Shown in pieces: positions 1 to 32,606 of a DNA stretch of 32,606 bases. Source of the stretch: Parcubacteria group bacterium GW2011_GWD2_38_11 (GTDB taxonomy: Bacteria > Patescibacteriota > Minisyncoccia > Moranbacterales > GWC2-37-73). The stretch covers positions 1-32,606 of the forward strand of contig LBTZ01000014.1 of assembly GCA_000992325.1 (NCBI GenBank), read 5' to 3'. The notes below the pieces were generated by a model. The model saw only the letters and a list, made by a program, of their open reading frames with translations, did no database searches and was not told the DNA's origin. Position 1 is the first letter of the stretch. The number at the start of each line of letters is the position of its first letter. The position numbers were made by a program, and so were the translations under genes.

Positions 1-1786
1 TAACTACCGCCTGTCCTTTTGATGTTCGTGCGGATTCTGGAATTTCATAAGCCTTTGTTTGAAAAACTTTTCCGGTGTTAGTGAAAAACATCAAATTGTC
101 GTGTGACATCACGCTGGTAACCTTTTCGATAGAATCTCCTTCTCGCGTTGTTGCGCCAATCACTCCCTTGCCACCTCTTTTTTGTACCTTATATACGTCA
201 GGGTTCATTCGTTTGATATATCCGTCTTGAGAAATTGTGATGATAGCCTCTTCATTTGGAATCACATCTTCTTGTTTGAACTCTTCGATTCCAGTTTTGA
301 GCACTTTTGTTTTGCGCTCATCCCCAAATTTTTCTTTAAGCGCAATAAGTTCATCTTTAACCACGCCAAGAATTTTCTTTGGACTAGCTAACAAATCTTC
401 AAGCACAGCAATAAGGGCAAGTTTTTCCACGAGCTCGTCTTCAATTTTTTTGCGCTCAAGTCCAGCCAATGTTTGCAATCGCATTTCTAGGATAGCAGTA
501 GCCTGTCTTTCTGATAATTTGAATTTTTTCATCAAATTAGCATGCGCTTCCTCTCGAGTTGGAGATTTTTTGATGGTTTCAATAACAGCGTCAATGTTGT
601 CCAAAGCAATTTTGAGTCCTTCCAAAATATGAGCACGATCTTTTGCCTTGTTAAGTTCAAATTGTGTGCGACGTTTCACCACAATGTTTCGGTGCAAAAT
701 GTAGTGTTCCAAAATTGACTTAAGAGAAAGAATTTGTGGATCAATTCCATCCACCAATGCCAACATATTTACATTGAAATTCTTTTGCAAATCGGTTGCA
801 TTGTAAAGTTTGTTTAAAACTTTTTGTGCGTAAGCATCTTTTTTCAGTTCAATCACGATGCGCACTCCGTCTTTGTCAGATTCATCGCGAAGATCTTTGA
901 TGCCCAAAATTTTTCCTTCTTTAACCAAGTCCGCAATCTTGATGATCAAGTTTGATTTATTGGTCAAATAAGTTATTTCTGTGATAACAATATGAAAATT
1001 TCCAGATTTTTGTTCGATAATATCAGCTTTGGCTCGAGTGACAATTTTTCCACGACCGGTTGAATACGCTTCTTTAATTCCCGGAGTGTTATACATAATT
1101 CCTCCAGTTGGAAAATCAGGACCCTTGATAAATTGCATCAAGTCGTCCACATTAGCTTCTGGATTATCAATCAAGTGATTGATAGCATCAGCAAGTTCGT
1201 TTAAATTATGTGGAGGAATGTTGGTAGCCATACCAACTGCGATTCCCATAGTCCCATTAAGCAAAAGTTGTGGAAGTTTTGCGGGAAGCACGACGGGTTC
1301 CTTGTGAACGCCATCAAAGTTTGGAATGAAATCAACCGTGTCTTTTTCAATATCAAAAAGCATTTCTTCAGCAATGGCTTTTAATTTTGCTTCAGTATAA
1401 CGATAAGCAGCAGCACTATCTCCATCCATTGAACCGAAGTTTCCTTGTCCCCAAACCAAAGGATAGCGAAGGGAAAAATCTTGAGCCAAACGAACCATAG
1501 AATCATACACAGCAGTGTCTCCGTGTGGATGATATTTTCCTAGCACTTCTCCAACCACTGTGGCAGACTTTCTGAATTTTGCTGATGGACGAAGACCACT
1601 GTCCCACATAGAATACAAAATTCTGCGATGAACAGGTTTAAGGCCATCGCGAACATCAGGCAACGCGCGAGAAACAATAACGCTCATCGCATAATCCAAA
1701 TATGATTGTTGAACCTCTGCCACAATCTGACGAGGTTGAATATTTTCAGGTACAAAATCTAATTTTTTTTGTTGAGCTGCTTTCAT
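1..1786 (-). CDS. gyrA: DNA gyrase subunit A, 3' end outside window
   Basis: Breakage-reunion subunit of gyrase (type IIA topoisomerase, negative supercoiling with GyrB). The ORF track misses it because the frame runs off the left edge; I translated it from the ATG whose complement lies at 1784-1786 ([11 protein letters not shown]...). About 595 codons are visible. The quinolone-resistance region reads [11 protein letters not shown], with Thr at the E. coli Ser83 position and Asp87 kept. The catalytic tyrosine sits in [10 protein letters not shown], and [16 protein letters not shown] precedes it. The GyrA box of the C-terminal DNA-wrapping domain is present as QKRGGKG near 160-180, which favours GyrA over ParC. 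The C-terminal blades lie outside the window. It is last in a minus-strand series after the metallo-hydrolase and the one-TM protein, with about 190 bp before its start. Confidence 0.97.
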
Positions 1787-1974
1787 ATCGTGTTAGGAAA
1801 ATGCGTCTAAGCTCTGCTTATACGGATTTTTTTAAGTTAAACTTATCTGTAATTAAAAAATCTTCACAGTTAATGCTTTTTAAAAGGCACTATTGCGAAT
1901 AATATCTTTATAAAAAGTAAACATTTGCGCTTGCTAATATTTACTTAAATCAAGACACTATTTTTTTGTGCTAA

Positions 1975-2346
1975 TTACTCTGTTGGTAATTTAGAATAAG
2001 CGCTTGCTTGTGGAATTTCTGGTTCGTTAGCAGTTGCTGGATAATTAAATTCAGTTTCGATACTCGCATTGCTGATTCCCTCGTCACTATTAACTAAGGG
2101 TTGGTCACTAAAATCCTTAATTGAGGGAGCTTGTTGTTTGAGATCTTGCAATTGCTGCACTATGTCTGGAATATTGGACGATTCTGGATTGGAGATAATG
2201 CTATCACCTTGAAATAAGAAACCCATTGAAAAAATCCAGATTCCTACGATAAAAAACATTGAAATTGCCACAGCGCCCCAAACATATCGTAGGCGGATGT
2301 GCTCTGGCTCGAGCCTGATTTGTGCAATTTTTTCTTGGATATTCAT
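1975..2346 (-). CDS. Single-pass membrane protein, unknown function
   Basis: 123 residues that I do not recognise as a family. Residues about 1-22 are charged and probably cytoplasmic, about 24-46 form one hydrophobic helix (VWGAVAISMFFIVGIWIFSM), and the remaining ~75 residues are polar, acidic and low in predicted structure, rich in Ser, Pro, Gln and Asn. It starts 17 bp after the stop of the metallo-hydrolase gene and precedes gyrA, so it is probably co-transcribed with both. No clear Shine-Dalgarno site is visible. It could be a CPR-lineage membrane anchor or assembly protein; nothing in the sequence gives a biochemical role. Confidence 0.7.
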   Translation of the reverse strand: MNIQEKIAQIRLEPEHIRLRYVWGAVAISMFFIVGIWIFSMGFLFQGDSIISNPESSNIPDIVQQLQDLKQQAPSIKDFSDQPLVNSDEGISNASIETEFNYPATANEPEIPQASAYSKLPTE

Positions 2347-2363
2347 TATGACAAAATCTAAAA

Positions 2364-3026
2364 TTAAGCCTCATTGTCCATAAGCACAATCTCCATCTTC
2401 TTTTCTCCCAAATCTTTTTTCTTTACAGTGTATTTGGCTATTTTTTCCTTAGGACAATTTCCCATTTCATTGCAGAATTTGCTTTCGTCTTCTATTTCAG
2501 CCACTGAGCCATTGGTTTTATAATGCATCGGTATTATAATTGCAGGCTCAATTTTTCGCACTAATTCGGCTGCTTTTTTTCCATCGATAGTGCTAGTTCC
2601 ACCTACTGGAATAAAAAGAATATCCACGCCGTCAATTTCTTCAAGTTGTTTGCCGCTAAGATCTGAGCCTAAATCGCCCAAATGACAAATCTTAAGTTCC
2701 TCGGCTTCAAGAATATAAATGGTTGAACGTCCTCGCTCGGCACCTTCAACATTATCATGAAAAGAGTCCACGCCTACCACGTTAATTCCCTTTACTGCAT
2801 ATTCTCCTGCCGTTTCAATTATAACTGGATCTCCTTTAATAGCACTAATATTGCTATGATCAGGGTGGCTGTGAGAAACAAAAACAACATCAGCCTGTCC
2901 TTGTGGTGGTCTAATGCCCAACTCTTTGCCAAATGGATCGAAAAAAAGAGTGATATCTTCCGTGGCTCTTCCGCCGGGCTTGGTGGTTATTTTAAAACAA
3001 GAATGACCATAATATTGTATTTGCAT
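2364..3026 (-). CDS. Metallo-beta-lactamase-fold hydrolase (UlaG-like / UPF0173 type)
   Basis: 220-residue soluble protein of the metallo-beta-lactamase superfamily. The start MQIQYYGHSCFKI is typical of the UlaG-like group, and the metal motif HxHxDH is seen as SHSHPDHS near residues 51-58. A further metal-ligand region is GDLGSDL (about 116-122), and IIPMHYKTN near residues 189-197 carries the late histidine. Length matches small stand-alone members, so there is no extra RNase J or ComEC domain. Members are often annotated as metal-dependent hydrolases, and UlaG itself is L-ascorbate-6-phosphate lactonase; no ulaABC genes are nearby, so that substrate is not supported. An AAGGAT ribosome site lies about 7 bases before ATG. 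It leads the minus-strand operon ending in gyrA. Confidence 0.88.
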   Translation of the reverse strand: MQIQYYGHSCFKITTKPGGRATEDITLFFDPFGKELGIRPPQGQADVVFVSHSHPDHSNISAIKGDPVIIETAGEYAVKGINVVGVDSFHDNVEGAERGRSTIYILEAEELKICHLGDLGSDLSGKQLEEIDGVDILFIPVGGTSTIDGKKAAELVRKIEPAIIIPMHYKTNGSVAEIEDESKFCNEMGNCPKEKIAKYTVKKKDLGEKKMEIVLMDNEA

Positions 3027-3076
3027 TTGTTTATCCTTAATTTGTTATATTTTTTCTTTCAGCTCAACCGCAGTAT

Positions 3077-3105
3077 ATCATAGCAAATTTTCCTTGTCGA
3101 GACAA
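3077..3105 (-). promoter_or_regulatory. Sigma70-type promoter for the metallo-hydrolase operon
   Basis: Read on the minus strand: TTGTCT (3100-3105), 17-base spacer, TATGAT (3077-3082). Initiation would fall about 40 bases before the ATG at 3026. Confidence 0.55.
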
Positions 3106-3118
3106 TTTTTGCTTAACC

Positions 3119-3148
3119 CCCCAGTTAAATAGCGAGAATTTAACGGGG
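3119..3148. repeat. Imperfect palindrome
   Basis: CCCC(A)GTTAAAT / ATTTAACGGGG, an 11-bp stem with one bulged A and a 7-base loop, in the gene-free stretch between the divergent metallo-hydrolase and S1 genes. No U-run follows on either strand, so it is not a classical terminator. It may be a dispersed repeat or an operator. The rest of 3027-3424 holds the two divergent promoters and the S1 leader. Confidence 0.4.
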
Positions 3149-3259
3149 CAGGCTTGCCAAAAAATCAAATATGGTATAAGATAATCAAGTGGTTAATTTA
3201 TTAAGAAAATTTAATAGTGAAATGCTTTAATTTCACAGTGAATTTCTTGATAATTTCCC

Positions 3260-3288
3260 TTGAACAGGGATTTTTTTGTGCATATAAT
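3260..3288 (+). promoter_or_regulatory. Sigma70-type promoter for the S1 gene
   Basis: TTGAAC (3260-3265), 17-base spacer, consensus TATAAT (3283-3288). Start would be near 3295, giving a leader of about 130 bases. Confidence 0.7.
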
Positions 3289-3298
3289 TAATAAAATG

Positions 3299-3344
3299 CA
3301 GGTGGCACGCCTGTAAAAATACGAATACGCGAATTTATGCGTAT
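3299..3344 (+). promoter_or_regulatory. Structured 5' leader of the S1 mRNA
   Basis: Two short hairpins lie between the promoter and the start codon: CAGGT/GCCTG with a 5-base loop (3299-3313), and ATACGC/GCGTAT with an 8-base loop (3325-3330 with 3339-3344). No SD precedes the ATG at 3425. In proteobacteria the rpsA leader mediates autoregulation by S1; a similar role here is inference only. Confidence 0.35.
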
Positions 3345-3424
3345 GTTGCGAATATGCCAATGAATCTATTTGCATATTTGCGTATTAGCATAATATTTGC
3401 ATCATTAGTATCGTGATTATAAAT

Positions 3425-4657
3425 ATGGCAATAAAGAAAACGGACATTCTCGACAAATTAGCCGAGGAAGTTGATAAAATCAAAGAAGACAACACTCCAA
3501 TAGCCACTAAGAAAGCAAAAAAGGCTGTTGTTAAGGAAGAAGAGGAAAAGGATATGTCTCCAATGGCAGTTCTTTTGGAAGAAAACCCAGTTAAAATTCC
3601 TCAAATCGGGGATGTTTTAGAAGGTACCGTAATCGATATTACTTCAAATTCCCTACTTTTAGATCTTGGTGCTCTTGGAACAGGTATTGTGCTTGGCAAA
3701 GAAATCAAGGATGGTCTTGCTGTTGGTAAAATTAAAAAGGGTGACAAAGTTGGTGCAACACTGATTGATCTTGAAAATGAAGATGGATATATTGAACTTT
3801 CTATTCGCGAAGCTTCATATGAAAGAGCATGGGATGATTTGGAATCTAAGAGAGATGCAATGGGCGCAGTTATGACTAAAGTTTTGGATGCAAATAAAGG
3901 TGGTCTTATGGTTGAAGTTAATGGAATCACTGGATTCGTGCCTGTTTCACAGCTTTCAAGCGAACATTATCCTCGCGTGGAAGATGGTGATAAAAACAAG
4001 ATTCTAGAATTGCTCAAAAAATTAGTTGGAAAGGAAATGTTGGTAAGAATTTTGGATGCAGACCGTGAAACTGAAAAATTGATTGTTTCTGAACGAGCAG
4101 CTTCAAGTGAAAAAGAAAAAGAAGTTATTTCTCAATTACAAGCCGGAGATGTTATTGAAGGTGAAGTAAGTGGAGTTGTGGACTTTGGTGCATTCATCAA
4201 ATTCTTGCCACCAGCTAAAATGGCATCGGACCGCGAAAGCGACAAATTGGAAGGTTTGGTACACATTTCAGAGCTTGCTTGGCAGCTTATTGATGATCCT
4301 AGAACTATTGTAAAAACTGGAGACAAAGTTAAGGCTAGAATTATCGGAATTGATGATACTAGAATTTCACTTTCTATGAAAGCTTTAGCCAAAGATCCTT
4401 GGAGTGAAATTGCTGAGAAATACAAAGTTGGAGATACTGTGCAAGGAAAAATTGACAAAATCAATCCTTTCGGAGCATTTGTGTATTTGGACAAAGATAT
4501 TCACGGCTTGGCTCACGTTAGCGAATTCCAAGAAGTGTACCCAGGAAAGAAAATGGATGAAATTCTTCGTGCAGGCGAAACTTATGATTGGAAAATCCTT
4601 TCTATTGAGCCAAAAGATCACAGAATGGGCTTGATGATTATCAAAGAAGAAAAGTAA
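3425..4657 (+). CDS. rpsA: Ribosomal protein S1 homologue (four S1 domains)
   Basis: 410 residues with a charged, Lys/Glu-rich N-terminal tail (about 1-60) followed by four S1/OB-fold RNA-binding repeats at about 61-129, 146-224, 241-319 and 337-408. Recurrent signatures are GTVIDITSNSLLLDL, GFVPVSQLS, GVVDFGAFIKF...GLVHISELAW and INPFGAFVYL...GLAHVSEF. E. coli S1 has six repeats; four-repeat forms are usual in Firmicutes-like and CPR proteins. It acts in mRNA recruitment to the 30S subunit. The track begins at GTG 3413; I prefer ATG 3425 (MAIKKTD), because the extra MIIN has no SD support. A strong promoter and structured leader lie upstream and a strong terminator downstream, so it is probably monocistronic. 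Confidence 0.92.
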   Translation: MAIKKTDILDKLAEEVDKIKEDNTPIATKKAKKAVVKEEEEKDMSPMAVLLEENPVKIPQIGDVLEGTVIDITSNSLLLDLGALGTGIVLGKEIKDGLAVGKIKKGDKVGATLIDLENEDGYIELSIREASYERAWDDLESKRDAMGAVMTKVLDANKGGLMVEVNGITGFVPVSQLSSEHYPRVEDGDKNKILELLKKLVGKEMLVRILDADRETEKLIVSERAASSEKEKEVISQLQAGDVIEGEVSGVVDFGAFIKFLPPAKMASDRESDKLEGLVHISELAWQLIDDPRTIVKTGDKVKARIIGIDDTRISLSMKALAKDPWSEIAEKYKVGDTVQGKIDKINPFGAFVYLDKDIHGLAHVSEFQEVYPGKKMDEILRAGETYDWKILSIEPKDHRMGLMIIKEEK

Positions 4658-4679
4658 GCTTGATTTTTGTTTACTGTTA

Positions 4680-4709
4680 AAAAATCGCTCCAACAACGGG
4701 GCGATTTTT
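4680..4709 (+). terminator. Rho-independent terminator of the S1 gene
   Basis: AAAAATCGCTCC / GGGGCGATTTTT stem of about 12 bp with one G-U pair and loop AACAAC, ending in a T-run, 22 bp after the stop codon. Confidence 0.9.
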
Positions 4710-4710
4710 G

Positions 4711-4811
4711 TTTGCCTATTTCCTTTTTGAGCACGCTTTTGGATAAATACTCAATATCCAAAAGCTCAAAAGCTACTGTCGTAGCTATTGGCCAAAAAGA
4801 AAACAGGCAAA
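4711..4811. repeat. MITE-like structured repeat, copy 1
   Basis: The ends are inverted repeats: TTTGCCTATTTCCTTTTTG against the complement of CAAAAAGAAAACAGGCAAA (17 of 19 match). Inside are a perfect 11-bp hairpin (GCTTTTGGATA / TATCCAAAAGC) and a 6-bp hairpin (AGCTAC / GTAGCT). A second copy lies at 19277-19373 with the same left end (GCCTATTTCCTTTTT, then GCACGCT) and right end (AAAAGAAAACAGGC). The cores differ in sequence, but both copies have a closing stem around internal hairpins. No coding capacity. Confidence 0.7.
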
Positions 4812-4888
4812 TAAAAATATTAAGCTATTATACCCAAAATAATGTAAATGGGATAAAAAAATAATGTTTAATTTTTGTGCTTAAATGC

Positions 4889-4916
4889 TTGCTTTATGTT
4901 AAAATATGCGTATACT
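4889..4916 (+). promoter_or_regulatory. Promoter for the guanylate kinase-tilS-ftsH run
   Basis: TTGCTT (4889-4894), 16-base spacer, TATACT (4911-4916), with the ATG at 4946. Leader of about 23 bases without an SD. Confidence 0.55.
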
Positions 4917-4945
4917 TAGTTAACTCAATAAATGTGTAAATAGTT

Positions 4946-5509
4946 ATGCAAAAATCAAACATTTTTATCATTTCAGGCCCATCTGGCGCAGGAGAAGACT
5001 CTATTATAAATGGCTTAAAAGAACTTTTTCCAATAGAGCGTGTGATAACAACAACCACCCGTGGTATGCGATTAGGTGAGGATCAGGGTAACCCGTATTA
5101 TTTTATTTCTGAAAAAGAATTTAAAGGTGATATAGATAAAGGAAATTTTGCCGAATATGCGCAGCAGTATAATGAAAATTTGTATGGCGTGACAAAAACA
5201 GAGCTTGAAAGAGTTCAAAAATCCGGCAAAATAGGAATTTGGAAAATTGAATATAAAGGTGTGATGTCTGTTAAAAAAATATATCCAGAGATTGTTGCTA
5301 TTTTCGTGAATGCTGAAAGTCTTGAAATTCTTGAAAATAGAATCAGACAACGAGACAATGCTTCTGACGAATACATCAAAGAAAGAATGGAATATACAAA
5401 AGAATGGCTGAAGCACAAGGATATTTATGATTATGAGGTTGTTAATGAGGAGGGAAAATTAGATGAAGCAATAAAAAAGGTGGCGGACATAATTAAAGCA
5501 AGAGTGTAA
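4946..5509 (+). CDS. Guanylate kinase-like protein with altered P-loop
   Basis: 187 residues, the usual guanylate kinase length. The fold signatures are there: N-terminal strand plus loop FIISGPSGAG, GMP-binding region TTTTRGMRLGEDQGNPYYFIS (around 36-56), LYGVTKTELE, and the lid/adenine region ENRIRQRDNASDEYIKERM. Guanylate kinase converts GMP + ATP to GDP + ADP. The oddity is the Walker A motif: GPSGAGEDS replaces GPSGAGKST, so the phosphate-binding lysine is Glu. I checked the codons (gga gaa gac tct). It may have lost ATP chemistry, use another lysine, or belong to a CPR subfamily with a variant loop. Its stop directly abuts the tilS start, so the two are translationally coupled. Confidence 0.8.
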   Translation: MQKSNIFIISGPSGAGEDSIINGLKELFPIERVITTTTRGMRLGEDQGNPYYFISEKEFKGDIDKGNFAEYAQQYNENLYGVTKTELERVQKSGKIGIWKIEYKGVMSVKKIYPEIVAIFVNAESLEILENRIRQRDNASDEYIKERMEYTKEWLKHKDIYDYEVVNEEGKLDEAIKKVADIIKARV

Positions 5510-6475
5510 ATGGCTCAATTTATTAAAACAATTCAAAATTTTGCATTTGTAAATAATCTTTGGGAGAAAAATTCGAAGATTATTATTGGTGTTTCTGGTG
5601 GTTCTGACAGTGCTTGCCTTTTGGATATTTTGGCCAAACTTAAACCAAAATATAAGTTTGAGCTTCATATTGTGCATATTAATTATGCTCTGCGAGGTGA
5701 ATATTCACAAAAAGATGAGATTTTTGTAAAAGAGCTTTCCAAGAAATATAACATCCCATCAACCGTGTTTAAACCAAAAAAAGCTGATTATAAAGGAAAT
5801 CTTGAAAACAATCTGCGCGAAATCAGGTATGCTTTTTTTGAAAAAATGCGATTGGAACTCGGTTTTGACTTGGTGGCGGTTGCTCATAATCAAGATGACC
5901 AAGCTGAAACAGTGCTAATGCGAATTATGCGTGGCAGCGGGCTAAGTGGTCTTAGTGCGATGAAGGCCAAAACAAAAAAAATTATCAGACCACTTTTGCA
6001 GACTAGTAAAAAAGATATTTTGGCTTATGTAAAAGAAAATAAGTTGAAATATAGGACAGACAAATCAAATTCTGATACAAAATTTACCAGAAATAACATT
6101 CGGCACAAACTTCTTCCCTATCTTGAAAAGAATTTTAATCCCACAATTAAAAAGACATTAAGTGATTGGTCACAGTCAGTTGCAGACGACTATGCTTTTA
6201 TTGAACAAGAAGCGCAATGTTTTGTTGGCTTGGTATGTAAAAATAAATACGCCCATTTTTCAGTTAAGGAATTTGAACAACTTCATATGTCTATTCAGCG
6301 TCAAGTTTTACGCAACGTTACTCAGCAATTGAAAAACACCGCCAAGGATGTTGAGAGTAAGCAAATTGAGGAAATGATTAAATTAATCAAAAGTGTTAAA
6401 AGTAAGGATCAAAAAGCTCTCATTTGTGGCTTGAATATATCAAAAAAAGGTGGTAAAGTTGATATACGTTGTTAA
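5510..6475 (+). CDS. tilS: tRNA(Ile)-lysidine synthase
   Basis: ATP-dependent N-type PP-loop enzyme that converts C34 of tRNA-Ile(CAU) to lysidine, so that it reads AUA and is charged with Ile. Visible: PP-loop IIGVSGGSDSACLLDIL (about 24-40), HIVHINYALRGEYSQKD (about 53-69) and the family signature VAHNQDDQAETVLMRIMRGSGLSGL (about 123-147), then RPLLQTSKKDI and KSNSDTKFTRNNIRHKLLP. At 321 residues it is a short form with a reduced C-terminal region compared with the ~430-residue E. coli enzyme. Starts immediately after the guanylate kinase stop (TAAATG). Its likely substrate tRNA is encoded at 21865-21937. The tilS-ftsH order is widespread in bacteria. Confidence 0.95.
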   Translation: MAQFIKTIQNFAFVNNLWEKNSKIIIGVSGGSDSACLLDILAKLKPKYKFELHIVHINYALRGEYSQKDEIFVKELSKKYNIPSTVFKPKKADYKGNLENNLREIRYAFFEKMRLELGFDLVAVAHNQDDQAETVLMRIMRGSGLSGLSAMKAKTKKIIRPLLQTSKKDILAYVKENKLKYRTDKSNSDTKFTRNNIRHKLLPYLEKNFNPTIKKTLSDWSQSVADDYAFIEQEAQCFVGLVCKNKYAHFSVKEFEQLHMSIQRQVLRNVTQQLKNTAKDVESKQIEEMIKLIKSVKSKDQKALICGLNISKKGGKVDIRC

Positions 6476-6505
6476 TTTGTTTAAGTAAAGTAAAATTCAA
6501 AAATT

Positions 6506-8374
6506 ATGGAAAAATTATTAAAAAATATAGGCTTTGTCGTGCTATTTTTTTTGCTTGCATCAACTATAATGATTCTTTACAGTGGTCCCAAGCAAAAACC
6601 GGCAGAAATTTCGCTAAGCGAGCTGGCAAGTCAAGTTAATGATGGAAAAGTTAAAAATATTTCAGTTAATGGCAACGATCTTGCTATTGAGCTTAATGAG
6701 GGAACAAAAGAAAAATCAATCAAGGAACCACAAAGTTCACTGACCGAATCACTCAATAATTATGGCGTGGATAAAGAAAAAATCAAAGGAGTAAAAATTG
6801 ATATCAAACAAGCCTCTGGTTTCAGTGCTTTTGCTTCAAATATTTTGTTACCCTTTTTGTTGCCATTCTTGCTTATCGGAGCCTTTATTTGGTTTATGCT
6901 TCGACAAGCGCAGCGAGGAAATTCACAAGCAATGTCATTTGGGATGAGCAAGGCTAGAATGACTGATCCTAAGGATAAAAACAAAAGAACAACTTTTGCA
7001 GACGTGGCTGGTGCTAAAGAAGCCAAAGAAGAATTGGGAGAAATTGTGGAATTTTTGAAACACCCAAAGAAATTTATTGCTATTGGAGCTAAAATACCTA
7101 AGGGCGTGCTTCTTCTTGGTTCTCCCGGAACAGGAAAAACCTTGATGGCAAAAGCTGTGGCTGGTGAGGCAGGAGTTCCCTTCTTTAATATCAGTGGATC
7201 AGAATTTGTGGAAATGTTTGTTGGTGTGGGAGCTTCACGTGTGCGAGATTTGTTTAAGCAAGCCAAAAAAAGCGCGCCAGCGATTGTCTTTATTGATGAA
7301 ATTGATGCAGTGGGACGTCATCGTGGAGCAGGTTTGGGTGGCGGTCACGATGAACGTGAACAAACGTTAAACCAAATTTTAGTAGAAATGGATGGCTTCG
7401 AAGGAACAACCAGCGTGATTGTGATTGCAGCAACGAACCGTCCTGATGTTTTGGATCCAGCTTTGCTTCGTCCAGGACGTTTTGATCGTCGTGTGGTGAT
7501 GGATTTGCCTGATATTAATGAACGTGAAGAGATCCTGAAGATTCATATGAAAAACAAGCCGATTGAAAAAGCTGTTAATGTGCGAACACTTGCCGAAAGA
7601 ACATCTGGTTTTTCTGGAGCTGATCTTGCCAATCTTGTAAACGAAGCCGCAATTTTATCCGTAAGACGCGCCAAAAAAACAATCACAGAAGATGAGCTTA
7701 AAGAATCAATTGAAAAAGTGATCCTTGGGCCAGAAAGACGTTCAAAAGCAATCAACAAAAAAGAAAAAGAAATAATCGCCTATCACGAAGCTGGTCATGC
7801 TCTGATTGGTTCAATCCTTCCAAATGCAGATCCGATTCAAAAGGTTTCTATTATTGCTCGTGGTCAAGCTGGTGGTTATACACTTTCTGCTCCAACCGAG
7901 GATAAGAGTTTGCATTCCCGCGCATACTTTATTGATGAGTTGGCAACTTTGCTGGGCGGTCATGTGAGTGAGCAAATGTTTATTGGGGATGTGACAACTG
8001 GACCATCAAACGACTTGCAGCGCGCAACGCATATGGCTCGATCAATGGTGACACGTTATGGAATGAGCACGCTTGGACCAAGAACATTTGGCAAAAAGGA
8101 GGAAATGGTTTTCTTGGGTCGTGAGATAAGTGAGGAAAGAGATTATTCAGATCGCACCGCAGAGGCAATCGATGCAGAAGTATCTCGTTATATCGCTGAT
8201 GCGTATAAGACAGCTGAAAAAATCCTTACTGATAATGGCGATGTACTCAAAAAAATCGTAGCAGAGCTTCTTGAAAAAGAAACAATTGAACGAGATGAAT
8301 TTAATAAAATTGTTGGCATAGAATTGCCAGTAAAAAAAGAAGAGACTCCGACAGAAATTATTGAGCAAGCATAA
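6506..8374 (+). CDS. ftsH: ATP-dependent zinc metalloprotease FtsH
   Basis: 622-residue membrane-bound AAA+ protease for quality control of membrane proteins and regulators. Domain order: TM1 (about 8-26), extracytoplasmic domain, TM2 (about 110-132), AAA module with Walker A GSPGTGKT (205-212), Walker B IVFIDEID (260-267), pore-loop region [11 protein letters not shown] and arginine finger RPGRFDRR, then the M41 zinc protease with HEAGH (427-431) and a downstream Asp ligand region [15 protein letters not shown]. Length and motifs are complete. It follows tilS by 30 bp and is closed by a terminator. The acidic C-terminal tail ([13 protein letters not shown]) is typical. Confidence 0.98.
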
Positions 8375-8389
8375 AGTGCTTTCAGTTTG

Positions 8390-8428
8390 GGTGATCAATT
8401 TTAATAACAGTAAAGTTGATCACCTTTT
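8390..8428 (+). terminator. Terminator after ftsH
   Basis: GGTGATCAA / TTGATCACC perfect 9-bp stem with a 17-base A/T-rich loop followed by TTTT. Confidence 0.75.
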
Positions 8429-8461
8429 AGTGAAAACTAGCAATTACTAACTATTACAAAT

Positions 8462-9460
8462 ATGAATAAGGATGAAATGTCCGCCAGAGGCGGATCCGCC
8501 TTTGGCGGAAAAAAGATTCAATATCTTGATATGTTGAAGCAATCATTTTCAATCACATGGGAAAATAAGTTCCTATGGCTTTTGGGTTTTTTGATTTTTT
8601 TGGGTTCTGTTGGCACTAACTTAAACGTAAACAATAACAGCGCAATTGAACAAGGGAAAAAAATACAAGACATTGCTGCTTTGATGCAAAATAATCCTAA
8701 ATTGACAATAGCACTAGGTTTGGTTTTGATTGTGGTGATGCTGGCTTTATTTTTGCTACGCATTTTGGCAGTTGCAGGAACTATCAAGGCAATAAATGAC
8801 ATTAATCTGTATCGACAACTTTCGGTTATTGCAATTTTAAAAGAAGCAAAAAAATATCTTGGAAGATTGATTCTATTGGAAGTTATTGTTTTTGTGGCGC
8901 TTATTTTGGTTATGGTTGTGCTGGCAATTCCTGTCTTGTATTTATTTGCACTTAAAGCAAAATTATTGGCTGTGTTTATTTCGATTATTGCGATTGCAAT
9001 AATTGTTCCGTTAGCAATTTTGGCATACTATTTGCACAGATATGCTGCTATGTATATTATCTTGGGAGATGAAAAAATAAAAATGTCATTGGAGTCAGCA
9101 TATATTCTTTTTGCAAAAAATGTCAAAGAGAGTTTGATAATGGCACTAGTCGTTGTCGCCACAGGTTTGTTGATGATTATGGCTATTGTTATTTCGGCTA
9201 TTCTTTTGGCGATTGTTTTTGTACCACTGGGATTTGTCTTGTATTTGATCCTTGCTAAAACAGGAATAATGATTACTGCCGTGATTGCAATCCTGATTTG
9301 TGCAACAGCTTCGGTAATAGTTTTTTCTTGGTACGAAGCATTCTTGCAGACATTTTGGCTACTTTTTTTCAAACAAATTGCTTCAGAGAAAAATAATGAA
9401 AAAATGATTTTAGAAAAATTGGAGGTCGAAGGAAAAATCCCTAGCCCAGAGGTTGTTTAA
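8462..9460 (+). CDS. Polytopic membrane protein, unknown function
   Basis: 332 residues with about six hydrophobic segments, roughly 37-55, 78-103, 140-165, 168-190, 223-255 and 260-290, and a short charged tail. The layout resembles the loosely defined membrane proteins annotated as DUF7544-like or glycerophosphodiesterase membrane domain; I cannot assign it firmly. The N-terminus is odd: residues 7-16 (SARGGSAFGG) are encoded by a 30-bp palindromic repeat at 8480-8509, so the native start may be the downstream ATG at 8531-8533 (MLKQSFSITW), after which the sequence looks family-like. No SD at either. It sits between the ftsH terminator and the GIY-YIG gene, 11 bp before the latter, so the two may share a transcript. 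Confidence 0.75.
   Translation: MNKDEMSARGGSAFGGKKIQYLDMLKQSFSITWENKFLWLLGFLIFLGSVGTNLNVNNNSAIEQGKKIQDIAALMQNNPKLTIALGLVLIVVMLALFLLRILAVAGTIKAINDINLYRQLSVIAILKEAKKYLGRLILLEVIVFVALILVMVVLAIPVLYLFALKAKLLAVFISIIAIAIIVPLAILAYYLHRYAAMYIILGDEKIKMSLESAYILFAKNVKESLIMALVVVATGLLMIMAIVISAILLAIVFVPLGFVLYLILAKTGIMITAVIAILICATASVIVFSWYEAFLQTFWLLFFKQIASEKNNEKMILEKLEVEGKIPSPEVV
8480..8509. repeat. 30-bp palindromic repeat inside a coding region
   Basis: TCCGCCAGAGGCGGA joined to TCCGCCTTTGGCGGA: two 15-bp halves, each itself an inverted repeat (CCGCC..GGCGG), together a near-perfect palindrome around GGATCC. GC content is far above the surroundings. It lies in frame in the first codons of the membrane-protein gene. 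Confidence 0.85.
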
Positions 9461-9471
9461 AATAAGAAAAT

Positions 9472-9747
9472 ATGCAGCATGTTTACTTTTTGAAAAGTAA
9501 GAAAAATAAAAAGATTTATACGGGAAGTACAGAAAAATCACCTGCTATCCGTTTGAAAGAGTATAATGAAGGATCTAATAAATGGACAAGAGAAAATGGC
9601 CCATTTGATTTGGTATATTATGAGAAATACACCTGTGAGGAAGACGCACAGGCGAGAGAAGCTTTCTATAAAACTGGATTTGGTAGAATTATTAGAAATG
9701 CGATATTGGAAACAATTGAAAAAATAAATAAGAGTAGGGACTTATAG
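9472..9747 (+). CDS. GIY-YIG domain protein (UPF0213-like)
   Basis: 91 residues, essentially one GIY-YIG nuclease-like domain: HVYFLKSKKNKKIYTGST contains the paired motifs in the relaxed form common to stand-alone UPF0213 proteins (VYFL for GIY, IYTGS for YIG), followed by RLKEYNEGSNKWTR with the conserved Arg, and a Glu-containing helix AQAREAFYKTGFGR. Small GIY-YIG proteins are abundant in CPR genomes, and their cellular role is not established. The last three codons overlap the first ten bases of tRNA-Val(GAC) (9738-9747), and the stop TAG is formed by tRNA positions 8-10. Confidence 0.85.
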   Translation: MQHVYFLKSKKNKKIYTGSTEKSPAIRLKEYNEGSNKWTRENGPFDLVYYEKYTCEEDAQAREAFYKTGFGRIIRNAILETIEKINKSRDL

Positions 9748-9811
9748 CTCAGTTGGTTAGAGCGCTACATTGACATTGTAGAGGTCTGCAGTTCGAGTCT
9801 GCATAAGTCCA
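9738..9811 (+). tRNA. tRNA-Val (anticodon GAC)
   Basis: Cloverleaf: acceptor GGACTTA/TAAGTCC, D-arm GCTC...GAGC, anticodon stem CTACA/TGTAG with loop TTGACAT, T-arm TGCAG-TTCGAGT-CTGCA, discriminator A. CCA is not encoded. Confidence 0.95.
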
Positions 9812-9814
9812 CAT

Positions 9815-9910
9815 TGCTCAGTTTCAGCCATAGGCTGACCAGCCTATGGCTGGGGTTAGAGTATCACATTGACATTGTGGGGGTCGGTGGTTCGAGTCCA
9901 CTAGCGACCA
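9815..9910 (+). pseudogene. Broken tRNA-Val(GAC) copy with palindrome in the D-loop
   Basis: The 3' two-thirds is a good tRNA: anticodon stem TCACA/TGTGG-like with loop TTGACAT, T-arm GGTGG-TTCGAGT-CCACT, acceptor 3' strand AGCGACC and A73. The 5' acceptor strand (expected GGTCGCT) is missing; upstream sequence does not pair. The D-arm halves GCTCAGTT and GGTTAGAG are separated by a 28-base palindrome. Probably a non-functional duplicate, although processing from an unusual precursor cannot be excluded. Confidence 0.7.
9825..9852. repeat. Palindromic insertion in tRNA D-loop
   Basis: CAGCCATAGGCT / AGCCTATGGCTG perfect 12-bp arms with a GACC loop. Not part of any normal tRNA; similar in style to the in-gene palindrome at 8480-8509 but different in sequence. 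Confidence 0.8.
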
Positions 9911-9918
9911 CTGAAAGT

Positions 9919-9960
9919 AATAGAAAAAGAACATCTTCTGATAGATGTTCTTTTTCTATT
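9919..9960. terminator. Bidirectional terminator
   Basis: Perfect 17-bp stem (AATAGAAAAAGAACATC and its complement) with an 8-base loop. It lies between the plus-strand tRNA-Val region and the convergent secreted-protein gene, and has A/T runs on both sides. Confidence 0.88.
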
Positions 9961-9989
9961 ATGACGCAATTCAATAAAAAATTTTGTTT

Positions 9990-11318
9990 TTAGTTGGCCA
10001 GTATGCATTTGGAGGCTGAACACTTAATTACGTTTCCTTTGCAGAGCGAGATTCCATTGCAGGCATCTTGACATTGTTTATCAGTGCTACACGTAATTGA
10101 AGGAACTGTAACATTTATAGATGGAGCCTTTATACTTCCATTCGACACAGAACCCTTTGGACAAGTTATTCTCTTTCCAGTAATATCAGTGGTTACTCCT
10201 TGTAGATCGACTGTAAAATTACCGCTGGCGCAAGTGTTACCAATTTGTAAGTCGCCACTAAATGCTCCTGCTCCAGTATTAACAGTAACACCTCCCGCAC
10301 TAATTCCAAGGCCACCGTTTAGACTGTAGGCCAAACTGAAAGGAAATTGATCGTTTTTGTTTCTGATGGCATCTTTTCCTGCAGTATCGGCCGACATATA
10401 ATTAAATGTTCGAGCTCCTATGTTTATTAATGCCCCTCCAGCAAGTTGTGCATAGGCGCCAGGAAGGTCCTTTGCTTCTTTTGCTTCAGTATTCATAATA
10501 ACTTGGGTTCCTAGTTGATCCACTTGAGATAAAGTGTTAAAAAGAATTGATGCGGGTCTAGTAATTTTTCCTCCAGATTTTTTTGGCAAAAATCCATTAA
10601 ACTGTTCATTCTTAGCTATTTCTTGAGCTTTGGCAAATTCTAAATTGTATCGCGCGGTTGAAGTAAGGCTATAGCAAGACACATTGTTGGCGCATTGCAT
10701 ATAGGTCATTATACCTTTCATATTTCCTCCGGCGAACATTTGTGTCGGATCAGTTACGAGATCTTGCAAGTTTGTCGTGAAAGGTTGACCAGCAATCGCC
10801 ATACGAGCTTGAGCTACAAGGTAGGCATCGTAGTTAGGTCCGATTCCCTCATAATTAAGTCGAGATAATCTTCCACGACTTGTGGTATTAAAAAAAGAGT
10901 TCATTTGTGCTATAGCTCGTTGTTGAGGCGAAACATAAAGATAATCATTCCAATCTGGTATAGCCCCCGCATCACCATCCCCAATAATGGCCTGAGTTAC
11001 TGTTTGAACAGCAAGCAATGTTAATATCTTGTAAGCAGTGAAGACCAAATTTAAAGTACTGGCACTGATATCTTTTGTTATAGTATAACCAAAAGCAGTA
11101 ATATCAACACCAGTACCAACGGTTGTTGCAGCAGCTGTTGTCCCAGTGGTACCCGTAATTGCTCCTTGAATAGGCAAGGCTGCACCAGTGGTAGCTGTGG
11201 TTGGAGGATCAAACGCAACCCATGCTTCAGTTCTTTGTGTTTGCAAAATAAATATTAAAACCACGCAAACAATAAGAAGGAGCGAAAAAAACTTGTTTTT
11301 GTTATTTTTTTTACTCAT
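9990..11318 (-). CDS. Exported protein of unknown function, Cys-rich C-terminus
   Basis: 442 residues. A Lys/Asn-rich start and hydrophobic helix (about 11-27) ending near TEAW look like a signal peptide. Next comes a Thr/Gly/Ala-rich low-complexity linker (about 38-70), a second hydrophobic stretch around 85-110 (LNLVFTAYKILTLLAVQTVTQAIIG), a mostly polar middle region, and a C-terminal segment with at least eight cysteines (ITCSTDKQCQDACNG...LCKGNVIKCSASKC) suggesting disulphides outside the cell. I do not recognise the family. It starts 10 bp after the Ca-binding-repeat gene and is surely in the same operon, so the two proteins probably act together at the surface, perhaps in an envelope or pilus-like structure. 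Confidence 0.75.
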   Translation of the reverse strand: MSKKNNKNKFFSLLLIVCVVLIFILQTQRTEAWVAFDPPTTATTGAALPIQGAITGTTGTTAAATTVGTGVDITAFGYTITKDISASTLNLVFTAYKILTLLAVQTVTQAIIGDGDAGAIPDWNDYLYVSPQQRAIAQMNSFFNTTSRGRLSRLNYEGIGPNYDAYLVAQARMAIAGQPFTTNLQDLVTDPTQMFAGGNMKGIMTYMQCANNVSCYSLTSTARYNLEFAKAQEIAKNEQFNGFLPKKSGGKITRPASILFNTLSQVDQLGTQVIMNTEAKEAKDLPGAYAQLAGGALINIGARTFNYMSADTAGKDAIRNKNDQFPFSLAYSLNGGLGISAGGVTVNTGAGAFSGDLQIGNTCASGNFTVDLQGVTTDITGKRITCPKGSVSNGSIKAPSINVTVPSITCSTDKQCQDACNGISLCKGNVIKCSASKCILAN

Positions 11319-11328
11319 ATAAATATGC

Positions 11329-12309
11329 TTACTCCTCTAGTTTTGAAGAATAATTTTGCAAATCAGTGGTTAAAAAATCGGAATAAAGATTTGTATAAGC
11401 ACTTATTTTTGTGCATATAGCCATACGTTCAATCGGATCGCTATCGTTTATATAGGAAAAGCCTTGAAAGGTTAGTGATAGGCCCTTTGTAATTCGTAAA
11501 AATTTAATATGCAATTCAAACATAGTCTCAGGAACTTCAACATCATTTGTCTGGTTTGTAAAAAGTTCTAGCCTATTTCCTAAGTCAACAAAATATTCCA
11601 AGTTGGTGTTCGGGTTAGAAATTGATATTAATTGGTTTTTAAAATTTTCATTAAAAGCTTCAAGATCAGTTGAGGTTAAAATAACTCCTGGCGCATTGCT
11701 TAGTAGGATATATTGCAATTTTGTGAAATACTTTTCCGCATCCGTAAACTTCTTTGTTGCTCTTTCTTCCTTGCTTAGGTTCGCATAGGGTTGCTTTAAG
11801 ATTTTGATCTGTGACGAATCGATTTCCGGCAGTGAATCAATGGTAACGGCTTGCCCTAATTTGTCAGACATAGTTCTAGTAACAAAATCATTGAGGTCTG
11901 AATTTGAAATTGGCTGACCATTCTTTGATGCGACAAATGATTGTAATTCATTTGCGAAGTTGCTAGTTAACGACTCGCTGGCGCTAGTACTACTTTGTGA
12001 ATCTGTCTCTGCTATTGAATTTGTAACTCTATCCCCTGGCGCAGGCTTCATAGGATCGTATCCACTCTTCACCTCAACTCCATCGGAATATCCGTCATTG
12101 TCGCTGTCTCCATTGCTTGCATTAGTTCCATATAGTTGTTCTTCTGCGTTAGTTAGTCCGTCGCAATCAGGATCAATAGCTTTATCACAGCTCGCCTGTC
12201 CGGCAGTTGAATCTTCAGCTTTAACATATGTTAAATAATTAAAGCCGGCAAAAAAAATACAAGCCGAAATAAGGAGAATTTTTTTGATGTGTTTTATTTT
12301 GATATACAT
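11329..12309 (-). CDS. Exported protein with thrombospondin-type-3-like Ca-binding repeats
   Basis: 326 residues: signal peptide (about 8-31, KKILLISACIFFAGFNYLTYVKA), then DPDCDGLTNAEEQLYGTN and NGDSDNDGYSDGVEVKSGYDP, two acidic D-x-D-x-D-G-type calcium loops of the TSP3/EF-hand-like kind common in bacterial surface proteins, then a Ser/Thr-rich linker and a ~200-residue helical domain I do not recognise. First gene of the pair with 9990-11318. A consensus TATAAT lies only a few bases before the ATG, so translation may begin on a nearly leaderless mRNA. Confidence 0.8.
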   Translation of the reverse strand: MYIKIKHIKKILLISACIFFAGFNYLTYVKAEDSTAGQASCDKAIDPDCDGLTNAEEQLYGTNASNGDSDNDGYSDGVEVKSGYDPMKPAPGDRVTNSIAETDSQSSTSASESLTSNFANELQSFVASKNGQPISNSDLNDFVTRTMSDKLGQAVTIDSLPEIDSSQIKILKQPYANLSKEERATKKFTDAEKYFTKLQYILLSNAPGVILTSTDLEAFNENFKNQLISISNPNTNLEYFVDLGNRLELFTNQTNDVEVPETMFELHIKFLRITKGLSLTFQGFSYINDSDPIERMAICTKISAYTNLYSDFLTTDLQNYSSKLEE

Positions 12310-12317
12310 ATAGGATA

Positions 12318-12347
12318 ATTATACTACATTTTTATTTTTTTGGACAA
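12318..12347 (-). promoter_or_regulatory. Promoter for the exported-protein pair
   Basis: Minus strand: TTGTCC (12342-12347), 18-base spacer, TATAAT (12318-12323). Predicted start near 12311, within a few bases of the ATG at 12309. Confidence 0.6.
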
Positions 12348-12416
12348 TGCAATCTCATATAGCATATAGCATAAAACATATAACATAAATAAAAATCCAT
12401 CAAAAAGGACAGTGTT

Positions 12417-12562
12417 ATACTAAATTAAATGAATCTGCCGTATGTCATTCCCGTGAAAACGGGAATCCAGGGCCAGGCCTCGCTCTGGATCCCCAGTCCC
12501 TCCATAGGCGGGCACGGCAAGCTGAGGATGACAATGTACCAGTAAATAAGTTAATTTAGTAT
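12417..12562. repeat. REP/MITE-like element B copy 1 within a 12-bp outer inverted repeat
   Basis: Core 12443-12533 begins GTCATTCCCGTGAAAACGGG and ends GCTGAGGATGACA. It nearly equals the reverse complement of 14557-14649. Left hairpin ATTCCCGT/ACGGGAAT. An outer perfect inverted repeat ATACTAAATTAA (12417-12428) / TTAATTTAGTAT (12551-12562) encloses it. Nothing coding is seen in 12348-12629; the 62-aa track ORF is a product of the repeat. A short AT tract of ATATAGCATA-like units lies at about 12357-12390. Confidence 0.75.
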
Positions 12563-12629
12563 CAGTATGATGAGTATATATATCAATATAAATAAATATA
12601 TTATACACACCGATTGGATAATGCTGGTT

Positions 12630-14393
12630 CTATTTTTCCGTCAGGTGTTCTTGTTTATGTTGACTGGCTAGAAGTGCAAACAAGATCCATAGAATTATTT
12701 GTCCTTGTTGTATATCCCAAAAATAATGATCAAAAAACATAATAAAAACAAATGCAAGAAGAATTCCTTTTAAGTAAATCAAAATTGTATTGCTTTTTAA
12801 ATTGTTCCACGTGGAACAATCCGTATCGCCTTCTGGTTTAAATTGTTTCATATGAAACAATTTAAACAAAAAATAGATAAAGCCAAATAATAAAAAAAAT
12901 CCAAATTCGTTTAGTATAAGCAGAAAAACGTTGTGAACTGGTTGGTATAGCCATGCCTCCAGTCCGTAATTGTTTACCATGCTTGGAATAAATTGCCCTG
13001 CGCCAATTCCAGAGAATGGTTTTTTCGTAAATGCTTCAATGGATATATTGACGTAGAACATTCTCTCTCGCAGGCTCTTTAGAAGTAGTGAGTCGACATC
13101 TGGCTTTGCAATTAAAAATGATAATATAAATATTCCACAGAGAAGTATAATTTTTCTTTTAAATTGTTCCACGTGGAACAATTTAAACATGTTTTGAACT
13201 CTCTTGTAAATTGTTCCACGTGGAACAATTTGGTTTTTTGAAGCTGTGTAGATATAGAATAATCCTATAAATAAGCCAAAAATTGCAGATTTTGAAAAGG
13301 TCAATAGAAGTGCAAGGCATTGAATAAGGATGATAAATTGAAATAATGTTCCACGTGGAACATTATTGATTATTTTCTTTAACAAATTGTTCCACGTGGA
13401 ACAATTTGCTTTTGTGTGTAAATCAGCTTTTTGTGTAATATAAAATTGTTCCACGTGGAACAATATTAACATAATTGAAAAAACCAAAAATCCTCCTAGT
13501 ATGTTTGGATGAGGAAACAGCCCGTATGCGCGAATATAAACATCCCCATCTAAAATAATCTTGGCGACCCCAGGCATTATTGGTGATATTGTGCTTTCTT
13601 TAAGCCAAAAAAGACCAGCAGAAGATTGTTTAATAAATTGAATGACCCCAATAATGGACTGAAATACCCCTGTCCAAATTATTATTAAGGAAAGATTTTG
13701 TAAAATGTTCCACGTGGAACATTTATTTTTGCTGATAGTGTTATTTTTCTTTGTTTCTTTGTGATGTTCCACGTGGAACATTCTTGTCAGTGTTTTTGGA
13801 ATTTGTTTGAAATAATCTTTGAATGTTCCACGTGGAACAATTTGTATTATGTAAAAATACATCAAGATAAATTCAAATAACTTGATTGATCTGTATGTGG
13901 CAATCAGCTTGTTGGTTGTCCACAGTATTGATAAAAAAGAAAAAAAGGCTATAAATAAAGGAAATATTGTTAAATAATTGTTAATAAATAGTGTATAAGA
14001 TTTTTTAATCAACAATAATGTTCCATATGTAACATTATATGTGGTGTTTTTTAAATTGTTCCACGTGGAACAATTTAAACTTGGATTGGGTTTATTTTGT
14101 AATTGTTCCACGTGGAACAATTTAAGTTTTGCTTTTATTTTAACAAAATATATTCTTAAATTTGACAAGATATACTTAATATTGTATAATATATAAAATA
14201 AAAATGTTAAAATTAAGAAGATATCAGATAGGTAGATGTATACCCCCGTATATTCATTAAAGGAATTATTAATTGGTAGATAATATAAAATTTTCCTTAT
14301 TGATAATGCGCTGGTTAATAGGAACATATAAAAAAACCAGACATCGGGTCTTGCCTTGAATGAATCCCAGCTTTGCTTGATTATATCTGACAT
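12630..14393 (-). CDS. O-antigen ligase/polymerase-like membrane protein carrying parS palindromes
   Basis: Polytopic membrane protein (about 587 residues from MSDIIKQSW) of the Wzy/WaaL-like family (Wzy_C). The diagnostic part is the C-terminal half: SIEAFTKKPFSGIGAGQF, a large loop, then YQPVHNVFLLILNEFG, matching the G-x-G / HN...E-x-G pattern of O-antigen ligases and polymerases. It would join or polymerise lipid-linked glycans outside the membrane. About 11 hydrophobic segments alternate with loops that contain, in frame, FHVEQ, CSTWN and VPRGT - the three reading frames of TGTTCCACGTGGAACA. The track starts at ATG 14411; I prefer ATG 14393, six bases after TATAAT, which implies a leaderless start. 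No glycan-assembly genes are adjacent. Confidence 0.82.
   Translation of the reverse strand: MSDIIKQSWDSFKARPDVWFFYMFLLTSALSIRKILYYLPINNSFNEYTGVYIYLSDIFLILTFLFYILYNIKYILSNLRIYFVKIKAKLKLFHVEQLQNKPNPSLNCSTWNNLKNTTYNVTYGTLLLIKKSYTLFINNYLTIFPLFIAFFSFLSILWTTNKLIATYRSIKLFEFILMYFYIIQIVPRGTFKDYFKQIPKTLTRMFHVEHHKETKKNNTISKNKCSTWNILQNLSLIIIWTGVFQSIIGVIQFIKQSSAGLFWLKESTISPIMPGVAKIILDGDVYIRAYGLFPHPNILGGFLVFSIMLILFHVEQFYITQKADLHTKANCSTWNNLLKKIINNVPRGTLFQFIILIQCLALLLTFSKSAIFGLFIGLFYIYTASKNQIVPRGTIYKRVQNMFKLFHVEQFKRKIILLCGIFILSFLIAKPDVDSLLLKSLRERMFYVNISIEAFTKKPFSGIGAGQFIPSMVNNYGLEAWLYQPVHNVFLLILNEFGFFLLFGFIYFLFKLFHMKQFKPEGDTDCSTWNNLKSNTILIYLKGILLAFVFIMFFDHYFWDIQQGQIILWILFALLASQHKQEHLTEK
12803..14119. promoter_or_regulatory. 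parS: parS-like ParB-binding site array (13 sites)
   Basis: Eleven exact copies of TGTTCCACGTGGAACA at 12803-12818, 13165-13180, 13212-13227, 13347-13362, 13388-13403, 13447-13462, 13706-13721, 13765-13780, 13824-13839, 14057-14072 and 14104-14119, plus two variants with a CATATG centre at 12844-12859 (TGTTTCATATGAAACA) and 14019-14034 (TGTTCCATATGTAACA). The 16-mer fits the ParB consensus TGTTNCACGTGNAACA. Flanks extend many copies into 20-32-bp palindromes with A/T arms. Every copy lies inside the ligase-like gene without breaking its frame; I saw none elsewhere in the window. parB is not in the window. Confidence 0.85.
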
Positions 14394-14399
14394 ATTTTC

Positions 14400-14405
14400 A
14401 TTATA
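14400..14405 (-). promoter_or_regulatory. -10 element for the ligase-like gene
   Basis: TATAAT on the minus strand followed by GAAAAT and ATG, so transcription would begin at or next to the ATG at 14393. The -35 is weak (TGTTCA or GTTCAA at 17-18 bases). Confidence 0.5.
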
Positions 14406-14429
14406 GCGCATTTTTTGGCAATTTGAACA

Positions 14430-14457
14430 TTGACCAGTGCGCTGTAGTTGCTATGAT
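14430..14457 (+). promoter_or_regulatory. Promoter for tRNA-Ala
   Basis: TTGACC (14430-14435), 16-base spacer, TATGAT (14452-14457), 17 bases before the tRNA. Confidence 0.65.
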
Positions 14458-14474
14458 AGAAGGAGTTCAAATGA

Positions 14475-14545
14475 GGGCCCATAGTAAAATGGTATTACAC
14501 GACCATGGCATGGTTGAAGTTGGAGTTCGATTCTCCATGGGTCCA
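14475..14545 (+). tRNA. tRNA-Ala (anticodon GGC)
   Basis: 71 bases: acceptor GGGCCCA/TGGGTCC with the G3-U70 pair that marks alanine tRNAs, compact D-arm GTAA/TTAC with a 7-base loop, anticodon stem CGACC/GGTTG with loop ATGGCAT, T-arm TGGAG-TTCGATT-CTCCA, discriminator A. CCA not encoded. The short D-loop lacks the usual extra bases. Confidence 0.85.
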
Positions 14546-14556
14546 CAGGTGGTATT

Positions 14557-14649
14557 TTGTCATCCTCAGCTTGCCGTGCCCGCCTATGGAGGGACTGGGG
14601 ATCCAGAGCACAGCACAAACCTGGATTCCCGTTTTCACGGGAATGACAA
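14557..14649. repeat. REP/MITE-like element B copy 2 (inverted relative to copy 1)
   Basis: TTGTCATCCTCAGC ... ACGGGAATGACAA. Reverse complement of copy 1 at 12443-12533 except for about 15 bases in the middle. The two copies flank the parS-bearing gene and tRNA-Ala. Confidence 0.85.
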
Positions 14650-14672
14650 AGTAATTATTTTTTTAAAAGTCT

Positions 14673-14746
14673 GTCTTCGTAGCTCAGTGGATTAGAGCGC
14701 CGCCGTCCTAAGGCGGGCGTCGTAGGTTCGATTCCTACCGAGGACA
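14673..14746 (+). tRNA. tRNA-Arg (anticodon CCT)
   Basis: Acceptor GTCTTCG/CGAGGAC, anticodon stem CCGCC/GGCGG with loop GTCCTAA, T-arm GTAGG-TTCGATT-CCTAC, A73, no CCA. Ends 12 bp before the CCA-adding enzyme gene. Confidence 0.95.
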
Positions 14747-14758
14747 CAATGTATCTCT

Positions 14759-16264
14759 ATGATAAGGAAAATTCCTTCGCAAGTTATTGAGGTTTTGAAA
14801 AAAATTCAAGAAAATAATTTTGAAGCGTACGTTGTTGGTGGATGCGTGCGTGATTTGTTGTTGGATAAAATTCCGAAAGATTGGGACATCACAACAAATG
14901 CCAAGCCATCCGAGATTGTCGAAATTTTTCCAGATAGTTTTTATGAAAATGATTTTGGCACTGTTGGTGTAAAAGTTGAAAAGTTTATTACCAATGGCAA
15001 TGGTTTGCTTAGGGAGAGTAGGGAACACGATGTGATTGAGGTTACAACATATCGAATTGAATCGATATATTCAGATCGCAGACGTCCTGATGAAGTTAAA
15101 TTTGCCAAAACATTGGCAGATGATTTGGGTCGCAGAGATTTTACAATGAATGCAATAGCGCTACAACTAACAACAAACAACGAACAACAGACAACAGAAG
15201 ATGCGGGATTTGAAATTGTGGATTTGTTTGCGGGGCAGGAGGATATAAAAAAGAAGATCATCAAAACAGTGGGAGATGCCAATGAGAGATTTGGCGAAGA
15301 TGCTCTCAGGATGATGCGAGCAATTCGTTTTCACGCACAGCTTAATTTTGAGATTGAAGAAAAAACATTTGAAGCTATTAAAAAAAACTCCGCTCTTATT
15401 AATCACATTGCTCTTGAGAGGATTAAGGATGAACTTACGCGCGTTATTCTTTCTGACAATCCGGCGGAAGGCATTGAAATGATGCATAAAACAGGGCTTT
15501 TGGTGCACATTATTCCTGAACTGGAAAAGGGTGTTGGCGTTGCGCAGAACAGGCATCATATTCATACGATATATACACATTGTATTTTGGCGCTTAAGTA
15601 TTGTCCTTCGAAAAAATTGGAGGTGCGTTTGGCTGCACTTTTTCATGACATTGCAAAACCACAAACAAAACGTGGAGAAGGATTATATGCAACATTTTAT
15701 AATCACGATCATATGGGGGCAAAAATAGTCAGGCAAATTTTGACAAGGCTACGTTTCTCAAATGAAGTGATCGAAAACGTATCAATGTTGGTTGATAACC
15801 ATATGTTTTATTATAATCCCGATGAAGTTGGGGAGGCTAGTGTGCGAAGGCTTATTAAAAAGGTTGGGCTGGAAAATATGAAAGATTTGATGGATCTTCG
15901 CATTTCTGATCGATTGGGAAGTGGAACTCCAAAAGCAAAACCATATAAACTTAGGCACTTGGAATATGTGATTGAAAAAGTTTCCAAAGATGCAGTGTCC
16001 GTGAAGATGTTAAAAATAAATGGAAATGATTTGATGAAGGATTTGAAAATAACTCCGGGTCCAAAAATCGGAGCAATTTTGGATGTGCTACTCGCTGAAG
16101 TTATTGAGGACACTGAGAAAAATAATCGAGAATATCTTTTGACTCGCGCCAAGAAGTTGGAAGTGGAAGATTTACCCAAACTTCGTGAAATGGCGAAAGA
16201 AAAAATTGAAGAAAAGAAAGAGGAGGATGATGAAGAAATAAAAGGGAAGCACTGGGTTAAGTGA
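14759..16264 (+). CDS. cca: CCA-adding tRNA nucleotidyltransferase (HD-domain type)
   Basis: 501 residues, class II nucleotidyltransferase. Head: YVVGGCVRDLLL (about 24-35), metal-binding DWD (41-43), then ADDLGRRDFTMNAIAL (ribose and template region), then RFGEDALRMMRAIRF typical of the neck domain. An HD phosphohydrolase domain follows (LAALFHDIAKPQTK, then NHDHMGAKIVRQIL and VDNHMFYY). The enzyme adds CCA to tRNA 3' ends; none of the tRNA genes in this window encodes CCA, so it should be essential. The C-terminus is a charged coiled-coil-like tail (EKIEEKKEEDDEE). Poly(A) polymerase is the main alternative within the family. It starts right after tRNA-Arg. Confidence 0.93.
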   Translation: MIRKIPSQVIEVLKKIQENNFEAYVVGGCVRDLLLDKIPKDWDITTNAKPSEIVEIFPDSFYENDFGTVGVKVEKFITNGNGLLRESREHDVIEVTTYRIESIYSDRRRPDEVKFAKTLADDLGRRDFTMNAIALQLTTNNEQQTTEDAGFEIVDLFAGQEDIKKKIIKTVGDANERFGEDALRMMRAIRFHAQLNFEIEEKTFEAIKKNSALINHIALERIKDELTRVILSDNPAEGIEMMHKTGLLVHIIPELEKGVGVAQNRHHIHTIYTHCILALKYCPSKKLEVRLAALFHDIAKPQTKRGEGLYATFYNHDHMGAKIVRQILTRLRFSNEVIENVSMLVDNHMFYYNPDEVGEASVRRLIKKVGLENMKDLMDLRISDRLGSGTPKAKPYKLRHLEYVIEKVSKDAVSVKMLKINGNDLMKDLKITPGPKIGAILDVLLAEVIEDTEKNNREYLLTRAKKLEVEDLPKLREMAKEKIEEKKEEDDEEIKGKHWVK

Positions 16265-16296
16265 ACAGGATTTAAATATTAAAAAAGGAAAAATAA

Positions 16297-17307
16297 ATGA
16301 CCTTTTCGGTGAAAAAAATCTTTTTGTTGGGATTGTTTTTTGTCGCATTGTTTTCGGCGCCTGCATTTTTTCTGTTTAGAAAAATTTCCTTTCAATGGGA
16401 TGTCAGAAAGACTATTGAAAAGGGATTGGTTTTTTTACAGACAAACCAATTGCCCAGTGGCGAAATGAAAGTCTTGTATTGCGAGGAGAAAGAGATGAAT
16501 AATTGTAAATTTGAAAGCTCAAGTGTTCCGACAGTTTTTGTCTTGGATGCAATATCTTTTTCCAAAAATAAGCAGGCAAAAGAAATATTTCAGAAAGGGC
16601 ATAAATTTGTTTTAGGGCAACAAAATGAAGATGGGCTTTGGAGTTATTGGTCAAAAGAAAGTAGTTTATTTGCGAGTCCTGATTTTGATGATACCGCAGT
16701 GGCTTCATTGTATTTGGAAAAAAATAATATTCTTTTTAGGGAAAATAAGAATAAGTTTGAAAAAAATCCCGACGGACTCTATTATACTTGGACTTCTGAA
16801 ACTGATGATTTGATGAAAAAGGTGGAAATTGATCCCGGGGTTAATGCTAATATATTAGCTTACTTGAAAAACAATGATGAAAAAGTATGTTCATTTGTGA
16901 ATAGTGCAGTAAAAAGGGATAATAAAAAGTTATTTTATTATCCAAATAAACAAGCGTTTTATTATATTATTTCAAAGGCATATTCAAGTGGGGCTTTATG
17001 TCTCTTGGAAAGCAAGGATGATATTATAAAAAAGACTATTTCCCTACAAAAGACCGATGGTTCTTTTGGAAATAATCTGGAGACTGCACTATCATTATCT
17101 ACCCTTTTGAATTATTCCTTTGAAAAAAGAGATATTATTGAAAAGGGAATAGGATCGTTGATGAAAACTCAAAATAAGGATGGATCATGGAATGCTCAAG
17201 CGATGTATGTTTCCGGAATTATTAAGCCTGTTATGTATTTTGGTTCAAATGAGCTTTCAACTGCAATCTCCGTTGAAGCAATAGAAAAATACTTGAGAAT
17301 GCTATGA
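16297..17307 (+). CDS. Terpene-cyclase/prenyltransferase-like alpha-toroid protein with DxDDTA motif
   Basis: 336 residues: N-terminal hydrophobic anchor (about 8-28), then a repeat-built all-helical domain. QW-like repeats are visible: FLQTNQLPSGEM (about 46), LGQQNEDGLWSYW (106-118), SLQKTDGSFGNN (249-260) and LMKTQNKDGSW (288-298). SPDFDDTAVASLYL holds DFDDTA (129-134), matching the DxDDTA acid motif of class II terpene cyclases such as squalene-hopene cyclase. Only one barrel's worth of sequence is present (real SHC is ~630 residues), so it is a single-domain relative. The anchor suggests the domain is outside or at the membrane. Convergent with a UbiA prenyltransferase 15 bp away. It may be a cyclase, or a non-catalytic binding toroid. 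Confidence 0.65.
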   Translation: MTFSVKKIFLLGLFFVALFSAPAFFLFRKISFQWDVRKTIEKGLVFLQTNQLPSGEMKVLYCEEKEMNNCKFESSSVPTVFVLDAISFSKNKQAKEIFQKGHKFVLGQQNEDGLWSYWSKESSLFASPDFDDTAVASLYLEKNNILFRENKNKFEKNPDGLYYTWTSETDDLMKKVEIDPGVNANILAYLKNNDEKVCSFVNSAVKRDNKKLFYYPNKQAFYYIISKAYSSGALCLLESKDDIIKKTISLQKTDGSFGNNLETALSLSTLLNYSFEKRDIIEKGIGSLMKTQNKDGSWNAQAMYVSGIIKPVMYFGSNELSTAISVEAIEKYLRML

Positions 17308-17322
17308 AAATTTTTTTCTTTT

Positions 17323-18930
17323 TTAAATAAAAGAGATAAGAAGTGTGAATATATGTAAAAACAATAGCAAAAAAATATATCTTTCCTGATAATGTTTTTT
17401 TGTAAAAAGGTAAAACGCAAAAAAGCTACAAAAAACAGAGAATAATATTAAATTATATAAGTGTAAACTTAAGGGTACTAAGATAAAGGAAAATGCAAAT
17501 AACCCAGCGATTATAAGTTTGGATTTTTTTAATCCAAAAACAACCGGGATCGTTCGCATATTTTCGTTTTTATCTCCTTTGAAATCCTTAATGTCTTTGA
17601 AATTTGAAATGAGTGCAAACGAAATTCCAATAATGAAAATTGTTTTTATTGGGAACGCCAGGATGTGTTGATCGGGGGAAACTAGAAAAAATCCAGCCAT
17701 GGCAATAAAAATTGCAGTTGCGCCAATCAATACGGATGAAAAGACAAAGTGCTGCTTTAATCTCAGTGGCCTTGCCGAATATAAATAGTAAGCAGTTTGA
17801 GCAAGGATAAGAAAAAATGCTGTCGTCATATTCATAATTGCTGTTCCAAAAAAAATCAAAACAAAAAGAATAAATTTGATTGAACCCCATTGTATCGTTG
17901 GGATTTCTTTTTTTGCTAGTGGTCGATCAGGGTTAGATATTGTATCGATGGACACATCTTCTTCGTCATTGATCATTACGGCAAGCCAAATATTGAGTGT
18001 AATTAGTATAAAAAATGTAAGTAGATAGATGACATTGACCGTATTTGAAATATTTATAGTGCCAAAGATACTTTTATTTGTGATAATTCCTATGGTAGCT
18101 ATAAGAAACCAAAATAAAATTCTTTCCATTCGGAGATTATTTTTCAGCGCGAGCCATAGCTTTTTGTTTGCAAAAAAAAGAAGCAACAATATTTGTACCA
18201 CTACTAATATCCATAATATGCAAGATAAAAAAATATCATTGGCTATGAGCATTTGTTCAGAGGTGTTTGCTGTTGTTGTGACTGTGATCCAACTTTGTTT
18301 AAGAAGTATGCTATATAGGGAAGATGCTGAAATTAATATTGTTTTTGAAAGGTGAGGGATAATAATATAGCTTGGTATTGTCGCATACAAAAACAATATT
18401 ATATATCCAGCGATAATTCCTAGAAGTGGTGGCAGTAGTTTTTTAGTTTTTTTGTATGTAAAGATGCTAATTGTGAGAAGAATAGAATAGGCGGCAATGT
18501 GCATCCCGATAGTGACTCCTGGATTATTAAAAGGGGACATCAACCTGAAGAAGAGATTAATGAATTGATCAGGGGTTGCAATAGTATAACCGATTGAACT
18601 TGCTTTGCTTCCAGTTATCATAAGATCAGCAATTGGGGGAACAAGAGTAAAAAGAAGTAATTTTGTTGTGAAATTTAAGACGTCAGTTATTGCATTTTTT
18701 GTCAATAGATATATCAAAAGTGTAAAAGAAAGAAAAATTGAAAAAAATGAAAGTGGAATGTGTATAAAGGTATCTATCCAGCTAAATAAGTATCCTGAGG
18801 GGTCAGGACTAGAGTATATTTCCAGAAAAACACGTATTAATGTTATACTGAACCATGTTATTATAATTTTTTCTAAAGAAAAAATTTCTTTTTTCTGCGC
18901 AAGGTTATTATTAGATGTTGACATATGCAT
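17323..18930 (-). CDS. UbiA-family membrane prenyltransferase with long N-terminal membrane domain
   Basis: 535 residues from ATG 18930 (MHMSTSNNN); this start has an AGGA site six bases upstream and avoids the overlap with the divergent gene that the track start (18999) would create. The C-terminal half is UbiA: first Asp-rich motif NDEEDVSID (about 321-329, NDxxDxxxD), SNPDRPLAK, YSARPLRLK, and second motif DIKDFKGDKNENMRTIPVVFG (about 446-466). These bind Mg-diphosphate of a polyprenyl donor. The N-terminal ~270 residues add about seven hydrophobic helices that do not belong to UbiA and that I do not recognise. Substrate unknown: chlorophyll/heme-type, quinone, archaeal-type lipid and terpene-cyclising UbiA enzymes share the motifs. 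Confidence 0.85.
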   Translation of the reverse strand: MHMSTSNNNLAQKKEIFSLEKIIITWFSITLIRVFLEIYSSPDPSGYLFSWIDTFIHIPLSFFSIFLSFTLLIYLLTKNAITDVLNFTTKLLLFTLVPPIADLMITGSKASSIGYTIATPDQFINLFFRLMSPFNNPGVTIGMHIAAYSILLTISIFTYKKTKKLLPPLLGIIAGYIILFLYATIPSYIIIPHLSKTILISASSLYSILLKQSWITVTTTANTSEQMLIANDIFLSCILWILVVVQILLLLFFANKKLWLALKNNLRMERILFWFLIATIGIITNKSIFGTINISNTVNVIYLLTFFILITLNIWLAVMINDEEDVSIDTISNPDRPLAKKEIPTIQWGSIKFILFVLIFFGTAIMNMTTAFFLILAQTAYYLYSARPLRLKQHFVFSSVLIGATAIFIAMAGFFLVSPDQHILAFPIKTIFIIGISFALISNFKDIKDFKGDKNENMRTIPVVFGLKKSKLIIAGLFAFSFILVPLSLHLYNLILFSVFCSFFAFYLFTKKHYQERYIFLLLFLHIFTLLISFI

Positions 18931-18973
18931 TGATTGTCCTATTCTTAAGTTGTAATTAATATTTATTTGTATT

Positions 18974-19267
18974 ATGCGACTTAAAATCGAAAATATCAAG
19001 GAAAATCCGGTTAATCTGCTGAGAAGGGCGGGGTATACTTTTCAGCGCAATGAGCGGGATGAGATGAGTTTTGTGCGGCCGATGGCTAGAAGTGGATATC
19101 CAAGATTTCATATGTATGCGCATCTTGAAGGTTTGGCATTAGTGATTAATTTTCATTTGGATCAAAAAAAGGAGACATATGGACAGGGAACCAGGCATCA
19201 TGGGGAATATGAAGATGAAGGTGCTCTGCAAGTTGAAGCAAGGAGAATTCAGTCGTTATTGGCTTGA
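18974..19267 (+). CDS. Small conserved protein, unknown function
   Basis: 97 residues, no membrane segment. Begins MRLKIENIKENPVNLLRRAGY and contains SFVRPMARSGYPRFHMYAHLEGLALVINFHLDQKK..HHGEYEDEG. The compositional regularity (His/Tyr-rich centre, HLDQKK, GEYE) looks like a compact alpha-beta fold. I have an impression of similar small proteins in other CPR genomes but cannot verify it here. It is transcribed away from the UbiA gene with 43 bp between starts and is followed by MITE-like copy 2 just 9 bp after its stop. Confidence 0.75.
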   Translation: MRLKIENIKENPVNLLRRAGYTFQRNERDEMSFVRPMARSGYPRFHMYAHLEGLALVINFHLDQKKETYGQGTRHHGEYEDEGALQVEARRIQSLLA

Positions 19268-19276
19268 TTTTGTCTC

Positions 19277-19373
19277 GCCTATTTCCTTTTTCGGCACGCT
19301 CAGCAGTCGGGGAGTTATGACTGCCTTGCTAAGAGTTCGCTCTCGCTCACTGTTGCCTCAAAAGAAAACAGGC
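19277..19373. repeat. MITE-like structured repeat, copy 2
   Basis: Left end GCCTATTTCCTTTTTCGGC, right end complementary (CTCAAAAGAAAACAGGC), about 15 of 19 pairs. Inner hairpin GCAGTC/GACTGC. Homologous at both ends to 4714-4808, divergent in the core. Confidence 0.7.
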
Positions 19374-19417
19374 TTGCAAAATCATTAATTCTTGAAACCG
19401 CCATACTTTTTGTGGGC

Positions 19418-19446
19418 TTGTCTAATCGTAATTAATGCCGTATACT
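19418..19446 (+). promoter_or_regulatory. Promoter for tRNA-Leu(TAG)
   Basis: TTGTCT (19418-19423), 17-base spacer, TATACT (19441-19446), 18 bases before the tRNA. Confidence 0.7.
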
Positions 19447-19464
19447 CAGTATTGTATTGTAAAT

Positions 19465-19546
19465 GCCCAGGTGGTGGAATTGGTATACACGCCAGTCTTA
19501 GGAACTGGTAGAGCAATCTGTGGAGGTTCGAGTCCTCTCCTGGGCA
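19465..19546 (+). tRNA. tRNA-Leu (anticodon TAG)
   Basis: Acceptor GCCCAGG/CCTGGGC, anticodon stem CCAGT/ACTGG with loop CTTAGGA, class II variable arm, T-arm GGAGG-TTCGAGT-CCTCT, A73. No CCA. Confidence 0.95.
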
Positions 19547-19592
19547 CAAATAAAAACAAACCTCTCTTGCAAGAGAGGTTTGTTTTTATTTG
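19547..19592. terminator. Terminator after tRNA-Leu(TAG)
   Basis: Perfect 46-bp palindrome: 23-bp arms ending ...CCTCTCTTG/CAAGAGAGG..., with long A/T flanks, directly after the tRNA. It could act in both directions. The following 19593-19855 holds no gene I can support. Confidence 0.9.
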
Positions 19593-19855
19593 TTTCGGAT
19601 GAGACTCGAACGGACAGAAGCTAAGCAAGATAATTTTCAGCAGAAAGTTATCGCAGTGTGCGTCAATGAATGCGAGGAATATGAGCATTCAGTGCTGTCC
19701 CCGACAAAGAATGAGCGAGCGACGGCGAGTGAATGATGCGGAAGTCTGACTAATGTTCTTAGCTATCTAGCTTGATTAAGACGATGTTTTATGTTAGGGT
19801 GGTAAATATTAAGGTTGGTATTTTGAAATCGTTCCACTTGGGGCACAATGATATT

Positions 19856-20800
19856 ATGAAAAAAATAATCGTAGAACAAAAAAACGCTGGAAAGCGCATT
19901 GATAAATTCCTGGCAGAGGAGTTTTTTTTGTATTCGCGGGCTGATATCATTAAAAGAATAAAAAAGGGCGAGGTTTTGGTTAATAATAAGCCAATTAAAC
20001 CAAGTTACATCCTGGAAGAAGAAAACGTGATAATGCTGGAAAATTTCTCCAGAGAGGAGCAGGATCATAGTTTAGTTGGAAATATTGATATACAATTGGA
20101 TATTATCTTTGAGAACGACGACATAGTGGTTATTGATAAGCAGGCGGGGTTGCAGGTGCATCCAAGTTTTAGTGAAAAGAAAAATACTCTGGTGAATGCT
20201 CTTTTGGCTCGTTATCCTCAAATTGTTGATGTGCACGATGGCAGTGTGGGCGCTGAGCTTAGACCAGGCATTGTTCATCGTCTAGACAGGGACACCTCAG
20301 GGGTGATGGTGATTGCGCGCAATATGGAGGCGTTTAATGCGTTAAAAGATAATTTTAAAAGTAGAAATATTGAAAAGAAATATTTAGCGATTGTGAAGGG
20401 AATTTTAAAAGAAAAAGAGGGGACGATAGATAAAGCAATTGCAAAAGCTTCTACCCATCGAAAGCAAATAATTGCGCGTAGCAATACTAGGACTGTAATC
20501 AGGCAAGCCGAAACGCATTTCAAGGTTCTTGATGAATTTAAAGGGTTTTCATTGATCGAAGTTACTCCAAAAACAGGCAGAACACATCAGATAAGAATAC
20601 ATTTAACCTCAATAGGGCACCCAATTGTGGGAGATAGGGTTTATGGTAATGCTGAAAAAGATGAAATTGGCACAATTTTGGCTTCAAGGCAGCTACTTCA
20701 TGCACAAAAATTGAAATTTGAGCTATTTGGCAAAGAGTATGATTTTGTTGCGCCAATCCCGCAGGATTTTGAAGATTTTTTGGCTTCAATAAAAGGATAG
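19856..20800 (+). CDS. RluA-family 23S rRNA/tRNA pseudouridine synthase (RluD-like)
   Basis: 314 residues from ATG 19856 (MKKIIVEQKNAGKRIDKFL); the track adds 28 unlikely residues from 19772. N-terminal S4 RNA-binding domain (about 12-60: GKRIDKFLAEEF...KKGEVLVNNKPIKPSYIL), then the catalytic domain with VIDKQAGLQVHPS, GIVHRLDRDTSGVMVIARN (the HRLDxxTSG motif with the nucleophilic Asp) and TGRTHQIRIHLTSIGHPIVGD. It isomerises specific uridines, in RluD those of helix 69. The domain order fits RluD/RluC/YjbO-type enzymes, and the exact target cannot be read from sequence. Followed by an inverted-repeat element carrying the rplS promoter. Confidence 0.93.
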   Translation: MKKIIVEQKNAGKRIDKFLAEEFFLYSRADIIKRIKKGEVLVNNKPIKPSYILEEENVIMLENFSREEQDHSLVGNIDIQLDIIFENDDIVVIDKQAGLQVHPSFSEKKNTLVNALLARYPQIVDVHDGSVGAELRPGIVHRLDRDTSGVMVIARNMEAFNALKDNFKSRNIEKKYLAIVKGILKEKEGTIDKAIAKASTHRKQIIARSNTRTVIRQAETHFKVLDEFKGFSLIEVTPKTGRTHQIRIHLTSIGHPIVGDRVYGNAEKDEIGTILASRQLLHAQKLKFELFGKEYDFVAPIPQDFEDFLASIKG

Positions 20801-20812
20801 GTAGCAGTGGGG

Positions 20813-20922
20813 GTTGACCCCGCTAGAAAAATGACAAATATGGGCAAGTAATGATTATTGTTTATAAATACTAAGGCTATATAGCGAAAAAACCGCTTTA
20901 GCATTTTTCTAACGGGGTTGAC
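20813..20922. repeat. MITE-like inverted-repeat element upstream of rplS
   Basis: Ends GTTGACCCCGCTAGAAAAATG (20813-20833) and CATTTTTCTAACGGGGTTGAC (20902-20922) are inverted repeats matching at 18 of 21 positions around about 68 bp of AT-rich DNA. The right end supplies the -35 hexamer of the rplS promoter. Confidence 0.75.
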
Positions 20923-20946
20923 TAATTTTCCTTTTGCTAGTATGAT
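20918..20946 (+). promoter_or_regulatory. Promoter for rplS
   Basis: TTGACT (20918-20923), 17-base spacer, TATGAT (20941-20946). The -35 lies in the end of the inverted-repeat element. Confidence 0.75.
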
Positions 20947-21043
20947 AGAAAAGCTTTTTAATTTAACTAATGAGTTTCCTATACCAGTGAGGGCTGAGGC
21001 CAAAAGATTTGCTCATTTGGGAGTGTGGGATCAAATGCTATGA
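20942..21043 (+). CDS. Possible 33-residue upstream ORF coupled to rplS
   Basis: Too short for the track: ATG 20942 to TGA 21043, reading MIEKLFNLTNEFPIPVRAEA and onward to WDQML. The TGA overlaps the rplS ATG (ATGA), as in translational coupling. The composition looks protein-like. Against it: the ATG overlaps the -10 of the proposed promoter, so only a transcript from further upstream could carry it, and no SD is seen. Confidence 0.35.
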   Translation: MIEKLFNLTNEFPIPVRAEAKRFAHLGVWDQML

Positions 21044-21507
21044 ATAATAAACTACTGAATTTTAATGTTGGACAGAAAACATCTGAGATGCCTGCTTTTC
21101 GAGCTGGTGATGTCGTTAAGGTTTTTCGAAAAATTATTGAAGGAGGAAAAGAGCGAATCCAAGTTTTTGAGGGAATGATTATTGCTGTGAAAGGAAAACA
21201 AAGCTCATCAACAATGATAACTGTGCGAAAAGTTTCAAATGGTGTTGGGGTTGAGATTGTTGTACCTATCCAGTCTCCAAGTATTGAAAAAATTGAAGTA
21301 GTGAAGCGTGCCAAGGTTCGTCAGTCAAAACTATATTTCGTGCGTGAGCGAAGTGCAAAATCACTTAAAATGAAATATAGCGCACTTGCTGCATTTGCAA
21401 AAGTTGAAGAAGAAAAAGAAGTGAAGACTCCTACGGAAAAGATTGTAGGAGAAGTTAAAGAAGAAACTCCCCTGGCCGGGCAGGCTGTTGAAACAAAGGC
21501 TGAATAA
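21040..21507 (+). CDS. rplS: 50S ribosomal protein L19
   Basis: 155 residues from ATG 21040 (MNNKLLNFNVGQK); the track GTG at 21025 is less likely. The L19 core covers residues 1-110: FRAGDVVKVFRKIIEGGKERIQVFEGMIIAVKG, then STMITVRKVSNGVGVEIVVPIQSPSIEKIEVVKRAKVRQSKLYFVR. It sits at the 30S-50S interface. The C-terminal ~45 residues are an acidic/Lys-rich extension (VEEEKEVKTPTEKIVGEVKEE) beyond the ~115-residue E. coli protein, as often seen in CPR ribosomal proteins. No terminator precedes the following tRNA-Leu, so it may be co-transcribed with the tRNA array. Confidence 0.95.
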   Translation: MNNKLLNFNVGQKTSEMPAFRAGDVVKVFRKIIEGGKERIQVFEGMIIAVKGKQSSSTMITVRKVSNGVGVEIVVPIQSPSIEKIEVVKRAKVRQSKLYFVRERSAKSLKMKYSALAAFAKVEEEKEVKTPTEKIVGEVKEETPLAGQAVETKAE

Positions 21508-21532
21508 TAGGCAGGGTATACACGCCTTGGAT

Positions 21533-21615
21533 GCCCCGATGGTGGAATTGGTATACACACATGCTTGAGGTGCATGGCTTTTATCGGCATAGGGGTTCGA
21601 GTCCCCTTTGGGGCA
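21533..21615 (+). tRNA. tRNA-Leu (anticodon GAG)
   Basis: Acceptor GCCCCGA/TTGGGGC, anticodon stem CATGC/GCATG with loop TTGAGGT, long variable arm, T-arm AGGGG-TTCGAGT-CCCCT, A73. First tRNA of the array after rplS. Confidence 0.93.
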
Positions 21616-21631
21616 CAAGTTGGGGCACAAG
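21608..21631. repeat. Tandem 12-bp duplication of the tRNA-Leu 3' end
   Basis: TTGGGGCACAAG occurs twice in direct succession; the first copy is the tRNA acceptor 3' strand plus trailer. Such duplications can be slippage products or scars of integration at a tRNA 3' end. Confidence 0.75.
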
Positions 21632-21635
21632 CTTG

Positions 21636-21691
21636 GAAATTGGAAATTGATTCGCCGGCTGGCGAATTGGAAATTACGCGCATAGCGCGGC
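21636..21691. repeat. Palindromic spacer between tRNAs
   Basis: ATTCGCC-GGCT-GGCGAAT hairpin framed by GGAAATTG/TTGGAAATT units, followed by a CGCG-CATAG-CGCG-like inverted repeat. Non-coding. Confidence 0.6.
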
Positions 21692-21693
21692 AT

Positions 21694-21767
21694 GGGTGAT
21701 TAGCTCAGTTGGCTAGAGCACTTCTCTTACAAAGAAGGGGTCACTGGTTCGAGTCCAGTATCACCCA
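21694..21767 (+). tRNA. tRNA-Val (anticodon TAC)
   Basis: Acceptor GGGTGAT/ATCACCC, anticodon stem CTTCT/AGAAG with loop CTTACAA, T-arm ACTGG-TTCGAGT-CCAGT, A73, no CCA. Confidence 0.96.
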
Positions 21768-21780
21768 CATAAAATACGAC

Positions 21781-21852
21781 GCCTGAGTAGCTCAGTGGTA
21801 GAGCAGTGGATTGAAAATCCACGTGTCGTGAGTTCAATTCTCTCCTCAGGCA
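21781..21852 (+). tRNA. tRNA-Phe (anticodon GAA)
   Basis: Acceptor GCCTGAG/CTCAGGC, anticodon stem GTGGA/TCCAC with loop TTGAAAA, T-loop TTCAATT, A73. Confidence 0.96.
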
Positions 21853-21864
21853 CAATGTAAACTC

Positions 21865-21937
21865 GGGTCCTTAGCTCAGGGGTTAGAGCGGACGACTCAT
21901 AATCGTTTGGTCGCTGGTTCAATTCCAGCAGGACCCA
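21865..21937 (+). tRNA. tRNA-Ile2 (anticodon CAT, lysidine-modified)
   Basis: Acceptor GGGTCCT/AGGACCC, loop CTCATAA. CAT could be Met, but GACTCATAATCG, TTGGTCGCTGGTTCAA and CCAGCAGG match E. coli tRNA-Ile2 closely and not elongator Met. It should be the substrate of the TilS encoded at 5510-6475. Confidence 0.85.
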
Positions 21938-21942
21938 CACGA

Positions 21943-22071
21943 ACAATTTTCAATTTTCAATTCACAATTTTCAAACAATTCTCAATTCTTTAATGAGTTT
22001 ATTTCTGAAACATTTGGAAATTTAGTCATTTGGATTTGTTTAGAAATTAGAAATTGGAAATTAAAAATTCC
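21943..22071. repeat. AT-rich low-complexity inverted repeat
   Basis: CAATTTTCAATTTTCAATTC-like units on the left mirror AGAAATTAGAAATTGGAAATT units on the right, with about 50 bases between. Same unit family as the GGAAATTG words at 21636-21680. No coding potential. Confidence 0.6.
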
Positions 22072-22089
22072 ATGCTTGCATGGGCACTC

Positions 22090-22161
22090 GCGGGTATCGT
22101 ATAGTGGCTATTATACGTCCTTGCCAAGGATGAGACGGCAGTTCGATTCTGCTTACCCGCT
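22090..22161 (+). tRNA. tRNA-Gly (anticodon GCC)
   Basis: Acceptor GCGGGTA/TACCCGC, anticodon stem CGTCC/GGATG with loop TTGCCAA, T-arm GGCAG-TTCGATT-CTGCT, U73. Confidence 0.95.
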
Positions 22162-22166
22162 CCCTC

Positions 22167-22196
22167 AAAAAACACTGCATTTAAGCAGTGTTTTTG
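22167..22196 (+). terminator. Terminator of the tRNA array
   Basis: AAAAACACTGC / GCAGTGTTTTT 11-bp stem with a 6-base loop and trailing T-run. Confidence 0.92.
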
Positions 22197-22333
22197 TTTA
22201 CAAAATAAATACTAAAGAAGAACTTAGGAGAATTTAAAAATCATAAAACTTGCCTTCATTAGTATTAGATGATTAAATATATAATCAAGTTTTTTGACAT
22301 ATAAATAACTCAATTTTGCACTGGAGGTGCTAA

Positions 22334-22900
22334 GTGAAGACAGTCTATTTGACATCTGGACCTCGTGGTGCAGGAAAATCCACGTATGTGTCACTGGTTA
22401 GAAAAATCAGTCCTGAAATTTTGGTAATTGATAGAGATGAGATATATGCAAAAGAATTCAGTGGGTGCAGTTTCGATCCTTACACTGGTATGCATATAGT
22501 CGCCGCTCAATTTTTCAAACAACATATCAAAGAAGGGATAGATTCTGCGGACGAAGATGCAAAAATTATTATTGATGCTTGGAATGGTTTCGGGACGCAG
22601 CGCAAGGGATATATAAGATTACTGAGAGATCTTGGCGTGGAGACCATTGTTTGCTGGTATTTTGTTACGCCACTATCAGCTTGCTTGGAATGGTTTATGC
22701 AAAAACCAGATATACGTGGCTTTAGCGAAGGGAGCTGTATTTGGGATTACAATCTTTATCATGAGGAAGCTTCGGATATTAATTATCCAGAGCACAAAAT
22801 TTATCTTATTGAGAAAGATGATTTCGATGATTCAAACTTCGATATGATATGTAGAATAAATCCGTTGCAGTTAACTTTGCCAGGTGTTCCTTTGATTTAA
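22334..22900 (+). CDS. P-loop kinase-like ATP-binding protein
   Basis: 188 residues. Walker A is SGPRGAGKSTY (about 8-18), followed by LVIDRDEIYAKEFSG; the DRDE element is like those of polynucleotide-kinase, gluconate-kinase and zeta-toxin-type P-loop kinases. KIIIDAWNGF gives the Walker-B-like strand, and VCWYFVTPLSACLEWF leads into the lid helix. The phosphate acceptor cannot be inferred. It starts at GTG with a strong GGAGGTG site 6-7 bases upstream, unlike most genes here. Followed 28 bp later by a small ORF also with a good SD. The pair lies directly after the tRNA array, a usual landing zone for acquired DNA. A toxin role is possible but unsupported. Confidence 0.75.
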   Translation: MKTVYLTSGPRGAGKSTYVSLVRKISPEILVIDRDEIYAKEFSGCSFDPYTGMHIVAAQFFKQHIKEGIDSADEDAKIIIDAWNGFGTQRKGYIRLLRDLGVETIVCWYFVTPLSACLEWFMQKPDIRGFSEGSCIWDYNLYHEEASDINYPEHKIYLIEKDDFDDSNFDMICRINPLQLTLPGVPLI

Positions 22901-22928
22901 AAATCAAATAAGATAAGGAGAAGCGATA

Positions 22929-23177
22929 ATGGAAGTCAATAAAGTTATTATCTTCAAGCATGAAGGAACAATGGAAGGAGAGTTATTTCTTGGTTATGTG
23001 GGAGAAGATATTAGGAATGGAGAAAAGGAGAATCCCTTTAGGTGGGAAAGTGTAAGAATTGGAGCGGTTGATGGAATAGCTGTTGGTCCTTGCTACCCCG
23101 TTTTTGTTAGTAAGGAAGAAATTCTTGCAACTGGTGCAATGTTAGTCAATCGTTTTGGTAATGCCATAAAATGGTAA
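22929..23177 (+). CDS. Small protein of unknown function, paired with the kinase
   Basis: 82 residues, soluble, beginning MEVNKVIIFKHEGTMEGELF and ending NRFGNAIKW. I do not recognise it. An AAGGAG ribosome site lies eight bases before ATG. The predicted mixture of beta strands (KVIIFKHEG, ELFLGYVGE, SVRIGAVDGIAVG) suggests a small beta-rich fold. Almost certainly translated with the upstream kinase; a partner or regulatory role is a guess. Confidence 0.65.
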   Translation: MEVNKVIIFKHEGTMEGELFLGYVGEDIRNGEKENPFRWESVRIGAVDGIAVGPCYPVFVSKEEILATGAMLVNRFGNAIKW

Positions 23178-23213
23178 TATGACTCGTTTGCCCTGAAAAA
23201 TAGAAGGTACGCC

Positions 23214-23237
23214 CCAATCGGGAAACGGCCTTTTTTT
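23214..23237 (+). terminator. Weak terminator after the two-gene cassette
   Basis: Imperfect hairpin AAGGT...GCCTT with inner CCC-AATC-GGG, followed by seven T. Judged mainly on the T-run and position. Confidence 0.4.
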
Positions 23238-23298
23238 ATTTTCACTTAAATAAGTCTTTTATTTATGATTTCAACTTTAACAGTACTCACTAGCCAGC

Positions 23299-23347
23299 TC
23301 AAAAAAATTAAAAATCCTCTTACAAAGAGGATTTTTAATTTTTTTGA
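23299..23347. terminator. Bidirectional terminator at 3' end of the lyase gene
   Basis: Perfect 23-bp stem with loop ACA, core AATCCTCTT/AAGAGGATT and long A and T runs. Lies between the convergent cassette and the PL7 gene. Confidence 0.9.
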
Positions 23348-23361
23348 ATTTTTGTAGGATA

Positions 23362-24252
23362 TTAGTGTTGCACGGAGAGTTTATAAAGAATTGCTTCCCC
23401 AAAATTATTGCCACTGCAGTCTGTTTCTTTTGAACAGTTTGATTGAGTGTATGCACCAGCTTTGAAATAATTTCCAGAACTAGATTTCTTCATTGTATAT
23501 GATGAGGTTGTGTTTCCATTGTAATAAACACTAATTTGTCCATTTGAGGCTAAAAATTTGACGGTAAATCTTTTCCCTAATTGATAATTAGGGTCTAGTG
23601 TTGGTCCTGTTTGGCCGTTGATGTCAACAAAAAGCTTGGGATATTCCAGTCTGATAACTATGACATCATCATTGGCATCATGAATTTGCCCAACAACTAT
23701 ATGTTTTTTTGTTTTTGGTACTGCGGTAATTGCTGCGTCAATGAACATAGAATGGGTGCCGGAAGTCGTCGCCCAGCTGGCAAGACTTTTCCCATCAGTT
23801 GTCATTTCACGTAATTCGCTGCGAGGGTAACCAGAGCCGCTAGTTGTAACACCATTAACTGGCGCTCTAAAAATAACCCCATCGCAAGAGGAATTTGCTT
23901 GAAAGTACGGATTTGCAGAATATGATGCAAGTGTTGCTTGTTTTATTTCTGTTGGTTTTTTGGTTGAGCCGGTTGGTAATGTTTCTTTCCATCCAGTAAG
24001 ATTTAAAACTTGTGAGGGATATTTACAGGAAACGATAACAGCCTTGTCGGGAGAAATGACTGTTTCAGTCGATTTTTTTGCAAGCTCCGTGGTTGGTTGT
24101 TCCTGACTCTTTGGTGTGTTATTGGCTTCTGTTAACCTGTTTCTACTGTTCTTTTTTGCTTGAGAGGAATTTTGGTATAGAAAAAGTCCCGCTATCAGCA
24201 TAAAGACAAAAAAACTAAAAATGGCTATTTTGCGTGTGTTTTGTTTTTTCAT
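23362..24252 (-). CDS. Polysaccharide lyase family 7 (alginate lyase-like), membrane-anchored/exported
   Basis: 296 residues: N-terminal signal or anchor helix (about 9-26), a ~45-residue polar linker, then a PL7 jelly-roll domain from about residue 76. All three family motifs are visible: RSELREM (144-150), QIH (189-191) and YFKAGAYTQ (262-270), which carry the Arg, Gln/His and Tyr of the active site. PL7 enzymes cleave alginate by beta-elimination; QIH rather than QVH usually goes with polyG or polyMG preference. Two C-terminal cysteine-containing loops suggest a disulphide. It is divergent from, and about 200 bp upstream of, the synthase operon, so it probably trims or releases the same polymer. 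It could instead be a scavenging enzyme. Confidence 0.88.
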   Translation of the reverse strand: MKKQNTRKIAIFSFFVFMLIAGLFLYQNSSQAKKNSRNRLTEANNTPKSQEQPTTELAKKSTETVISPDKAVIVSCKYPSQVLNLTGWKETLPTGSTKKPTEIKQATLASYSANPYFQANSSCDGVIFRAPVNGVTTSGSGYPRSELREMTTDGKSLASWATTSGTHSMFIDAAITAVPKTKKHIVVGQIHDANDDVIVIRLEYPKLFVDINGQTGPTLDPNYQLGKRFTVKFLASNGQISVYYNGNTTSSYTMKKSSSGNYFKAGAYTQSNCSKETDCSGNNFGEAILYKLSVQH

Positions 24253-24314
24253 TTGGTATTTTTAATTATTAGTAGCTCGAGAGTCATTTTTTATGACAGT
24301 TCAGCACCAGGGAA

Positions 24315-24343
24315 AGACTACACTGGCCCATTAAGAGTGTCAA
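24315..24343 (-). promoter_or_regulatory. Possible promoter for the PL7 lyase gene
   Basis: Minus strand TTGACA (24338-24343), 17-base spacer, TAGTCT (24315-24320). Perfect -35 but poor -10. Confidence 0.4.
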
Positions 24344-24452
24344 ATACATAGAAATTGATTTTTCTTAATTTAATATCGAGTAGTTATTAAGTAATGATGG
24401 CAATAAAATAAAGATTTTATTGTATTAAATAACGCTGTTAATAAACAACCAT

Positions 24453-25475
24453 ATGAAAAAAGCAAATTCAAAAAAAATAGCTATCATTGGCAGTGGAATT
24501 GTTGGGCAAGCTACTGGGAAGGGGCTTGCAAGGGCTGGTCATAATGTTTTGTTTTATGATAAAAATCCCAACATTATTAAAACATTGAAAAATGATGGTT
24601 ATCACGCCGATCATATCGAAAATCTTTCCACCGTCGAGACCGATGAAATAGAGATTTTTATGATAAGTGTGCCGACTCCAACGAAAGAGGGGCGGGTGGA
24701 GTTAAGTTTTTTAAATGAGGCACTTACTAGTCTCGGAAAGGCAATAAAAGAAACAGAAAAAAACCCAATTTTTGTGGTCAGGAGCACAGTTCCTCCTGGT
24801 ACAACAGAAAATTTAGCAGTTTCTGTTTTGGAAAAAGAATCTGGGAAAAAAGCAGGGAAAGACTTTGGAATTTGCATGAACCCGGAATTTTTGCGAGAAG
24901 TTAGTGCTGAAAAAGATTTTATGAATCCATGGATGGTGGTTATTGGCTGTGATGATAAATCAGCTGGATTAGCATTGGCAAAAATTTATAAAATATTTAA
25001 ATGTCCAATTGTGCATATGTCTCTTAAGGAGGCAGAGATGATGAAATATGCTCATAACCTCTTAAACGCAACAAAAATATCTTTCTTCAATGAAATGCGT
25101 CTTGTTGGAGACAAGATGGGGGTTGATTCGGAAGTTTTTTTCCCTGCGGTAGTCAAAAGCGCAGAGGCGATGTGGAACCCTGAATATGGGACTAAAAATT
25201 TTGGACCTTATGGCGGAGTCTGTCTTCCAAAGGACACGGAGGCATTTTTTACTTGGGCCTTGGAAGTAGCTGATTTTGAAATGCCAGTTTTGAAAGGCAC
25301 AATTGCTACCAATAAGTTGATGCAAGAAAGTGTGACGGTTGAACAACAAATCAATGTCCATTCTTATCATATTGTTCCTGCATTAAAAAATAATTTTTTA
25401 CAGAGGGAATTTTCAAAAAAAACAAAAAATAAAAATACTTTTCAATTTGATGGTGCTAGCAGTATTCCGCTATAA
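24453..25475 (+). CDS. UDP-glucose/GDP-mannose dehydrogenase family protein, C-terminally short
   Basis: 340 residues. NAD-binding Rossmann GSGIVG (13-18), SVPTP (72-76), VRSTVPPGTT (109-118), NPEFLRE (143-149), the central helix with AEMMKYAHNLLNATKISFFNE, and the catalytic cysteine in GGVCLPKD (Cys257). Such enzymes oxidise NDP-sugars to NDP-uronic acids; AlgD makes GDP-mannuronate. UDP- versus GDP-sugar cannot be read here, because the C-terminal nucleotide-sugar domain (about 90-100 residues in full-length ~430-residue enzymes) is mostly missing: after residue ~290 the sequence is short and polar. First gene of the synthase operon, with the fusion gene starting 20 bp after its stop. Confidence 0.85.
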   Translation: MKKANSKKIAIIGSGIVGQATGKGLARAGHNVLFYDKNPNIIKTLKNDGYHADHIENLSTVETDEIEIFMISVPTPTKEGRVELSFLNEALTSLGKAIKETEKNPIFVVRSTVPPGTTENLAVSVLEKESGKKAGKDFGICMNPEFLREVSAEKDFMNPWMVVIGCDDKSAGLALAKIYKIFKCPIVHMSLKEAEMMKYAHNLLNATKISFFNEMRLVGDKMGVDSEVFFPAVVKSAEAMWNPEYGTKNFGPYGGVCLPKDTEAFFTWALEVADFEMPVLKGTIATNKLMQESVTVEQQINVHSYHIVPALKNNFLQREFSKKTKNKNTFQFDGASSIPL

Positions 25476-25494
25476 AAATGCTAATAGTAAAAAA

Positions 25495-28269
25495 ATGAAC
25501 GAGGAACTCATTCGATATTGGAATATGGTTATTTTTTTTATACCGCTTGGGTTGGTGGGTATTTGGAGATGGTCAATTTGGTTGGTAAAGAAAAGTATTT
25601 CTTTTTTTTATCGTGATCCAAATGGAAATTTTTATTCAACGCTTTCCATTGTGACTCCTGTATATAATGAAGATCCCGAGATGTTTCGCTTGGCGCTAGA
25701 ATCATGGAAATTGAATTCGCCGAATGAAATTATTGCCGTTGTAGACCAGAGTAATTCTGAGTTGATTAAACTTTTTGAAAATTTTGCAGCTGATTTTGTT
25801 GGAGCAAAATTGATAGTCACAAATATTCCAGGAAAACGGGCAGCGTTGGCTGATGGGATCGAGGCGTCTAGCGGTGAAATTATTGCATTGGTGGATAGTG
25901 ATACTATCTGGGATTATGACATAAAATGGAAATTGCTGGCACCTTTTTCAGATGAAAAATTGGGAGGACTAACAACTCGTCAGGATGTTTTGGAAACAAA
26001 TACGCTTGCCAGAAAACTTTTTAAAATACTTTTGGATGAAAGATATCTACTGGAATATCCTTTTCTGACAACTATTTCAGATGCCTTGCTGTGTCTTTCT
26101 GGACGAACGGCGGTTTACAGAAGAGCGGCCATAATAAACAAAACAGATGAGTTGGTAAATGAAACTTTTTGGGGGCAAAAAATGATAAGCGGTGATGATA
26201 AGACGCTGACTAATTTGGTGCACATTGATGGCTGGAAAACAATTTTTTTAAAAAATGTTAAAGTGTACACGCCAGGAGCTTTTAATCTAAAAACTTTTTT
26301 TGAACAAAAATTGCGTTGGGCAAGGAATGGTCTGCGGTCTGATTCAAAGGTTTTGTTGAGCGGTTGGATATGGAAAGATCATAAAATATTAGCTCTTTAT
26401 ATGTTAGATAAGATGGTAGCGCCTATCGCGCTTTTGCTGGGCCCTGTTTATTTGGGTGTTTCTCTGTATTTTGGACATTGGGAAATCGCTGTGATTATTT
26501 TGGCTTGGTGGCTGGTAAGTCGAACAATTAAAATTCTGCCACATCTCAAAGAAAAACCCGCAGACATCTTTCTTTTGCCAGTGTATATATTGATGACATA
26601 TGTGATGGCGGTAATTAAAATTTATGCCTTCTTTACTTTGGATAAGCAGGGTTGGATTACTCGTTGGGATGCAGCTCGCTTAAATGGTCTTCCTTTGTTT
26701 AGACAGCTGGTGGCTTTTTTGTTGATTATTCTTTTTATCGGCGGCTATTTTTTTGCTGTCGGTTCATATTACAATAATGTTTCATCGCCACCATTGGCAA
26801 AAACGAAAACAAAAATTTTTGTAAGTGTAATTTCTGAAGAGCCACGATTAATTTCAAATAATGAACTTTTGCAAAAAAGAAATGCTACACTTGCCAGCAA
26901 AAGTGATGCCTATGGATTCTATTTGATTAGACCGGGAGATTCGCTGTCTGTTTTGCAAAAAAGATTCAATCTTGGCAATATAACCTCAATAATGTATGCA
27001 GGAAAAGTGCCAATAAAAAATATTAATCGTATTCTTGTTGGCGAGAAAATTATGATTCCTGTGACTGAATTGCTCAGGCCCCTGGATGCCAATAACTTGC
27101 TTAGTAATGAATTTGGACAACGTCCGCCGCTAATTTCTTTTAATAAAAATTCAAATACTATTTATATCAAAGGTGGTGGCAGTGTGGTAACTCTAACCAA
27201 AATAAGAACGGCTTTGCAAAATAATAAGGATATGCTAGAAGAACAAAAACCAGGAGAATGGATCTTGCGTTCCAATCTTTATATCGGGAAAAATGTTACA
27301 TTGGTTGTTGATAAAAGCGAGACTTCTTATCTGAAACTTAAAAGTGATGATAGTGGGCATATTTGGGTTCGCTCACAAGGAGGAAATATTCTTATTTCAA
27401 ACACGAAGATCACTTCTTGGGATGAAACAAAAAATTCTCCTGATATGAAATACATTGATGGGCGTAGTTTTATTGTGGCAAAAAGCAGTGGCAGGATGGA
27501 TGTGATAAATTCTGAAATTGGTTTTCTTGGCTATGAAGGTTTGCCAAGAAGAGGGGGGCCTTTTGGAGGATCATATGGATTGTCCTGGAAAATAACCAGT
27601 GGCACCTTTGAAAATAATCTTTTAACAGGTTCGTTAGTAAACAGCTTGATTCATCATAATTATTTTGGCGTATACACTTTTGGTGTCACGGGGCTGGTGA
27701 TAAAAAATAATAAGGTTTTTGAAAATATTCAATACGGAATTGATCCACACGATGATTCTAATAATTTATTAATTACCGCTAATGAATCTTATAGCAATGG
27801 CAATCACGGTATAATCATTTCTAAGAGATGTGTCAATAATGAAATTTCACAAAATATTTCACGCAACAATCGATTACACGGAATAATGCTAGACCGCAAT
27901 TCAAACAATAATATCGTGAAGGACAATGTGATATTTGGAAATGTTGACGGCATTGCACTTTATGAATCAAATAATAATTTGGTTTTTCAAAATAATATTT
28001 ATCAAAACAAGCAAGGAATTCGTCTTAATCAAAAATCATCATTAAATTATATTGAAAAAAACAAAATTACAACCAATGTGAGTGGCGTTCATCTGTATGG
28101 CGAAGCCAATAAGAATATTTTTTTGGAAAATGAAGTAACAAATAATGGTGTTGGTGTTTCAATTCAAAATGCCTTTGCAAATGCGCTTTATGATAGTCTA
28201 AAGTTTCTGGGAAATAAAAAAGATGCGTATATAACTGTTAATAATAGCGAAAATGAAATTAAGCGATAA
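25495..28269 (+). CDS. Fusion: processive GT2 synthase - LysM - AlgG-like mannuronan C5-epimerase
   Basis: 925 residues from ATG 25495 (MNEELIRYW), a start that avoids overlap with the previous gene; the track begins at 25447 and its numbering is used here. One TM (about 27-47) precedes a GT2 domain (66-310) with LSIVTPVYNE, DSD (150-152), SGDD (248-251) and QKLRW (287-291), the hyaluronan-synthase/Alg8 pattern. Several TM helices follow (about 315-440), then LysM (about 490-540: YLIRPGDSLSVLQKRF), then a right-handed beta-helix (about 570-935). Within it YGIDPHDDS (763-771) and NHGIIISKR (786-794) match the catalytic DPHD and neighbouring motifs of AlgG epimerases. So polymer synthesis, extrusion and mannuronate-to-guluronate conversion seem to be in one chain. 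No PilZ/Alg44 or AlgK/E partner is visible. Confidence 0.88.
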   Translation: MNEELIRYWNMVIFFIPLGLVGIWRWSIWLVKKSISFFYRDPNGNFYSTLSIVTPVYNEDPEMFRLALESWKLNSPNEIIAVVDQSNSELIKLFENFAADFVGAKLIVTNIPGKRAALADGIEASSGEIIALVDSDTIWDYDIKWKLLAPFSDEKLGGLTTRQDVLETNTLARKLFKILLDERYLLEYPFLTTISDALLCLSGRTAVYRRAAIINKTDELVNETFWGQKMISGDDKTLTNLVHIDGWKTIFLKNVKVYTPGAFNLKTFFEQKLRWARNGLRSDSKVLLSGWIWKDHKILALYMLDKMVAPIALLLGPVYLGVSLYFGHWEIAVIILAWWLVSRTIKILPHLKEKPADIFLLPVYILMTYVMAVIKIYAFFTLDKQGWITRWDAARLNGLPLFRQLVAFLLIILFIGGYFFAVGSYYNNVSSPPLAKTKTKIFVSVISEEPRLISNNELLQKRNATLASKSDAYGFYLIRPGDSLSVLQKRFNLGNITSIMYAGKVPIKNINRILVGEKIMIPVTELLRPLDANNLLSNEFGQRPPLISFNKNSNTIYIKGGGSVVTLTKIRTALQNNKDMLEEQKPGEWILRSNLYIGKNVTLVVDKSETSYLKLKSDDSGHIWVRSQGGNILISNTKITSWDETKNSPDMKYIDGRSFIVAKSSGRMDVINSEIGFLGYEGLPRRGGPFGGSYGLSWKITSGTFENNLLTGSLVNSLIHHNYFGVYTFGVTGLVIKNNKVFENIQYGIDPHDDSNNLLITANESYSNGNHGIIISKRCVNNEISQNISRNNRLHGIMLDRNSNNNIVKDNVIFGNVDGIALYESNNNLVFQNNIYQNKQGIRLNQKSSLNYIEKNKITTNVSGVHLYGEANKNIFLENEVTNNGVGVSIQNAFANALYDSLKFLGNKKDAYITVNNSENEIKR

Positions 28270-29536
28270 GATAGCTTTATTGGGGTTTGCATTACTGCTG
28301 GTTGCATTAGCAATGGGTTTTGTATGGTGGAAAAAAATTAATAAAGAAGGAGTGCAAGTAGAAATTAAAATAGATGAAATTGAAGATGAAAGGGGATTGG
28401 GATATTCTGGTCAAAGAAAAATTGTTGTTGATAAAAATGGCGATGTTTTTGTGGCTTATCGAAAAAAGTATGAAGGAAAGTCGGAGATATTTGTGGCAAA
28501 GGTTTTTAGTGACAAAAACGAATGGAAAATATCAGGAACAGAAAATCCAATTTCTGCAGTTGACAGAGACTCTGATCAAAGGGTTCCCTCTATCGCAGTT
28601 GATAATAAAAACAATATTCACGTTGTTTGGTATGGTAGCGATACGATAAGTCAGACAAATAATCGCCAAATTAAATATTCCAAATCACAAGATGGTGGAA
28701 CAAGTTGGACAGTATGGAAGAATATTTCTTTTGTCGATGGTTATGATAAAAAAGATGATTATTGGCAAGAACATCCTTATCTTCTTGTTGGTGCAAACGG
28801 AGAGTTGTTTGCTGTATGGGAGGGAAAAGATAAAGAAAATAAGCATCAACAAATAAAATTTTCCAAATCAATTGATGATGGAGAGACTTGGAATAGTTGG
28901 AAAAATATCAAAGCAACACCAGAAAACACTCAATCTCGGCCGACCCTTGTCCAAAGCAAAGCGGGCAGATTATTGTTGTTTGCATATTCTTCTATTGGCA
29001 GTGAAAACGGCAATCAGCAAGTTGTTTTTTCTTGGTCGGATAATGGAGGGGATGATTGGAGTGATTGGGAAATAATTTCTGATCCATCATATGATTCGCG
29101 ACATGTGAGCGCGACTATGGATAATAAAGATAATTTACATTTGGTTTGGCGCTCGCAAAAATCTTCAGAACCTTCCGCCATTTTGTATCGTTCATTGCGG
29201 GGTGGATCCTGGTCTGAGATAAAAGAAGTTGCTTTTTCAAATCGGTATCAATTTTTTCCTAGTATTGGTGGCACTGAAAATGGGAAAATAAATATCACCT
29301 GGATGGAGTCTGAAAAAAAATCTAATCTCCCCACTGAAAACCCTGAGGGTGGAAAAATTTATAGAACAGTTTTGAATTCCAATGAATTTTTCAAGCCCAT
29401 TGAAATTAGCAAGGGAAATAATAATCTGTATCCTCATATTCCTGAAACATTTAAAACAAGTGTTGTGCCAGCAGTGTATGAATCAGGCGAACCCTCTTCG
29501 AAAAATTTTGGTTTAATACTTCAACTGGTTAGATAA
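28253..29536 (+). CDS. Membrane-anchored BNR/Asp-box beta-propeller protein
   Basis: 427 residues: an anchor helix (about 8-26), then a predicted beta-propeller with three clear Asp-boxes (SxDxGxxW): SKSQDGGTSW (143-152), SKSIDDGETW (204-213) and SWSDNGGDDW (260-269). Sialidases and related glycan-acting or glycan-binding proteins share this repeat; I do not see the sialidase arginine triad or FRIP motif clearly, so enzymatic activity is uncertain. It overlaps the fusion gene by 17 bp, so it is translationally coupled and probably works on or holds the same polymer outside the cell. Ends the operon before a terminator. Confidence 0.8.
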   Translation: MKLSDKIALLGFALLLVALAMGFVWWKKINKEGVQVEIKIDEIEDERGLGYSGQRKIVVDKNGDVFVAYRKKYEGKSEIFVAKVFSDKNEWKISGTENPISAVDRDSDQRVPSIAVDNKNNIHVVWYGSDTISQTNNRQIKYSKSQDGGTSWTVWKNISFVDGYDKKDDYWQEHPYLLVGANGELFAVWEGKDKENKHQQIKFSKSIDDGETWNSWKNIKATPENTQSRPTLVQSKAGRLLLFAYSSIGSENGNQQVVFSWSDNGGDDWSDWEIISDPSYDSRHVSATMDNKDNLHLVWRSQKSSEPSAILYRSLRGGSWSEIKEVAFSNRYQFFPSIGGTENGKINITWMESEKKSNLPTENPEGGKIYRTVLNSNEFFKPIEISKGNNNLYPHIPETFKTSVVPAVYESGEPSSKNFGLILQLVR

Positions 29537-29660
29537 TGTTTTGCTGATGCCAGGATCAACAAGGGCAATTAAGTATGCAAAGAAGCCAATAAATAAATTT
29601 ACTCTTTTGATAATATGGGCAAGCTTGTTTTTCTAAAAGATAATTTTTGTAAAATGCCTT

Positions 29661-29688
29661 AATAGAGCCGTAAATGGCTCTATTTTGT
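29661..29688 (+). terminator. Terminator of the polysaccharide operon
   Basis: AATAGAGCC / GGCTCTATT 9-bp stem, loop GTAAAT, then TTTTGTTATTT, about 125 bp after the stop. The 29537-29660 stretch holds nothing else I can support. Confidence 0.8.
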
Positions 29689-29739
29689 TATTTTTAAAAC
29701 AAAAAAAGGCTTATATAAAGCAAATGTCGGTGTCTATGA

Positions 29740-29768
29740 TTGACTGCGGGCTGATGGTGTGCTATTAT
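29740..29768 (+). promoter_or_regulatory. Promoter of the 3D-domain gene
   Basis: TTGACT (29740-29745), 17-base spacer, TATTAT (29763-29768). Strong match. Confidence 0.75.
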
Positions 29769-29770
29769 AT

Positions 29771-29853
29771 CCGGTCGACCATTGATTTGAGTGTCGGCCC
29801 GGTTTATCAGCAAAGTGCAATGCAGATGCTGGCTAAGAAGTAAAATTTATTAA
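29771..29853 (+). promoter_or_regulatory. Structured 5' leader of the 3D-domain gene
   Basis: About 80-base untranslated leader with hairpin CCGG-TCGAC / GTCGG-CCGG and a second CAGCA/TGCTG stem, plus a tiny ORF (MQMLAKK). Not recognised as any known riboswitch. Confidence 0.35.
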
Positions 29854-30413
29854 ATGCGTATAATCAGGCTTGTTGTAGCCTTGCTAGTAATGTTAGCAGT
29901 AATGCTTCCATTTGTAACACTGGCAAGCGAATAAAAACTAATATAAATTTTGATACAGTTAGAAATTTCTTTTTTCCAGCTCCAGCGCTTGCTGATGAGC
30001 AAAAAGAAGAAATTATTGAGCCAGTTGTGGTTGTTGAGCCAGTAAAAACAGACGAGGAAATCAAAAATGAAAAGATTTTAGCTCGTTGGAAAGAAAAACA
30101 AACTGCCAAATGGGCAAATCTTTCAAAAGAGCAATTCGTGATCAATGCCTCTGCTTATACGGCTTCGGCTGATGAGTGCGATAATGATCTTGGAATTACT
30201 GCTTCTGGAATCAAGGTTCAAGAAAAAAGAACTATTGCTTGTCCTCCCGAATTTCCTTTTGGTGCCAAATTGAGCATTGAGGGATATGGAACGTTTATTT
30301 GTGAAGATCGTGGTGGAGCAATCAAAGGAAATCACATTGATATCTATATGGAAACTAAAGCTGAAGCATTTGCTTTTGGACGAAGAAACCTTATAGCTCA
30401 AGTGGTAGAGTAG
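29854..30413 (+). CDS. Secreted 3D-domain protein, split by an apparent frameshift
   Basis: ATG 29854 opens a classical signal peptide (MRIIRLVVALLVMLAVMLPF) that hits TAA at 29932. The next frame is open from 29844 to the stop at 30413 but has no ATG or strong start before 30027. It encodes NFFFPAPALADEQKEE, a coiled Glu/Lys stretch, then a 3D domain (about the last 95 residues: INASAYTASADECDNDLG...GITASG, FPFGAKLSIEGYGTFICEDRGGAIKGNHIDIY, AFAFGRRN). 3D domains occur in MltA/RpfB/YuiC-type peptidoglycan-active proteins; DRGGAIKG holds the conserved Asp, and the leading YTASADE another. A one-base deletion before 29932 would explain the split. The track ORF at 30027 is only the 3' part. Confidence 0.65.
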
Positions 30414-30419
30414 TTTATA

Positions 30420-30447
30420 AAACACCCCGATTAATCGGGGTGTTTTG
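30420..30447. terminator. Terminator of the 3D-domain gene
   Basis: AACACCCCGATT / AATCGGGGTGTT perfect palindrome followed by TTTT. Confidence 0.92.
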
Positions 30448-30505
30448 CATTTTATGGCTGGATTGACGATGGTGACTATTATTGGTAAGCTTATATAAGT
30501 TAAAA

Positions 30506-30577
30506 GGTCGCATGGCGGAGTGGCTTACGCAGCGGTTTGCAAAACCGCGCACACTGGTTCAATTCCAGTTGCGACCT
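30506..30577 (+). tRNA. tRNA-Cys (anticodon GCA)
   Basis: Acceptor GGTCGCA/TGCGACC, anticodon stem GCGGT/ACCGC with loop TTGCAAA, T-arm ACTGG-TTCAATT-CCAGT, U73 as expected for Cys. A TTGACG lies about 40 bases upstream, with only a poor -10. Confidence 0.95.
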
Positions 30578-30608
30578 CATAGAATGAAATTTAAAAAATT
30601 TATGAAAT

Positions 30609-30691
30609 GCCGCGGTGGTGGAATGGTATACACAAGAGGCTTAAAACCTCTCGGGCGCAAGCCCTTGCGAGTTCGAGTCTCGCCCGTGGTA
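30609..30691 (+). tRNA. tRNA-Leu (anticodon TAA)
   Basis: Anticodon stem AGAGG/CCTCT with loop CTTAAAA, class II variable arm CGGGCGCAAGCCCTT, T-arm GCGAG-TTCGAGT-CTCGC, A73. The acceptor GCCGCGG/CCGTGGT has G-U wobbles at 1-72 and 4-69, unusually weak at the end. Confidence 0.9.
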
Positions 30692-30698
30692 CAAATTA

Positions 30699-30724
30699 AA
30701 AAAAGAGCATTAATGCTCTTTTTT
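30699..30724. terminator. Bidirectional terminator
   Basis: AAAAAAGAGCATT / AATGCTCTTTTTT perfect palindrome between tRNA-Leu(TAA) and the convergent uracil-DNA glycosylase gene, whose stop codon it touches. Confidence 0.88.
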
Positions 30725-31292
30725 ATTTTTTCAATAAGCTTGGAATTTTTGCGAAATCTTCTTCAAAAAGTGTGCGTGTTTTTCGAGAGATGCGGGCGGC
30801 GGCGGGATGGTGGAGTGGAAAAATTTTCAGTTCTCCTAGCTTTGGAATATTTATTTTTAAAATTTTTCCATGTACTTCGGAAATTTTTACGTTGGGAACA
30901 AAACTGTTGAGTGCATATTTTCCAAGGGTCACAATTATCTTTGGCTCTATGATTGCAATTTGTTTTTCAAGCCATGGCCAACATTCGCTAACTTCTTCTG
31001 GAAGGGGATCGCGATTTTCTGGTGGACGACATTTGCAAATGTTAGTTAGGTACACATCTTCGCGTTTTATTTTTATGCTCGCTAGCATTTTGTCTAAGAT
31101 TCTTCCGGTGCTACCAACAAAAGGAATCCCAAGTTCATCTTCTTTTTTTCCAGGAGCTTCACCAATAAAAATAATTTCAGCTTCGGGATTTCCATCGCCA
31201 AAAACAACACGCGAACAATTTTTATAAAGTGTGCAGTTATTGCATGCAGACATCTTCTTATTTAATTTTTCCAGTTGTTCTTTTTTCGTCAT
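30723..31292 (-). CDS. Family-4 uracil-DNA glycosylase (Fe-S type)
   Basis: 189 residues. Removes uracil from DNA in base-excision repair. Motif 1 is GEAPGKKEDELGIPFVGSTGR (about 44-64), motif 2 PLHHPAAARISR near 160, and the iron-sulphur cysteines are C17, C20, one of C86/C88 in NICKCRPP, and C104 in SECWPWL. The GEAPG form with a 4Fe-4S cluster marks family 4 (UdgA of Thermus and archaea) rather than family 1 Ung. On the minus strand downstream of the metallophosphoesterase and endonuclease IV genes, so repair functions cluster; a REP-like element separates it from them. Confidence 0.94.
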   Translation of the reverse strand: MTKKEQLEKLNKKMSACNNCTLYKNCSRVVFGDGNPEAEIIFIGEAPGKKEDELGIPFVGSTGRILDKMLASIKIKREDVYLTNICKCRPPENRDPLPEEVSECWPWLEKQIAIIEPKIIVTLGKYALNSFVPNVKISEVHGKILKINIPKLGELKIFPLHHPAAARISRKTRTLFEEDFAKIPSLLKK

Positions 31293-31301
31293 TTTTTTGT
31301 G

Positions 31302-31420
31302 TTGTCATTCCGGGCTTGACCCGGAATCCAGGATTTAACGCCTTATGTTTTAAACAATATATTTCTTAATTTAATACTCACAATATAAATCCTGGATTCC
31401 CGCCTACGCGGGAATGACAA
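31302..31420. repeat. REP/MITE-like element B, divergent copy 3
   Basis: Ends TTGTCATTCC / GGAATGACAA. Hairpins ATTCCGGG-CTTGA-CCCGGAAT at the left and ATTCCCGC-CTAC-GCGGGAAT at the right, with a nested inverted repeat GGAATCCAGGATTTA / TAAATCCTGGATTCC around an AT-rich core. Same family of ends as 12443-12533 and 14557-14649, and similar to the GTCATTCCCG-type repeats found in many bacterial genomes. Confidence 0.85.
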
Positions 31421-31430
31421 TAGGTATTTT

Positions 31431-31961
31431 TTATTTTAATCCATTTATGAGTATTAGTTGAAATTTATAATCATTATCATTCCAAACCGCAAAAGTTGGG
31501 GGATAATATTGGTTGGCGACATTGCCAGGGTTTAGCATTTCGCATTCCTTTATATTTCCGTATCGCTCGCCTTTGACAATTTCTGTCCAAGGCTTGTGAG
31601 TGTGGCCATAAAAAACATAATCGAATTTTCCTTCCTCGGCAAGTTTGCGGGCATATTCAGGAAAATGCACAAAGGCCATTTTTTTGTTGGCAATTTCAAC
31701 TTCGCCGTGTTTTGAAAAAATATTAACTGATTTGTATTTTCCATCAGCGAATGGATAATCTGCAGCATGTCCTCGATCCATATTGCCAAAAGTCCAAAAG
31801 ATGTCGCCCACAAAATTCTCACGCAGAAAATCCAGCGTTTCAATTTCCGCCAAATCGCCGCAGTGAATCATTTTTTCAATTTTATGCTCGCGACAATAAT
31901 CCAAAACCTTTGTTATGTTCGGAATGTTGTCGTGTGTGTCTGAGATGATAGCGATTTTCAT
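31431..31961 (-). CDS. YfcE/MJ0936-type metallophosphoesterase
   Basis: 176 residues, a calcineurin-like phosphoesterase of the small YfcE class. Di-metal motifs: SDTHDN (about 7-12), HCGDLAE (about 33-39), FGNMDRG (about 58-64), HFPE (about 98-101), YGHTHKPW (about 117-124) and LNPGN (about 143-147). Family members hydrolyse phosphodiesters or phosphomonoesters in vitro; physiological substrates are mostly unknown. Starts 5 bp after the endonuclease IV stop, so it is in the same operon. A repair-linked phosphatase role is only suggested by the neighbours. Confidence 0.92.
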   Translation of the reverse strand: MKIAIISDTHDNIPNITKVLDYCREHKIEKMIHCGDLAEIETLDFLRENFVGDIFWTFGNMDRGHAADYPFADGKYKSVNIFSKHGEVEIANKKMAFVHFPEYARKLAEEGKFDYVFYGHTHKPWTEIVKGERYGNIKECEMLNPGNVANQYYPPTFAVWNDNDYKFQLILINGLK

Positions 31962-31966
31962 ATTTT

Positions 31967-32606
31967 TTACTTCCTAAAGTTTTTGAGAATTTCAATGTCA
32001 TCTTTGACAAAATCATATTCGGTTTCAAGAATCATATCAATGTTTTTTTCTTGGGCGAATTTTGTGATGTCCTCGAAAGCTTTTTCGCCGATGAGGCCTT
32101 TGCCAATGTGTTCGTGGCGATCTTTGCGGGAAGCAAGTTCTGTTTTTGAATCGTTGGCATGAATTAGTTTGATGTTTGCAAGTCCAATTTCAGAGTCGAT
32201 TTTTTGAAGAGTATTTTGAAAATCTCGCCAGTCGTAGCCAGAAGCAAAGGAATGTTGAGTGTCCAGGCAAATACCTACCAATTTAGTATGATTAACAAGC
32301 TTTATAATTTCGGCTAGTTGCGAAAATGTTGCGCCGATTATTTTTCCGGAGCCGGCGGCATTTTCAAGAAGAAGTTCAGCGGATCCCGTGTATCCATCGA
32401 GAGTTTTTTTGAGCATCTCGGCAACTTTTTCTGAAGCTTCATTCTCAGAAAGCTCGCCGGCAGATCCGAGATGAGTCATGACATATTTTGCGCCAAGCAG
32501 ACTTGCTCGTTCAAGTTCGTCGCGCACAATGGCAACAGTACTGTGACGGATGCGATTGTCGGCAGAGGCGTAGTTGATGTAAAAAGGAGTATGCACGACA
32601 ATAACT
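31967..32606 (-). CDS. nfo: Endonuclease IV (AP endonuclease), 5' end outside window
   Basis: TIM-barrel AP endonuclease acting at abasic sites, for example those left by the uracil-DNA glycosylase encoded nearby. The frame stays open through the right edge; the track start at 32596 is an internal GTG (Val) in VVHTPFYINYAS, so about 60-80 N-terminal residues are missing. The metal-ligand motifs are complete in what is seen: THLGSAGE, LLLENAAGSG, GICLDTQHSFASGYD, IKLIHANDSK, RHEHIGKGLIG and ILETEYD. First visible gene of the minus-strand repair group. Confidence 0.95.
   Translation of the reverse strand, partial: VIVVHTPFYINYASADNRIRHSTVAIVRDELERASLLGAKYVMTHLGSAGELSENEASEKVAEMLKKTLDGYTGSAELLLENAAGSGKIIGATFSQLAEIIKLVNHTKLVGICLDTQHSFASGYDWRDFQNTLQKIDSEIGLANIKLIHANDSKTELASRKDRHEHIGKGLIGEKAFEDITKFAQEKNIDMILETEYDFVKDDIEILKNFRK

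Follow-up and report, generated by a model that had tools for sequence, protein, structure and literature searches.

A recurrent GT2 polymerase-epimerase fusion in Patescibacteria points to a compact, Alg8-independent route to alginate

Introduction

Can a reduced bacterial genome encode the polymerisation and the epimerisation of an uronate chain on one polypeptide and, if so, which polymer would such a protein make? The question is raised by a locus of Parcubacteria group bacterium GW2011_GWD2_38_11 on contig LBTZ01000014.1, whose 32,606 nucleotides (forward strand; the whole stretch analysed here, hereafter the window) include a long open reading frame that a first-pass annotation had described as an alginate-like GT2 synthase fused through LysM to an AlgG-type C5-epimerase, and as seemingly new. 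Our literature search, with subscription papers and preprints outside its scope, found no report of a GT2-epimerase fusion, and the architecture indeed appears to be undescribed. Fused synthase subunits as such have a known example in the single-chain BcsA-BcsB cellulose synthases, but there the partner of BcsA is a co-polymerase subunit rather than a polymer-modifying enzyme (PMC8461298).

Results

A GT2 polymerase and an AlgG-type domain in a single frame

The frame is open from a TTG codon at 25447 to 28269 (940 aa), and starting at the ATG of 25495 gives an N-terminus in line with those of relatives. All the motifs named in the first-pass annotation were located in the fusion, whose features are as follows (window positions):

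25495..28269, plus strand: fusion of a GT2 polymerase, a LysM-like linker and a predicted AlgG-type C5-epimerase, 924 aa (Pfam, NCBIfam, PDB alignment, relatives and model)
25507..25566, plus strand: N-terminal transmembrane helix (hydropathy; model helix 2-36)
25642..26364, plus strand: GT2 catalytic domain (Pfam PF13641, 6.6e-21; motifs invariant or nearly so)
25894-25902, plus strand: GT2 motif DSD
26188-26199, plus strand: GT2 motif SGDD
26305-26319, plus strand: GT2 motif QKLRW (QxxRW)
26647..26664, plus strand: QGWITR, aligning with the WGTR loop of hyaluronan synthase
26674..26775, plus strand: last transmembrane helix (model and hydropathy; would put the C-terminal half outside)
26920..27063, plus strand: degenerate LysM-like linker, residue pattern still visible
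27157..28089, plus strand: predicted AlgG-type beta-helix epimerase domain (NF038177, 6.8e-43; 4nk6, 2.3e-36; Foldseek)
27742-27753, plus strand: epimerase motif DPHD, within YGIDPHDD
27805-27828, plus strand: epimerase motif HGIIISKR

Pfam and NCBIfam matches to both halves lie within this frame, and full-length homologues with 45-56% identity are found in the same order, eight of them with little or no change in the glycosyltransferase and epimerase motifs, which excludes chance as the source of the fusion and bears out the original description of one open reading frame carrying a GT2 and an AlgG-type domain.

The C-terminal half is, on strong sequence grounds, a predicted AlgG-type mannuronan C5-epimerase. 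The NCBIfam AlgG mannuronan 5-epimerase model (NF038177) matches residues 571-881 of the 940-aa frame with 147 bits, far under its curated equivalog cut-off of 700 bits, and Pfam beta-helix families match the same half. Solved AlgG (PDB 4nk6) is alignable over about 290 residues, with YGIDPHD on YGIDPHD in register, and is also the best Foldseek match of the model (E 2.6e-19, TM 0.75 on the target). Fold and alignment agree on an AlgG-like right-handed beta-helix whose DPHD block aligns with the active-site block of AlgG, a placement on which the first-pass annotation had made its proposal depend. The histidine of this block has been named catalytic in 4nk6, and a brown-algal study of 2024 used DPHD to tell true mannuronan epimerases apart (PMC11468063). 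Besides its low score, the domain differs from AlgG in being tethered to a synthase and in the residue aligned with the AlgG arginine that follows HGIIIS, which is a lysine in the fusion, followed directly by an arginine that all eight of the nearest fusions share.

Hydropathy analysis yields five hydrophobic segments, the fourth of which aligns with the hyaluronan synthase helix just before the WGTR loop, a helix that we take to be an interface helix. With segment 4 assigned in this way, a single membrane helix would follow the WGTR-like loop and the epimerase half would lie outside the membrane, whereas it would face inward if segment 4 were to cross. An AlphaFold2 model built from an alignment of 35 fusions has a mean pLDDT of 89.6 and a pTM of 0.55, so that the relative placement of its two halves is unreliable. 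As for the LysM domain, which had been credited with holding the protein at peptidoglycan, Pfam PF01476 detects it at E <= 0.01 in 16 of 35 fusions, the fusion of the window not among them; the domain is recognisable yet degenerate here, and peptidoglycan anchoring is a suggestion from the relatives.

The fusion recurs across Patescibacteria

A single-sequence query of a genome collection returned no relatives; an alignment query returned 79 loci in named genomes. GT2 and epimerase share one open frame at 41 of these, mostly in Patescibacteria (Moran-, Roizman-, Davies-, Levy-, Curtiss-, Woese-, Ames-, Nomura- and Falkowbacteria, and WWE3), and stand as separate neighbours at another 24, the usual state in Saccharibacteria, Chloroflexota, Actinomycetota (Streptomyces included) and Nitrososphaerota. 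The fusion is one conserved form of a more widespread GT2-epimerase linkage, not the one-off oddity of a reduced genome that it could have been taken for, and its presence in one frame at 41 loci rules out misassembly or frameshift as its origin. Of 96 relatives, some ten have the fusion, whole or in part, and 380 genomes sampled evenly across the phylum hold only three strong AlgG-type matches, all in long fused frames.

Several loci show further arrangements. The fusion at L026 (genome G013, 9486-13309) has a disrupted N-terminus, and in another genome (G063, L028/L099; L028 4461-7125) GT2-LysM and epimerase occupy separate overlapping frames. Two GT2-epimerase fusions flank the short dehydrogenase described below at L083 and L092, possibly for different polymers or lengths. 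Five Nitrososphaerota loci (L113, L115, L116, L119 and L121) combine a GT2, a short dehydrogenase encoded divergently and, 3-4 kb off, an AlgG-like protein; the dehydrogenases carry a UDP-glucose-type KYTSNCFL stretch and the epimerases are without the plain DPHD pattern used, and their polymer may therefore differ.

The polymerase half resembles hyaluronan synthase and NodC rather than Alg8

Searched against solved structures, the N-terminal half matched viral hyaluronan synthase, and the Foldseek matches of the model that follow AlgG are hyaluronan synthase (TM 0.67) and then cellulose synthase (TM 0.37). The GT2 has the DxD, catalytic D, QxxRW and C-terminal membrane helices of hyaluronan synthase/NodC-like processive enzymes, shares with hyaluronan synthase (PDB 7sp7) and NodC the GT2 domain, the QxxRW motif, the aligned WGTR-like loop and a similar membrane architecture, and is nearest to these two in sequence, tree and fold. 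Three Alg8-like GT2s sit in the tree on a branch 6.9 changes per column from the fusion GT2 clade; all three references are rhizobial, and their operons hold an AlgG homologue, AlgK-like repeats and a full-length dehydrogenase. The deeper order of the tree, with its long branches, is unsure, but the fusion GT2s clearly stand far from the Alg8-like enzymes. A sequence search of the PDB found no solved Alg8.

Judged by sequence, the GT2 belongs with the hyaluronan synthase/NodC-type enzymes and away from Alg8, so that the protein would not be a fused Alg8-AlgG. The Alg8 kinship implied by the first-pass annotation accordingly falls away, but the link to uronates that it had expected is present in the neighbourhood, and the GT2 differs from hyaluronan synthase and NodC both in forming a clearly separate clade and in its association with a mannuronate-type dehydrogenase, an AlgG-type epimerase and a PL7 lyase.

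Two plasmid loci are of separate interest. Curtobacterium plasmid pTCL (L146, 7917-12488) carries a related GT2 with a glycosyl hydrolase and a full-length dehydrogenase, possibly a sister system for another polymer. A Rhizobium sp. BG6 plasmid (L147, 5198-21862) carries an unannotated alginate-like operon with a full dehydrogenase, an Alg8-like GT2, a 1246-aa protein with an AlgG domain and AlgK-similar Sel1-repeat proteins.

A PL7 lyase and a short dehydrogenase accompany the fusion

The fusion lies in a compact cassette, whose remaining features are:

23300..23346, strand unassigned: near-perfect, terminator-like hairpin below the PL7 lyase gene
23362..24252, minus strand: PL7 alginate lyase with QIH motif, divergent from the dehydrogenase (Pfam PF08787, 1.9e-44; 1uai)
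24453..25475, plus strand: short nucleotide-sugar dehydrogenase of brown-algal GMD type, N-terminal and central domain only, 19 bp upstream of the fusion
28253..29536, plus strand: BNR beta-propeller protein with N-terminal hydrophobic segment, overlapping the fusion by 17 bp
29661..29684, plus strand: terminator-like hairpin after the BNR gene

The lyase and the dehydrogenase, neither of which the first-pass annotation mentioned, strengthen its link between the fusion and an alginate-like uronate polymer. The lyase scores 152.6 bits against PF08787 (cut-off 29.7), and its best match is the polyguluronate lyase 1uai (5.9e-72). Sister genomes of the same genus keep the cassette's flanks in order (by sequence resemblance, genes for ribosomal protein L19, a 3D-domain protein, a uracil-DNA glycosylase-like and a phosphodiesterase-like protein) with the cassette itself missing and other genes in the interval between L19 and the 3D-domain gene, and five same-genus genomes hold no close homologue of the fusion. 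The cassette, PL7 gene included, thus forms one unit between conserved flanks, which, with the sisters lacking the fusion, indicates that the lyase travels with the synthase. PL7 occurs in six of the 96 relatives, all six of them fusion carriers (Fisher 9e-8, a significance inflated by the kinship of the fusion genomes), and these six genomes fall in four families. A cluster of five tRNA genes (21533-22163) immediately precedes the variable slot occupied by the cassette.

At 69 of the 79 loci, in four phylum-level groups, a short dehydrogenase is encoded no more than 3 kb away. The window's copy has no Pfam match to the C-terminal domain PF03720, and in the tree the short dehydrogenases form one clade, lacking that domain by length, which spans the four phylum-level groups, archaea included. 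Almost every member retains the catalytic Lys, Asn, Cys and Asp; with these residues kept and the truncation common to the whole clade, a pseudogene is ruled out as the reason for the short length. One Saccharibacteria copy (L126, 9169-10002) is without the catalytic Cys motif and may be inactive. Viral contigs gave no match to the fusion and distant matches to the short dehydrogenase; it is carried by the viral-class contigs L156 (4531-7768) and L155 (4995-5867), one of which has a PL7 lyase nearby.

The residue pattern of these enzymes follows that described for brown algae. Two Saccharina GDP-mannose dehydrogenases (GMDs) of 320 and 315 aa have been proven to convert GDP-mannose to GDP-mannuronate, and the brown-algal enzymes are set apart from bacterial GMDs by, among other residues, Val in GxGVVG and Pro two positions before GGxCLPKD (PMC4782291). 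The window's dehydrogenase carries GSGIVG and PYGGVCLPKD; the variable position of GxGxVG is V, F or I in 29 of 29 short dehydrogenases and Tyr in most full-length references, and the residue two before GGxCLPKD is Pro in 28 of the 29 and Ala or Gly in most full-length references. With the C-terminal domain missing, a short length comparable with the roughly 300-320 aa of that type, Cys in GGxCLPKD, a non-Tyr residue in GxGxVG and the Pro, it has the traits of a brown-algal-type short GMD. An Ectocarpus enzyme, described by Tenhaken in 2011, is likewise said to have no C-terminal domain.

Discussion

Which polymer would the cassette make?

The AlgG-like epimerase with its DPHD block, the co-occurrence of PL7 with the fusion and the short dehydrogenase of brown-algal type all speak for alginate, and we consider it probable that the locus is a compact alginate-making cassette with an Alg8-independent synthase, whose chain is epimerised on leaving the membrane. 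The short dehydrogenase would convert GDP-mannose to GDP-mannuronate, from which the GT2 half would polymerise mannuronate at the cytoplasmic face and thread the chain through its own membrane channel; outside the membrane, the tethered AlgG-type half would turn mannuronate into guluronate on the emerging chain, and the PL7 lyase would trim, release or clear the product, with no use of Alg8, Alg44 or AlgE. The idea of a tethered machine that polymerises and epimerises, put forward in the first-pass annotation, thus stands as far as domains, fold, conservation and neighbourhood are concerned, but was wrong on the Alg8 kinship of the GT2 and overstated a LysM domain that is degenerate.

Against alginate count the position of the GT2 nearest hyaluronan synthase and NodC, the AlgG score under the cut-off, the lysine at the AlgG arginine position and an apparent gap in precursor supply: a full GDP-mannose pyrophosphorylase was not found in the window's genome, which is 90% complete, nor in two of five sister genomes, whereas most relatives have one. 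A piece at G000 C16:11606 was not counted, the N-terminus of its ORF not being that of a pyrophosphorylase, and the enzyme (GMP-PMI) was dropped as a discriminator, since 94 of the 96 relatives have some match.

The affinities of the GT2 would also suit a glucuronate-based chain (glucuronan, or a hyaluronan- or heparosan-like polymer) made from UDP-glucuronate, with the beta-helix turning glucuronate into iduronate. The short dehydrogenase aligns equally well to UDP-glucose and GDP-mannose dehydrogenases, and the window's genome has other, full-length dehydrogenases of UDP-glucose type. We nonetheless regard such a polymer as unlikely, for the epimerase has the fold and DPHD of the mannuronan type, the lyase that co-occurs with the fusion is closest to a polyguluronate lyase, and the dehydrogenase has the substitutions reported for brown-algal GDP-mannose dehydrogenases. 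Quite improbable, in our view, is a beta-helix without epimerase activity that serves as a binding or lyase-like domain in polymer export or surface attachment: such repeats are common to lyases and NosD-like proteins, AlgG itself has a non-catalytic scaffold role too (PMC3815931), and the lysine substitution would fit, but DPHD, conserved in most relatives, is nearly invariant together with its surroundings in about 60 homologues, and the basic pair K/R-R is retained in Patescibacteria. That the cassette acts on external alginate, degrading or remodelling algal polymer while the GT2 makes an unrelated polysaccharide, is very improbable: PL7 enzymes commonly degrade external alginate and alginate lyases are widespread in degraders (PMC11468063), but GT2 and epimerase form one chain with the dehydrogenase 19 bp upstream, the linkage recurs in four phylum-level groups, and no uptake or downstream alginate-catabolism gene was seen beside the cassette.

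A cassette unlike the proteobacterial machinery

Read as an alginate system, the cassette shares with the machinery of Pseudomonas and Azotobacter (AlgD, Alg8-Alg44, AlgK-AlgX-AlgE, AlgG and AlgL) a co-encoded dehydrogenase, GT2, AlgG-type epimerase and lyase. It differs in that its GT2 groups away from Alg8 and forms one chain with the epimerase, its dehydrogenase is without the C-terminal domain and its lyase belongs to PL7. AlgE, an outer-membrane porin and hence not to be expected where that membrane is missing, was found in none of nine fusion genomes, and PilZ, the domain of the Alg44-type c-di-GMP receptor, was found in two of the nine and absent from seven, the window's own genome included.

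The brown-algal pathway (short GMD, mannuronan synthase and ManC5-E) offers, in published descriptions of its enzymes, a different set of likenesses: a short GMD with the reported substitutions, DPHD epimerases and GT2s that share no homology with Alg8 (PMC11468063). Its mannuronan synthase was unidentified as of a 2024 survey, which also reports that the brown-algal GMD matches a Woesebacteriota protein best, at 40% (PMC11468063); at one Woesebacteria locus (L094), short dehydrogenase, fusion and PL7 lie side by side. An actinobacterial origin was earlier proposed for the algal GMD, synthase and epimerase (PMC8307928), and that of the GMD was later judged not strongly supported (PMC11468063). 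By its sequence features, the cassette fits this debate on the origin of the algal alginate genes and would sharpen it. We suggest, tentatively and with more doubt than conviction, that it may be the prokaryotic counterpart of the brown-algal pathway, with a GMD of algal type and a GT2 clade related to the algal mannuronan synthase. There would then be two unrelated lineages of alginate synthase, Alg8 and the GT2 clade of the fusion, the latter ranging across Patescibacteria, Chloroflexota, Actinomycetota and ammonia-oxidising archaea.

Our best reading of the fusion cassette is a new form of alginate biosynthesis, with alginate as the polymer we infer. Alginate would then be made without Alg8, Alg44 or an envelope-spanning export complex, by one membrane protein and a precursor enzyme, and Patescibacteria, probably together with other non-proteobacterial groups, would join the alginate makers; Streptomyces, according to a recent survey, is not known to possess an alginate pathway (PMC11468063). 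The cassette supplies a small fusion for rebuilding alginate synthesis from purified parts, as well as a concrete GT2 clade with which brown-algal genomes can be searched for the mannuronan synthase, and the missing polymer-making enzyme of brown algae becomes a directly testable question.
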